A stretch of DNA of 64,000 nucleotides, from assembly GCF_003634315.1 (NCBI RefSeq), contig NZ_RBXL01000001.1:186001-250000 (forward strand), given 5' to 3'. Within the stretch, counting starts at the first letter, position 1. The number at the start of each line of letters is the position of its first letter. The position numbers and the translations under genes were made by a program. Below are positions 1-64,000 of this stretch, one piece after another. The notes under the pieces were generated by a model that made no database searches, had not been told where the DNA came from, and worked only from the letters and a program-made list of their open reading frames with translations. The DNA is from Thiocapsa rosea (GTDB lineage: Bacteria > Pseudomonadota > Gammaproteobacteria > Chromatiales > Chromatiaceae).

Positions 1-1
1 C

Positions 2-256
2 AAGGGGGGGACGACCAAACGCTCGGGAGCGAAGAAGGGGGCGAAAAAGACCGGTGCGAAGGCAGTCACCGCGAAGGCCGTCGCGCCCAAACCGAAAGAC
101 CGTCTGCGCGATCGCAAGAACATCGGCAAACGGCGCCTGCCCAAGTCACCTGCAGCAAGCGAGATCGGGGTCGAGGCCGGTCATGCACCGCTCGGGAAGA
201 GACGGACCGCTCAATCGCAACCCAAACCCGAACAAGGCGACGGCGCGAAGGACTGA
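2..256 (+). CDS. 3' end of a basic, Lys/Ala-rich protein (partial)
   Basis: A reading frame is open from the window edge to a TGA at 254-256. The visible 84 residues are strongly basic and low in complexity, with KK, AKK and GAKA-type runs, then a more mixed stretch rich in Arg, Pro and Gln. Such tails occur at the C-termini of nucleic-acid-binding proteins (RNase R, pseudouridine synthases, helicases, topoisomerase I), but nothing here identifies which one. The catalytic part lies outside the window. The frame choice rests on its openness and plausible composition; the competing frame from 54 has an Arg/Ser-rich, shadow-like composition. Confidence 0.5.
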   Translation, partial: KGGTTKRSGAKKGAKKTGAKAVTAKAVAPKPKDRLRDRKNIGKRRLPKSPAASEIGVEAGHAPLGKRRTAQSQPKPEQGDGAKD

Positions 257-260
257 GGTG

Positions 261-298
261 ATTTCCAGGAAAGGATCTAATTTCCAGGAAAGGATCTA
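261..298. repeat. 19-bp tandem duplication
   Basis: ATTTCCAGGAAAGGATCTA occurs twice head to tail (261-279 and 280-298), immediately after the stop codon of the partial gene. The unit contains the near-palindrome TTTCCAGGAAA. It could be a slippage product or a paired binding site; the sequence does not decide. Confidence 0.85.
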
Positions 299-309
299 CC
301 GGCGTGTCA

Positions 310-327
310 GGGCGAATTCATTCGCCC
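310..327. repeat. 18-bp palindrome
   Basis: GGGCGAATTCATTCGCCC has 8-bp arms around a TC loop and is followed by CTACA. It lies between the partial plus-strand gene and the end of the minus-strand DUF533 gene, so it could fold in transcripts from either side. No T-run follows, so it is not a classical terminator. Short GGGCGAAT-type palindromes are dispersed in many bacterial genomes, so this may be one copy of such a repeat. Confidence 0.7.
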
Positions 328-530
328 CTACAGTGACTACTACAGGTCTTCCTGGCATGGGCGGACGGGATGACAACTCTCGAGAAACCGCCTGACCCGT
401 GCGCATCCGAGTCGGTCTCGGGCGCGGGTAGCGAGCACTCTTAGCCACGAAGGTCGGGAACGACACGGCAGGAGATCCGAGGTTTCGCGCCGTGTCCCGC
501 ACGTCCGCGGCAAGGTCCGATTCGGCGTTC

Positions 531-1343
531 TCAGACCGCGACGCCCAACGACTGGTGGATGTGCTGCACGACCAGCGGATGCAGTCCGGCCTTCTCGGCA
601 AACCGGCGCAGGTAGTCCTGCTCCTGCGGGGTGTCGACCTCGACCGCAAGCAGTGATGCCGCGTAGACCTCGGCGGCCACCTCCTGGCTCGGGATCTCGG
701 CCACGAAGGCGTCGAGATTCAGCGGCTGACGCAACTCCGTCATCAACCACTCCTGTGCGTCCGCGCCCATGCCGGCGGCCTCGATCTTTCCGACGATTCG
801 CTGGATCTCCTCCACGCTCACCTGACCATCCGACTTGGCAATGTTGATCATACCCTTGATGACCAACTGCGCGGTGTTCTCCATGGCCTGCTCCTCCGCC
901 GCGGTTTGCGGGGCTCTGAGGCCCAACGGCAACTCCGACGCTCCGCTCGCGGTGGGTGCCCCGGAGGCATGAGGCGCTTGACCCGCTTCGGTGAATGCCT
1001 TGTAGGCGATCCCGGCCAACATCGCCAGCGCACCCCCCGTCATCGCGCCTTTCACGGACTTGCCGCCGCCGCCCAAGACCGAGCCGAGTACGGCACCGAG
1101 CCCGCCGGCCTGCATGGGACTCTGCGAGGCGTTCCCCAGAGTGCCCTTGGCCATCTCGAGGAGGCTTCCGAGCATATCGCCTTGACCGCCCTGGCCGCCT
1201 TGGCCACCTTGGCCACCTTGGCCGCCGACCATCCGGCCGAGATTTGCCTGAAGGTCCTGCAGCGCGTTCCCCATCCGGCCTGAGCCGGACTGCGCCATGT
1301 TGCTCTGAATGAAGCTGCCGAGTAGATCGCCGAAGTTGGCCAT
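531..1343 (-). CDS. DUF533 (YebE-like) protein with Gly-Gly-Gln repeat
   Basis: 270 residues. The N-terminal part (about 1-130) is Gly/Gln/Ala/Met-rich and includes five consecutive GGQ triplets (about residues 41-55) encoded by 9-bp units. A Gly/Ala hydrophobic stretch near 95-117 could be one membrane segment. The C-terminal part (about 145-265) is helical and matches the DUF533/TerB-like fold of Escherichia coli YebE, an inner-membrane protein of unknown function. The ATG at 1343 is preceded by GGAG at a good distance. An ISL3 element lies 80 bp upstream of the start and may separate the gene from its original promoter. Copy number of the in-frame GGQ units could vary by slippage without a frameshift. 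Confidence 0.8.
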   Translation of the reverse strand: MANFGDLLGSFIQSNMAQSGSGRMGNALQDLQANLGRMVGGQGGQGGQGGQGGQGDMLGSLLEMAKGTLGNASQSPMQAGGLGAVLGSVLGGGGKSVKGAMTGGALAMLAGIAYKAFTEAGQAPHASGAPTASGASELPLGLRAPQTAAEEQAMENTAQLVIKGMINIAKSDGQVSVEEIQRIVGKIEAAGMGADAQEWLMTELRQPLNLDAFVAEIPSQEVAAEVYAASLLAVEVDTPQEQDYLRRFAEKAGLHPLVVQHIHQSLGVAV

Positions 1344-1423
1344 GTCGTTCTCCGATAGGGATGGATCGATCGGTCATCGCTCGCACGGATTTCTCTCCCG
1401 CGAATCCACGCGGGCCGGAATCA

Positions 1424-2916
1424 GGCTCTCCCGGATCTCAGGGAACGCCAAGTTTAGTAAAATCAGTGTTCTACGCAGCCAATCTTGGTAAACTTCCATT
1501 CGAACGCTTTTAACTCAATGGAAAACCGATGATTGACCAGAGCCAACTCCTGCGCCTGCTCGGACTGCCGCAGATCGCCATCGACCGCGTCGAGATCACG
1601 GACGCCGCTGTGCTGGAAATTCATGTGCACAGCACCGAGGAGGGCACGCAGTGCCGGAGCTGCGGCCGACGCATCACTGAGCCGCATGGACTCGGTGAAG
1701 AACGGCGGTTGCGCCATCTGTCGATCTTCGAGCATCGCACCGAAATTCTCATTCGTCCCAAACGGTATCGCTGCCCCGATTGCCGGGATCATCCCACCAC
1801 CACCCAACGGGTGGACTGGTACGACCCGCGCAGCGGCTTCACCCGTGCGTTCGAACACAGCCTGATGCGCGCCCTGATCAACAGCACCCTGGAAGACGTC
1901 GCGCACAAGGAGGCCGTCACCCCGGAGCACCTCGACGGTATTCTCGATCGGTGCGTCCCGAGCCAGATCGACTGGACGACGCTCACGGCGCTGCCCGTGC
2001 TCGGGCTCGACGAGATCGCCTTGACCAAAGGCCACGGCAATTTCGTGGTGATCGTCAGCGCCAGGGTCGAGGACACCCTGAGCATCCTCGCCGTGCTCAA
2101 GGACCGTAAGCGCGCGACCATCGAGGCGTTTTTGCGCACGATCCCAAAATCCTTGCGGCGCACCGTTCGCGTCGTGTGCACCGACCTGTACAGCGGCTTC
2201 ATCGGTGCGGCCAAGGCCGTCTTCGGCACGCACGTCGCCATCTGCGCCGATCGCTTCCATGTCGCGCGTTTGTATCGCGACGCCGTGGAGACGTTGCGCA
2301 AGACAGAACTGCGCCGGCTCAAGCGCGACCTGTCGAAAACCGAGTACGGCGGGCTCAAGAACGTCCATTGGATCCTGCGCAAGCGCGAATCCGACTTGAG
2401 CGCCGAGGAACGGCGGATCCGCGCCCGGTTGTTCGCCTATTCCCCGCAACTCGCGCAAGCTCATGCCCTCAGCCAAGCCCTCACCGAGGTCTACGACATG
2501 CCCCTGTCCAAAGGTCAGGCCAAGCGCAAACTCAGTGGCTGGATGCGACGGGTCAAGAACGCCGAGATGACGTGTTTTCAATCCTTCCTGAAAACGTTGC
2601 GCCGTCATTGGGACGAGATCACCAATTATTTTACCGAACGACACACGAGCGGTTTCGTCGAAGGTCTCAACAACAAGATCAAAGTATTAAAACGGCGGTG
2701 CTATGGCTTGAGCAACCTGCGCCGGCTCTACCAGAGGGTGTACCTCGATCTGTGCGGTTATCGGGTTTTCGCGCGCTGATCAATGAAAAACAACCGCTTA
2801 AAAATGGCTTGGACGGGGTGCGTCCAGCGATATTTTCAACCAACGTGTTCGGTCAAAATGACTACAACGTCATGTTTTTAAATATTTTAGCGCTTTCCCT
2901 GAATTCCGGGAGAGCC
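1424..2916 (+). mobile_element. Complete ISL3-family insertion sequence, 1493 bp
   Basis: Terminal inverted repeats of about 26 bp (1424-1449 and 2891-2916, 22 of 26 positions matching) begin GGCTCTCCCGGA. An exact 8-bp target duplication, CGGAATCA, flanks the element at 1416-1423 and 2917-2924. Eight-base duplications are typical of the ISL3 family, and the single transposase gene inside is ISL3-type. Ends, duplication and open gene are all intact, so the element looks recent and possibly active. It sits between the DUF533 gene and the SAM-hydrolase-family gene and breaks no recognisable coding sequence. Confidence 0.95.
1529..2779 (+). CDS. tnp: ISL3-family DDE transposase
   Basis: 416 residues, full length for the family. 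The N-terminal zinc finger has two Cys pairs (C42/C45 and C82/C85), followed by a helix-turn-helix region. The catalytic DDE triad is visible as D161 in GLDEIAL, D219 in CTDLYSG and E378 in GFVEGLNNKIK. The C-terminal block with NNKIK and LKRRCYG is characteristic of ISL3 transposases. It cuts and rejoins the ends of the surrounding 1493-bp element. No frameshift or internal stop was seen. Long open frames on the opposite strand inside it are codon-bias shadows. Confidence 0.95.
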   Translation: MIDQSQLLRLLGLPQIAIDRVEITDAAVLEIHVHSTEEGTQCRSCGRRITEPHGLGEERRLRHLSIFEHRTEILIRPKRYRCPDCRDHPTTTQRVDWYDPRSGFTRAFEHSLMRALINSTLEDVAHKEAVTPEHLDGILDRCVPSQIDWTTLTALPVLGLDEIALTKGHGNFVVIVSARVEDTLSILAVLKDRKRATIEAFLRTIPKSLRRTVRVVCTDLYSGFIGAAKAVFGTHVAICADRFHVARLYRDAVETLRKTELRRLKRDLSKTEYGGLKNVHWILRKRESDLSAEERRIRARLFAYSPQLAQAHALSQALTEVYDMPLSKGQAKRKLSGWMRRVKNAEMTCFQSFLKTLRRHWDEITNYFTERHTSGFVEGLNNKIKVLKRRCYGLSNLRRLYQRVYLDLCGYRVFAR

Positions 2917-3126
2917 CGGAATCAGAGTGCGGCGAACGGTGCAGGGGTCTATTCAACGCTCGAAGCACGCAACATAACGACGGCATCAGGTGTCCGACGG
3001 ACACTCGAACTCCATGCCGACGCCATACTATACGTCATCGAAACCACGGGAAACGCGACAAATTTCGGGGCAATCGGGGCCGAGACGGCGGCCCCGAGGG
3101 CCGTATCTGGGTGTGCGTGAATGACT

Positions 3127-3879
3127 TCATCCGAGGGGCAGGAATGGACCGATGGGATCGCCGCAACACAGGCCCAAGTCGCGGTCCGCTCGACCGAGAT
3201 TGACCGCGATCTCGACGAGACCAAATGCGTTCTCGTACCAAAACGCCTCGCCGGATGCGACCTCGCAGAAGGTCCGGGCATGGCGGAGTCGATGTTCCCC
3301 GACGCGCAGGGCGTGCGTCCTCGGTCGACCCGTCGCCTGAAGCCCGGTCATCAGATTCCCGAAACGATCGACGTAAACGACCGCTGCGCGCTCCCTTGGC
3401 CAGTCCGACCCGATCATGTCGGCCGGATCCATCGGACACAGCTGAAGATCCGCGCCGACCGCCAAGCGTGCTGCAGCGGGAGCGAACCAGTCGCGTCCGT
3501 GGAAGCTCGCCGAGAGCACGGACGGACACCAGCCGATCCGATCCACGGTGGCGCCTTCGGCGCGATGCACGAGCGGAGCCAGTAGACCATTGTCGGGGCC
3601 GATGAACCAGGAGTCACGGATTTGGACCAGAAGCCCGTCACGCGCGCCCCCGACACCCGGATCCACAACACAGACATAGATCGCGCCGGGAGGCATGTCG
3701 CGCACGAGTGCCGGCAAGAGATAGGCGGCCAAATCGACGCGAAATGGCGGGAGATCGTGAACGAGATCCAGGACCGGCACCGCAGGCAGGAGATCACCGA
3801 GCCGAGCGCGCATCTGGCCGACATAGATGCCGTCACCGAAATCGGTGACCAGCACAAGACGCCGGATCGACGCCATCAC
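3127..3879 (-). CDS. SAM hydroxide adenosyltransferase (SAM hydrolase, DUF62 family)
   Basis: 250 residues. Characteristic motifs are TDFG at 12-15, VDPGVGG at 72-78 and PDNGLL at 95-100, which form the S-adenosylmethionine site of the DUF62/fluorinase superfamily (PF01887). Family members hydrolyse SAM to adenosine and methionine; halogenases are rare members and nothing here suggests one. A C-terminal beta-rich domain with DRFGN follows, as expected. The gene lies downstream of rplQ but beyond the alpha-operon terminator (3885-3911), so it needs its own promoter or readthrough. Confidence 0.88.
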   Translation of the reverse strand: MMASIRRLVLVTDFGDGIYVGQMRARLGDLLPAVPVLDLVHDLPPFRVDLAAYLLPALVRDMPPGAIYVCVVDPGVGGARDGLLVQIRDSWFIGPDNGLLAPLVHRAEGATVDRIGWCPSVLSASFHGRDWFAPAAARLAVGADLQLCPMDPADMIGSDWPRERAAVVYVDRFGNLMTGLQATGRPRTHALRVGEHRLRHARTFCEVASGEAFWYENAFGLVEIAVNLGRADRDLGLCCGDPIGPFLPLG

Positions 3880-3884
3880 TCAAC

Positions 3885-3911
3885 AAAAAAGCCGGGCATG
3901 AGCCCGGCTTT
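3885..3911 (-). terminator. Intrinsic terminator closing the ribosomal superoperon
   Basis: Read on the minus strand, the stem AAGCCGGGC / GCCCGGCTT has a 4-nt loop and runs into six Ts. It lies 27 bp after the rplQ stop codon, exactly where the alpha operon should end, and immediately before the start of the SAM-hydrolase-family gene. Confidence 0.92.
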
Positions 3912-3937
3912 CCGAAACGAGTGCATCAAAGCGCAAC

Positions 3938-4330
3938 TCAATCCTCGTCGTCTTCAACGGCCACTGCGCTCGCGGGACGGTCGACCAGCTCGACGTAAGC
4001 CATCGGCGCGGCATCACCGGCTCGATAGCCGCACTTGAGGATACGCAGGTAGCCGCCCGGACGTTCCTGATAGCGAGGCCCCAGCTCGACGAAGAGCTTG
4101 CCGACCGCTTCCTTGTCGCGCAGGCGCGCGAAGGCAAGGCGACGGGTGTGAACGGAATCGTTCTTCGCCAGGGTGATCAGAGGCTCGGCAACCCGACGCA
4201 GCTCCTTGGCCTTCGGCAGCGTGGTTTTGATCAGCTCATGGCGAAACAACGACGACGCCATGTTGCGAAACATGGCCTCGCGGTGCGAGCCGGTGCGATT
4301 GAGGTGCCTTCCGGCATTGCGATGACGCAT
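3938..4330 (-). CDS. rplQ: 50S ribosomal protein L17
   Basis: 130 residues (E. coli 127), starting [13 protein letters not shown], the invariant L17 N-terminus. It is part of the large subunit near the exit tunnel. It is the last gene of the alpha operon, 36 bp after rpoA, and is followed by a strong terminator. The C-terminus is a short acidic tail (VEDDED). Confidence 0.98.
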
Positions 4331-4366
4331 GGTCCTAATCCCGAATAGTTCTTGAATCGTATAGCG

Positions 4367-5377
4367 TTAACGAATGCCGAGCTCGGCGATATTGTCCGGC
4401 GGCCAGTTCTCGAGACGCATCCCGAGCGAGAGTCCGCGCGTGGCGAGCACGTCCTTGATCTCGGTCAACGACTTCTTGCCGAGATTCGGGGTCTTGAGAA
4501 GCTCGACCTCGGTCCGCTGGATCAAATCGCCGATCAGATAGATATTCTCGGCCTTCAAACAATTCGCAGAGCGAACGGTGAGCTCGAGATCGTCGACCGG
4601 ACGCAGCAGAATCGGATCGTATGGAGACTCGTCGCGCGCCTCGAGGACTTGCGTGTCCGACGGACCCGACCCTTCCAACGCCACGAAGCTGGACAACTGA
4701 TCCCGGAGAATCGTCGCCGCCCGCTGAATCGCTTCGCGCGGGTCGATCGTTCCGTTGGTCTCCAAGTCGATCACCAGCCGATCCAAATCGGTACGCTGCT
4801 CGACGCGCGCGGATTGCACCTCGATCGCGACCCGCCGAACCGGGCTGTAGGACGCATCGAGCGGAAGCTTGCCGATCGGGCGATCCTCACCCTCGTCGAG
4901 CTCGCGCTGCGTCGCCGGCTCGTAACCGCGCCCGCGCCGAATCGTCATCGACATGCTCAACTCGCCCTCGGTCATATTCGCAATGACCAGATGGGGGTTG
5001 GCGATCTCGGCGGTGTGATCGATCGCGATGTCCGCGGCGGTCACGACACCCGGGCCGGTCTTGCTCACCGTAAAGGTCGCCTCGTCCTTGCCTTTGAGCG
5101 AGATGGCGAGCTGCTTGAGATTCAACAGAATCTCGAGGACATCCTCCTGAACGCCCGGAATCGTGGTGTACTCATGCAAGACGCCCTGGATCTCGACCTC
5201 CGTCACCGCCCAGCCGTCCATCGAGGATAAGAGAATACGGCGCAACGCGTTGCCGAGGGTATGCCCGAAGCCGCGTTCGAGCGGCTCCAGGGAAACCCGC
5301 GCATGCGTCGAGCTGCCGTCGACCGCCTCGACACGTACGATGCGCGGTTTGAGAAATTCGCCAATAGCGTCAGTCAT
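4367..5377 (-). CDS. rpoA: RNA polymerase alpha subunit
   Basis: 336 residues, slightly longer than E. coli (329). The N-terminal dimerisation domain shows [21 protein letters not shown] (about 33-53). The C-terminal domain, after an Asp/Pro-rich linker, carries [12 protein letters not shown]-like and NLGKKSL motifs that bind UP-element DNA and activators. It lies between rpsD (22 bp) and rplQ (36 bp), the standard alpha-operon order. Confidence 0.98.
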
Positions 5378-5399
5378 TCAGTGCCCCTCACGAAGCTCC

Positions 5400-6020
5400 T
5401 TACTTGGAGTACAACTCGACGATCAGCGATTCGTTGATGTCGGCCGGCAGGTCCGAGCGATCCGGAATACGCTTGAAGACGCCCTTGAAACCTTTGGTAT
5501 CGACGTCGACCCAATCGGGGAAGCCATACTGCTCGGCGAGCGCCACCGCGTTTTGGACACGCACCTGCTTCTTCGCGTCCTCTCGGACCTCGACATGGTC
5601 ATCGGCGCCGACTTGGTAGGAGGCGATATTGACGACCCGGCCGTTGACCAAAATGGCCTTGTGGCTGACCAGCTGTCGAGCCTCGGAACGCGTGGCGCCG
5701 AAACCCATCCGGTAGACGACGTTGTCGAGGCGCCGCTCAAGGAGCTGCAACAGGTTTTCACCGGTCGCGCCCTTGGCTTGAGCCGCCTTCTTGTAGTAGT
5801 TACGGAACTGACGCTCCATCAGTCCGTAGATCCGGCGAACCTTCTGCTTCTCGCGAAGCTGCACACCGTAATCGGAAAGCCGACGCCGACGGTCCGTGGT
5901 TTGACCAGGCTGCTTCTCGAGGTTGCACTTGGTGTCCAGCGAACGCGCGCGACTCTTCAGGGCGAGATCGGTCCCCTCGCGCCGTGCGAGTTTGCAGGTT
6001 GGGCCTGTATAACGTGCCAT
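5400..6020 (-). CDS. rpsD: 30S ribosomal protein S4
   Basis: 206 residues, identical in length to E. coli S4. It begins [16 protein letters not shown] and has the S4 RNA-binding domain (about 96-160, with [12 protein letters not shown]). It is a primary 16S rRNA binder and in E. coli is the translational repressor of the alpha operon. The two cysteines seen (C9, C32) do not form a zinc knuckle. Confidence 0.98.
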
Positions 6021-6039
6021 GTCTCTACCTGTTCCTGTA

Positions 6040-6429
6040 TCAGACGCGCCGCTTTTTGGGCGGGCGGCAGCCGTTGTGCGGGATCGGCGTCACGTCGGTA
6101 ATGCTCGTGATCTTGAATCCGGCGTTGTTGAGTGCACGCACCGCGGATTCGCGACCCGGACCGGGCCCCTTCACGTTGACGTCGAGGTTGCGCAGACCGT
6201 AGTCCTTGACCGCTTGGCCGGCCTTATCAGCCGCGACCTGCGCAGCGAAGGGCGTGCTCTTGCGCGATCCCCGGAACCCGGAGCCGCCTGCGGTCGCCCA
6301 CGACAACACGTTGCCTTGGCGGTCCGTGATGGTGATGATGGTATTGTTGAACGAGGCGTGGACGTGAGCAATCCCATCCGCCACCTGTTTCTTGATCTTT
6401 TTCTTGACAGTACGAGTCGGTTTAGCCAT
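6040..6429 (-). CDS. rpsK: 30S ribosomal protein S11
   Basis: 129 residues, the same as E. coli. Typical features are the basic N-terminus with VKKKIKKQ, the [19 protein letters not shown] block and the C-terminal [12 protein letters not shown]. It lies in the platform of the small subunit next to mRNA. It is 38 bp after rpsM and 19 bp before rpsD. Confidence 0.98.
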
Positions 6430-6467
6430 TCGAGGTTATCCAGCCCTTTCGCTGCGCCCAAGCGCCC

Positions 6468-6824
6468 TTATCGTTTGATGGGACGACGCGGACCCTTACG
6501 GGTACGTGCGTTCGTGCGGGTCCGCTGACCACGCAACGGCAAGCCGCGACGGTGGCGAATACCGCGGTTGCAGCCGAGGTCCATCAAGCGCTTGATGTTC
6601 ATCGACACTTCACGCCGCAGGTCACCTTCCACGGAGAACTTGCCGACCTCGTTGCGGAGCTTGTCGACCTCTTCTTCCGTGAGGCTCTGAACCTTGGCAT
6701 CGCGCGGTACACCGGCGGCGTCGCAGATCACAGCGGCACGCACGCGGCCGATGCCATAAATCGAAGTCAGCGCGATGACCGCGTGCTTCTTGTCCGGGAT
6801 GTTGACGCCGGCGATACGGGCCAT
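6468..6824 (-). CDS. rpsM: 30S ribosomal protein S13
   Basis: 118 residues, the same as E. coli. It starts [19 protein letters not shown], has the helix-two-turns-helix region, and a C-terminal [18 protein letters not shown] tail that reaches the P-site tRNA. It is the first gene of the alpha operon. The 85-bp gap to rpmJ is where an S4-responsive leader would lie; no pseudoknot was established here. Confidence 0.98.
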
Positions 6825-6909
6825 AGCTTAGAAACCCCTGAAATCCAAATTGCCAAGCGGGTAAACCGCGTAGTATATCAAACCTTAGCCTTCAATCAAG
6901 CCCGAGATC

Positions 6910-7023
6910 CTATCCCTGGCGTTGTTTGTGGCGCGGGTCCTTGCAGATGACCCGAACGGTGCCGTTGCGACGGATGATCTTGCAGTTCCGGCACAACTTC
7001 TTAACGGATGCTCGCACTTTCAT
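6910..7023 (-). CDS. rpmJ: 50S ribosomal protein L36 (zinc form)
   Basis: 37 residues, translated directly from the sequence (ATG at 7021-7023, TAG at 6910-6912). C11, C14, C27 and H32 form the zinc ribbon of the C+ type L36. It lies 29 bp after secY and 85 bp before rpsM, the expected position. Confidence 0.96.
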
Positions 7024-7052
7024 TTGTTCTCTCCTTCAGACTCGAGCGCCAC

Positions 7053-8405
7053 TCAGCGCAGCATGCCGGCGCCCGGCGACTTTAGGTTTGCCTTCCGCAT
7101 CAAGCCTTCGTATTGATGTGACATCAAGTGAGCTTGAACCTGGGCCATGAAATCCATCACCACGACGACGACGATCAGCAAAGAGGTGCCGCCGAAGTAG
7201 AAAGGCACGTTGTAACCGACGATCAGAAACTCGGGCAGTAGGCAAACGGCGGTGATGTAGATCGCACCTGCCGCGGTCAACCGCGTCATCACGGTGTCGA
7301 TGTAGCGTGCCGTCTGCTCGCCGGGTCTGATCCCCGGAATGAAGGCCCCGGAGCGTTTCAGATTGTCGGCCGTATCCTTGGCGTTGAAGACCAAGGCGGT
7401 ATAAAAAAAGCAAAAGAAGATGATCGCGGCCGCGTACAAAAGGACATAGACGGGCTCGCCGGGCGACAGCTTCGAGGTGAGGTCGGCCAACCAACGCATG
7501 TCCTCGCTGCTCCCGAACCACTGGCCCAATGTGCCGGGGAACAGGATGATGCTCGAGGCGAAGATCGGCGGAATCACACCGGCCATGTTCAGCTTCAGAG
7601 GCAGATGCGTACTCTGGGCCTGCATCATCTTCCGCCCCTGCTGGCGCCGCGCATAGTTCACGGTAATCCGACGTTGACCTCGCTCGACGAACACGACGAA
7701 GGCCGTCACCGCAAGCGCCATGGCGAACAGCGCCAACACCGCCAGAGAGTTCATCTCACCGGTCCGAGCCAACTCCAAGGTCCCGCCCAGCGCGGACGGC
7801 AGTCCGGCGACGATGCCTGCGAAGATGATCAGCGAGATGCCGTTGCCGATGCCCCGCTCGGTGATCTGCTCGCCGAGCCACATGAGGAACATCGTTCCGG
7901 TGACCAACGAGACCGTCGCCGTAAAGACGAAGCCCATGCCCGCATGGCTGACCAGAGCCGAGCCCCCGGCGGTCTGTCCCTGCAGCGCCATCGAGATCCC
8001 CACGGCCTGGAAGGTCGCCAAGACCACGGTGCCGTAGCGCGTATATTGGGTAATCTTGCGACGCCCCGATTCGCCTTCCTTTTTCAGCTGCTCAAGCTTC
8101 GGGACCACGGCCGTCATCAACTGCATGATGATCGAGGCCGAGATGTAGGGCATGATCCCGAGCGCAAACAGACTCGCACGCTCCAAGGCGCCGCCCGAGA
8201 ACATGTTGAACATGTCCAGGATGGAGCCTTGGTTTTGGTCGAACAGGATGGCCAGCGCCTCGGGATTCACGCCCGGAACCGGAATGAAGGTCCCGATGCG
8301 ATAGACCAGGAGGGCACCGACCACGAACAGCAGTCGCGCCCGCAGCTCGGTCAGACGCCCCATACCGCCGAGCGTCTGCCCCATCGATCCGACATTCTTA
8401 GCCAT
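7053..8405 (-). CDS. secY: Protein translocase channel subunit SecY
   Basis: 450 residues (E. coli 443) with the ten hydrophobic segments of the Sec channel. The pore-ring and plug regions and the C4-C6 cytoplasmic loops are in register, and the C-terminus ends in [17 protein letters not shown]. It forms the SecYEG channel with SecE, encoded at 34182-34559. It lies in the spc operon between rplO and rpmJ. Confidence 0.98.
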
Positions 8406-8423
8406 CCGATTCGCGCCTTTAAG

Positions 8424-8858
8424 CTAGTCTTCGATCGTGCCGCCGGCTGCTTCGATCGCGGCACGGGCACCCTTGGTGACACCCACGCCGCGAACCGTGA
8501 AGGCCCGTCCGACCTCACCCGAAGCAATGATCTTCGCGCTCTTGATCGACTGGCTCACAACGCGGGCCTGGACCAGGGCGAGCAGGTCGATCGTGTCGCC
8601 TTCCACGCGTGCAAGCTCGCTCAGGCGAACCTCGGCACGTGTCGCCGCCGTGCGGGACCGGAAGCCGACCTTCGGCAGACGACGCTGCAACGGCATCTGA
8701 CCGCCTTCGAAGCCGACCTTGTGGAAGCCGCCTTTGCGGGACTTCTGCCCCTTATGGCCGCGACCGCAGGTCTTGCCCAGGCCGCTGCCGATGCCGCGAC
8801 CGACGCGCTTGGCGCCGGGGCGACTGCCCGGATCGGGCTTGAGATCATTGAGCCGCAT
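8424..8858 (-). CDS. rplO: 50S ribosomal protein L15
   Basis: 144 residues, the same as E. coli. The Gly/Arg/Lys-rich N-terminal extension ([19 protein letters not shown]) threads into 23S rRNA. The start overlaps the 3' end of rpmD by 14 bp, which suggests coupled translation. Confidence 0.97.
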
Positions 8859-9051
8859 CGCGAGACTCCTCCACGATCGAAACCATGTAAGACACGGTGT
8901 TCACCATGCCGCGCGTGCAGGGGGTGTCCTCGACCTCGACCACATGGTTCATGCGACGCAGGCCGAGACCGCGCACGCATGCCTTGTGGTTGGCGAGGCG
9001 TCCGTGAACGCTGCGCACGAGCTTCACCTTCATCATCTTTTTGTCGGCCAT
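8845..9051 (-). CDS. rpmD: 50S ribosomal protein L30
   Basis: 68 residues, a little longer than E. coli (59), the extra residues being at the C-terminus ([11 protein letters not shown]), which overlaps rplO. The KVKLVRS and [12 protein letters not shown] blocks are diagnostic. It begins 3 bp after rpsE. Confidence 0.96.
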
Positions 9052-9054
9052 CGT

Positions 9055-9561
9055 CTACCCCAGGATCTCGGCGACCGTCTTACCGCGCTTTGCGGCAATG
9101 GTCTCGGGATCGTTCATGGTCCGTAGCCCCTGAACCGTCGCGCGAACCACGTTGATCGGGTTGTTCGTCCCGATGCACTTGGCCAGCACGTTCTGGACGC
9201 CCAGAACCTCGAAGACAGCGCGCATGGCGCCGCCGGCGATGATCCCGGTACCTTCGGATGCCGGCTGCATGAAGACCTTCGCCGCACCGTGCCGCCCGTT
9301 GAGCGGGTACTGCAGGGTGCTGCCGTTGAGCTTCACCTCGATCATGTTCTTGCGTGCGTTTTCCATCGCCTTCTGGATCGCCACCGGCACCTCGCGGGCC
9401 TTGCCGCGACCGAAACCGACGCGACCCTTGCCGTCGCCCACCACCGTCAAGGCGGCGAAACCGAATTGGCGCCCGCCCTTGACGACCTTGGCAACGCGGT
9501 TGACCGCGACCAGCTTCTCGAGGAGATCGTCTCCCTCGTTCTTCGGATTGAAGTTCGCCAT
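9055..9561 (-). CDS. rpsE: 30S ribosomal protein S5
   Basis: 168 residues (E. coli 167). The N-terminal double-stranded RNA-binding domain has [19 protein letters not shown], and the C-terminal part contains VNVVRAT-type and GLRTMNDPE motifs. It contributes to decoding accuracy. It lies between rplR and rpmD in the spc operon. Confidence 0.98.
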
Positions 9562-9571
9562 ACTCTTACCC

Positions 9572-9928
9572 CTAGAATTTCAGCCCGCTCTCACGCGCGG
9601 CATCCGCCAGCGCCTTGAGACGGCCATGATAGCGAAACCCGGAGCGGTCGAAGGCTACGGTCTCGACGCCGGCGGAAAGAGCGCGCTCGGCAATCGCCTT
9701 GCCGATGGTCGCCGCTGCGCCGATGTTGCCCTTGTGACCCGGAATGGCTTCGCGAAGCGTCGGCTCCACCGTCGAGGCGCTGGCCACGACGCGGTTGCCT
9801 TCGGGCGCGATGACTTGGGCGTAGATGTGGCGCGGGGTGCGATGAACGCACAACCGAAACACACCCAATTCGCGAATCTTCGCCCGTGCCCGCGTCGCGC
9901 GACGCAAGCGAGCTTGTTTCTTGTCCAT
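9572..9928 (-). CDS. rplR: 50S ribosomal protein L18
   Basis: 118 residues (E. coli 117). It binds 5S rRNA with L5 and L25. The basic N-terminus and the [20 protein letters not shown] block are typical. It is 14 bp after rplF. Confidence 0.98.
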
Positions 9929-9942
9929 TGTATCTGAGACCC

Positions 9943-10476
9943 CTATTTCTTCTTGGCTTCCTTACGCAGGACGTCTTCGTCCGCGTAACGCACGCCTTTA
10001 CCCTTGTAGGGCTCCGGCGGCCGGAATCCTCGGATCTCCGAGGCAACCTGACCGACGCGCTGTTTGTCGGCACCCGTGACGACGATCTCCGTCTGGCTCG
10101 GGGTCTCGATCGTGATGCCCGCGGGAACCGGATAATCGATCGGATGGGAGAAACCCAGGCTCAGGTTGAGCACATCGCCCTTCGACTGCGCGCGGTAGCC
10201 GACACCAACCAGCGAAAGCTTGCGCACGAAACCCGTGCTGCAACCCACCACCATGTTGTTCAGCAGAGCGCGTGTGGTCCCCGCCATGGCCCAGGCATTC
10301 TCGTGCCCTTCGGCAGGAGCGAACCGGAGCTCTCCGTCGACCTGCGACAGATTCACCGCGGGGTGGACGGACCACTCCAGGGTTCCCTTCGAGCCCTTGA
10401 CCTTGACGTCCTGGCCCGAGATCTCGACCGTCACACCTTTCGGCAGGACAATCGGCGCCTTTGCGACTCGTGACAT
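9943..10476 (-). CDS. rplF: 50S ribosomal protein L6
   Basis: 177 residues, as in E. coli. Two tandem L6 folds are visible; the second includes [16 protein letters not shown], which contacts the sarcin-ricin loop region. It is 12 bp after rpsH. Confidence 0.98.
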
Positions 10477-10488
10477 GATCGGATCCTC

Positions 10489-10884
10489 TTAAGCGACGTA
10501 GGCGATGATCTCGCCACCGTGGCCCGCTTGGCGGGCAGCACGGTCGGTCATCAAGCCTTGGGACGTGGAGACGATCGCGATCCCGAGTCCCGCCCAGACC
10601 TTGGGCAGGTCGTCCTTGCCGCGGTAGATCCGCAGGCCGGGACGCGAGACACGGGTAAGCTGCTCAATCACGGGTTTGCCCCGGAAATACTTGAGCTTGA
10701 CCACCAACTCGGGTTTGTTGCCATTCGCCTCGACGGTCGCGTCGGCGATGTAACCCTCGGCCTTCAGCAGGTTCGCGATCGCGACCTTTTGCTTGGACGA
10801 AGGCATCGCGATCGTGATCTTGCCGCGCTGCTGGCCGTTGCGGATACGCGTCAGCATATCCGCAATCGGATCCGACATACTCAT
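10489..10884 (-). CDS. rpsH: 30S ribosomal protein S8
   Basis: 131 residues (E. coli 130). It begins [18 protein letters not shown] and has the C-terminal [14 protein letters not shown] block. In E. coli it is the autogenous repressor of the spc operon, acting on the rplE region. A 105-bp gap separates it from rpsN, longer than most spacers in this operon; no structure was recognised in it. Confidence 0.98.
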
Positions 10885-10989
10885 GAGCTTCTCCGGGGGT
10901 CAGGCCACCTCATCGGTGCGATACCCGTCAGGTTTCAATGAACCGACACGGCCTGGTTGACCGCATCGGTAGGGGTCTAGATGTCTATC

Positions 10990-11295
10990 TTACCAACTCG
11001 CCTTGACGACGCCGGGCGCATCGCCGCGCATCACCGCCTCGCGGATCTTGTTGCGCGAGAGTCCGAACTTGCGGTAGACCGCATGCGGACGCCCGCTGAC
11101 CCGGCAGCGCCGTTGCTGACGCGTCGGACCGGCATCGCGCGGAAGCTGCTGCAGCTTCGCCAGCGCCTCTTCGACCTGCTCGCCGCTTGCGCCGCGGTCG
11201 TTGATCACGGCCTTCAAGGCCGCACGCTTCCCGGCAAAACGGGCTGCAATCAGGGTGCGCTTGTGATCGCGCGCGATCATACTCTTTTTCGCCAT
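10990..11295 (-). CDS. rpsN: 30S ribosomal protein S14
   Basis: 101 residues from the ATG at 11293-11295 ([13 protein letters not shown]), the same length as E. coli. An upstream in-frame start would overlap rplE and add non-homologous residues, so the internal ATG was chosen. It is the long, zinc-free form; the CxxC motifs of the short form are absent. Confidence 0.97.
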
Positions 11296-11305
11296 CGTCT
11301 CGACC

Positions 11306-11845
11306 TCAGGTGCGGAATGGGAAGTGGAACGCCTCGAGCAGCGCACGCCCTTCTTCGTCCGTCCGCGCCGTCGTCGTGATGGTGATATCCAGACCCCGCA
11401 AGGTATCGATCTTGTCGTAATCGATCTCGGGGAAAATGATCTGCTCGCGCACGCCCATCGAGTAGTTGCCGCGTCCGTCGAACGCCTTCGCGCTCAGGCC
11501 GCGAAAGTCGCGGATACGCGGGATGGCGACGCTGACCAGACGGTCCAGGAACTCGTACATCCGCTCGCGGCGCAGCGTCACCTTACAGCCGATCGGCCAA
11601 CCTTCGCGGATCTTGAAGCCCGCGACGGATTTGCGTGCGAAGGTCACGATGGGCTGCTGCCCGGCGATGAGACGCAGATCGGCCACGGCGTTATCCATGA
11701 CCTTCTTGTCCGCGATCGCCTCGCCGACACCCATATTGAGGGTGATCTTCTCGATGCGCGGAACCTGCATGACGCTCTTGAAGCCGAACCGCTCGCGCAA
11801 CTGGCCGACGATACGATCCTGGTAATCTTTCTGTAGTCTGGTCAT
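11306..11845 (-). CDS. rplE: 50S ribosomal protein L5
   Basis: 179 residues, identical in length to E. coli. It binds 5S rRNA and contacts P-site tRNA. The [15 protein letters not shown] block and the [15 protein letters not shown]-terminus are diagnostic. It is 14 bp after rplX. Confidence 0.98.
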
Positions 11846-11859
11846 CTCGTTTCCTTCGG

Positions 11860-12177
11860 TCAGACGTCGACGACTTCGCCGTCCGACTTGAATACGCGCA
11901 CCTTTCGGCCGTCTTCGAGAATCTTGAAACCGACTCGATCCGGGCCGCCTTTCTGCGGGTTGTAGAGCGCGACGTTGGACACCTGGATCGGCATCACCTT
12001 GTCGACGATCCCGCCCGGCTCGCCGGCCTGCGGATTCGCCTTCTGATGCTTCCGGGCAATGTTGATGTTCTCGACAACCACATGATCCTTGTCGAGCACC
12101 TTCAACACCGTGCCTCGCTTGCCTTTGTCTTTGCCGGTGATGACCATGACGTCGTCACCCTTCTTGATCTTCTGCAT
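11860..12177 (-). CDS. rplX: 50S ribosomal protein L24
   Basis: 105 residues (E. coli 104), with the N-terminal KOW motif ([18 protein letters not shown]). It is an assembly initiator near the exit tunnel. It is 13 bp after rplN. Confidence 0.98.
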
Positions 12178-12190
12178 CTCTCCCGGCCCC

Positions 12191-12559
12191 CTACAAAACT
12201 TCAGGCGCGAGCGAGATGATCTTCATGAACCGCTCGCCGCGGAGCTCGCGCGTCACCGGCCCGAAGATACGGGTCCCGATCGGCTGAAGCTGGTTGTTCA
12301 AGAGGACGGCAGCGTTGCCGTCGAAACGCACGGTCGAGCCATCCGGACGGCGCACGCCTTTGCGCGTACGCACCACGACCGCGTTGTAGACATCGCCCTT
12401 CTTGACCTTGCCACGCGGAATGGCGTCCTTGACGGTGACCTTGATGACATCGCCGATGCCCGCGTAACGCCGATGCGATCCGCCGAGCACCTTGATGCAC
12501 TGCACCCGCCGTGCGCCGCTGTTGTCGGCGACGCTGAGATCGGTCTGCATCTGAATCAT
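12191..12559 (-). CDS. rplN: 50S ribosomal protein L14
   Basis: 122 residues, starting [24 protein letters not shown]. It lies at the subunit interface. It is the first gene of the classical spc operon. The 94-bp gap from rpsQ is where a spc promoter could lie, but no convincing one was seen. Confidence 0.98.
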
Positions 12560-12653
12560 TGTTGTTTACCTAAAACCTGTTGTGCTGCTCGGATGACCTG
12601 TTTTCTCGGCGTCCACCGCGATCCTCTCGGAAGCGGGGCCTCCACGACCGGTC

Positions 12654-12926
12654 TCAACGAGCCTTTTCGATGATCTCGATCAAGCGCCACGTCTTGGTCT
12701 TGGACAACGGACGGCACTGCTCGACCCGAACCAGATCGCCTTCGGAGCAGGCGTTCTCTTCGTCGTGAGCATGGATCTTGGTCGAGCGACGCATGAACTT
12801 GCCGTACAAGGGATGCTTGACCTTGCGCTCGATGAGCACCGTGACGGTCTTGTCCATCGCGCTGCTGGTCACCCGTCCGTCGAGTGTCCGGTTGCTGCTC
12901 GGATTGCTGGTCGTCTCTTCGCTCAT
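12654..12926 (-). CDS. rpsQ: 30S ribosomal protein S17
   Basis: 90 residues (E. coli 84) with a short Ser/Thr/Asn-rich N-terminal extension. The OB-fold core has [27 protein letters not shown]. The start codon overlaps the rpmC stop (ATGA), indicating translational coupling. It is the last gene of the S10 operon. Confidence 0.97.
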
Positions 12927-13123
12927 GATGTCGTACCCGCCTTCTGCTCGCCCATAATCGTTTTCACACGAGCGATCTCCCGACGCACGGCCTTCATTTG
13001 CGAGGGCTTGGACAATTGTCCGGTGCCCCTCTGCATCCGCAGGTTGAATTGCTCGCGCAACAGGTTCATCAGCTCCTTCTGGAGGTCCTCGGGGCTGCGC
13101 GTTCTAAGCTCGTTCGCCTTCAT
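12923..13123 (-). CDS. rpmC: 50S ribosomal protein L29
   Basis: 66 residues from the ATG at 13121-13123 ([14 protein letters not shown]). A GTG one codon earlier is possible, but the ATG overlaps the rplP stop as TGATG, the usual coupled arrangement. The two-helix hairpin at the exit tunnel binds SRP and trigger factor. Confidence 0.95.
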
Positions 13124-13536
13124 CACAGGATCATCCGTCTCTCAAAGGTGGTCTGCACCGGGAGCTTGGCCGCAGCCAGCTCGAACGCCTCGCGGGCCAG
13201 CTCTTCGGTCACGCCCTCGATCTCGTAGAGCACGCGGCCCGGCTGAATCAGAGCCACCCAATACTCCACGTTACCCTTGCCCTTACCCATACGGACTTCG
13301 AGTGGCTTCTTGGACACCGGCTTGTCCGGAAATACGCGGATCCAGAGCTTTCCGCCACGCTTGACCTTTCTCGTGATGGCACGTCGCGCGGCCTCGATCT
13401 GGCGCGCCGTGAGTCGACCGCGGCCGACCGCCTTCAACCCGAAATCGCCGAAGCTGACCTTGTTGCCGCTCTGCGCAAGACCACGGTTGCGGCCTTTGTG
13501 TTGCTTGCGAAATTTTGTGCGTTTTGGTTGCAGCAT
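13123..13536 (-). CDS. rplP: 50S ribosomal protein L16
   Basis: 137 residues (E. coli 136), starting [19 protein letters not shown]. It organises the A-site region of 23S rRNA. The conserved [17 protein letters not shown] block is intact. It is 3 bp after rpsC. Confidence 0.98.
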
Positions 13537-13539
13537 GAC

Positions 13540-14217
13540 TTAACCCCTTCTTGCGGACGCCTTCGGCGCCGGTTCCTCGGGGATCTGATCACCGAATACC
13601 TCGCCTTTGAAGATCCAGACCTTCACGCCGATCACACCGTAGGTGGTCCGCGCCTCGGCGAAGCCGTAATCGATGTCGGCACGCAGCGTATGCAGCGGGA
13701 CTCGGCCCTCGCGCGCCCACTCGGTCCGTGCAATCTCGGCACCGTTCAGACGACCGGCAACGTTGACCCGAACGCCTTCGGCGCCGAGCCGCATGGTGTT
13801 CTGAATCGCGCGCTTCATTGCGCGTCGGAACATGATGCGGCGCTCGAGCTGCTGCGCGATCCCTTCGGCGACGAGCTGCGCATCCAGCTCGGGCTTACGG
13901 ATCTCCTCGATGCTGATGTGAACCGGGATCCCCATCATCTTGGAGACCTTGGCACGCAGCTTATCGATATCCTCGCCCTTCTTGCCGATCACCACACCCG
14001 GACGTGCCGTGTGGATGGTGATGTGGGCATTCTTGGCCGGGCGATCGATCTGAATTCGACTCACCGACGCCTTGGCCAATTCCTTGCGCAGGAAGGACCT
14101 CACCTCGATGTCGGTATTGAGGAAATTCGCATAGTCCTTCGACGTTGCGTACCACTTCGAGGTCCAGTCCTTGACGATGCCAAGGCGGATGCCGGTTGGA
14201 TGAACTTTCTGTCCCAT
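13540..14217 (-). CDS. rpsC: 30S ribosomal protein S3
   Basis: 225 residues (E. coli 233). The N-terminal KH domain has [15 protein letters not shown] (GXXG signature) and is followed by the S3 C-terminal domain with [19 protein letters not shown]. It is at the mRNA entry tunnel and takes part in mRNA unwinding. Confidence 0.98.
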
Positions 14218-14227
14218 GCTGGTCCCC

Positions 14228-14566
14228 TTAGCCTTCCGCCACGGTCAGCCGGATGTGGCTGGTGCGTTTCATGATCCGATTCGCACGACCTTTAGCACGC
14301 GGGCGGATCCGCTTCATAGTCGGGCCCTCGTCGACCTGGATCGACGCGACCTTCAGTTCGTCGATGTCGGCGCCTTCGTTGTGCTCGGCATTGGCGACCG
14401 CCGACTCCAGAACCTTCTTGATGATCAGCGCGCTCTTTTGCGTGCTGAAGGTCAAGGTGTTCAGGGCCTCTTCGACGTCGCGCCCGCGGATCATGTCCGC
14501 GATCAGCCGGGCCTTTTGGGCCGAGACCCGTGCATATTTCAGTGTTGCTTCGGCTCGCATCCCCAT
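14228..14566 (-). CDS. rplV: 50S ribosomal protein L22
   Basis: 112 residues (E. coli 110). The core is [19 protein letters not shown]; the C-terminal beta hairpin ([19 protein letters not shown]) lines the exit tunnel and is the site of macrolide-resistance changes elsewhere. An alternative ATG two codons in is possible. Confidence 0.97.
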
Positions 14567-14572
14567 CTCCGG

Positions 14573-14851
14573 CTAGCGCTTCTTCGCCTTGCGGTCGGCG
14601 GCATGTCCCCGGTAGGTCCGGGTCAATGCAAACTCACCGAGCTTGTGGCCGATCATGTTTTCGTTGACGAGCACCGGCACGTGCAGACGCCCGTTGTGGA
14701 CCGCAATGGTCAACCCAACCATCTCGGGCAGCACCATGGAACGGCGTGACCAAGTCTTGATGGGGCGCTTGCTGTTTTGCGCGACCGCCTCTTCGACCTT
14801 CTTGATCAGATGGTGGTCGACAAAGGGTCCTTTTCGAATCGAACGTGGCAC
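14573..14851 (-). CDS. rpsS: 30S ribosomal protein S19
   Basis: 92 residues, as in E. coli. It starts [15 protein letters not shown] and ends in the basic [15 protein letters not shown]. It forms the head of the small subunit with S13. It is 6 bp before rplV. Confidence 0.98.
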
Positions 14852-14870
14852 TTGCTCAACCTCGCCTTGT

Positions 14871-15698
14871 TTACTTGCGTCCGCGACGTCGGACGATCAT
14901 CGCGTCGGTCCGCTTATTCTTGCGTGTCTTGTGACCCTTGGTCGGCACGCCCCAAGGTGTCACCGGGTGACGCCCGCCGGAGGTCCGGCCTTCGCCGCCG
15001 CCATGCGGATGATCAACCGGGTTCATGACCACACCGCGGACGGTCGGCCGTACACCCCGCCAGCGCGATGCACCGGCTTTGCCGAGCTTGCGCAGAGAGT
15101 TTTCGCTGTTGCCGACCTCGCCGATCACGGCACGGCAGTCGACATGAATCTTGCGCATCTCCCCGGAACGCAACCGCAGAGTCGCACTCTTGCCGTCGCG
15201 TGCAACGAGCTGCGCCGAGCTGCCCGCGGCCCGCGCGATCTGTGCACCCTTACCGGGGCGCATCTCGATACAATGCACCTGGGTGCCCACGGGAACGTTG
15301 CGCAACGGCATGCAATTGCCCGCGCTGATGGGCGCGGCCTCGCCGGCCTCGACACGGCCACCGACAGCCAAACCTTTGGGCGCGATGATGTACGCTCGCT
15401 CACCGTCGGCATATTTCAAAAGGGCCAAATGGGCCGTACGGTTCGGGTCGTACTCGAGCCGCTCGACAACCGCCGGAACACCTTCCTTGTTGCGCTTGAA
15501 GTCAACAAGACGATAGTGCTGCTTATGTCCGCCACCCTGATGACGCACGGTGATGCGTCCGAGGTTGTTGCGCCCGCCATGCTTCGCCTTCTTCTCGACG
15601 AGCGGCCCGTAGGGCGCGCCTTTATGCAGCTCGGGCGACTGCACCTTGACGACGAAACGCCGCCCGGCCGAAGTCGGTTTGGTCTTTACGATTGCCAT
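14871..15698 (-). CDS. rplB: 50S ribosomal protein L2
   Basis: 275 residues (E. coli 273). The OB and SH3-like folds are present, and the C-terminal [15 protein letters not shown] contains the conserved His next to the peptidyl-transferase centre. The N-terminal region, [15 protein letters not shown], is typical. Confidence 0.98.
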
Positions 15699-15730
15699 CT
15701 TGGTCTATCCGCTGCTGTGGGCCGGCCCGT

Positions 15731-16027
15731 TCAGGCGCCGCCGCCGAAGTCGATGTCTTGGCCGGCTTCGAGACGCACATACGCTTTGCGCCAGTCGTTG
15801 CGCTTGCCGAGGCGTTGGCCGTGCCGCTTGTTTTTACCCTTGACGTTCAGCACCTGTACCCCATCGACCTTGACGTTGAACATCAGCTCGACAGCGCGTG
15901 CGATCTCTCGCTTGGTTGCATCGGTCGCAACACGGAAACCGTATTGACCGGCAAGGTCGCCGGCCCGAGTCGTCTTCTCGGAGACGAGCGGCGCCAACAG
16001 GACGTTCATGAGACGCTCGTTGTTCAT
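15731..16027 (-). CDS. rplW: 50S ribosomal protein L23
   Basis: 98 residues (E. coli 100). It is the tunnel-exit docking site for trigger factor and SRP. The VSEKTT motif and the long basic loop ([19 protein letters not shown]) are present. The ATG overlaps the rplD stop by 4 bp. Confidence 0.98.
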
Positions 16028-16635
16028 GCCAGCCGCTCCTCCAGGTACTTCACTGCCGCCTCGGTGACGAGCACGGTGTCGAAGGCAACCATACTGACCG
16101 GGTCGACGTCTTGAACCGCCATCACATCGACCTTCGGGATGTTGCGCGAGGCCAAGTAAAGGTTGTCGTTGAAGCCGTCGGTCAACATGAGCACGTCCGT
16201 CAGCTCGTGGCGCTTCAGAAGCGCCAGCAGCTCCTTGGTCTTGGGTGCCTCGACATGCAGATCGTCGACGACGACCAGACGCCCTTGGCGGACCAGCTCG
16301 GACAGAATCGAGCGCACTGCGCCGCGATACATCTTGCGGTTGACTTTTTGGCTGTAATCCTGCGGCTTCGCGGCGAAGGTCACGCCGCCCGAGCGCCAGA
16401 TCGGACTGCGCGAGCTACCCGCACGTGCCCGACCGGTGCCTTTCTGCCGCCACGGCTTCGCGCCGCCGCCCGAGACCTCGGCACGCGTCTTTTGCGCCCG
16501 GGTTCCGGCGCGCGCGCCGGCCATGTAGGCGTTGACGACCTGGTGAATCAGACCCGGCTTGTAGTCGACCCCGAAGACGGCGTCTGCAACCTGCAGACTG
16601 GACCCGCCGGCATCGTTTCGTATCGTGAGCTCCAT
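16024..16635 (-). CDS. rplD: 50S ribosomal protein L4
   Basis: 203 residues (E. coli 201). The extended tunnel loop is visible as [22 protein letters not shown]. In E. coli L4 is the autogenous regulator of the S10 operon; here rpsJ is preceded closely by tuf, so a classic S10 leader has little room. Confidence 0.98.
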
Positions 16636-16641
16636 GAGTGC

Positions 16642-17292
16642 TTAACCCTTGTTCTTGTGCTTCACGGACGGCAACACGACCAGCCGGCCGCCGGTCGGAC
16701 CGGGAACGCCGCCGCGCACCAACAGAAGCTGCCGATCGGCGTCGACACGCACGACCTCGAGGTTCTGCGTGCAGCGATTGGCCGCGCCGAGGTGACCCGC
16801 CATCTTTTTGCCTTTGAAGACGCGACCCGGCGACTGGTTCTGACCGATCGAGCCCGGGGCACGATGCGACAGCGAGTTGCCGTGGGTTGCATCCTGACCG
16901 GCAAAATGATGCCGCTTGATTGCACCTGCGAAACCGCGGCCCTTGGTCACTCCCCGCACGTCGACCTTTTGGCCGGGCGCAAAGATGTCGACCGAAATCT
17001 CGGAGCCGACGGCGAGATCGGCACCCTCGCCGCTCTCCAGACGGAATTCGCGCAGGCACTCGCCCGCCTCGACACCCGCCTTGGCATAGTGGCCGGCCAT
17101 CGGCTTGGTGACGCGCGAGGCCCTCCGATTCCCGAAGGCGACCTGAATCGCGCTATAGCCGTCAGTCTCGGCAGACTTGACCTGGCTGACCCGGTTCGGC
17201 TGCACCTCGATGACAGTGACAGGAATGCTGTCGCCGTCTTCGCTGAACAGCCGGGTCATGCCGGCCTTACGCCCAATCAATCCGATCGCCAT
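16642..17292 (-). CDS. rplC: 50S ribosomal protein L3
   Basis: 216 residues (E. coli 209), starting [16 protein letters not shown]. The conserved central loop [20 protein letters not shown] reaches the peptidyl-transferase centre; its Gln is the residue methylated by PrmB in enterobacteria. Confidence 0.98.
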
Positions 17293-17302
17293 GGGTTCGT
17301 CC

Positions 17303-17614
17303 TCAGCTCAACTTAATCTGGACGTCGACGCCCGCGGCCAGATCCAATTTCATCAGTGCGTCGACCGTCTTGTCGGTCGGGTCGACGATATCCATCAGGC
17401 GCTTGTGTGTCCGCAGCTCGTATTGGTCGCGCGCGTCCTTGTTGACGTGCGGCGAGACGAGGATGGTGAAGCGTTCCTTCTTGGAAGGAAGCGGAACCGG
17501 ACCACGCACCTGTGCGCCTGTACGCTTGGCCGTATCGACGATCTCGCGAGCTGATTGATCGATCAAGCGATGGTCGAACGCCTTCAGGCGAATACGAATT
17601 CTCTGGTTGTTCAT
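17303..17614 (-). CDS. rpsJ: 30S ribosomal protein S10
   Basis: 103 residues from the ATG at 17612-17614 ([19 protein letters not shown]), identical in length to E. coli S10. A longer in-frame opening upstream overlaps tuf and adds non-homologous residues. It also partners NusB in antitermination. It starts only 4 bp after the tuf stop codon. Confidence 0.98.
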
Positions 17615-17618
17615 GCCT

Positions 17619-18809
17619 TTACTCGATGATCTTCGCGACGACGCCGGCACCGACGGTGCGGCCGCCTTCGCGCACTGCAAAGCGCAACCCTTCTTCCATG
17701 GCGATCGGCGCAATCAGCTTGATCGTCATCTTCACGTTGTCCCCGGGCATCACCATCTCGATGCCCTCGGGCAGCTCGCAGGCGCCGGTCACGTCGGTGG
17801 TGCGGAAGTAGAACTGCGGACGGTAGCCGTTGAAGAACGGGGTGTGACGGCCGCCCTCTTCCTTGCTCAGCACGTACACTTCGGCTTCGAAATGGGTGTG
17901 CGGATTGATCGACTTGGGCTTGGCCAACACCTGGCCGCGCTCCACGTCTTCACGCTTGGTGCCGCGCAGCAGCACGCCGACGTTGTCTCCGGCCTGCCCC
18001 TGGTCAAGCAGCTTGCGGAACATCTCCACACCCGTGCAGGTGGTCTTCACGGTGTCCTTGATGCCGACGATCTCGACCTCTTCACCGACCTTCACGATGC
18101 CGCGCTCGATGCGTCCGGTCACCACGGTGCCACGCCCGGAGATCGAGAAGACGTCCTCGATCGGCATCAGGAAGGCACCGTCCACCGCACGCTCGGGCTG
18201 CGGAATGTAGGTGTCGAGCGCTTCCATCAAACGGTCGATCGACAGGGTGCCGATCTCGGAGGCGTCGCCTTCCAGTGCGAGCTTCGCCGAACCGGTCACG
18301 ATCGGGGTGTCGTCGCCGGGGAAGTCGTAGCTCGAGAGCAGCTCGCGCACTTCCATCTCCACCAGCTCGAGCAGCTCGGCGTCGTCGACCATGTCGGCCT
18401 TGTTCAGGTACACCACGATGTAGGGCACGCCGACCTGACGCGACAGCAGGATGTGCTCGCGGGTCTGCGGCATCGGGCCGTCCGCCGCGCTCACCACCAG
18501 GATCGCACCGTCCATCTGCGCCGCACCCGTGATCATGTTCTTCACGTAGTCGGCGTGGCCGGGGCAGTCCACATGGGCGTAGTGACGGTTCTTCGTCTCG
18601 TACTCCACGTGCGCCGTGGCGATCGTGATCCCGCGCTCGCGCTCTTCCGGGGCATTGTCGATCTGGTCGTAGGCGCGCGCCTCACCGCCGAATTGCTTCG
18701 CCTGGTGCGTCGTGATCGCCGCCGTCAAGGTCGTCTTGCCGTGGTCGACGTGGCCGATCGTGCCGACGTTCACGTGTGGCTTGCTGCGCTCGAATTTTGC
18801 TTTGGACAT
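17619..18809 (-). CDS. tuf: Elongation factor Tu, copy 1 (str operon)
   Basis: 396 residues (E. coli 394). The GTPase motifs are GHVDHGKTT (about 18-26), DCPGH (about 81-85) and NKAD (about 136-139), followed by two beta-barrel domains. It delivers aminoacyl-tRNA to the ribosome. The protein is identical to the second copy at 34760-35950; about 13 nucleotide differences were seen by eye, seven of them inside one 80-bp patch. It follows fusA by 22 bp and precedes rpsJ by 4 bp. Confidence 0.99.
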
Positions 18810-18831
18810 CCCACTCTACCCCTGTCGCTCG

Positions 18832-20928
<2,097 letters not shown>

Positions 20929-20973
20929 GACTGTATCCGCCCTGATTGAATGAAACTCGGTCTACGCTGCTGA

Positions 20974-21450
<477 letters not shown>

Positions 21451-21497
21451 TTAGACTCCGATTTCACTCAATTGGGCTGACCGATCCGGCGACCGGA

Positions 21498-21872
21498 TCA
21501 CTTCTTGGGACGCTTGGCGCCGTACTTGGAACGGCCCTGACGCCGCTTCTCGACACCCGAGGTGTCCAGCGTGCCGCGCACCGTGTGATAGCGCACACCG
21601 GGAAGATCCTTGACACGTCCGCCGCGAATCAGCACCACCGAATGCTCTTGGAGGTTGTGACCTTCGCCACCAATGTAGGAGGCAACCTCGTAGCCATTGG
21701 TCAACCGAACGCGAGCAACCTTACGCAAAGCGGAGTTCGGCTTCTTCGGGGTCGTGGTATAAACCCGCGTACAGACGCCACGCCGCTGAGGACAGGCTTC
21801 GAGCGCAGGAACGGTGCTCTTCGCCACGACACGCTTGCGGGGCTTGCGCACGAGTTGGTTGATCGTTGCCAT
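21498..21872 (-). CDS. rpsL: 30S ribosomal protein S12
   Basis: 124 residues from the ATG at 21870-21872 ([14 protein letters not shown]), the same as E. coli. A longer upstream opening adds a non-homologous leader and was not used. K43, K88 and D89 are the wild-type residues at positions linked to streptomycin resistance and to D88-type methylthiolation. It is the first gene of the str operon. Confidence 0.98.
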
Positions 21873-22217
21873 GCAATCAGTCTCCAAAGGCGCAACGGCG
21901 CCGAAAACACAAGCGTAAAAATCACTCTTGCGCGACCGCGGGCCGACTGAATAAGACGGCACAGCCGCACGTATGCGATCGATCGACTCGGGGACCGGGC
22001 GGATGGATGCCCAGACCAAGGAACCAGACCTAGAAAAAAAGAGGCTAGACGGCGCGGAGCCGTCTAGCTGAGACCGAGCAGTATAGGGAGGAGGACCGGT
22101 GGTGTCAACCGGTTAGCCATACCCTGCGCTCCGAAGCGGTGTGTCGCTCCGGTCGCGTGCGACGCGAAAGATGCGGGTACGCCGAGGCGGCGCCCCGCAG
22201 CAACGCGTGAACCGAAG
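21873..22217. other. 345-bp gap between rpoC and rpsL
   Basis: No gene was found. The gap holds the rpoBC terminator (22034-22067), a 150-bp stretch between it and the rpoC stop in which nothing was recognised, and the rpsL upstream region (21873-22033), which must carry the str-operon promoter. No convincing -35/-10 pair could be picked by eye in the latter. Confidence 0.6.
22034..22067 (-). terminator. Intrinsic terminator downstream of rpoC
   Basis: On the minus strand a perfect 9-bp stem, CTAGACGGC / GCCGTCTAG, closes a 5-nt loop and is followed after CCTC by seven Ts. It lies about 150 bp beyond the rpoC stop and before rpsL, so rpoBC and the str operon are at least partly separate transcripts. 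Confidence 0.9.
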
Positions 22218-26435
<4,218 letters not shown>

Positions 26436-26722
26436 GATCTTATCTCCTGCCTACAATGACGATGATCAGCAATCGGCCGACCGCCGAGGGTTCGTTCGAG
26501 AACGGAACCCGGCGCTCGAGGCCAAGGGCTAAAAACTGAACCGCGTCCGGTACGACATGCAAGATCGTCGTCGTGACTCGGCCTCGAGAGTCTCCACAAA
26601 CGACGCAGTCGACGCGGTTCAGAACAATAAAAAAAAGCTCCTGAACCGCGTCGCGCCAACGCGCGTTGATTGCGATTCGACCACGCAGGGGTTCAATCCT
26701 CACGAACCCCTCCGAACGCGGT
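26436..26722. other. Enlarged rpoB-rpoC spacer
   Basis: 287 bp separate the rpoB stop from the rpoC start, where enterobacteria have under 100 bp. Two 86-87-bp inverted-repeat elements (26536-26622 and 26641-26726) fill most of it. The part nearest rpoC (26436-26535) holds the rpoC ribosome-binding region and shows no gene. Confidence 0.85.
26536..26622. repeat. CTRAACCGCGYC palindromic element, copy A
   Basis: Perfect 12-bp terminal inverted repeats, CTGAACCGCGTC (26536-26547) and GACGCGGTTCAG (26611-26622), bound an 87-bp unit. A small inner hairpin (GACTC / GAGTC) is present. On the coding (minus) strand the unit is followed at once by TTTTT. The interior resembles copy D at 41514-41601 (ACTCGGCC and CGACGC near the right end are shared), which supports a repeat family. 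Confidence 0.85.

Positions 26723-26726
<4 letters not shown>
26641..26726. repeat. CTRAACCGCGYC palindromic element, copy B, overlapping the rpoB stop
   Basis: Arms CTGAACCGCGTC (26641-26652) and AACGCGGTTCAG (26715-26726) match over 11 bp; the unit is 86 bp. A nested perfect hairpin, AGGGGTTC / GAACCCCT, lies inside. The right arm contains the rpoB TGA stop codon. On the minus strand the left arm is followed after GAGC by eight Ts, a layout like an intrinsic terminator between rpoB and rpoC. Confidence 0.85.
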
Positions 26727-30895
<4,169 letters not shown>

Positions 30896-30938
30896 GATGC
30901 CTTTCCCTCGAAATACGTGCTTGTGTCCAGGACGGGGG

Positions 30939-30967
30939 CCGACGCCGCGGCGAATCGCGGGCGTCGG
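30939..30967 (-). promoter_or_regulatory. Hairpin in the rplL-rpoB spacer
   Basis: CCGACGCCGCG pairs with CGCGGGCGTCGG around GCGAAT, with one bulge. A second hairpin, GGCGGC / GCCGCC, lies nearer rplL (about 31078-31093). In E. coli this spacer holds the attenuator and RNase III site that set the ratio of ribosomal protein to RNA polymerase. The same role is inferred from position; there is no T-run after the main stem. Confidence 0.45.
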
Positions 30968-31136
30968 GGTCGGACCTCTGCGGTCAGGTCCTCATCGACG
31001 ACGTCGCCCCGTTTACGAAGCGTCCGGCATGCCGGTGTCGTCCAAACGGGTCGTCAAAACCCAACGGCGAAAGGCCGGCGGCTACTCGCCGCCAGCCCGA
31101 AGGTCCCACCGAAAGAAGATTCGACGCAATGCGCCG

Positions 31137-31514
31137 TTACTTCACTTCGACCGTGGCACCAGCCTCTTCGAGGAGCTTCTTGGCCTCGTCGGCCTCGCCC
31201 TTGGAAACGGCTTCCTTCAGGGTCGTCGGTGCGCCTTCGACGGCGTCCTTCGCTTCCTTCAGGCCGAGCCCGGTCAGGGACCGAACGGCCTTGATGACCG
31301 CAACCTTGTTGGCACCGAACGACGCCAGGATGACGTCGAACTCGGTCTGCTCCTCGACCGGTGCGGCTTCCACGCCGGCGCCGGCCGCCGGGGCGGCTAC
31401 GGCGGCAGCCGCAGTCACGCCGAACTTCTCTTCCATCGCGCTGATGAGGTCGACGACCTCCAGCACGGTCATGTTGCCGATTGCTTCAAGGATCTCGTCT
31501 TTGGAGACGGCCAT
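31137..31514 (-). CDS. rplL: 50S ribosomal protein L7/L12
   Basis: 125 residues (E. coli 121). The N-terminal dimerisation domain is joined by an Ala/Gly/Pro hinge (about 35-55) to a C-terminal domain with [20 protein letters not shown], which recruits translation GTPases. It is the stalk protein and binds L10 as multiple dimers. A 51-bp gap separates it from rplJ. Confidence 0.98.
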
Positions 31515-31565
31515 GGTGAGCTCCTGAGATGTCTCTAAAATAGAATTGCTGGTGGACGAAGCCGC

Positions 31566-32093
31566 CTAAGCGGCCTCTTTCGCATCGCGAATCGCGGCGA
31601 TGGTGCGGACCAACTTGCCCGGCACCTCGTTGATCGTCGCTGCAAGCTTTTGCACGGGCGCCTTCATCACGGCCATGAGCAAGCTGATCGCCTGATCGCG
31701 GGTCGGCATCTTGGCGAGATTGCCGAGTTCCGACGGATCAAGCAGCTTGCCTCCGAGGGCGACAAGGCGCACCTCGACCTTGTTGTGGTCCTTTGCAAAG
31801 GCTTCCATGACGCGCGCGGCCGAACCGGGATCTTCCTGCGAGAAGGCGAGAACCAACGGGCCTTTCAGCCCCTCGCTCATGCACGCGAAATCCGTATCCT
31901 GCAACGCACGTCGTGCCAAGGTGTTCTTGACGACGCGGACATAGACCCCGGCCTTGCGCGCTTCCACGCGAAGCCGTGTCATCTGTTCCACGGTCAAGCC
32001 CCGATACTCGGCCCCGACGGCCGAATGGGCACCTTTGGCGACTTCCGCGACTTCGGCGACGATGATTTCTTTTTGCGCAAAACTGAGCGCCAT
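31566..32093 (-). CDS. rplJ: 50S ribosomal protein L10
   Basis: 175 residues from the ATG at 32091-32093 (MALSFAQKEIIVAEVAEVA). AAGAGG lies upstream at good spacing, whereas a GTG three codons earlier would place that motif too close. It anchors L7/L12 on 23S rRNA. In E. coli the L10-L7/L12 complex represses this operon by binding the leader upstream. Confidence 0.96.
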   Translation of the reverse strand: MALSFAQKEIIVAEVAEVAKGAHSAVGAEYRGLTVEQMTRLRVEARKAGVYVRVVKNTLARRALQDTDFACMSEGLKGPLVLAFSQEDPGSAARVMEAFAKDHNKVEVRLVALGGKLLDPSELGNLAKMPTRDQAISLLMAVMKAPVQKLAATINEVPGKLVRTIAAIRDAKEAA

Positions 32094-32360
32094 GTTCGTC
32101 ACCTCTTGTCGGTAAACCCGGCCTGAGCCGGTGCCGTTCGAATGCGTGCATCCGGCACGTACTCTCGGGCGGTCATGTGCACCGTCACCAGCAAAACGAC
32201 TGATTCGGGGGCACCGTCTGCGCAGGCAGGCAAGCCATTAAGTCGACCGCGCCGAATCCTTATCGGGCGACCGACACCTGCGGTCTTTGACGGTCCCCGG
32301 CACCGGCCGGGGCCCCAAAGAAGACCTGGAATCGAGGGGCGGACACCCCTCGAGTCCAAC
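32094..32360 (-). promoter_or_regulatory. Putative L10 leader between rplA and rplJ
   Basis: This 267-bp untranslated stretch lies where many bacteria have the autoregulatory L10 leader. Two GC-rich hairpins are visible: TCGAGGGG / CCCCTCGA (32332-32353, right after the rplA stop) and GGTCCCCGG / CCGGGGCC (about 32292-32314). The kink-turn that binds L10 was not verified. Confidence 0.5.
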
Positions 32361-33056
32361 TTAGAAATTCAATCCCGCGTGATCGACGGTCAGGCCCGGG
32401 CCCATGGTGGTCGAGACCGTGACCTTGCGCATGTAAACGCCCTTGGAGCTGCTCGGCTTGGATCTGATCAGGTTCGCGAGCAAGGCTTCGAGATTCTCCC
32501 GCAGCTTGACGGGCTCGAAATCGGCCTTGCCGAGCGGGCAATGGATGATGCCGGCCTTGTCGGTGCGATAGCGCACCTGTCCGGCCTTCGCGTTGCGAAC
32601 CGCCTCGGCGACATCGGGTGTGACCGTGCCGACCTTGGGATTCGGCATCAACCCACGAGGGCCAAGGATCTTGCCGAGCTGTCCGACCAGACGCATGGCA
32701 TCCGGGGAGGCAATCACGACGTCGAAATCGAGCTTGCCGGCCTTGATGTCCTCTGCGAGATCATCGAAGCCCACGCGATCGGCACCGGCCTCGGTCGCCG
32801 CATCCGCGGACGCGCCCTGGGCGAACACCGCCACCCGGACGGTCTTGCCGATGCCGTGAGGCAGAACGGTCGAGCCGCGCACGACCTGATCGGATTTACG
32901 CGGGTCGACGCCGAGATTGACGGCGACATCGACGCTTTCGGAAAACTTGATCTGCGAAAGCTCCTTCAGAAGCGAGAACGCCTCTTCGGCCGGATAGAGT
33001 CTTCCGCGCTCCACGCGCTCTTGAATCGCACGCATGCGCTTGGATGGACGAGCCAT
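32361..33056 (-). CDS. rplA: 50S ribosomal protein L1
   Basis: 231 residues (E. coli 234). It is the mobile stalk protein that guides the exit of deacylated tRNA, and in E. coli it represses rplK-rplA translation. The [16 protein letters not shown] motif is diagnostic. Its start overlaps the rplK stop by 1 bp (TGATG). Confidence 0.98.
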
Positions 33057-33490
33057 CAGTTCACCCCCTCGACATCAAGCCCCATCGCACGCGCACTGCC
33101 CGCGATGGTGCGAACGGCCGCATCCATATCCGCTGCGGTCAGATCGGGCATCTTCGCGGTGGCGACCTGCTCAAGCTGCTCGCGCGTCACCACACCGATC
33201 TTATTGGTGTTCGGATTCGGGCTACCCTTCTGGATTCCCATCACCTTTTTCAGGAGAATGGAGGCCGGCGGGGTCTTGGTGATGAAGGTGAAGCTGCGGT
33301 CCGAATAGACCGTGATCACAACCGGGATCGGCATCCCCTTCTCGAGTTCCTGCGTACGCGCGTTGAACGTCTTGCAGAACTCCATGATATTGACGCCGTG
33401 CTGACCAAGCGCAGGACCGACGGGCGGGCTTGGAGTCGCCTCGCCTGCCTTGACCTGCAGCTTGATATAGGCGTTGATCTTTTTCGCCAT
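33056..33490 (-). CDS. rplK: 50S ribosomal protein L11
   Basis: 144 residues (E. coli 142). The Pro-rich N-terminal domain ([19 protein letters not shown]) binds the GTPase centre and is needed for the stringent response. The C-terminal rRNA-binding domain is complete. It starts 155 bp after nusG, a spacing that could hold the rplK promoter. Confidence 0.98.
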
Positions 33491-33645
33491 GGTTTTTCTC
33501 CAGTGGGGTGCTGACGCCGCAGATCGAGTCTCGGCTCCCCCGACAAAGGTCCCTCACGGGGACTCGGTATCGTCGCCGCACGAACGGCGACGGCAGTGAA
33601 CGGGGCTTGGCCTCAAGACACCCGCAACAATCCGCTGAGGGCGTG

Positions 33646-34179
33646 TCAGGCCTTCTCGACCTGCGCGAACTCAAGATCAACCGGTGTCGAACGCCCGAAG
33701 ATCAGAACCGAAACCTTCACGCGGCTCTTGTCGTAATCGACATCCTCGACGACTCCGTTGAAGTCGGTGAAGGGGCCGTCGACGACGCGAACAACCTCGC
33801 CTGGCTCGTAGAGCACCTTCGGCCGCGGCTTTTCGCCGCCTTCCTGCAAACGGACGAGGATCGCATCGGCCTGAGAGTCCGGGATCGGTGCCGGACGATC
33901 TCCCGTGCCGCCGATGAAGCCCATGACCTTGGGAACACTTTTGACGAGATGCCAGGTCTCGTCCGTCATCTCCATCTGGACCAGGACATAACCAGGGAAG
34001 AATTTGCGCTCGCTCTTGCGTTGCTGGCCTGCACGCATCTCGACCACTTCTTCGGTCGGCACCAAAATCAGGCCGAACAACTCCTCGAGTCCCGCGCGCT
34101 TCACACGGTCTTCGAGCGAACGCTTGACCTGCCCCTCGAAGCCCGAGTAGGCATGGATGACGTACCAACGCATGGTCAT
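33646..34179 (-). CDS. nusG: Transcription antitermination factor NusG
   Basis: 177 residues (E. coli 181) from the ATG at 34177-34179 ([17 protein letters not shown]), with AGGGGGG upstream. The NGN domain binds the polymerase clamp; the C-terminal KOW domain ([18 protein letters not shown]) binds Rho and S10. It begins 2 bp after the secE stop, so the two are coupled. A longer frame upstream overlaps secE and is a shadow. Confidence 0.97.
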
Positions 34180-34181
34180 AC

Positions 34182-34559
34182 TCAGCCCCCCTGGCCGGTG
34201 AGGAATCTGAGAATCGCCATCAGCACCATATCGAAAAGCCACAGGATGATGCCCACGATCAGCACCATCACGATGACGATCAGCGTCGTCTGCAGGGTCT
34301 CCTGACGTGACGGCCAGACGACCTTGCGAACCTCCATGCGCGCATCCGACACAAACTGCCATAAGGTCCGACCGCGCTCGGTCTGCAATGCAATCGCTGC
34401 CGCAGCACCGCTGATCACCAGCAGCCCGATGACACGGAGCAGGACCGAGTAGCCCTCGAAGAAATAGAAGGCGAAAATGCCGGCGACCAACAACAACGCG
34501 GCGATTGCCAGCTTGGCGGTATCCAAGCCGGCCCCTCGGGGCTCTGCACGTGAATTCAT
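34182..34559 (-). CDS. secE: Preprotein translocase subunit SecE
   Basis: 125 residues (E. coli 127). Three hydrophobic segments are visible (about 15-35, 39-58 and 92-116), the proteobacterial three-TM form. The conserved amphipathic stretch [16 protein letters not shown] precedes the last segment. It clamps the SecY channel. It lies between tRNA-Trp and nusG, as in E. coli. Confidence 0.97.
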
Positions 34560-34608
34560 GAGATCGGGTGTCGCCTGAGCGATAAATTAAACGGAGCGAT
34601 GGGTTGTA

Positions 34609-34684
<76 letters not shown>

Positions 34685-34759
34685 AAAACAATCAGGACCG
34701 ATCGCGGATGTTGTCGGGCAGGCCCATCAGCACTGCCCTTCGAGCCGCGATGACCCGTA

Positions 34760-35950
34760 CTACTCGATGATCTTCGCGACGACGCCGGCACCGACGGTGC
34801 GGCCGCCTTCGCGCACTGCAAAGCGCAACCCTTCTTCCATGGCGATCGGCGCAATCAGCTTGATCGTCATCTTCACGTTGTCCCCGGGCATCACCATCTC
34901 GATGCCCTCGGGCAGCTCGCAGGCGCCGGTCACGTCGGTGGTGCGGAAGTAGAACTGCGGACGGTAGCCGTTGAAGAACGGGGTGTGACGGCCGCCCTCT
35001 TCCTTGCTCAGCACGTACACTTCGGCTTCGAAATGGGTGTGCGGATTGATCGACTTGGGCTTGGCCAGCACCTGCCCGCGCTCCACGTCTTCACGCTTGG
35101 TGCCGCGCAGCAGCACCCCGACGTTGTCTCCCGCCTGACCCTGATCGAGCAGCTTGCGGAACATCTCCACACCCGTGCAGGTGGTCTTCACGGTGTCCTT
35201 GATGCCGACGATCTCGACCTCTTCGCCGACCTTCACGATGCCGCGCTCGATGCGTCCGGTCACCACGGTACCGCGCCCGGAGATCGAGAAGACGTCCTCG
35301 ATCGGCATCAGGAAGGCACCGTCCACCGCACGCTCGGGCTGCGGAATGTAGGTGTCGAGCGCTTCCATCAAACGGTCGATCGACAGGGTGCCGATCTCGG
35401 AGGCGTCGCCTTCCAGTGCGAGCTTCGCCGAACCGGTCACGATCGGGGTGTCGTCGCCGGGGAAGTCGTAGCTCGAGAGCAGCTCGCGCACTTCCATCTC
35501 CACCAGCTCGAGCAGCTCGGCGTCGTCGACCATGTCGGCCTTGTTCAGGTACACCACGATGTAGGGCACGCCGACTTGACGCGACAGCAGGATGTGCTCG
35601 CGGGTCTGCGGCATCGGGCCGTCCGCCGCGCTCACCACCAGGATCGCACCGTCCATCTGCGCCGCACCCGTGATCATGTTCTTCACGTAGTCGGCGTGGC
35701 CGGGGCAGTCCACGTGGGCGTAATGACGGTTCTTCGTCTCGTACTCCACGTGCGCCGTGGCGATCGTGATCCCGCGCTCGCGCTCTTCCGGGGCATTGTC
35801 GATCTGGTCGTAGGCGCGCGCCTCACCGCCGAATTGCTTCGCCTGGTGCGTCGTGATCGCCGCCGTCAAGGTCGTCTTGCCGTGGTCGACGTGGCCGATC
35901 GTGCCGACGTTCACGTGTGGCTTGCTGCGCTCGAATTTTGCTTTGGACAT
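34760..35950 (-). CDS. tuf: Elongation factor Tu, copy 2 (tRNA-tuf operon)
   Basis: 396 residues, identical in protein sequence to copy 1. The same [14 protein letters not shown] and NKAD motifs are present. It lies downstream of tRNA-Tyr, -Gly and -Thr in the tufB-type operon and is followed by tRNA-Trp. The nucleotide sequence is nearly identical to copy 1 right up to the start and stop codons and unrelated outside them, which indicates gene conversion confined to the coding region. Confidence 0.99.
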
Positions 35951-36044
35951 GAACGGCTCCCCGCATGGTTCAAATCGACAAGTCGCGCTGGACGCTACTG
36001 CTACGACGATCCAAGATCGACGACTGAATCTCGAAAAACGAAAA

Positions 36045-36120
36045 TGGAGCCCATGACCGGAGTCGAACCGGTGACCTCACCCTTACCAAGGGTGTGCTCT
36101 ACCAACTGAGCTACATGGGC
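36045..36120 (-). tRNA. tRNA-Thr (GGU)
   Basis: A 76-nt gene starts GCCCATGTAGCTCAG and ends GGGCT plus CCA. The anticodon loop has GGT flanked by T and A, within a CACCC/GGGTG-type stem. It is the third tRNA of the tRNA-tuf operon. Confidence 0.97.
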
Positions 36121-36143
36121 GATCGCAAAGTACACGTTATCAA

Positions 36144-36217
<74 letters not shown>

Positions 36218-36361
36218 AGCGTTTTCACGCCGAACCACGGGGCTATAGGGCGATCGCAGCCGAGCCGGCGGACGATGTCCCATCGCGCCTTGGGAGCATG
36301 CTCTCTGCGCGCGCCAAGCCCGGAAAGACGTACCGCAAAGACGCCTCTGCGGCCTTCAATC

Positions 36362-36446
36362 TGGTGGAGGGGGGAGGATTCGAACCTCCGAAGGCTGAGC
36401 CGTCAGATTTACAGTCTGATCCCTTTGACCGCTCGGGAACCCCTCC
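36362..36446 (-). tRNA. tRNA-Tyr (GUA)
   Basis: An 85-nt class II tRNA with a long variable arm starts GGAGGGGTTCCCGAGCGG and has anticodon GTA in ACTGTAAATCT. CCA is encoded. It is the first gene of the operon, about 15 bp downstream of the -10 box of a strong promoter. Confidence 0.97.
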
Positions 36447-36460
36447 TTAAAGAGCGACGC

Positions 36461-36489
36461 AGTATATGGGGCTGAAACGCCTGCGTCAA
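36461..36489 (-). promoter_or_regulatory. Sigma-70 promoter of the tRNA-Tyr/Gly/Thr-tuf operon
   Basis: On the minus strand TTGACG (-35, 36484-36489) and TATACT (-10, 36461-36466) are spaced by exactly 17 bp. A GC-rich discriminator, GCGTCGC, follows, typical of stringently controlled stable-RNA promoters. The end of the IS4-like element lies 17 bp upstream of the -35 box, where an UP element would normally be. Confidence 0.88.
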
Positions 36490-36506
36490 GCCGGCGTGGA
36501 CGATTG

Positions 36507-37966
36507 CCAGCAATTCTAAATTTGCCGCCGTTGTCCGGGCGATCGACGCTTGGGTGGCGGCCTCGCGGGCTGCAGGGCCTCCAGCATGAAGTCGAAGAGG
36601 TGATCCCAGGAGGTAAAGGGCATGTACAAGGTGAGCGCGCGCAGATGTTCGAAGAAGGTGCGCCGCGAGGGTAGGTTCCGGCGGATTGCGCGATAGCGTT
36701 GGTCGAGCAGATCGAGCACGCTGTGGGTGAGGAAGGCCAGCAGCATCAGGCTTGCCAGCAGCGAGGACAGGTGCTGTTTGCCGTGGCTGTAGTTGTGCTC
36801 GAAGTTGTAGCCCTTGGTCTTGAGGGTATTGTTGTTCTCGTTCTCGATCTTCCAGCGGCTGCGCCCGTCGGCGACGAGTTCGACGACGTTCTCCCGGGTG
36901 ACCGGCACGGAGCTGGCCCAGGCGTTGCGGTAGAGCACATTGCCCGCGGCATCGGTGGTCGTCAGCTCGCACCAACCGACCTTCAGGGCATCATCACCGT
37001 CGCGCAGCGGCAGATCATTGAGCCAGCGATAGGTCTCGGTGAGGCGCTGCTTGCCCGTCCAGCATGTGTTCACCAGGGTCGGCACCGCGCCGATGCGCTC
37101 GAAGTCCGCAACCCATTCATACAGCAGCGTGTGCGACGGTGGCAGGCAGACGAACAAAAACGCACAGCCCAGCGCGAGCACCTGCTCGCAGAACGGCTGA
37201 TGACAGTACAGATCGTCGCCCAGCATTGTGGTGCGCCACGGCGCGATACGTGCACCCCACTGCAGCAGCCACCGCGTTGCAGCATTGAGCTCGCAGTCCT
37301 GCTTGGCCTGCCCGTCTTGCGGGCGCACGAATGCCGGTGGCAAGGCAAAGACCTGCGCTTGCCCCGGGGCGACGATCACCGGTGTGACGGCAACATGGTA
37401 ATACTGAGTCTTGCCGTTACTCAGCGTGCGCGTAGAGCAGTGCTCGCAGTGGATCGACTCGGAACAGTGGTACTGAGTCCCGTCGAGCGCAATCAGCAGG
37501 CGTGCGTCGACGCCGCGGTGCGATGCCAAGGCGCCGTGCCGATGCAGCGCCTCGATGAGTTCGAAGAACACCGGCGCGAGATGATCCGCCGAGACCGGGT
37601 CGAGCAGATTGCCGATCTGCTGCGTGCTCGGGATCTGATGCACTCCGAACAGCGAGCTGGCGTTGTTCTCCCCGTGCTCTTTCTGCATGCGCCGCTGGTA
37701 ATCCAGAAACGACGGACTCTGCAGGAAAAACGCCGAGAAGGCACTCAGCGCAGCGTCGCCGATGGCATAAGACTGGTTGTTGCCGCCCTTACGGTGATCA
37801 GGCAAATCAAACAAGGCCTCGCGAATCCGCTTCACCAAGCCGGTGACCGAGAACACGTCCGGCGCAGGATCACTCTGGGCAACGGCAGGCTTGAGGACCA
37901 AAGGACTCTCCAGTAGCTTCTTAGGAGTCCCTCATAACATAATGGTCTTAAATTTAGAACTGCTGG
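36507..37966 (-). mobile_element. Complete IS4-like insertion sequence, 1460 bp
   Basis: Terminal inverted repeats of 17 bp (36507-36523 and 37950-37966; 16 of 17 match) read CCAGCARTTCTAAATTT from the outside in. An 8-bp target duplication, GACGATTG, flanks it at 36499-36506 and 37967-37974. One intact transposase gene fills the element, and its stop codon lies inside the left repeat. It inserted in the divergent promoter region between tRNA-Tyr and ugd. Confidence 0.93.
36516..37901 (-). CDS. tnp: IS4-like DDE transposase
   Basis: 461 residues with a TTG start preceded by GGAG. The likely catalytic residues are D140 (ALDGTQYH), D229/D230 (LGDDLY) and E353 in [10 protein letters not shown], with a following K361, matching the R-x-E-x-K signature of the IS4 group. 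Cys/His clusters (C146, C152, C155) near the first Asp are unusual and may bind metal. The exact IS subfamily was not determined. The frame is intact, so it may be active. Confidence 0.88.
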
Positions 37967-38148
37967 GACGATTGCGCGCAGGGCGGCCGGGCCGCGCTCG
38001 GCATGAACCGCGCGCACGCGCGCTCGGTATACAATCGGCGAACGAGCCGGGAGCGGCGCGCCTCACTGAACGCAACGGCGCCACACATACCCGGACGGCC
38101 ACCCCGATTCCTGTAGACCCGACTGAAAACGCCCGGAGACAACAAAGA

Positions 38149-39486
38149 ATGGACGTTACGATTTTTGGCAGCGGTTACGTTGGACTGGTTACTGGCGTCT
38201 GCTTGGCGGAGGTCGGCAATCGCGTTCTCTGCATTGATGTGGATCCCGCCAAGATCGCGCTCCTCAACAGCGGCGGCGTGCCCATCTACGAGCCCGGACT
38301 CGACGAGCTGATCAAGCAGAACCGCGAGGCCGGCCGACTGACCTTCTCGACCGATGCCGAGGAAGGGGTGCGGCATGGACTGTTTCAGTTTATCGCGGTC
38401 GGCACGCCGCCGGACGAGGACGGCTCGGCCGATCTTCAGTACGTCCTCGCGGTCGCACGCAGCATCGGCGAGCACATGGACGCGTACCGAATCCTGGTGA
38501 ACAAGTCGACCGTGCCCGTCGGGACCGCCGACAAGGTGGCTGCCGCCGTTCGCGATGCACAGGCCGCGCGCGGCGCGGCGGTGGAGTTCGACGTGGTGTC
38601 CAATCCCGAGTTCCTGAAGGAAGGCGCAGCGATCGAGGACTTCATGCGCCCGGATCGCATCATCGTCGGCACGGACAACCCGCGCACCGGCGAACTGCTG
38701 CGCGCGCTCTACGCCCCCTTCAATCGCAGCCACGACCGCGTCATGCTGATGGACGTGCGCTCGGCCGAGCTGACCAAATATGCGGCCAACGCCATGCTGG
38801 CGACCAAGATCAGCTTCATGAACGAGCTGTCGAACATCGCCGAAGCGGTCGGCGCCGACATCGAAAAGGTCCGCGTCGGCATCGGCTCGGATCCGCGTAT
38901 CGGCTATCAGTTCATCTACCCCGGCTGCGGCTACGGCGGCTCCTGTTTTCCGAAGGACGTGCGCGCGCTCGAGCGCACCGCGCGCAGCTTGGGATACGAC
39001 CCTCAGCTGCTGCATGCCGTCGAGGCCGTGAACTTCCGGCAGAAGGATCTGCTGTTCAAAAAGATCCATGCGCACTTCAACGGCGACCTGCAGGGCCGCA
39101 CCATCGCCGTTTGGGGTCTTTCGTTCAAGCCCAATACCGACGACATGCGCGAGGCATCGAGTCGCGTCTTGATGGAATCGCTTTGGGAGGCAGGGGCGAA
39201 GGTTCAGGCATTCGACCCGGTTTCCATGCCGGAGACACAGCGCATCTACGGCGAGCGGGCCGACTTGGCGCTGGTCGAGGATGCCGTATCGGCATTGGAG
39301 GGTGCGGACGCACTTGCCGTTCTGACCGAGTGGGCGCAGTTTCGGAGCCCGGATTTCCGGAAGATCAAGGACACACTCAAGGCCGGCGTGATCTTCGACG
39401 GTCGCAACATCCTCGACGGACATCTCGCGACCGCAACCGGACTCACCTATATCTCGATCGGCCGCTTGCCGATGACGGCTCAGTAG
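38149..39486 (+). CDS. ugd: UDP-glucose 6-dehydrogenase
   Basis: 445 residues from ATG 38149 ([21 protein letters not shown]). The N-terminal NAD-binding Rossmann motif is GSGYVG at 7-12. The catalytic Cys is C266 in GGSCFPKD, with K210 in ELTKYAANA and E154/K157 in NPEFLKEG. It oxidises UDP-glucose to UDP-glucuronate, a precursor of exopolysaccharide and LPS sugars. A longer upstream frame runs into the IS and is not coding. A TATACAAT box at about 38030 is a weak promoter candidate. Confidence 0.96.
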
Positions 39487-39597
39487 CACCACACCCCGAT
39501 TGGACGCGTAGGGCCTGCGGGTCATCGGCTTCGAGCCGAGCCCCGCTCGCCCGAAACGAGGCTCCCCCTGCACGCCGGACGCCCTTCGCCGACTCAC

Positions 39598-39687
39598 TTT
39601 AAACCGCGCCGGCTCCGACAGTTGTCGGAGCCGGCGCGGTCAATCCAATCCAACAAACGAGACATACCGCACCGGGCGCGGTTTAAA
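39598..39687. repeat. CTRAACCGCGYC-type palindromic element, copy C, overlapping the fadL stop
   Basis: Perfect 13-bp terminal repeats, TTTAAACCGCGCC (39598-39610) and GGCGCGGTTTAAA (39675-39687), bound a 90-bp unit. The left arm can instead pair with a nearby partner: ACCGCGCCGGCTCCGACA (39603-39620) and its exact complement (39623-39640) form an 18-bp stem with a GT loop. The right arm contains the TAA stop of the minus-strand FadL gene. The unit lies between the convergent ugd and FadL genes and could end transcription from both sides. Confidence 0.9.
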
Positions 39688-41176
39688 AACGGTGATTCCA
39701 ACCGATCTGGATATCCATCTGCTCCATGTAAATGGATCCCGTTTGCGCTTGAGTGATGCTGGGGCTCGTGCCGCTCAACTCTTCCTCGGGCATGTAGGAA
39801 AAGGCGATTGCAAACTCATCCTTTTCCGTAAAGCGATAGGACGCTCCCAGGGTCAGGTGCCAACGAATGGTCGCGGGCGCCATGACGTTTAGAAGGGCCT
39901 GCCGACCGGAGGCGAACTCGCTGTTGTAACTCACGCCGCCCATTAGACTCAGCTTCTCGTCGTGGTCGTAGCGCACGCCCACCTTGAAGACGTCCATGCT
40001 GTCCCATCCAAACCCGAGTCCGTCATTTCCGCCCAGACAGAACGCGGGTTTAGGGTTCGAGGTGAAACAGGGCGAGATGTCGTTGTCGTTCGAATTGGAA
40101 ATCGACGGGACTTCGCCGTAGAAGATGCGTTCGTAGTCGAACGCAAGCGTCAGGTCCGGCCGCGCCTTGAACGCGACGCCGATGTTCAACATTGCAGGGA
40201 TATCGAACTCGCCCGCATTGGCGAACAGACCCTTATAGTCGTCGAACTCCGACATCCACATCTTGGTTCGATACGACATCCCGAACGCCAGCTGGTCATT
40301 GATCTCGCCATACCATCCGAGGTGCAGACCGGCGCCGTATGACCAGTCGGTCCCGTTGTTGGAGACCTTGTCCGGGTACAAGGAGGCCGCACGGAACGGC
40401 TGAAGCCCTTTGACCTCGATACTTTGCATCGCAAAAACGGGAGCGATGCCGAGCGATTGCTTGCCGCCGGCGAATTTATAGGTGTAGGGGATCTCGATGA
40501 ACAATTGCTCGAGATTGACGCCGGTCGAGCCGGTCGCGGTCAGAAATCCACCGGGGTTGGCGTTGTTGCCGTTCGGCGGCGGGGGCATGTTCGGATCCGT
40601 CACGGGCATCGGCGGATTGGTCTGTGTGAACAGAAGACCGCCCGGGCTGGCGATGGTGCCGGGAGGAGGCGTCATGCCAGACCCGATCGCAAGCTGATTG
40701 GGTGCCGCGGCGAAGTTCTCCCAAACCGGACGATCCCGATAATCGGTGTTCATGCCGCCGTTGCCGAAGACGGCAAAGCCAATCGTACTTCTTTCATCCA
40801 GCTCGTAATTGAAACCGAAGCTCGGGATCAGGAACCAATCCCCTTCGCTGTCGTATCGTCCAGGCGTAATAAAAGGACCGCTCGGAAATCCAGAGGCGGC
40901 ATCGACGGAGAAGTCGTTGTTGGCTTGGTAGCCCCGTGGCGATGGACTGAAGAACGCCAATCCCACATCGAGCGAGGTCCCGACGAATGCCATTCCGGCA
41001 GGGTTCGTGGCCGTGACAAGCGTGTCCTGCGGCAACGCCGTGGCGACACCCGCCATCGCCTTGGATTTGGTGCCCCAGCCGTGCGAGAAATATCCGTTGG
41101 TGGCCAATGCCAGTGTCGGCATGGATGCGCACGCAATCACCGCGGCCGTCAACGGCCACTTCACTGTTCTGTTCAT
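39683..41176 (-). CDS. FadL/OmpP1-type outer-membrane transport protein
   Basis: 497 residues. A signal peptide (about 1-25, ending ALA) precedes TNGYFSHGWGTKSKAMAGV, the characteristic mature N-terminus of the FadL/TodX family. NPAGMAF follows. The rest has the alternating pattern of a 14-strand barrel, and the last residue is Phe, as expected for BAM-assembled proteins. It likely imports long-chain fatty acids or other hydrophobic compounds. A Pro/Gly/Asn-rich loop near 180-210 is less common. It ends in a palindromic element. Confidence 0.9.
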   Translation of the reverse strand: MNRTVKWPLTAAVIACASMPTLALATNGYFSHGWGTKSKAMAGVATALPQDTLVTATNPAGMAFVGTSLDVGLAFFSPSPRGYQANNDFSVDAASGFPSGPFITPGRYDSEGDWFLIPSFGFNYELDERSTIGFAVFGNGGMNTDYRDRPVWENFAAAPNQLAIGSGMTPPPGTIASPGGLLFTQTNPPMPVTDPNMPPPPNGNNANPGGFLTATGSTGVNLEQLFIEIPYTYKFAGGKQSLGIAPVFAMQSIEVKGLQPFRAASLYPDKVSNNGTDWSYGAGLHLGWYGEINDQLAFGMSYRTKMWMSEFDDYKGLFANAGEFDIPAMLNIGVAFKARPDLTLAFDYERIFYGEVPSISNSNDNDISPCFTSNPKPAFCLGGNDGLGFGWDSMDVFKVGVRYDHDEKLSLMGGVSYNSEFASGRQALLNVMAPATIRWHLTLGASYRFTEKDEFAIAFSYMPEEELSGTSPSITQAQTGSIYMEQMDIQIGWNHRF

Positions 41177-41706
41177 GTGCGAAAAGTCCTCCAGTCGTCA
41201 TGCCGCTTGAACGGCTAATTTTGTCGTTGAGAGGGTCGAGCCCCGTTCGACGGGCGCGCCAAAACCGGGATCGACGGATGGTCGAATGCGGAGTTGTGCC
41301 GTCATTGAAGACCGCGGAGACGACCTCGCCCACCGACCGGTCGGAGGACTTCGGATTCAGTGCGAGCGATTGCCCGATCCCGAATACGGCATCATTCGAC
41401 GGGATATTTTCGGAAGGCGCGGTGAGGCACTTGTGCGGAAAGGGCCGAGACACGCGGCGATCACGGAGATCAAGCGGAATACTCGGCTCGGGATTGCGAT
41501 TTGTCAAACTCCGCTAAACCGCGTCCGGAATCAACGATCGACGCGTGAGGACGATTCAAACTCGGCCGACATCGATCGACGCTGTCGCTGACGCGGTTTA
41601 GGAAATAAAAATCAAGATCTTAAAGGATTTCAGGCGTGGCTTTCACTGGCTCGGTTCATGCGGGGTCAAGTGCCCGCGCGAACTGGGCATGTGAACCGAA
41701 CGCCGT
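41177..41706. other. 530-bp gap between the FadL gene and pth
   Basis: No credible gene. It holds the FadL upstream region, a palindromic element (41514-41601) and, next to the pth stop, an inverted repeat TCGGTTCA (41651-41658) / TGAACCGA (41692-41699) without a T-run. A plus-strand frame crossing it lacks coding character. Confidence 0.6.
41514..41601. repeat. CTRAACCGCGYC palindromic element, copy D
   Basis: Perfect 12-bp arms, CTAAACCGCGTC (41514-41525) and GACGCGGTTTAG (41590-41601), bound an 88-bp unit. ACTCGGCC and CGACGC-GTC in the interior recur in copy A between rpoB and rpoC. Unlike the others it lies free in the intergenic space, not on the stop codon of a recognised gene. Confidence 0.85.
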
Positions 41707-42303
41707 TCAATCGCTCCGTTGGGAATGGAGACGATTCATGGCGATCTGAAAGCGACCGGCAACGAGGTCGTCGAGGATCCGCTCGGCATCGGCAAGGGCT
41801 GTGTTGATCTGCTCTGCATCGTCCTTGGACGGACGCCCGAGAACATAGCCGGTCACCAGGGTGCGGTCGCCCGGATGGGCGATCCCGATCCGCAGACGCC
41901 AAAAATCACGACTGCCCCCGAGCGCGGCGATGGTATCACGCAGCCCGTTGTGCCCGGCGTGACCGCCGCCCTGCTTGAGGCGTACCTGGCCGACGGGGTG
42001 GTCGAGCTCGTCGTGAGCAACGAGGATCTGCTCGGGAGGAATGGAATAGAAGCGGGCAACCGCGGCGATCGATTGACCGCTGCGGTTCATGTAGGTCGAT
42101 GGTTTGAGCAGACGCAGATCCGCGCCGGTGACGCGAATTCGGGCGAGCTGGCCGAAGAACTTGGACTCGGCGCGGAACGTCTCACGGAAATCTTCGGCGA
42201 TCCGATCGACAAGCCAAAAGCCGACGTTGTGACGTGTCGCCTCGTACTGCTCGCCGGGATTGCCGAGACCGACGATCAGACGGATGCCGGCGGGATCACT
42301 CAC
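41707..42303 (-). CDS. pth: Peptidyl-tRNA hydrolase
   Basis: 198 residues with a GTG start at 42301-42303; an upstream in-frame GTG at 42336 would add 11 residues not found in the family. VGLGNPGEQYEATRHNVGF carries the catalytic His (H25), KPSTYMNRSG the conserved Asn, and HDELD the catalytic-network Asp. It releases peptides from tRNAs that drop off the ribosome. It follows rplY, as in many gammaproteobacteria. Its stop context, TGAACGGCGTTC, resembles the palindrome arms found elsewhere in the window. Confidence 0.95.
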   Translation of the reverse strand: MSDPAGIRLIVGLGNPGEQYEATRHNVGFWLVDRIAEDFRETFRAESKFFGQLARIRVTGADLRLLKPSTYMNRSGQSIAAVARFYSIPPEQILVAHDELDHPVGQVRLKQGGGHAGHNGLRDTIAALGGSRDFWRLRIGIAHPGDRTLVTGYVLGRPSKDDAEQINTALADAERILDDLVAGRFQIAMNRLHSQRSD

Positions 42304-42441
42304 CGGACACCGCCGACCGACGCTCGACACGGGCACCGACGGCCGCAGAAGCGACCATCGAGCACCCAGTCGGCGCCGAAAAAGCGTCTTTCAGAGGAGA
42401 GCGTCGGCACGGTCGTCGGTCGCGTCGGGCGTCCGGTGATG

Positions 42442-43053
42442 TCAGGCGCCTTCCTCTTCCTCCTCCGTCTCGTCGTCTCCGCCACCGCGCGGGCCGTAAA
42501 TCATAGCGACCGCCTCGTCCGAATCGGGGGTATGGGCAAGACTCACACCCTCGGGCATCTGGATCTCCGAGAGATGGATGATCTGGCCGATATCCGTATC
42601 GCCCATGTCGACGACGATGAACTCCGGGAGATCCTTCGGCAGGCAGACGATCTCGAGCTCGGTGATGTTGTGGGACACCTGTCCGCCCATCTTGATGCCC
42701 TTGGAGCGGTCCTCGTTGATGAAATGCAAAGGCACGCTCATGCGCAGCTTCTCGTCCTGCGTGATCCGCAGAAAGTCCACATGCTGCACGAAGGGTTTGG
42801 CGGGATGGCGCTGGAGGTCTTTCAAGACGACCTTCACCGAGCGCTCGCCGATCTTCAGATCGAGAACATGCGAGTAAAACGCTTCGTTCTCCAGGTGCTT
42901 GAGCAGCTCGTTATGGCCGACCGAGACCATCTCGGGCTCCTGATGACCACCGTAGACGATGGCGGGCACCTGCCCCGTGCGACGCAGGCGGCGGCTCGCA
43001 CCCGTTCCTGCAAGTGCGCGGGTCTGCGCGTTGATCTCGAAACTGACGCTCAT
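42442..43053 (-). CDS. rplY: 50S ribosomal protein L25, long general-stress (CTC) form
   Basis: 203 residues from the ATG at 43051-43053 (MSVSFEINAQTRALAG). The N-terminal L25 domain binds 5S rRNA; the extra C-terminal domain (about 95-190) is the CTC/TL5 extension absent from the 94-residue E. coli protein. The tail is very acidic (DDETEEEEEGA). It lies between prs and pth, the common order in Pseudomonas and Chromatiales. Confidence 0.95.
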   Translation of the reverse strand: MSVSFEINAQTRALAGTGASRRLRRTGQVPAIVYGGHQEPEMVSVGHNELLKHLENEAFYSHVLDLKIGERSVKVVLKDLQRHPAKPFVQHVDFLRITQDEKLRMSVPLHFINEDRSKGIKMGGQVSHNITELEIVCLPKDLPEFIVVDMGDTDIGQIIHLSEIQMPEGVSLAHTPDSDEAVAMIYGPRGGGDDETEEEEEGA

Positions 43054-43132
43054 CGGCGTTCTCCGGTTGATATTGACGACAAAAACGCGCCGGATCCCGC
43101 GACCAGGATCACAACGCCGCAATGGATGGACA

Positions 43133-44122
43133 TCAGTCGACGAACAGCGAGCTGACGGACTCTTCGTTCGAGACCCGACGCATCGTTTCGGCAAGCAACT
43201 CGCCGATACTCAACTGTCTGATCTTGGGACAAGCCTTCGCCGCCGGACGCAACGGAATGGTATTGGTGACCACCAGCTCGTCGAGTCGGGATGCCGAGAT
43301 GTTGTCGACGGCCGGTCCCGAGAGCACCGCGTGGGTGCAATAGGCCACAACCCGACAAGCGCCGGCGTCTTTCAGCGCACCGGCGGCACTGCAGAGGGTT
43401 CCGGCCGTATCGACCAAGTCATCGACGATGACGCAGGAGCGATCCCGAACATCGCCGATGATGTTCATGACCTTCGCCTCGTTGGCCCGCGGACGACGCT
43501 TGTCGATGATCGCGAGATCCGCATCGTCGAGCCGCTTGGCGAGCGCGCGCGCACGCACCACGCCGCCGACATCCGGCGAAACGACCATGAGATCGTCGTA
43601 GCGCTTTCGCCACACATCACCCAGCAGAATCGGCGAGGCATAGACGTTGTCGACCGGGATATCGAAGAACCCCTGGATCTGATCCGCGTGCAGATCGACC
43701 GTCAGAACACGATCGGCGCCGGATTGGCCGATCATCTTCGCGACCAATCGCGCCGTGATCGGAACACGCGCGGATCGGGGGCGGCGATCCTGCCGGGCAT
43801 AGCCGAAATACGGAATCACCGCAGTGATGCGTTTGGCCGACGCCCAGCGCAGGGCATCGATCATCACCAGCAGCTCCATCAGGTTATCGTTCGTCGGCGC
43901 CCCCGTCGGCTGCACGACGAAGACATCGCGCCCGCGCACGTTTTCCTGAATCTCGGCCATCACCTCGCCGTCGCTGAACTGACCGACGACGGCCTTACCG
44001 AGCGGGACGCTCAGATAACCGGCGATCTCGACCGAGAGCTCCGGATTGGCATTCCCGGAAAAAACCATCAAATGGCTGGCAGGCACTGGCGATTTCCTGA
44101 CGTCTTGCTGGGGGGATGACAA
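43133..44122 (-). CDS. prs: Ribose-phosphate pyrophosphokinase (PRPP synthetase)
   Basis: Up to 329 residues with a TTG start; the ATG at 44068 ([10 protein letters not shown]) gives 311, closer to E. coli (315), so the start is uncertain. The PRPP-binding loop is [13 protein letters not shown], and the flexible-loop and ATP regions include [13 protein letters not shown]. It makes PRPP for nucleotide, His, Trp and NAD synthesis. It is preceded by tRNA-Gln and ispE and followed by rplY. Confidence 0.95.
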
Positions 44123-44316
44123 TACCCGGACTCGAAAGAAAAGCGACGACTCTTCGGTGAACAGGCGCGGTGCAGGGAGGCTTCAACCGGTGCAGGGTCG
44201 CTCCGGACACACGCGGTTCCGCGCTCGATTGACCTCCGCGACATCGGCCGATGTCCCGTCTCGACCGCTCTCGAGAGACTCGGCGAACGTCATGCGGACC
44301 GTGGCCCGACGGGGTA

Positions 44317-44391
44317 TGGCTGGGGCGCCAGGATTCGAACCTGGGGGTGCCGGGATCAAAACCCGGTGCCTTACCGCTTGGCTACGCCCCA
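44317..44391 (-). tRNA. tRNA-Gln (UUG)
   Basis: A 75-nt gene starts TGGGGCGTAGCCAAGCGG and ends GCGCCCCA plus encoded GCCA. The anticodon loop TTTTGAT gives anticodon TTG. It lies between ispE and prs, a position conserved in many gammaproteobacteria. Confidence 0.97.
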
Positions 44392-44439
44392 AAAAAACGG
44401 GTCTGGACCTCGACATCACGCGCTTGGCACGACACCGGG

Positions 44440-45327
44440 TCAGGCTAGCGTGTCCATGTACGCGAGCAACGGCGATCGATTCAACCCGCGGGCGACGAAG
44501 GCGCGCATCGCGGGCGGACAGTGCTCAAGCGCGCGGAGCGCTTGCGAGCGATCTTCGAAGACCGCAAACACACAGGCCCCGGTTCCGGTCAAGCGTCCAC
44601 CGCCCCAGCCCGAAAGCCACTCAAGGGCCTCCTCCACCGGAGCATATTCGCGTCGCACGACACTCAAGCAATCGTTCAAGACGTCGCCGGCAACAAAGTC
44701 CGCTAGTGTGGCGGGCACCGAATCCCGTGTCAACTCAGGATGCATAAACACGTCCCGCGTGGAGACCGAGCAGGGCGGAGACAGCACCAGGTACCAAGGC
44801 TCGGGCAACATGACCGGTGTCAGTCGCTCCCCGACACCCTCTCCCCAAGCTGCAAATCCGCGCACGAAGACCGGGACATCGGCGCCCAGTGGCAAGGCGA
44901 GCTCCGCGAGGGCGTCCTCGTCGAGACCGGTGGACCAGAGTCGATTCAGTGCAACCAACGTGGTCGCCGCGTCGGAGCTACCGCCCCCGAGCCCCCCGCC
45001 CATCGGAAGCAGCTTCTCGCAGCGGATCGTCGCCCCGAGGCGGCAGCCGGTCGCATCTTGGAGGGTCAGGGCCGCACGGACGGTCAGATCGTCCTCCGGC
45101 GCCACACCCGGCACGTCGAGGAGACGACGGATCAGTCCATCCTCGCGCACCTCGAACCGGAGCCGATCGCAACGGTCGATGAACTGGAAGACCGTCTGCA
45201 GCTCATGATAACCGTCCGGCCGACGCCCGACGATGCGCAGCATGAGATTGAGCTTGGCGGGCGCGGGCCAAAACGACGCAGGGGTAGGCTCGAACATGAA
45301 CGTCTCGCTCATCGGGGTCTGGCTCAT
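44440..45327 (-). CDS. ispE: 4-(cytidine 5'-diphospho)-2-C-methyl-D-erythritol kinase
   Basis: 295 residues from the ATG at 45325-45327, which overlaps the stop of the TPR gene as ATGA; later in-frame ATGs (45312, 45297) are possible. It is a GHMP kinase: PAPAKLNLML carries the catalytic Lys, and PMGGGLGGGSSDA (108-120) is the ATP loop. It phosphorylates CDP-methylerythritol in the non-mevalonate isoprenoid pathway, which feeds quinones and, in phototrophs, carotenoids and bacteriochlorophyll. The lolB gene usually found just upstream is missing here. Confidence 0.95.
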   Translation of the reverse strand: MSQTPMSETFMFEPTPASFWPAPAKLNLMLRIVGRRPDGYHELQTVFQFIDRCDRLRFEVREDGLIRRLLDVPGVAPEDDLTVRAALTLQDATGCRLGATIRCEKLLPMGGGLGGGSSDAATTLVALNRLWSTGLDEDALAELALPLGADVPVFVRGFAAWGEGVGERLTPVMLPEPWYLVLSPPCSVSTRDVFMHPELTRDSVPATLADFVAGDVLNDCLSVVRREYAPVEEALEWLSGWGGGRLTGTGACVFAVFEDRSQALRALEHCPPAMRAFVARGLNRSPLLAYMDTLA

Positions 45328-47147
45328 CGGGTCGGGTCGGCGCCGGAGGCGCGATGTCGCCCCATCACTTCCTTGAGATAGTCGTGGTCCGGATGCTCCT
45401 TGGCCGCGGCCTCCCAAACCTCGAGAGCCTCTTCGCGACGATTCATGGCCCACAACACCTCGCCGAGGTGCGCCGCGATCTCCCCGTCACTCATGTGCTC
45501 GAGCGCACGCCTGAGATAATCCAGGGCGGTCTCGTAATTGCCGAGACGGTAATGCACCCAGCCCATGCTGTCGAGGATCGCCGGCTCGTCCGGCTTGAGC
45601 GCATAAGCCTTCTCGATGTACATCTTGGCCTCGGCGTAGCGGTCGGTGCGATCCGCCAAGGTATAGCCGAGTGCGTTCAGGGCATCGGCATGCTCGGGAT
45701 CGATCTCGATGATCCGCCTCAGGTCCTGCTCGGCGAGAACGATCCGATCGAGCTTCACCGCCGAGAGCGCCCGCGCGTAGAGCAGGTTTTCGTCATCCGG
45801 AAATGCCTGCAACGCGCTGTCGAAGATCGCCATCGCCTCGTCCGGTCGGCCGACCGACTCGAGGATCTCAGCCTCGACCATATACAGCAGAACGGCGTTG
45901 TCGGGTCCTCTGTCGCGCAGCTGCTGGAGGATCTCGCGCGCACGTCGAACGTCGCCGCCCTTCGCGCTCAACAAGGCCGTGCGGATCTGCGCATCGACCG
46001 AATTCGTGCCCTTGACCTTGCCGTACCACACGAGAGCAGCCTCGGGATTTTCGGCACGCTCCTCGACCTGCCCCAGATAGAAGGCCGCGTCGTCTCGACG
46101 CTCCCCGGTCTCATACAGACGCGTGAAGTAGATGCGCGCTCCTTCCGTGTCCTCGAGCTGCAACGACAGGATCCCGACGGCGAACAGGACATCCGGCTCC
46201 TTCGGACGATTATCCAGTAGACGCTGGAAGACATCACGCGCGCTGGAGAACTCTTCTTCCTCGACGAGGAACTGACCGTAGAGCATCCGCAACGTCTGAT
46301 CGTCGGGACTCAGTGCGAGATACTCCTCCAGCAAGGACCGTGCTTCACCGCGCTTGTCCGAGGAGATCAGCAGCCTCACGAGAAAAAGTCTCGGCGTGTT
46401 CCATTCCGGGCGCAGCTCGAGCGCCCGGCGCGCGGCGGCATCGGCGATCTCGAGCTGCGACGCGCCGGCCGCCACCATTGCGAGCGACTGCTGCGCATAC
46501 GCACTCTGCGGAAACTGGTCGGCCAATGCCTGCATCAGTCCGACACGCGCCGCCGGCGTCGGCGCACGCGAAACGATGGCGGCGGCGTGTCCGAATGCCG
46601 CTTCCGGATCATCGGGCGAGAGCTGCACGAGACGCATCAGATGCACGAGCGCCCCTTCATGGTCGTTCGCCTTGATGCGGGAGAAGGCGCCCATCTGATG
46701 CGCGCCGGTCGATGTCGGATCCAGATCCAGCCAACGCCGCAAACCCTGCTCGGTGGCCGCATCGTTGCCCGCCGTGATGGCGGCACGCACGGCCAGCTCG
46801 GTCAGGCGGGGATCCTTCGTGAGGTCCGCCGCCTCCAGGTAGTAGGCAAACGCGGTGTCCAGATCGCCGCGACGTGCGGCGATCTCGGCAACCAAGACGG
46901 CGTAGATCTGATCGGCGCTCAAGCCGTCCGCAAGACCCGCTGCATCGACCTCGGGGTCGTCGGCCGGCGTTCCGACGGATCGATCGGGTTGCAGAGGGCT
47001 CGATGCCGGGCTGGACGCGGGGCTGGATGCCGGGCTGGACGCGGGACGCGATGCCGGGTCAGCGATCTGCGCGAACGCACCCGCGGACATGAGCGCCGAG
47101 ACGGCAAAGAACCCGCCGAGAGTGAAAAGCAGAAACGAGCGTGGCAT
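45324..47147 (-). CDS. Exported tetratricopeptide-repeat protein
   Basis: 607 residues from the ATG at 47145-47147. A signal peptide (about 1-26, ending AGAFA-Q) is followed by an Ala/Ser/Pro linker with four ASSP repeats (about 36-51), encoded by a 12-bp tandem repeat. From about 80 to the end there are many TPR-like helix pairs; the clearest run is about 440-590 (EHADALNALGYTLADR, PAILDSMGWVHYRLGNYETALDYLRRAL). A similar TPR gene stands next to hemA and lolB in Pseudomonas. It is likely a periplasmic or outer-membrane scaffold. The stop overlaps the ispE start. Confidence 0.85.
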   Translation of the reverse strand: MPRSFLLFTLGGFFAVSALMSAGAFAQIADPASRPASSPASSPASSPASSPLQPDRSVGTPADDPEVDAAGLADGLSADQIYAVLVAEIAARRGDLDTAFAYYLEAADLTKDPRLTELAVRAAITAGNDAATEQGLRRWLDLDPTSTGAHQMGAFSRIKANDHEGALVHLMRLVQLSPDDPEAAFGHAAAIVSRAPTPAARVGLMQALADQFPQSAYAQQSLAMVAAGASQLEIADAAARRALELRPEWNTPRLFLVRLLISSDKRGEARSLLEEYLALSPDDQTLRMLYGQFLVEEEEFSSARDVFQRLLDNRPKEPDVLFAVGILSLQLEDTEGARIYFTRLYETGERRDDAAFYLGQVEERAENPEAALVWYGKVKGTNSVDAQIRTALLSAKGGDVRRAREILQQLRDRGPDNAVLLYMVEAEILESVGRPDEAMAIFDSALQAFPDDENLLYARALSAVKLDRIVLAEQDLRRIIEIDPEHADALNALGYTLADRTDRYAEAKMYIEKAYALKPDEPAILDSMGWVHYRLGNYETALDYLRRALEHMSDGEIAAHLGEVLWAMNRREEALEVWEAAAKEHPDHDYLKEVMGRHRASGADPTR

Positions 47148-47199
47148 GTGTATGATCCGGCAAGAGCCAATCCGACGACGATTGTGATCGTGAGAGCCC

Positions 47200-47230
47200 A
47201 GTATAGCGAAGCAGTTCCTCAGTCCGACAA
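47200..47230 (-). promoter_or_regulatory. Candidate promoter for the TPR-ispE operon
   Basis: On the minus strand TATACT (47200-47205) is preceded 19 bp upstream by TTGTCG (47225-47230). The expected start of transcription is about 45 bp before the TPR start codon. The -10 is excellent and the spacing long, so this is a candidate only. Confidence 0.45.
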
Positions 47231-47321
47231 CCGAAAAACCACAAGATCCACGTCGGTGGGTTTTCATTGCCCCCCGAAAGTCGGACAATCGCGAGGATCA
47301 CCACCTGACATCCTCAGAACT

Positions 47322-48596
47322 ATGAAGCTGCTTGTTCTCGGACTCAATCACAAGACGGCGCCGGTCGATGTCCGCGAGCGGCTCGCCTTCGGCCCCGACA
47401 TCATCGTCGGCGCCTTGCGCGACCTCACCAATTGCGACGGTATCGCCGAGGGTGTCGTGCTCTCTACCTGCAACCGCACCGAGATCTACTGCGCGGTGCA
47501 GGATTGCTCCGAGGAGGCGGCCCGGCACTGGCTGAGCCGCTTCCACGGCGTCGAGCACGAGCGGGTGGGGCCTTTTCTCTACGCCCACATCGGACGCGAT
47601 GCCGTCACCCATCTGCTGCGCGTCTGCAGCGGGCTCGACTCCATGGTCCTGGGCGAGCCTCAGATCCTGGGGCAGGTGAAGAACGCCTACCAAACCGCGA
47701 CGGACTGTACCGCCACCGGGAAGCTGCTCGGACGTCTTTTCCAGCATGCCTTCTCGGTCGCCAAGACCGTCCGCACCGAGACCGCGATCGGCAGCAGCCC
47801 GGTCTCGGTCGCCTTCGCCGCGGTGAATCTCGCACGCCAGATCTTCAGCGACCTCTCCCAACAGACCGCGCTCCTGATCGGCGCCGGGGAGACCATCGAG
47901 CTGGCCGCCCGCCACCTGCACCGCGCCGGCATCGGCCGCATCATCGTCGCCAACCGGACCGTCGAGCGCGCCCATGAGCTGGCCTCGCAGTTCGACGGGT
48001 ACGCGATCGCCCTGGCCGAGATCGGCAACCATCTGGCCGAGGCCGACATCGTTATCGCCTCCACCGCGAGCCCCTTGCCGGTGCTCGGCAAAGGCACGGT
48101 CGAACGCGCGCTGAAAAAGCGCAAGCACCGCCCGATGTTCATGGTCGACATCGCGGTGCCGCGCGACATCGAGCCCGAGGTCCGGGAGCTCAGCGACGTC
48201 TATCTCTACACGATCGACGATCTGCAGGGCGTCATCGACGAGGGCCTGCGCTCGCGCCAGGCCGCCGCTGCTCAGGCCGAGGACATCATCGCCTTCCACG
48301 CCGACGAATTCATGGCGTGGCTGCGCTCGCTGGATGCCGCCGGGCTCATCCAGGATTATCGCCAACGCGCCGAAGAGCTGCGCGATGATGTCCTGGCCCG
48401 CGCTCAGCGCCAGCTCGACGCCGGCAAGTCCCCGACCGAGGTCCTCAACTACCTCGCCCACACCCTGACCAACAAACTGCTGCATGCGCCCAGCTCGCGT
48501 TTGCGCCAAGCCGCCCGCGAGGGCGAGGCGGAGATCCTGGTGGCAGCCAACGAGCTCTTCCAGCTCGACCCGAACCGGGCCGTCTCCACCCAATGA
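47322..48596 (+). CDS. hemA: Glutamyl-tRNA reductase
   Basis: 424 residues. The catalytic Cys is C50 in [11 protein letters not shown]. The NADPH site is [15 protein letters not shown] (about 185-199), and a C-terminal dimerisation domain follows. It makes glutamate-1-semialdehyde from Glu-tRNA, the first committed step of haem and bacteriochlorophyll synthesis by the C5 route. It is divergent from the TPR gene and overlaps prfA by 4 bp. Longer frames upstream are not coding. Confidence 0.97.
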
Positions 48597-49672
48597 ATCC
48601 ATCGATCCGGGGCAAGCTGGAGCGCCTCTCGGAGCGCTTCGGCGAGGTGGTTGCCTTGCTTGCCGAGTCCGAGACCCAGTCCGATCAGAATCGCTTCCGC
48701 GACTTAAGTCGCGAGTATGCCCAGCTCGAGCCCCTCATCGCCGCCTACAACCGCTATTGCGGCGCCGAGCTCGACCTGGCTGCTGCCGAGGAGATGCTCG
48801 CCGATCCGGAGATGGCCGCACTTGCGCGCGAGGAGATGGCCGCGGCGAGCGACCGGCGTGCGCAGCTCGAACCCGAGGTCTATCGTCTCCTCGTCCCGCC
48901 GGATCCCGACGACCAGCGCAACGTCTTTCTCGAGGTCCGCGCCGGCACCGGCGGAGCCGAGGCCGCACTCTTCGCCGGAGACCTCCTGCGAATGTACCTG
49001 CGTTATGCCGAGCTGATGCGCTGGCAGGTGGAGCCGATCTCGGAGAGCGCCGGCGAGCTTGGCGGCTACAAGGAAGTGATCGTGCGCATCATCGGCAACG
49101 GTGTCTTCTCGCGTCTCAAATTCGAGCCCGGTGCGCACCGGGTGCAGCGCGTCCCCGAGACCGAGTCGCAAGGCCGTGTTCACACCTCCGCCTGCACCGT
49201 CGCCGTCATGCCCGAGGCCGATTCGATCGACTCCATCGCGATCAATCCGAGCGAGCTGCGCATCGACACCTATCGCTCCTCGGGTGCAGGCGGTCAGCAC
49301 GTCAACAAGACCGACTCGGCGATCCGCATCACCCACCTGCCCTCCGGGATCGTCGTGGAGTGCCAGGAGGAACGCTCCCAGCACAAGAACCGGGCGAAGG
49401 CCATGTCGCTGCTCCAGGCCCGACTGCTCTCGGGCGCACGCGCGACCCAAGCCTCCGAGCAGGCGCAATCGCGCAAGCTCCAGGTCGGCAGCGGCGACCG
49501 CTCCGAGCGGATCCGCACCTACAACTTCCCCCAGAACCGACTGACCGACCACCGCATCAACCTGACGCTCTACAAGCTCGACGAGATCATGACGGGCCAG
49601 CTCGATCAGGTCATCGACCCGCTCCTTCAGGAGTATCAGGCCGAGGAGCTGACCGCGATGATGCATGGCTGA
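48593..49672 (+). CDS. prfA: Peptide chain release factor 1
   Basis: 359 residues (E. coli 360). The GGQ motif is at 233-235 ([15 protein letters not shown]). The codon-recognition tripeptide region reads [14 protein letters not shown], the RF1 rather than RF2 (SPF) type. It terminates at UAA and UAG. It overlaps hemA (ATGA) and prmC (8 bp), forming a tight operon. Confidence 0.98.
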
Positions 49673-50618
49673 GACCGGATCGGACGGAGCCGCATCACAG
49701 CGGACCGGTTCGGAGGGTGCTGGCTCGGACGGGATTGGCTCGGATTCGACAACAGACCCCGGAACGGCGCGCACAGTCGAGCTGCACGTCGCTGCCGTCC
49801 TTCGGGACGCGACGACCGCCCTCGCAACCCTACCCGACGGCACGCCTCGCTTGGAGGCCGAACTGCTCCTGACCGAAGCGACAGGCTGGCCCCGCACGCG
49901 TCTCTTCGCCTGGCCCGACCACCCTGTTGCACCCGATGACCTCGCACGCTTCGCCGCACTCCTCGCCCGCCGCCTAGCCGGCGAGCCCATCGCCTACATC
50001 CGCGGTCGCCAGGAGTTCTGGAGCCTGGAGCTGCGCGTCACGCCCGCGACCCTGATCCCGCGCCCCGAGACCGAGCTCCTGGTCGAGACGGCACTCGAGG
50101 CACTCCTCGCCGACGCGCCCCTGCGGATCGCCGACCTCGGGACCGGCAGCGGCGCCATCGCCGCCGCCTTGGCCACCGAGCGACCCGCATGGCAGCTCTT
50201 CGCGACGGATCTCTCGCCCGCCGCGCTCATGGTCGCTCGCGAGAACAGGGTGCGGCTCGGCCTGCGAAACGTGACCCTGCTCAGGGCAAACTGGTCTGAC
50301 GCATTCGCGCCCGCCAGCTTGGATGCCATCGTCAGCAACCCCCCCTATGTCGCGGCCGGCGACCCGCATCTCGTCCGCGGCGATCTCCGATACGAGCCGC
50401 GCGAGGCCCTCACCCCCGGCGGCGACGGCCTGGATGCCTATCGAGCGATCGCAGTCGATGCACGCCGCTGCCTGCGCCCCGGCGGCTGGCTGATCCTCGA
50501 GCATGGTTATGCCCAAGGCAGCGACGTGTGCCGCATCCTTGCCGATATCGGTTTAAAGGCGCCGACCACACGACGTGATCTCGGCGGCCACGATCGACTG
50601 ACCCTCGCTCGCGCCTGA
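49665..50618 (+). CDS. prmC: Release factor glutamine methyltransferase
   Basis: 317 residues. The SAM motif DLGTGSG is at 157-163 and the catalytic NPPY at 225-228. It N5-methylates the GGQ glutamine of RF1 and RF2, so the neighbouring prfA encodes its substrate. About 35 N-terminal residues are an extra Gly/Ser/Asp-rich segment with imperfect GSDG repeats; E. coli PrmC has 277 residues. The start overlaps the prfA stop, which supports it, though a later start cannot be excluded. Heptanucleotide repeats begin right after its stop. Confidence 0.95.
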
Positions 50619-50653
50619 TTCCTGCAGCCTGCCTCCTGCCTCCTGCCTCCTGC

Positions 50654-50716
50654 TATCAGCCATCAGCTATCAGCCATCAGCTATCAGCCATCAGCTATCA
50701 GCTATCAGCTATCAGC
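50654..50716. repeat. YATCAGC heptanucleotide array, 9 copies
   Basis: Nine perfect 7-bp units, TATCAGC or CATCAGC, alternate from 50654 to 50716. They follow a short run of TGCCTCC units (about 50630-50652). The first 217-bp repeat starts within the last unit. Confidence 0.92.
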
Positions 50717-50924
50717 GCCCGGACTTCCGTCAACCATTGACGGCGTGACCAACGGTATTTTTGCGAGACGGTCGATCGATGGGTGAATGAGCCGATGCTC
50801 AACCTGCATCCGAAGCCGTGGCTGGACTGCCGATGCTAGTGGCTTGCAGCTCGCTAGCCTCATTGGAGCCTACTTGCAGAAAACCCCTACCCACATCACA
50901 GCCTTGGGCTGACAGCTGACAGCT
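50708..50924. repeat. 217-bp direct repeat, copy 1
   Basis: Identical by eye to 50996-51212, offset 288 bp. It starts GCTATCAGCGCCCGG and ends in CTGACAG units. Inside is a hairpin, CCGTCAA / TTGACGG with a CCA loop (about 50727-50743). No coding potential was recognised. A related start, AGCGCCCTGATTTCCGCCA, recurs at about 53456 after another heptamer run. Confidence 0.9.
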
Positions 50925-50992
50925 GGAGGCTGGAGGCTGGAGGCTGGAAGCTGGAGGCTGGAGGCTGGAGGCTGGAGGCTGGAGGCTGGAAG
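50923..50992. repeat. CTGGARG heptanucleotide array, 10 copies
   Basis: Ten units, CTGGAGG (8) and CTGGAAG (2), follow two CTGACAG units that end the first 217-bp repeat and lead into the second. Confidence 0.92.
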
Positions 50993-50995
50993 CTG

Positions 50996-51212
50996 GCTAT
51001 CAGCGCCCGGACTTCCGTCAACCATTGACGGCGTGACCAACGGTATTTTTGCGAGACGGTCGATCGATGGGTGAATGAGCCGATGCTCAACCTGCATCCG
51101 AAGCCGTGGCTGGACTGCCGATGCTAGTGGCTTGCAGCTCGCTAGCCTCATTGGAGCCTACTTGCAGAAAACCCCTACCCACATCACAGCCTTGGGCTGA
51201 CAGCTGACAGCT
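50996..51212. repeat. 217-bp direct repeat, copy 2
   Basis: A second perfect copy of 50708-50924. It is followed by four CTGACAG units rather than two and a longer CTGGARG array. Perfect identity argues for a recent duplication, probably by recombination between heptamer arrays. Confidence 0.9.
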
Positions 51213-51399
51213 GACAGCTGACAGCTGGAGGCTGGAGGCTGGAAGCTGGAGGCTGGAGGCTGGAAGCTGGAGGCTGGAAGCTGGAGGCTGGAGGCTGGAG
51301 GCTGGAAGCTGGAGGCTGGAAGCTGGAGGCTGGAGGCTGGAGGCTGGAAGCTGGAGGCTGGAGGCTGGAGGCTGGAGGCTGGAGGCTGGAGGCTGGAGG
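51197..51399. repeat. CTGACAG (4) and CTGGARG (25) heptanucleotide array
   Basis: Four CTGACAG units (51197-51224) lead into 25 CTGGARG units (51225-51399). Variant units show a higher-order pattern: the six-unit block AAG-AGG-AAG-AGG-AGG-AGG (42 bp) occurs twice in succession (51260-51301 and 51302-51343), then seven uniform AGG units. This shows growth by block duplication and by single-unit slippage. Confidence 0.92.
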
Positions 51400-51489
51400 C
51401 TGACGACCCACCCATTTCCCGACCCCTTGACTCAGACTCTGTTCGTCAGTATATTAGCATTAACTTAATTTATGACAGAGCAAAGACTC

Positions 51490-51879
51490 ATGAAATCAAC
51501 CTCGATCCTCTTGATCGCTACTTTGGTCGGCTCGTCCGCCGTCGTCGCAGACGCCCGTCCTCTCGCAATCGGTCTCGACGGCAGCTTCGAGAACGAACGC
51601 AGCTTCGCAACACAGGCCGGTCACGATTGGTACCAGCAACAGCGCTTGATCGCTGCCGAACTCATGGCGGAGCACATGCTGGCACGGCTGCATGAGTCGT
51701 CCGACGAGGTCGTGCCCGATGCGAGCATCCGGGGCGACGTCTCGCCGAGCGGTCGATTCGCGAGCGCCGAGTTGGAGCAGATCGCCCATGCCTTGGCGGA
51801 TCCGCGCGTGATCGCACTCTTGGAGACCAGCGCCTATTACGCTGCGGTTATCGAGGGGCGCGTACCGGTCACGAACTGA
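51490..51879 (+). CDS. Small exported protein of unknown function
   Basis: 129 residues from the ATG at 51490 (MKSTSILLIATLVGSS); an earlier ATG at 51472 would add six residues before the signal peptide. A signal peptide of about 24 residues ends at a plausible AVVADA site. The mature part has about 105 residues, acidic and helical, with no cysteine and no motif recognised. It is the first gene after the heptamer island and is followed by a good terminator, so it is probably monocistronic. Confidence 0.7.
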   Translation: MKSTSILLIATLVGSSAVVADARPLAIGLDGSFENERSFATQAGHDWYQQQRLIAAELMAEHMLARLHESSDEVVPDASIRGDVSPSGRFASAELEQIAHALADPRVIALLETSAYYAAVIEGRVPVTN

Positions 51880-51900
51880 CCGCGTCGCATCTTCGATATC

Positions 51901-51936
51901 AAGGCCGGGCCGCTTTCCAGCGACCCGGCCTTTTTC
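51901..51936 (+). terminator. Intrinsic terminator after the small exported-protein gene
   Basis: AAGGCCGGG (51901-51909) pairs with CCCGGCCTT (51924-51932) and runs into a T-tract. It lies 21 bp after the stop codon and faces the 3' end of plsC, which is convergent. Confidence 0.88.
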
Positions 51937-51960
51937 ATTGATGTGGCGACCGCCCGCCCC

Positions 51961-52791
51961 TCACAAGCGCTCGAGCGTCGCGCGAATCCAATCCTCGGCC
52001 TTCTCGTTCACCGCTTTCGCGGTCTCGCCCGAGCAATCGATCGGCTCTCCGATCGCGACCCGGATGGTGCCGGGGAAACGCCACAGCGACCGCGCCGGCC
52101 AGCAGTCACCGGCATTGTGGGCAATCGGGACGACCCGTCGTCCGGCACGACAGGCCAACATGGCGCCGCCGGCATTGAATCGCCCCATACGCCTCGGCGG
52201 TTGGCGCGTGCCTTCCGGGTAGATCACCACGCTGATGCCCTGCGCGAGCCGCTCCTGACCGACTCGCAAGATCGTCTTCAAAGCCTGCCCCGGCTGGCCT
52301 CGGTCGATCGCAATCGGTCGCAGCAGGACGAGCGCCCAACCGAAGAAAGGCACCCAAAGCAGCTCGCGCTTGAGCACGGTTGCCTGAGGCGTGAAGAGCA
52401 ACTGAAGGTAGAAGGTCTCCCACTGACTTTGGTGATTGGCCAAGACCACCACCGGCTCGCCCTGCGGGATATTCTCAAGCCCGCTGACCTCGATCTCGAC
52501 ACCGTTGAGCCGACGCAGCAACCACATGGTCGCTCGCGACCAGAGGTTCACGAACCGATAACGCTGCTCGAAGGTCTGAAACGGGGCCACGACAAACGAG
52601 GCGAGGCTGTGGAAGATCCCCATCAGGTTGTAGAGTACGAAGAAGAGGATGCTGCGAAGCCGGATATCGAGACCGACCGGGCGCCCCACATGAAGGTCCG
52701 GACCGGATGCTTCCGGTCGCTCGGGACTCGGCGCCTGCCGGAGTACAGTATCCGCGTCGGAAAGATCTCTTTCGGTCATGCGCTGTTCCAT
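51961..52791 (-). CDS. plsC: 1-acyl-sn-glycerol-3-phosphate acyltransferase
   Basis: 276 residues. The acyltransferase motif I is NHQSQWE (H120, E125; an HX4E variant of HX4D), and motif III is YPEGTR (191-196). One or two hydrophobic segments (about 46-72) tether it to the inner membrane. It makes phosphatidic acid from lysophosphatidic acid. The first 40 residues are polar and poorly conserved, so a later start (about residue 45) is possible. Confidence 0.9.
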   Translation of the reverse strand: MEQRMTERDLSDADTVLRQAPSPERPEASGPDLHVGRPVGLDIRLRSILFFVLYNLMGIFHSLASFVVAPFQTFEQRYRFVNLWSRATMWLLRRLNGVEIEVSGLENIPQGEPVVVLANHQSQWETFYLQLLFTPQATVLKRELLWVPFFGWALVLLRPIAIDRGQPGQALKTILRVGQERLAQGISVVIYPEGTRQPPRRMGRFNAGGAMLACRAGRRVVPIAHNAGDCWPARSLWRFPGTIRVAIGEPIDCSGETAKAVNEKAEDWIRATLERL

Positions 52792-52992
52792 GACGGGTTA
52801 CGGATGGCCTCGGCACGTCACATGGGTTCAAGCACAAACCCGGCCGGGCGTTCACAGAGGCAGAACAACTCGGCTCCGCACGGCTCTGCGTCGAGCGCCG
52901 ACCGGAGCGAGATGCCGGCGCGACCGAGCAATGCTCGAACCGCCGGTTTTCCGCTTTGAGAATTCGAGTGCCGCGATTAGCATAAGGGTACC

Positions 52993-53403
52993 ATGCACAT
53001 CTCAGACGTCGACCGCATCAAGTCTCGCGAGATCCCTTTCCACGAGATCCATCCGGACCCGCACCAAGCCGTCACCGCGGCGCGGTTCCTCACGGACGTG
53101 GACGGCATCCTCGAGACCAACCCCGCCGGACCGATCCTGCTTCGGGTGTCCTACGACGTGCTTGTCACCACGCTCCAGGAGATCGAGGAAGCCCTCACCG
53201 AGCTGGGTCTGCACCTGGACAACCGTCTGATGCACCGCGTCCGACGGGCACTCTATTACTACACCGAGGAAACGCTCCGAGCCAACTGCGGCTGCCCGCA
53301 GGGCGAGAGCAACTGCACCAAAAAGGTCTTCGCCAAGCGCTACGAGCTGATCGAGCACGGATGTCGGGACGATCGACCGGAGCATTGGCGGCGGTATTTG
53401 TAG
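52993..53403 (+). CDS. Conserved-looking protein with four cysteines
   Basis: 136 residues, not recognised. The first two thirds are mixed helical with no cysteine. The C-terminal third has C99-G-C101-x6-C108 and C124 with several basic residues (AKRYELIEHGC), a pattern that could hold zinc or an iron-sulfur cluster. No signal peptide or membrane segment. A GGGTACC-containing leader precedes the ATG. Heptamer repeats start inside its TAG stop codon, and moeB follows 215 bp later. Confidence 0.7.
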   Translation: MHISDVDRIKSREIPFHEIHPDPHQAVTAARFLTDVDGILETNPAGPILLRVSYDVLVTTLQEIEEALTELGLHLDNRLMHRVRRALYYYTEETLRANCGCPQGESNCTKKVFAKRYELIEHGCRDDRPEHWRRYL

Positions 53404-53436
53404 CCTCCAGCCTCCAGCCTCCAGCCTCCAGCCTCC
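53402..53436. repeat. AGCCTCC heptanucleotide array, 5 copies
   Basis: Five perfect units begin within the stop codon of the preceding gene. The unit is the reverse complement of the GGAGGCT heptamer of the 50.9-51.4 kb island, so the same repeat family is present in inverted orientation 2 kb away. Confidence 0.92.
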
Positions 53437-53570
53437 AGCATGTCGACCGCAGCCAGCGCCCTGATTTCCGCCAGCAAGAGAGTCGTACCTGATGCGAACG
53501 ACCTGATCGCTCGACAGCGTGCGGCCCGAGCGGGACTCCTCGGCCGGAAGCAGCTCCAAGCCGACCCTGG

Positions 53571-53618
53571 CTGGCGGCTGGCGGCTGGCGGCTGGCGGCT
53601 CGGAGCCGGAGGCTCCGA
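53571..53618 (+). repeat. CTGGCGG heptamers and hairpin at the moeB start
   Basis: Four CTGGCGG units (53571-53598) lead directly into a hairpin, TCGGAGCC / GGCTCCGA with a GGA loop (53600-53618). Its last base touches the moeB ATG (53619). The presumed Shine-Dalgarno, GGAGG (53608-53612), lies in the loop and stem, so the fold could mask it. Confidence 0.75.
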
Positions 53619-54368
53619 ATGACCGACGCCGAGCTTCTGCGCTACAGCCGCCAGATCCTGCTGCCCGACTTCGGGATCGAGGGTCAGGAGCGGCTGCGGG
53701 CATCCAGCGTCCTGGTGGTCGGGCTCGGCGGACTGGGCTCGCCCGTCGCCATGTATCTCGCCGCGGCCGGTATCGGTCGGCTCGTACTGGCGGACTTCGA
53801 CGCGGTTGACCTGTCCAACCTCCAGCGACAAATCATCCATACCACCGCGCAGATCGGACGACCCAAAGCGGAATCCGCCCGCGTCGCGCTCGACGCGCTC
53901 AACCCGGGTGTGGATCTGGTGACCGTCAAGCGCAGTCTCGTGGAGGAAACGCTGCCGGACATCGTCGCCGAGGTGGATCTGGTGCTCGACTGCTGCGACA
54001 ACTTCGCGACCCGGTTTGCCGTGAACGCAGCCTGCGTGGCTGCCGGAGTCCCGCTCGTCAGCGGCGCGGCCATCCGTCTCGAGGGCCAGGTCACCGCGTT
54101 CTCCGGCCAACCCGGCGGACCCTGTTATGAGTGTCTCTACCCGCGCGACGCCAGCATCGACGAGACCTGCTCGACCAACGGCGTGCTCGCCCCGGTGGTG
54201 GGCATTATCGGCAGCATTCAAGCGACCGAGGCGATCAAGATCCTGACCGGACTGGGCGAACCCCTGTTCGGGCGCCTCCTGCTGCTGGATGCGGCGCTCA
54301 TGCAGTGGCGAAGCCTACGCCTGCCTTCCGATCCGAGCTGCCCGGTCTGTTCCATTACGCAGGTGTAA
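53619..54368 (+). CDS. moeB: MoeB/ThiF-family adenylyltransferase (E1-like)
   Basis: 249 residues. The ATP motif GLGGLG is at 35-40, the Asp for magnesium is in DCCDN (about 124-128), and the zinc ligands are C169/C172 and C241/C244. C184 in CSTNG matches the sulfur-acceptor Cys of the ThiF/MoeB group. It adenylates the C-terminal Gly of a ubiquitin-like sulfur carrier (MoaD or ThiS). No carrier gene is nearby, so molybdopterin or thiamine use is not decided. The TAA stop is the start of an ACCGCGCC motif. Confidence 0.88.
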   Translation: MTDAELLRYSRQILLPDFGIEGQERLRASSVLVVGLGGLGSPVAMYLAAAGIGRLVLADFDAVDLSNLQRQIIHTTAQIGRPKAESARVALDALNPGVDLVTVKRSLVEETLPDIVAEVDLVLDCCDNFATRFAVNAACVAAGVPLVSGAAIRLEGQVTAFSGQPGGPCYECLYPRDASIDETCSTNGVLAPVVGIIGSIQATEAIKILTGLGEPLFGRLLLLDAALMQWRSLRLPSDPSCPVCSITQV

Positions 54369-54376
54369 ACCGCGCC
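54366..54376. repeat. Solo TAAACCGCGCC arm on the moeB stop
   Basis: TAAACCGCGCC starts exactly at the moeB stop codon. A partial partner, GGCGCGG, occurs at 54424-54430, within the terminator hairpin, so this may be a degenerate copy of the palindromic element family. Confidence 0.55.
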
Positions 54377-54418
54377 GATACGCTGCAGTCCGATGCGGCA
54401 ATCGACACCCATCATCGC

Positions 54419-54440
54419 AGACCGGCGCGGCCGGTCTTTC
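54419..54440 (+). terminator. Terminator-like hairpin after moeB
   Basis: Perfect 8-bp stem AGACCGGC / GCCGGTCT with a GCG loop followed by TTTCC. It lies 50 bp beyond the moeB stop and 30 bp before the next ATG. The T-run is short, so termination may be partial. Confidence 0.6.
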
Positions 54441-54471
54441 CAACCGAGCAGTCGAATAGGTCACCCGTCTC

Positions 54472-55002
54472 ATGCGCTTCGAAATCAGCCCGGATCAGAT
54501 CAAAAAGGCCAACATCCCGCACGAATTATTCCTGACCAACCTGATCGCCAACCACATCCTGCTCGCGGTCGCGATGGGCGGCTTGGCCGGAAGTTTTCCC
54601 TGGGTGATGGCCATCATCCCGGCGATCTCCTTCAGCATCCTGGGCTTCACGCTTTGGCGTGCGAAGCGCGGTATCGGACGCGACTCCTGGTACGTCATGT
54701 GTCACTGGCAGGTCTGCGCGAAACGCAGCCGGATCTTCCTGGTGATGCTCAGCCTGCTCCTCACCGCGGTCGTGCTCGGCTGGGTCGGATACACCTACGG
54801 CGGGATGATGAAGGAAGCGGTCTGGGCACTGGTGATCGGCATCGGGATCCTCCCCGTGATGGCCACGGTGCTCGTGCTGATCATCGTCGAGTCCGATGCC
54901 CTCTATCACGCCAATCAGGCCAAGCTCCCGGATTGGGTCGTCGCGCGCTTCCCGAACGCGGAGGCGCGGGTCATCGAGGATGATCCCCAGGCATCCCATT
55001 AA
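54472..55002 (+). CDS. Multi-pass membrane protein of unknown function
   Basis: 176 residues, not recognised. Four hydrophobic segments are clear (about 25-43, 44-62, 88-108 and 114-140), with a charged N-terminus and C-terminus and a central basic loop (RAKRGIGRDSWY...CAKRSR). No catalytic motif was seen. It follows moeB on the same strand and is convergent with ubiA. Its TAA stop forms the start of TAAACCGCGTC. Confidence 0.75.
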   Translation: MRFEISPDQIKKANIPHELFLTNLIANHILLAVAMGGLAGSFPWVMAIIPAISFSILGFTLWRAKRGIGRDSWYVMCHWQVCAKRSRIFLVMLSLLLTAVVLGWVGYTYGGMMKEAVWALVIGIGILPVMATVLVLIIVESDALYHANQAKLPDWVVARFPNAEARVIEDDPQASH

Positions 55003-55010
55003 ACCGCGTC
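54999..55010. repeat. Solo TTAAACCGCGTC arm on a stop codon
   Basis: The 12-bp arm sequence of the palindromic family overlaps the TAA stop (55000-55002) of the preceding gene. No GACGCGG partner lies within 100 bp. A CTCACT-TTCG-AGTGAG tetraloop hairpin follows at about 55024-55039. Confidence 0.65.
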
Positions 55011-55075
55011 CAGAGCGAGATGCTCACTTTCGAGTGAGTTCGGCGTTTGGTCACGGCCGACCGATCCGGCCGGGA

Positions 55076-56002
55076 TCAAGCCGCGGTGGCAAAGGCGTAG
55101 TCGAGCACCAGTCCGACGAAGATCGCCATTCCGAAGTAGTTGTTGTTCAGGAACGCCTTGAAGCAGGATGCCGGTGCCCGCTCCCGAATCAAGACCTGCT
55201 GATGGAGCGCCAACCCCGAGGCGACTGCCAGACCGCCGAAGAAGAAGAACCCGCGCTCGGCCAGCAGCCCGATCCAGACCAAGAGCGCCAGCATCAACAG
55301 CTGCAGCAGCCCGATGATCAGCCGATCCCGCTCGCCGAAGAGGATCGCGGTCGACTTGATCCCGATCTTCAGATCGTCCTCGCGATCGACCATCGCATAC
55401 TGGGTGTCGTAGATCAGCGCCCAGATCAGGGTTGCGACGAACAAGAGCCAGGCGTATCCGGGGATACCACCGGTCACGGCCGTGAAGGCCATCGGAATCG
55501 CCCAGCCGAAGGCCGCGCCGAGAAACAACTGAGGCACATGGGTGAAGCGCTTCATGAAGGGATAGATCAGGGTCAGCGCGGCGGCGACCACCGACAGGGC
55601 CACCGTCTGCCAGTTCATGAAGAGCACCAGCCCAAACGCGACAAGCGACAGGATCACGAAGATCGCCACCGCCTCCTGCGGGGAGACCGCGCCGGTCGCC
55701 AACGGCCGTTCACGGGTGCGCGCGACATGCCCGTCGAAGTCGCGATCGGCGAAATCGTTGATCGCGCATCCGGCCGAGCGCATCAACACGACCCCGAGCA
55801 CGAAGACCGTGACCACCTGCCAGGGCGGCTGACCATCCCCGGCCAGCCACAAGGCCCAAAGCGCCGGCCACATCAAAAGGAAGATGCCGATCGGCCGATG
55901 CAGGCGCACCAGCAACACATAGGCATGCAGACGCTCGCGCCAGGACAGCGAACGCCGGCTGCCGGTCTTGACCTCGGGAAAGCTCATATCGCCAGTCGTC
56001 AT
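55076..56002 (-). CDS. ubiA: 4-hydroxybenzoate polyprenyltransferase
   Basis: 308 residues from the ATG at 56000-56002; an ATG five codons later is an alternative, and the longer frame upstream is non-homologous. The two Asp-rich prenyl-diphosphate motifs are NDFADRDFD (82-90) and YDTQYAMVDREDD (about 202-214). Eight to nine membrane segments are present. It attaches the prenyl chain to 4-hydroxybenzoate in ubiquinone synthesis in the inner membrane. Confidence 0.96.
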   Translation of the reverse strand: MTTGDMSFPEVKTGSRRSLSWRERLHAYVLLVRLHRPIGIFLLMWPALWALWLAGDGQPPWQVVTVFVLGVVLMRSAGCAINDFADRDFDGHVARTRERPLATGAVSPQEAVAIFVILSLVAFGLVLFMNWQTVALSVVAAALTLIYPFMKRFTHVPQLFLGAAFGWAIPMAFTAVTGGIPGYAWLLFVATLIWALIYDTQYAMVDREDDLKIGIKSTAILFGERDRLIIGLLQLLMLALLVWIGLLAERGFFFFGGLAVASGLALHQQVLIRERAPASCFKAFLNNNYFGMAIFVGLVLDYAFATAA

Positions 56003-56063
56003 CCGAGCTGATGTGAAGATCGAAAATCGCGCCGGATTATCGCACAGGCACAGACGCAAGAAG

Positions 56064-56076
56064 ACGCGCGGTTTAG
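56064..56076. repeat. Solo ACGCGCGGTTTAG arm
   Basis: This reads as the right-hand arm of the palindromic family with a 2-bp CG insertion (GACGCG-CGGTTTAG). No partner was seen nearby. It lies upstream of ubiA. Confidence 0.4.
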
Positions 56077-56190
56077 AATCAGCACGTCGTGATGCCGCGC
56101 AGTCCGGTTCGCCGGCGGTAGACCGCCGCATTTAACCTGGTGGAGCGTTGGAGCGGTGCAGAGATCCCGAGACCGTCCGAGATCATTCTC

Positions 56191-56240
56191 GTTGTCGTTG
56201 TCGTTGTCGTTGTCGTATCGATGATCGATGACGACAACGA
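56191..56240. repeat. GTTGTC tandem repeat and hairpin
   Basis: Four GTTGTC units (56191-56214) are followed by a complementary segment. TCGTTGTCGT (56207-56216) pairs perfectly with ACGACAACGA (56231-56240). The outer flanks ACCGT / ACGGT can extend the fold. It lies about 70 bp before the PEGA-FGE gene, in its likely leader. Confidence 0.8.
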
Positions 56241-56311
56241 ACGGTCCCGACACCTCTGCCCTGCTGCACTAGGTTCAATCCCCCCCAACCCGAACACGAG
56301 GGATCCATCCC

Positions 56312-57334
56312 GTGCGCTACTCAACGATCCTGCTCTTGGGCGCGGCCGCGCTGTTGCCAGGTGCGACACTCGCGGCGGAGGCCACCGGCGCGGTGCGTAT
56401 CTTCACCATCCCCGGAGACGCGAAGTTGTTTGTCGACGGCGAGCGCAAAGGCACCTCGCCGAGCACGGCCAGGGAGACCTTCCTGATCCATCTCGCCCCG
56501 GGCGAGTATCGCATCGAGGCCCGCCGAGACGGATTCGACCCGGCCGCGCAGGAGGTCTTCGTCGCCGCCGGAACCGAGCAAACCCTACAGCTCAGCCTCG
56601 CCCCGGAGATCGCCATGGTTTCGATCCCCGCCGGCTGTTTTCTGATGGGTAGTCCGCCCGACGAGCCCGAGCGCGACGACGACGAGGGACCCCAACGCGA
56701 GGTCTGTGTTCCGGCCTTCGAGATCGGCAAACGCGAGGTCACCTTCGCGGACTGGGATACCTGCGTGCTCGATCACGGCTGCACCAAGGATCCGTCCGAC
56801 GAGGGCTGGGGACGCGGCGATCGCCCCGTGATCAATGTCTCCTGGAACGACATTCAGGAGTATCTGCGCTGGCTCAATCGCCTCACCGGCCAGGACTACC
56901 GACTGCCAACCGAGGCGGAATGGGAGTACGCCGCACGCGCCGGCACCACGACGCCCTTCAGCACCGGAGCCTGCATCAGTACCGACCAGGCGAACTACGA
57001 CGGCACCTTCGAGTATGCCGGTTGCGGTCAACCGACCGACGTCAATCTGGGCCGCACGGCGCCGACCGGCAGCTATCCGCCGAACCCGTGGGGTCTGCTC
57101 GACATGCACGGCAACGTCAACGAGCTGACCCAAGACTGCTGGAACGGCGGTTTCGAAGGCGCACCCACCGACGGCAGCGCCTGGCTGGAAGGCAATTGCG
57201 CACACCGGGTGATGCGAAGCGGCTCCTGGTACGGCTACGCCGGCTACATGCGCTCGGCCTACCGCTGCCGCGTCGGCCCCGGCTTCAACCATCGCAGCAT
57301 CGGGTTCCGCATCGCGCGCTCGCCGGGGATCTGA
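56312..57334 (+). CDS. Exported PEGA domain / formylglycine-generating-enzyme-like protein
   Basis: 340 residues. A signal peptide (about 1-22) is followed by a PEGA domain (about 25-96; IPGDAKLFVDGERKGTSP, LAPGEYRIEARRDGF) and an FGE-sulfatase/SUMF1 fold (about 102-337; IPAGCFLMGS, FEIGKREVTFADW, YRLPTEAEWEYAARAG, GLLDMHGNVNELTQD, GSWYG...R). The catalytic Cys pair of true formylglycine-generating enzymes was not confirmed, although several Cys are present, which suits a periplasmic disulfide-bonded protein. No sulfatase gene is adjacent. A binding or enzymatic role in the periplasm is inferred. Confidence 0.85.
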   Translation: MRYSTILLLGAAALLPGATLAAEATGAVRIFTIPGDAKLFVDGERKGTSPSTARETFLIHLAPGEYRIEARRDGFDPAAQEVFVAAGTEQTLQLSLAPEIAMVSIPAGCFLMGSPPDEPERDDDEGPQREVCVPAFEIGKREVTFADWDTCVLDHGCTKDPSDEGWGRGDRPVINVSWNDIQEYLRWLNRLTGQDYRLPTEAEWEYAARAGTTTPFSTGACISTDQANYDGTFEYAGCGQPTDVNLGRTAPTGSYPPNPWGLLDMHGNVNELTQDCWNGGFEGAPTDGSAWLEGNCAHRVMRSGSWYGYAGYMRSAYRCRVGPGFNHRSIGFRIARSPGI

Positions 57335-57580
57335 GACCGATCCGGAGTTCGTCAAACCTTCGGTCGCTCGTGACACCCGCTCTGCGGTGTCACGCATGCC
57401 CTCTGGCGCTCTGCGCCACGATGGTCGGTGCGAGCAAGCCGACAAAGCGCGTTCAGCGCGGTTCTCGAGTTCGTCACGTCGAACGCGACCTGGCGGGCCG
57501 TCGGTCCGGCTGAAGAGAACGACTGCAAGTCGTCTATCCCGAGGGTGTCGCCGCTTCGCGACGACCCGCCTAAGGCCCCT

Positions 57581-59584
57581 TCAGTGCCCGCTTAAAACGT
57601 CGAAATAACCCTTCAACACCAGCCCCGCCAAGATCAGGCCGATGATGATCATCCAGCCGGTGACCTTGCGCCCGGCTCGGCGCGCCCGCTCGGTCGGCGG
57701 CTTGATCAGATACTTCTCAAGCTCACCGCTCGCCTTAAGCCGCTCGTACTCGAGCGCATGCTCGTGCTTGAACTCCTCCAGAGGCACGGCGCCGGTCGCC
57801 ATGACGATGTCCATGGGCCACTTTTCGGGGCGGAAATGGACGTTGAAATAGTGCACGGTGAAGAGGAAGACCGCGGCCAGAATCGCCTCCTCTGCATGCA
57901 CGATGGTCGCGATATTGAACACCCATCCGGGCAGGAAGGACGCCGTCACGGTCGGGAACCAGAGCATCAGGCCGCTCAGGCCGATGATCATCATGCCCCA
58001 GAACGGCGCCCAGTAATCGAACTTCTCCCAATAGGACCAGCGGTCGAACTTCGGCCGCGGGGCCATTCCGAAGAACCATTTGAACATGGCGCCGATGTCG
58101 CGGATGTCCTGCCGATTGGGCACCATCGAGGTCGGACCGAACCACCGGAAGCCCTTGCCGGCGCGTAGGATGTTGATGATCACGACGATCAGATGACCGA
58201 AGAAGACGGTCGCGAAGGTCACGGCGGCAACCCGGTGGATTACGGCGGCGACCTTGGGTCCGCCGAGCAGGTTCATCACGTACTGCGCCCACGCCTGCTC
58301 GGCGAACAGCACCGCCGTGCCGGTCAGCACCAAGACCATGACGGCAATCGCCAGCACACCGTGGGCAAGCCGCCAGCCTCCGCTGAAGCGTCTGAAATAG
58401 ACCTGCGGCGGATTGGCCGGATCGACACGATAGCCCTTGCCCTGCCTGCGCTCGCGCCATTCGCGATAGATCCACAAGAGCATGTGGGTCCAGAAGAAGA
58501 GGAAAACCGCGACGATCAGGAATTCCATGAACCGGGCGGCAATCCACATCTCCGGATAGTTCTTGAAATCGTTGGCGTCGCCGTGAGCGTGAAAGCCGAG
58601 GAAGCCCTCGGGCGCGCCCTCGTGGCACTGGCGGCAGGTCTCCAACCGATTGTTCGGATGCACCTTCGACGCCGGGTCATCGACATCCATGATCCCGTGA
58701 CTGCCGTGGCAGTCGTAGCACTTGGCGGTGTGCGTATAGCCCAGACGCACCACTTGGCCGTGATAAGACTTCTCGTAGGTCTCGACCTGCTTTTGGTGAC
58801 AGCTCCCGCAGTTCTCGGTGATGGCGAGCTTGACCTTGGTCCGCTCGGGCGAGTCGATGTTGTGCGGGGTGTGACAGTCCGAGCAGATGGCGGAGCCGGC
58901 GTTTTGTTTCTCGATGACGGCGGTGCCGTGGACGGAGGTCGCGTAGCGCTCCTTCTCCTCCTCGTGGCAGCGGCCGCAGACCTCGTGAATCCGGCCCCGA
59001 TGCTCGGCGCGCGCAGCACTTCCGACGGTGCCGATGTCGTGACCGTCGTGGCAGTCGTAGCAGGTGGCGTTGGTCTTGGACTGATCCAGCAGGTTGGGAC
59101 GGGCGTGTACCGAAGCCATGTAGCCGTCGATCTGAGACAGCACCACGTCAAGCCGCCGGTACTCGGGATCCGAGCTGCCGTGTTGCATCTCGGCTACTTT
59201 GAGATGGCAGGCCACGCAGCCGATGCTCTTGGGCAGCGGGATCTCGTGGATCGCCTTCTTAACCGTGTTGTGGCAACCGACGCAGGGCTGGCTGCCGTGC
59301 ACGCTGTGCTCGAAGCGCTCCCGATCGACATAGATGTTGATCACGGTGCCGTCTTCGCGCTCGGAGGTCTTCTCGTCCTCGTCGTTGTGACACTTCAGGC
59401 AGCGCGCGTTCGGGATCGAAGGAAGATCCAGCGCCTCGGCAAGGGTCGGCTGCTTTGCCGCCGGTGGCGAATCAGACCCACCCGTCTCCTCGCTCGCCGC
59501 CGCGACGCGTCCGGCCGAGAGCGCCAGGCCGAGCACGAGCAGCATCGGGAACCACATGTAACGGTAGCGCAATTGAGGGGACAT
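57581..59584 (-). CDS. Nine-haem cytochrome c fused to a membrane b-type cytochrome
   Basis: 667 residues. A signal peptide (about 1-30) is followed by nine CxxCH motifs, with the first Cys at 62, 101, 123, 175, 203, 234, 259, 289 and 317, making a periplasmic multihaem c domain. From about 348 on there are five or six membrane segments with candidate haem-b histidines (H408, H450, H464, H563, H578), resembling the HydC/FdnI di-haem cytochrome b group. A quinol-cytochrome fusion of this type, also with nine c haems, is known as CbcL in Geobacter, where it passes quinol electrons to the periplasm for extracellular metal reduction. Direction and partners here are unknown; no other redox gene is adjacent. 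Confidence 0.88.
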   Translation of the reverse strand: MSPQLRYRYMWFPMLLVLGLALSAGRVAAASEETGGSDSPPAAKQPTLAEALDLPSIPNARCLKCHNDEDEKTSEREDGTVINIYVDRERFEHSVHGSQPCVGCHNTVKKAIHEIPLPKSIGCVACHLKVAEMQHGSSDPEYRRLDVVLSQIDGYMASVHARPNLLDQSKTNATCYDCHDGHDIGTVGSAARAEHRGRIHEVCGRCHEEEKERYATSVHGTAVIEKQNAGSAICSDCHTPHNIDSPERTKVKLAITENCGSCHQKQVETYEKSYHGQVVRLGYTHTAKCYDCHGSHGIMDVDDPASKVHPNNRLETCRQCHEGAPEGFLGFHAHGDANDFKNYPEMWIAARFMEFLIVAVFLFFWTHMLLWIYREWRERRQGKGYRVDPANPPQVYFRRFSGGWRLAHGVLAIAVMVLVLTGTAVLFAEQAWAQYVMNLLGGPKVAAVIHRVAAVTFATVFFGHLIVVIINILRAGKGFRWFGPTSMVPNRQDIRDIGAMFKWFFGMAPRPKFDRWSYWEKFDYWAPFWGMMIIGLSGLMLWFPTVTASFLPGWVFNIATIVHAEEAILAAVFLFTVHYFNVHFRPEKWPMDIVMATGAVPLEEFKHEHALEYERLKASGELEKYLIKPPTERARRAGRKVTGWMIIIGLILAGLVLKGYFDVLSGH

Positions 59585-60105
59585 CGATGTCCTCGCCGAA
59601 ACAGGTTGAGATCAAGTGACCGCGGCGCGCGAAAACGCGGCGCTACTCCTGCTGCGGGGCGCGATGCTGCATTGGCCCGGTCGATCCCGCCGGGATCAGG
59701 GATCGACAGGCGCGTTTATACCATCGCCGGGGCCGCTCCGACAGAGGAGCGCCCCGTCCGGCGGCACACTCGCGCGCGACAATCAGCGTTGCGCATGCAC
59801 GAAGCTGTCGAGCGCATCGCATTCCGCGCATGATTCGGCGTCTCTCAGTCCCCGTCCGCGCTGCTGCGCTGTACAATCCAGGCCATCGCGACATGCACCA
59901 TGCAGCCGTCCGAGGCATCTCCCGGAGCATCATGACCGACCGCATCCCCGTCACCGTGCCGACACCCCAACGGATGCGGCCCGGCATCGCTCGATGCTCG
60001 AACAGGGACGCCTTGCCCCGCACCCAGCCTGGCCCCCAGCCGCCCCCGCATCCCGGATGAGGATGTCGGCGCATACCCCCGTGCCCCCAAGGAGAGGCAT
60101 CGCCC
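59585..60105. other. 521-bp divergent gap
   Basis: It lies between the cytochrome and the RND operon, so promoters for both are expected. No regulator gene was found. Visible features are a hairpin, GATCCC / GGGATC (about 59686-59700), a TACAAT -10-like box (59872-59877) without a good -35, and an AAGGAGA ribosome-binding site before ATG 60106. Short open frames here have no coding character. Confidence 0.5.
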
Positions 60106-61524
60106 ATGAGAACGACGCATTCCAAAACATCCGGCCGACGCGCCGGCTCGTGGCTCGACGCGACACTGCCGGCGCTGACCGCTTCGGTGCTGACCCTGAC
60201 GGTCGGCTCGACGGTGCTCGCTGCAGACACGCCGGACGGTAGCGCCGAGAAGGCCCCGCCCCCGCCGGCCGTCGTGGTCGCCGCGGTCGAGTCCAAGCTC
60301 GTGGATCATCACGGGCGCTTCATCGGGACCATTCAGGCGATCCAACAGGTCAACGTCCAGGCGCGGGTCGAGGGGTTCCTGGACGAGGTCGCATTCGACC
60401 AGGGCTCGCTGGTGAAGAGCGGACAGCTCCTCTACCAGATCGAGCAACCCCCGTTCCAGGCGCAGCTCGATGCGGCAAACGCAGAGTTGGCATCGGCCGT
60501 CGCCGAGACCGCCAAAGCGCAAGCGGATCTCCTCGACGCCCAGGCCCAGTTCGAACGCTTCTCTGCGCTGGTGAAGAAGGGCGATACCTCCCAGTCAGAA
60601 TTCGATCGGTCGCGGGCTCAGCGCGACATGGCCCAGGCAAACGTCGACAAGGCCAAAGCCGCCGAGCTTCAAGCTCAGGCACAGATCAAGACCGCCCAGA
60701 TCAACCTCGGATACACCACCATCGCCAGCCCGATCGACGGGCGCATCGGTGCGACCAATTACACCGTCGGCAACCTCGTCGGGCCGAACAGCAAGGTCCT
60801 CTCCACCGTGGTGCAGCTCGATCCGATCCGCGCCGTCTTCTCGATCCCGAGCGCGGACTTCGTGCGTGTCACGGAGAAGGCCGGCACCCCGGGAGAGAAC
60901 TTCGCAGACTACGTGCCCGAGCTGATCCTCCCGACCGGCGCGACCTACGGGGAGACAGGGACGATCGCCTTCGTCGACAACCAGGTCAACGCCAGCACCG
61001 GCTCGATCGCCATCTATGCGGACTTCCCCAACCCGGAAGGCGTGCTGCTGCCGGGCCAGTTCATCACGGCACTCATCCACACCGCCGAGCAGAAGCGCCA
61101 GCCCGTGATTCCGGCCGGAGCGGTGATTCAGACCAAGGACGGGAAACAGGTCTATGTCGTGGGGTCCGACAATCGGGTGACCTTGCGCACCATCAAAACG
61201 GGCAGCCAGATGGGGACCGACTTCGTTGTCGATGCCGGATTGAAGGAGGGCGAGATCGTCGTCGTCTCGGGCATTCAGAAGATCAAGCCCGGAATGGTGG
61301 TGACGCCGACGCAAGCGGCTGCACCCAAAGACGCGGAAGGCACCAAGAGCGAAGGCACACGCGACGCCCCGTCCGGCAAGACACCCCCGAGCGAAGCCGC
61401 CGACACCAAGCCCGAGACGACAGAGCCGGAGAACACCGAGCCTGCCAAGCCAGAGCCTGCCAAGACTGATAAGGACTCCGCCGATCAGACCACACCTCAA
61501 ACTGCGCCGAAGACGGGGAGCTGA
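60106..61524 (+). CDS. RND efflux membrane-fusion protein (AcrA/MexA family)
   Basis: 472 residues. An N-terminal export signal (about 20-43) lacks a lipobox Cys. The barrel-sandwich hybrid begins ARVEGFLDEVAFDQGSLVKSGQLLYQI (about 86-112), followed by a coiled-coil hairpin (about 120-190), lipoyl and beta-barrel parts (TIASPIDGRIG...), and a membrane-proximal domain. The last 65 residues are a Pro/Glu/Lys/Thr-rich low-complexity tail not seen in AcrA. It links an inner-membrane pump to an outer-membrane channel. AAGGAGA lies upstream of the ATG. The pump gene starts 2 bp after the stop. Confidence 0.93.
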   Translation: MRTTHSKTSGRRAGSWLDATLPALTASVLTLTVGSTVLAADTPDGSAEKAPPPPAVVVAAVESKLVDHHGRFIGTIQAIQQVNVQARVEGFLDEVAFDQGSLVKSGQLLYQIEQPPFQAQLDAANAELASAVAETAKAQADLLDAQAQFERFSALVKKGDTSQSEFDRSRAQRDMAQANVDKAKAAELQAQAQIKTAQINLGYTTIASPIDGRIGATNYTVGNLVGPNSKVLSTVVQLDPIRAVFSIPSADFVRVTEKAGTPGENFADYVPELILPTGATYGETGTIAFVDNQVNASTGSIAIYADFPNPEGVLLPGQFITALIHTAEQKRQPVIPAGAVIQTKDGKQVYVVGSDNRVTLRTIKTGSQMGTDFVVDAGLKEGEIVVVSGIQKIKPGMVVTPTQAAAPKDAEGTKSEGTRDAPSGKTPPSEAADTKPETTEPENTEPAKPEPAKTDKDSADQTTPQTAPKTGS

Positions 61525-61526
61525 CC

Positions 61527-64000
61527 ATGATCTCCAAGGTCTTCGTCGATCGACCACGCCTTGCGGCAGTGGTCTCGACCATCATCGTGGTGGCCGGACT
61601 GCTGTCGATCTTCAACATCCCGGTCTCTCAGTATCCGAACATCGTCCCGCCGGTGGTGCAAGTCACGGCCAGCTACCCGGGCGCGGACGCCCAGACCATC
61701 GCCGACACCGTCGGCAGCCCGATCGAGCAGCAGGTCAACGGCGTGGAAGGCATGATCTACATGTCATCGACCGCCTCCTCCGCGGGCACCTATAACCTGA
61801 CGGTCACCTTCGAGGTCGGCACGGACCCGAACATCGCCCAGGTCAACACCCAGAACCGGGTCTCCCAAGCCCTCGCGCAGCTACCCCAAGAGGTCCAGGC
61901 GCTGGGCATCACGGTGCAGGCCGAGTCCACCAACCTGCTGCTCTTCATCAACGTCTTCTCCCCGGACGGCAGCAAGGACCCGATCTTTCTGTCCAACTTC
62001 ACGACCATCAACATCCAAAACGAGGTCGCGCGCATCCCGGGCGTCGGCGAGGCCAGCCTCTTCGGCCCGCTCAACTATTCCATGCGCATCTGGCTCGAGC
62101 CCGAGCTGATGTCCGCGCTCGGGATCGCTCCCAGCGACGTCATCAGTGCCATCCAAGCCCAGAACCTGCAGGCCGCACTCGGACAGATCGGCGGACCGCC
62201 CATCGCGGACGATCAGGTCCTCCAGTACGCGATCGTGACCGAAGGCCAGCTCGTCCAGCCGAGCGAGTTCGAGCAGATCGTGGTGCGTACCGGGGAGGAC
62301 GGCGCCATCGTGCGCGTGAAGGACATCGCCCGGGTCGAGCTGGGTGCCGAGGCCTACACCCAGATCTCCTATCTGAACGGCAAGCCCGCCGCCGCGATCG
62401 GCATCTACCAATCGCCCCAGGCCAATGCGCTCGACGTCGCCGAGGCGGTCCGCGCCGAGCTCGAAACATTGAAGACCCGTTTCCCGGCCGGTGTGGAGGC
62501 CGAGGTCATCTACGACTCGACCCTCTTCGTGAAGGCGTCGATCCAGGAGATCATCTTCACGCTGGGCATCACCTCGGTGATCGTGCTCTTGGTCGTCTTC
62601 ATCTTTCTGCAGGACCTGCGCGCGACCATCGTCCCGGCCTTGACCATCCCGGTGTCTCTGATCGGTGTCTTCGTCGTCCTGCTCGCGGCGGGATTCTCGG
62701 CCAACACCATCAGTCTCTTCGCGGTGGTCTTAGCCATCGGCTTGGTCGTCGACGACGCCATCGTCGTGGTGGAGAACGTCCAGCGTCTCATGCTCGAAGA
62801 AGGGCTCGACCGACGCGCGGCCAGCCTCAAGGCCATGGAGCAGGTCACCGGCCCCATCATCTCCACCACCCTGGTGCTCTTTGCGATCTTCGCGCCGGTC
62901 GCCTTCCTGCCCGGCATCTCGGGCGAGATGTTCCGCCAGTTCGCGCTGACCATCTCCGCGGCAGTGGCCATCTCCGCGCTCAACGCGCTGACGCTCTCCC
63001 CGGTCATCTGCTCGCTCGTGCTGCGCAAGCCGAAGGCGGCGAAACGCGGACCCTTCGCCTGGTTCAACACAGGCTTCGACAAGACCCGCGACGGTTATGT
63101 CGGCATCGTCGGCATCTTCGCCCGGCGCGCCCCGATCGCGGGCCTGCTGATCATCCTCATCGGGACCGCGGCAGTGCTGCTCCTCGACCGCCTGCCCACC
63201 GGCTTCATCCCCAACGAAGACCAAGGCGTGCTCTTCGTCGACGTTAGCCTGCCCAGCGGCTCCGCCCTGCCGCGCACCACGGATGTGCTCACCCAAGTCC
63301 AGGAGATCGCCGCGCGCACGCCCGGTGTCGCCAACGTCATGACGGTCTCGGGCTACAGCATGCTCACCAGCGCCCCCTCGTCCAACAGCGGCATGGGCGT
63401 CATCGTCCTGGATCCCTGGGACAAGCGCACCACCCCGGAGCTGCGGATCAAGGGGCTTCTGGAAAGCCTCCAAGGGCAGATGAGCGCCATCCCCGAGGCC
63501 ACGGTGTTCCTCTTCCCGCCGCCGCCCATCCCCGGCCTCGGCCAGGCCAGCGGCTTCACCATGCAGCTCGAGGCCCTCGGCGGGCAGTCCCCGATGGAGC
63601 TGACCCAGACGCTGCAGGGTCTAATCGCCACGGCCCAACAGGACCCGCGCATCGGGCGGGCCTACTCATCCTTCAGCGCCGATGTCCCGCAGCTCTACCT
63701 GGAGCTTGACCGAACCAAGGCGCAGTACATGGACGTGCCGGTCGCCGACGTCTTCAACACCCTCCAGGCCACCTTCGGCAGCACCTACGTCAACAACTTC
63801 ACCTATCAGGGGCAGACTTATCAGGTCAACGTCCAGGCCGACCAAAATGCACGCATGACGGTGGACGATCTGGCAGGCGCCTATGTTCGCTCGACCAGCG
63901 GCGCCATGGTCCCCATCGGCACCTTGGCGACCATCCGCGAGCAGCTGGGAACAGACCTGGTCTTCCGCTACAACGAGTTCCTCACGGCGATGATCAGCGG
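61527..64000 (+). CDS. RND efflux pump (AcrB/HAE1 family), 5' part
   Basis: 824 residues are visible and the frame runs off the window. It starts MISKVFVDRPRLAAVVSTII, the first membrane helix, followed by SQYPNIVPPVVQVTASYPGA, typical of hydrophobe/amphiphile efflux pumps. The proton-relay pair DD in VVDDAIVVVENVQR (TM4) is intact. The second porter half (PSGSALPRTTDVL, TGFIPNEDQGV) is present. It exports drugs or toxic compounds with the preceding fusion protein. The substrate and the outer-membrane partner are not visible. Confidence 0.96.
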   Translation, partial: MISKVFVDRPRLAAVVSTIIVVAGLLSIFNIPVSQYPNIVPPVVQVTASYPGADAQTIADTVGSPIEQQVNGVEGMIYMSSTASSAGTYNLTVTFEVGTDPNIAQVNTQNRVSQALAQLPQEVQALGITVQAESTNLLLFINVFSPDGSKDPIFLSNFTTINIQNEVARIPGVGEASLFGPLNYSMRIWLEPELMSALGIAPSDVISAIQAQNLQAALGQIGGPPIADDQVLQYAIVTEGQLVQPSEFEQIVVRTGEDGAIVRVKDIARVELGAEAYTQISYLNGKPAAAIGIYQSPQANALDVAEAVRAELETLKTRFPAGVEAEVIYDSTLFVKASIQEIIFTLGITSVIVLLVVFIFLQDLRATIVPALTIPVSLIGVFVVLLAAGFSANTISLFAVVLAIGLVVDDAIVVVENVQRLMLEEGLDRRAASLKAMEQVTGPIISTTLVLFAIFAPVAFLPGISGEMFRQFALTISAAVAISALNALTLSPVICSLVLRKPKAAKRGPFAWFNTGFDKTRDGYVGIVGIFARRAPIAGLLIILIGTAAVLLLDRLPTGFIPNEDQGVLFVDVSLPSGSALPRTTDVLTQVQEIAARTPGVANVMTVSGYSMLTSAPSSNSGMGVIVLDPWDKRTTPELRIKGLLESLQGQMSAIPEATVFLFPPPPIPGLGQASGFTMQLEALGGQSPMELTQTLQGLIATAQQDPRIGRAYSSFSADVPQLYLELDRTKAQYMDVPVADVFNTLQATFGSTYVNNFTYQGQTYQVNVQADQNARMTVDDLAGAYVRSTSGAMVPIGTLATIREQLGTDLVFRYNEFLTAMIS

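Follow-up and report, generated by a model that had tools for sequence, protein, structure and literature searches.

A candidate mobile hairpin element of Thiocapsa whose ends coincide with stop codons

The window, a stretch of 64,000 nucleotides from the Thiocapsa rosea genome, carries genes assigned by Pfam to rpoB, FadL/TodX, the ThiF family (moeB-like), pth and UbiA, and a Pfam search with the proteins of the 54472 and 51523 genes gave no match. A 9-base arm, TRAACCGCG, occurs 13 times within it. An Rfam search of the window at the gathering score returned tRNAs only, with no family matched at the elements listed below. The preliminary description of this DNA had noted that the arm opens on the stop codon of the adjoining gene in four cases, namely rpoB and the FadL gene (minus strand) and moeB and the 54472 gene (plus strand), and the letters agree at all four. 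The four are not equals, however, as those at rpoB and FadL belong to complete elements of 84 and 86 bp, whereas the arm at 55000 is part of a half element and the one at moeB is doubtful.

26642..26725, minus strand: complete 84-bp hairpin element; its right arm opens with the rpoB stop TGA (26723-26725), partner arm 11/11
26537..26621, unstranded: second complete element in the rpoB-rpoC gap, 85 bp, 20 bp from the element at 26642..26725
39600..39685, minus strand: complete 86-bp element; its right arm opens with the stop TAA (39683-39685) of the FadL-family gene, partner arm 11/11
41515..41600, unstranded: complete 86-bp element off stops, in the gap between the FadL gene and pth; orthologous copies in G003, G008 and G009
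55000..55051, plus strand: half element of left arm and interior; its TAA (55000-55002) ends the 54472 membrane-protein gene; right limit set by eye
54366..54376, plus strand: arm-like 11-mer at the moeB stop (TAA 54366-54368), without a partner arm and with G at -1; doubtful as an element
56067..56075, minus strand: lone arm-like sequence upstream of the UbiA gene, the same in G003 and G004; none of the normal element length pairs with it, the best partner being 9/11 at 53 bp
6862..6870, plus strand: lone arm-like sequence with G at -1, the same in G001 and G004; best partner 9/11 at 79 bp

Here G000 denotes the window's own genome, and G001, G003, G004 and G006-G010 are other members of the genus Thiocapsa. 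The arm at 55000 has no partner (best 8/11), and beyond the half element the sequence can be aligned to that of element-free relatives. The moeB arm also lacks a partner (best 7/11) and has G at -1, where 93-98% of arms have a pyrimidine; the G001 sequence that can be aligned by eye at the end of moeB is without the arm, and the moeB arm may be a chance match or a relic. Further near matches had been proposed after the stops of pth (9/11) and of the 51523 gene (5/11), but with best partners of 6/11 and 7/11 these are probably not arms. The copies of the 41515..41600 element in G008 and G009 show arm changes.

Two complete elements lie between rpoB and rpoC (26436-26722), with orthologous copies in G001, G003, G004 and G009, the arm at the rpoB stop being one base off in G003. 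No exact arm was found in this gap in G006, G007 or G010; in G007 the rpoB stop has a match with a single mismatch, and the site is not a clean empty one because it holds 186 bp of other sequence. As rpoB and rpoC usually form one operon, the presence of two copies between them argues against a strong terminator.

Anatomy of the element

Arms were counted in a sample of 1.2 Mb of the 6.11-Mb G000 genome, in which the window occupies 186001-250000 (with 5,000 of its bases masked) and 1,042 genes were called by a codon-usage script. The 11-base arm TRAACCGCGYC has 810 + 830 (1,640) exact occurrences in the 6.11-Mb genome, compared with 9 + 14 (23) for the reversed pattern. Exact arms facing each other form 174 complete pairs in the 1.2 Mb, of which 166 are 83-87 bp long, mostly 84-86 bp, and the interiors vary widely among 60 elements compared. 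If the sample is typical, the genome as a whole would carry about 900 elements. Both ends read inwards as a pyrimidine followed by TRAACCGCGYC, so that either end, on reaching a gene, reads as TAA or TGA in the direction of that gene. When only the inner core was searched, and TRA thus not presupposed, TAA or TGA stood at 311 of 334 ends, with a pyrimidine just outside at 97%. TAA arms dominate (370/449). Many elements consist, by eye, of two units whose heads point outwards, joined by an AT-rich linker of 20-29 bp, and one site holds an element pair in G000 and a single unit in G001.

Two variations on this plan were seen at individual sites. The arm is doubled 10 bp apart at two stops, G000:C1:109425-109445 and 312116-312136, as TGAACCGCGC followed by TRAACCGCGTCC; the doubling at 109425-109445 is common to G001, and at the 312116-312136 site G001 has AAGCGCG in both copies. 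The tandem elements of G000:C1:109382-109670 and of the orthologous gap in G001 agree fully in their arms, and their linkers can be aligned, but about one third of the interior positions differ, more than in the flanks, which suggests that the interior of the element may evolve unusually fast.

The two arms of an element can depart from the consensus in step. Among 253 elements with relaxed arms, mirrored departures were found at 25 positions, a count that relatedness among elements can inflate, against a mean of 2.2 and a maximum of 8 with right arms shuffled; 150 departures affected one side only and 3 affected both sides differently. The 25 mirrored changes sit in 22 elements, one pair of which shares interior sequence. 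Eight of the 22 are on stops and 14 off stops, and mirroring does not, therefore, need a stop. The excess was weaker in the smaller samples of G001 (6 against 0.7, shuffled maximum 6) and G004 (2 against 0.5, maximum 4). At arm position 2 the paired arms read A/A in 198 elements, G/G in 40 and a mixture in 8, and one orthologous site has TGA..TCA in G000 and TAA..TTA in G001. This pattern points to the hairpin as the unit that is kept or copied, as separate recognition of the two ends would not predict mirroring.

Arms at stop codons

In the 1.2 Mb, 94 of 449 arms begin with the three letters of the adjoining gene's in-frame stop, so that arms end 94 of the 1,042 called genes. On the same strand, the distance from stop to arm is exactly 0 in these 94 and 3-20 in 36, a comparison that has to be made between 0 and 3 or beyond because the arm sequence itself forbids stops at distances 1, 2 and -1 to -9. 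For arms of complete elements the distance is 0 in 67/348, and 91 of 199 insertion units have a stop arm. Of the open reading frames that reach an arm, 94 end on it and 12 read on.

To be informative, these numbers need to be set against chance occurrences of the same letters, a count that the preliminary description had proposed, naming as the result that would speak against its idea an overlap of arms with stops no more frequent than for any intergenic repeat containing TAA or TGA. Among outer arms, 93/332 (28%) lie on stops, whereas outside elements stops account for 776 of 7797 intergenic-or-stop TRA sites and 448 of 4141 YTRA sites (10-11%). The corresponding p values, 2e-20 for TRA and 4e-18 for YTRA, are optimistic, as arms of one family are not independent. 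The same comparison gave 14/79 against 153/1639 in G001 and 11/43 against 166/1603 in G004, and one of 155 unrelated control 7-mers (TRAGCGA, 16/57) matches the stop fraction of the arms, the median being 9%. Elements also differ in frequency between kinds of gap: 52 lie in convergent, 98 in tandem and 20 in divergent gaps, and 4 inside called genes, which for gaps of at least 20 bp (128 convergent, 491 tandem, 140 divergent) gives 0.41, 0.20 and 0.14 elements per gap. This ranking would be expected if elements were attracted to, or tolerated at, the 3' ends of genes.

How large the excess is depends on the target assumed. Under a Y-T-R-R target, the occupied fraction is 0.150 at stops and falls to 0.081, 0.046 and 0.026 at sites 3-20, 21-60 and 61-110 bp downstream, and 94/626 stops are occupied compared with 16/198 sites 3-20 bp downstream (odds ratio 2.0, p 0.012). 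For the same contrast the odds ratio is 1.9 (p 0.04) with Y-TA-R and 1.3 (p 0.42) with Y-T-(AR or GA), and the excess at stops is about 6-fold if only about one third of the insertions downstream fell on such sites, a share suggested by 4 of 11 empty sites. The naive rate at stops, 67-fold that at any position 3-20 bp downstream, is overstated, and the fair figure is 2.6-2.8 relative to intergenic YTRA or TRA. Since about one in ten intergenic-or-stop YTRA sites is a stop, a preference for such sites would by itself place about 11% of the arms on stops and not 28%, and a pull towards gene ends, or tolerance there, must be added. Site preference and closeness to gene ends together account for much of the placement, and stops may still be favoured by a factor of 1.3 to 6.

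Empty and filled orthologous sites

The comparison of orthologues covered G001, G004 and, in shorter stretches, six further genus members. For 16 arm-ended genes an orthologue without an arm at its stop was available, and 13 of them stop at the same codon as this orthologue, or 10 of 13 gene families once two mutually orthologous genes and two doubtful ones (moeB and gene 148 of G000, whose G001 orthologue has an arm 3 nt further on) are taken into account; the other 3 of the 16 are shortened, by 2, 3 and 13 residues. Orthologues with 1-3 arm mismatches are left out of this count as possible relics, and some same-codon cases were dropped with them, such as the G001 arm gene that faces gene 245 of G000. 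Where G000 and G001 differ in this way, the stop opposite a TAA arm is TGA in 5 of 8 empty partners (rows with exact arms, chosen by hand, among which moeB counts as a TAG), yet stops are otherwise stable between the two genomes, with TGA opposite TAA or TAG in 7 of 105 pairs without an element, which indicates that the TRA belongs to the element. As such, the comparison of C-termini, the change from TGA to TAA and the 94 reading frames that end on an arm against 12 that read on all uphold the earlier suggestion that the arm supplies its own stop and can thereby enter gene ends without damage.

Two genes of the window show the two outcomes. The FadL gene ends in HRF-TAA followed by the element in G000 and G001 and in HRF-TGA without an arm in G003, G004, G006, G009 and G010, with an arm one base off in G008. 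The product of the 54472 gene is three residues shorter than in G006 and G010 and, by eye, than in G001, G003, G004, G008 and G009; that of G007 is shorter. At five empty sites readable from both sides, the element's place is taken by a net 2 bp in four cases and by 1 bp in the remaining one. Off stops, T-R follows a pyrimidine in 4 of 11 empty sites (a hand count that leaves out two rows of the gene 148 site), and others read TT, CA, CC or GA. Insertion was not always clean: G000 holds an element pair between its genes 63 and 64, where the G001 gap holds more than 100 bp of other sequence. Among the sites compared, 148446 is unclear, and neither G007 at rpoB nor two G008 sites with relic elements are clean empties.

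Origin of the element and its relation to known systems

Hundreds of exact arms are present in 8 of 11 genus members, including G000, and the other three are near background; elsewhere in the family, among 194 genomes searched, the arm is clearly raised in G028, G063, G159, G173, G186, G168, G192 and G201. Such a patchy distribution fits a mobile element. Together with the placement and the empty sites, it leads us to favour, at a probability of roughly 0.55, a non-autonomous mobile, hairpin-forming intergenic element that enters existing stops with its own TAA or TGA. Insertion would favour Y-T-R-R-like sites and, judging from the same-codon orthologues without an element, would have reached stop codons already in place, where TGA, TAG or TAA was replaced by the element's own TAA or TGA. 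As the stop is restored, such insertions would be harmless, and stop codons would so collect the element. The hairpin would be the unit recognised or copied in mobility, as in REPINs, which would account for arms that stay mirrored, and any effect on mRNA 3' ends would be a by-product. No autonomous copy or clearly linked transposase was found in the loci and the 2.0 Mb examined, and mobility is thus deduced from copy number, patchy distribution and empty sites.

In those 2.0 Mb, drawn from three genomes, five facing arm pairs 250-6000 bp apart were found, two of which enclose a transposase gene, presumably IS1595-like in G000 and IS1380-like in G004 from the look of the proteins. Neither represents a parent insertion sequence, as both genes lie in the linker of an element pair and are therefore passengers. 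As an observation in its own right, two different insertion sequences each sit in the AT-rich linker of an element pair, at about 5340-6760 of locus L062 (G000:C1:1065340-1066760) and about 2700-4800 of locus L139 (G004), the former with the same 8 bp, AAATATTA, on each side by eye, and this linker may be a favoured target of insertion sequences.

Instead of a by-product of mobility, a hairpin stem that starts at the stop could itself be useful, by protecting mRNA 3' ends or slowing ribosome release, with on-stop insertions being retained more often for that reason. This is a tentative reading that we consider rather unlikely. It would fit the stop excess left after target correction, the retention of the two rpoB-rpoC elements in five genomes, and the structure of the 67 complete stop-arm elements, 58 of which are predicted to fold with the stop inside the paired stem and 41 of which carry a recognisable head at the stop end, against 6 at the far end. 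It would also fit the conservation of the arms, which diverge by 5-6% between orthologous G000 and G001 sites compared with 24-31% at positions 13-40, figures that use both directions of one genome pair and are not independent (between G000 and four other genomes, 2% against 11-16%). However, the sites were chosen by their exact arms in the source genome, and neutral arms would then be expected to diverge about half as much as the interior, which leaves a contrast of only about two-fold; three genus members, moreover, are near background. In addition, the position of 14 of the 22 mirrored elements off stops speaks against the functional link between stop and RNA fold that the preliminary description had put forward, despite the paired stops of the predicted folds.

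A second possibility, which we regard as doubtful, is a true REPIN family moved by a genome-encoded RAYT. In the available text of PMC3116915, the REPINs of Pseudomonas fluorescens SBW25 are described as REP doublets with short invariant inverted ends, a less conserved spacer, a hairpin, two-sided compensatory changes, extragenic location and occurrence in clusters. The Thiocapsa element resembles them in its two inverted conserved ends with a spacer, its hairpin folds and its mirrored changes, and its clusters and extragenic location fit as well. Proteins matching PF01797 are present, with 9 matches in G000, and a complete exact-armed element lies about 1.3 kb from a match in 3 of 20 loci (L164, L166 and L173, with 4 of the 9 G000 matches covered). 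Against this, PF01797 proteins occur in all 8 genomes searched, including the element-free ones, with 14 matches in G006 and 4 each in G007 and G010, and no exact-armed element touches the match in the 20 loci. At one of these, L159 in element-poor G010, a relaxed arm pair overlaps the match, probably by chance. Lacking facing exact arms at their ends in the loci examined, both PF01797 and PF13358 proteins were rejected as linked movers, and no clear RAYT link as in REPINs was found. The arm differs too, being an 11-mer without GTAG or CGTC tag and, by eye, with no palindrome beyond CGCG, and its outermost bases form a stop in either direction. By analogy, the element may work like a REPIN, and we claim no membership for a repeat without the tagged palindromic REP.

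Similarly doubtful is a more far-reaching version of stop-codon entry, in which a process that senses the stop codon or translation termination would direct the element into stops beyond local sequence preference, with stop and stem then acting together at mRNA 3' ends. If this were true, a mobile termination module would form the end of about 9% of the genes in the 1.2-Mb sample.

Less probable still is a MITE of the classical kind, mobilised by a DDE transposase that strictly requires TA as its target (Y-TA-R) and duplicates it, so that TAA or TAG stops would be regenerated as TAA. The pyrimidine outer flanks, the dominance of TAA and the 1.9-fold odds of Y-TA-R sites at stops are in line with it. 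RUP, a bacterial MITE, inserts at sites with TA and shares its ends with IS630-Spn1 in the available text of PMC2229807, and our element resembles RUP and Correia/NEMIS in size range, terminal inverted repeats and intergenic location. In contrast to RUP, no parent insertion sequence was found and the Thiocapsa empty sites are not restricted to TA, and a strict TA target was rejected because TGA stands at 5 of 8 empty stops, compared with the roughly 7% predicted from conversion, and because empty sites elsewhere do not read TA. Moreover, TGA..TCA ends are inverted, not direct, and cannot be a TA duplication, and mirrored arms are not expected if each end is bound alone. No facing arm pair was found at 24 of 29 PF13358 loci, those examined, two of which had lone arms, and a PF13358 search of arm-rich G003 (a 91% complete assembly) gave no match. 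Random in-frame truncation, in which insertion anywhere near gene ends leaves survivors with TRA in frame, is very improbable. It would fit the three shortened genes, including that at 54472, but as a main cause it is contradicted by the 13 of 16 same-codon orthologues and by 94 arms at distance 0 against 36 in the whole of 3-20, where insertion would be equally harmless to the protein.

The supply of stop codons by REP ends is already known, at least from the accessible part of PMC3733652, which describes GTAG-tagged REPs of 20-40 bp near gene 3' ends; the element described here differs in its length of 84-86 bp, its sequence, the lack of a GTAG tag and the supply of TAA or TGA from both ends. 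REPs of Escherichia coli within 15 nt of stop codons lower translation according to work cited in the available part of PMC12306157, and our element is similar in placing a hairpin at or just after the stop, with the difference that in the predicted folds the stop itself forms the base of the stem. A search of the open-licence literature on Chromatiaceae or Thiocapsa repeats, MITEs of purple sulfur bacteria and stop-codon insertion found no description of the element. As far as that literature goes, the family, its ends giving TAA or TGA in both directions and the before-and-after evidence of landing on existing stops are new.

Returning to the mobile element that we favour, a stop codon at both ends would allow harmless entry into the 3' ends of genes and could explain the roughly 1,600 arms in one genome. 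Because the arm changes are mirrored, recognition or copying is likely to act on the hairpin as a whole and not on each end separately. Finally, the empty and filled orthologous sites of Thiocapsa form natural pairs, in which the influence of a hairpin starting at the stop codon on mRNA ends or translation could be looked for.
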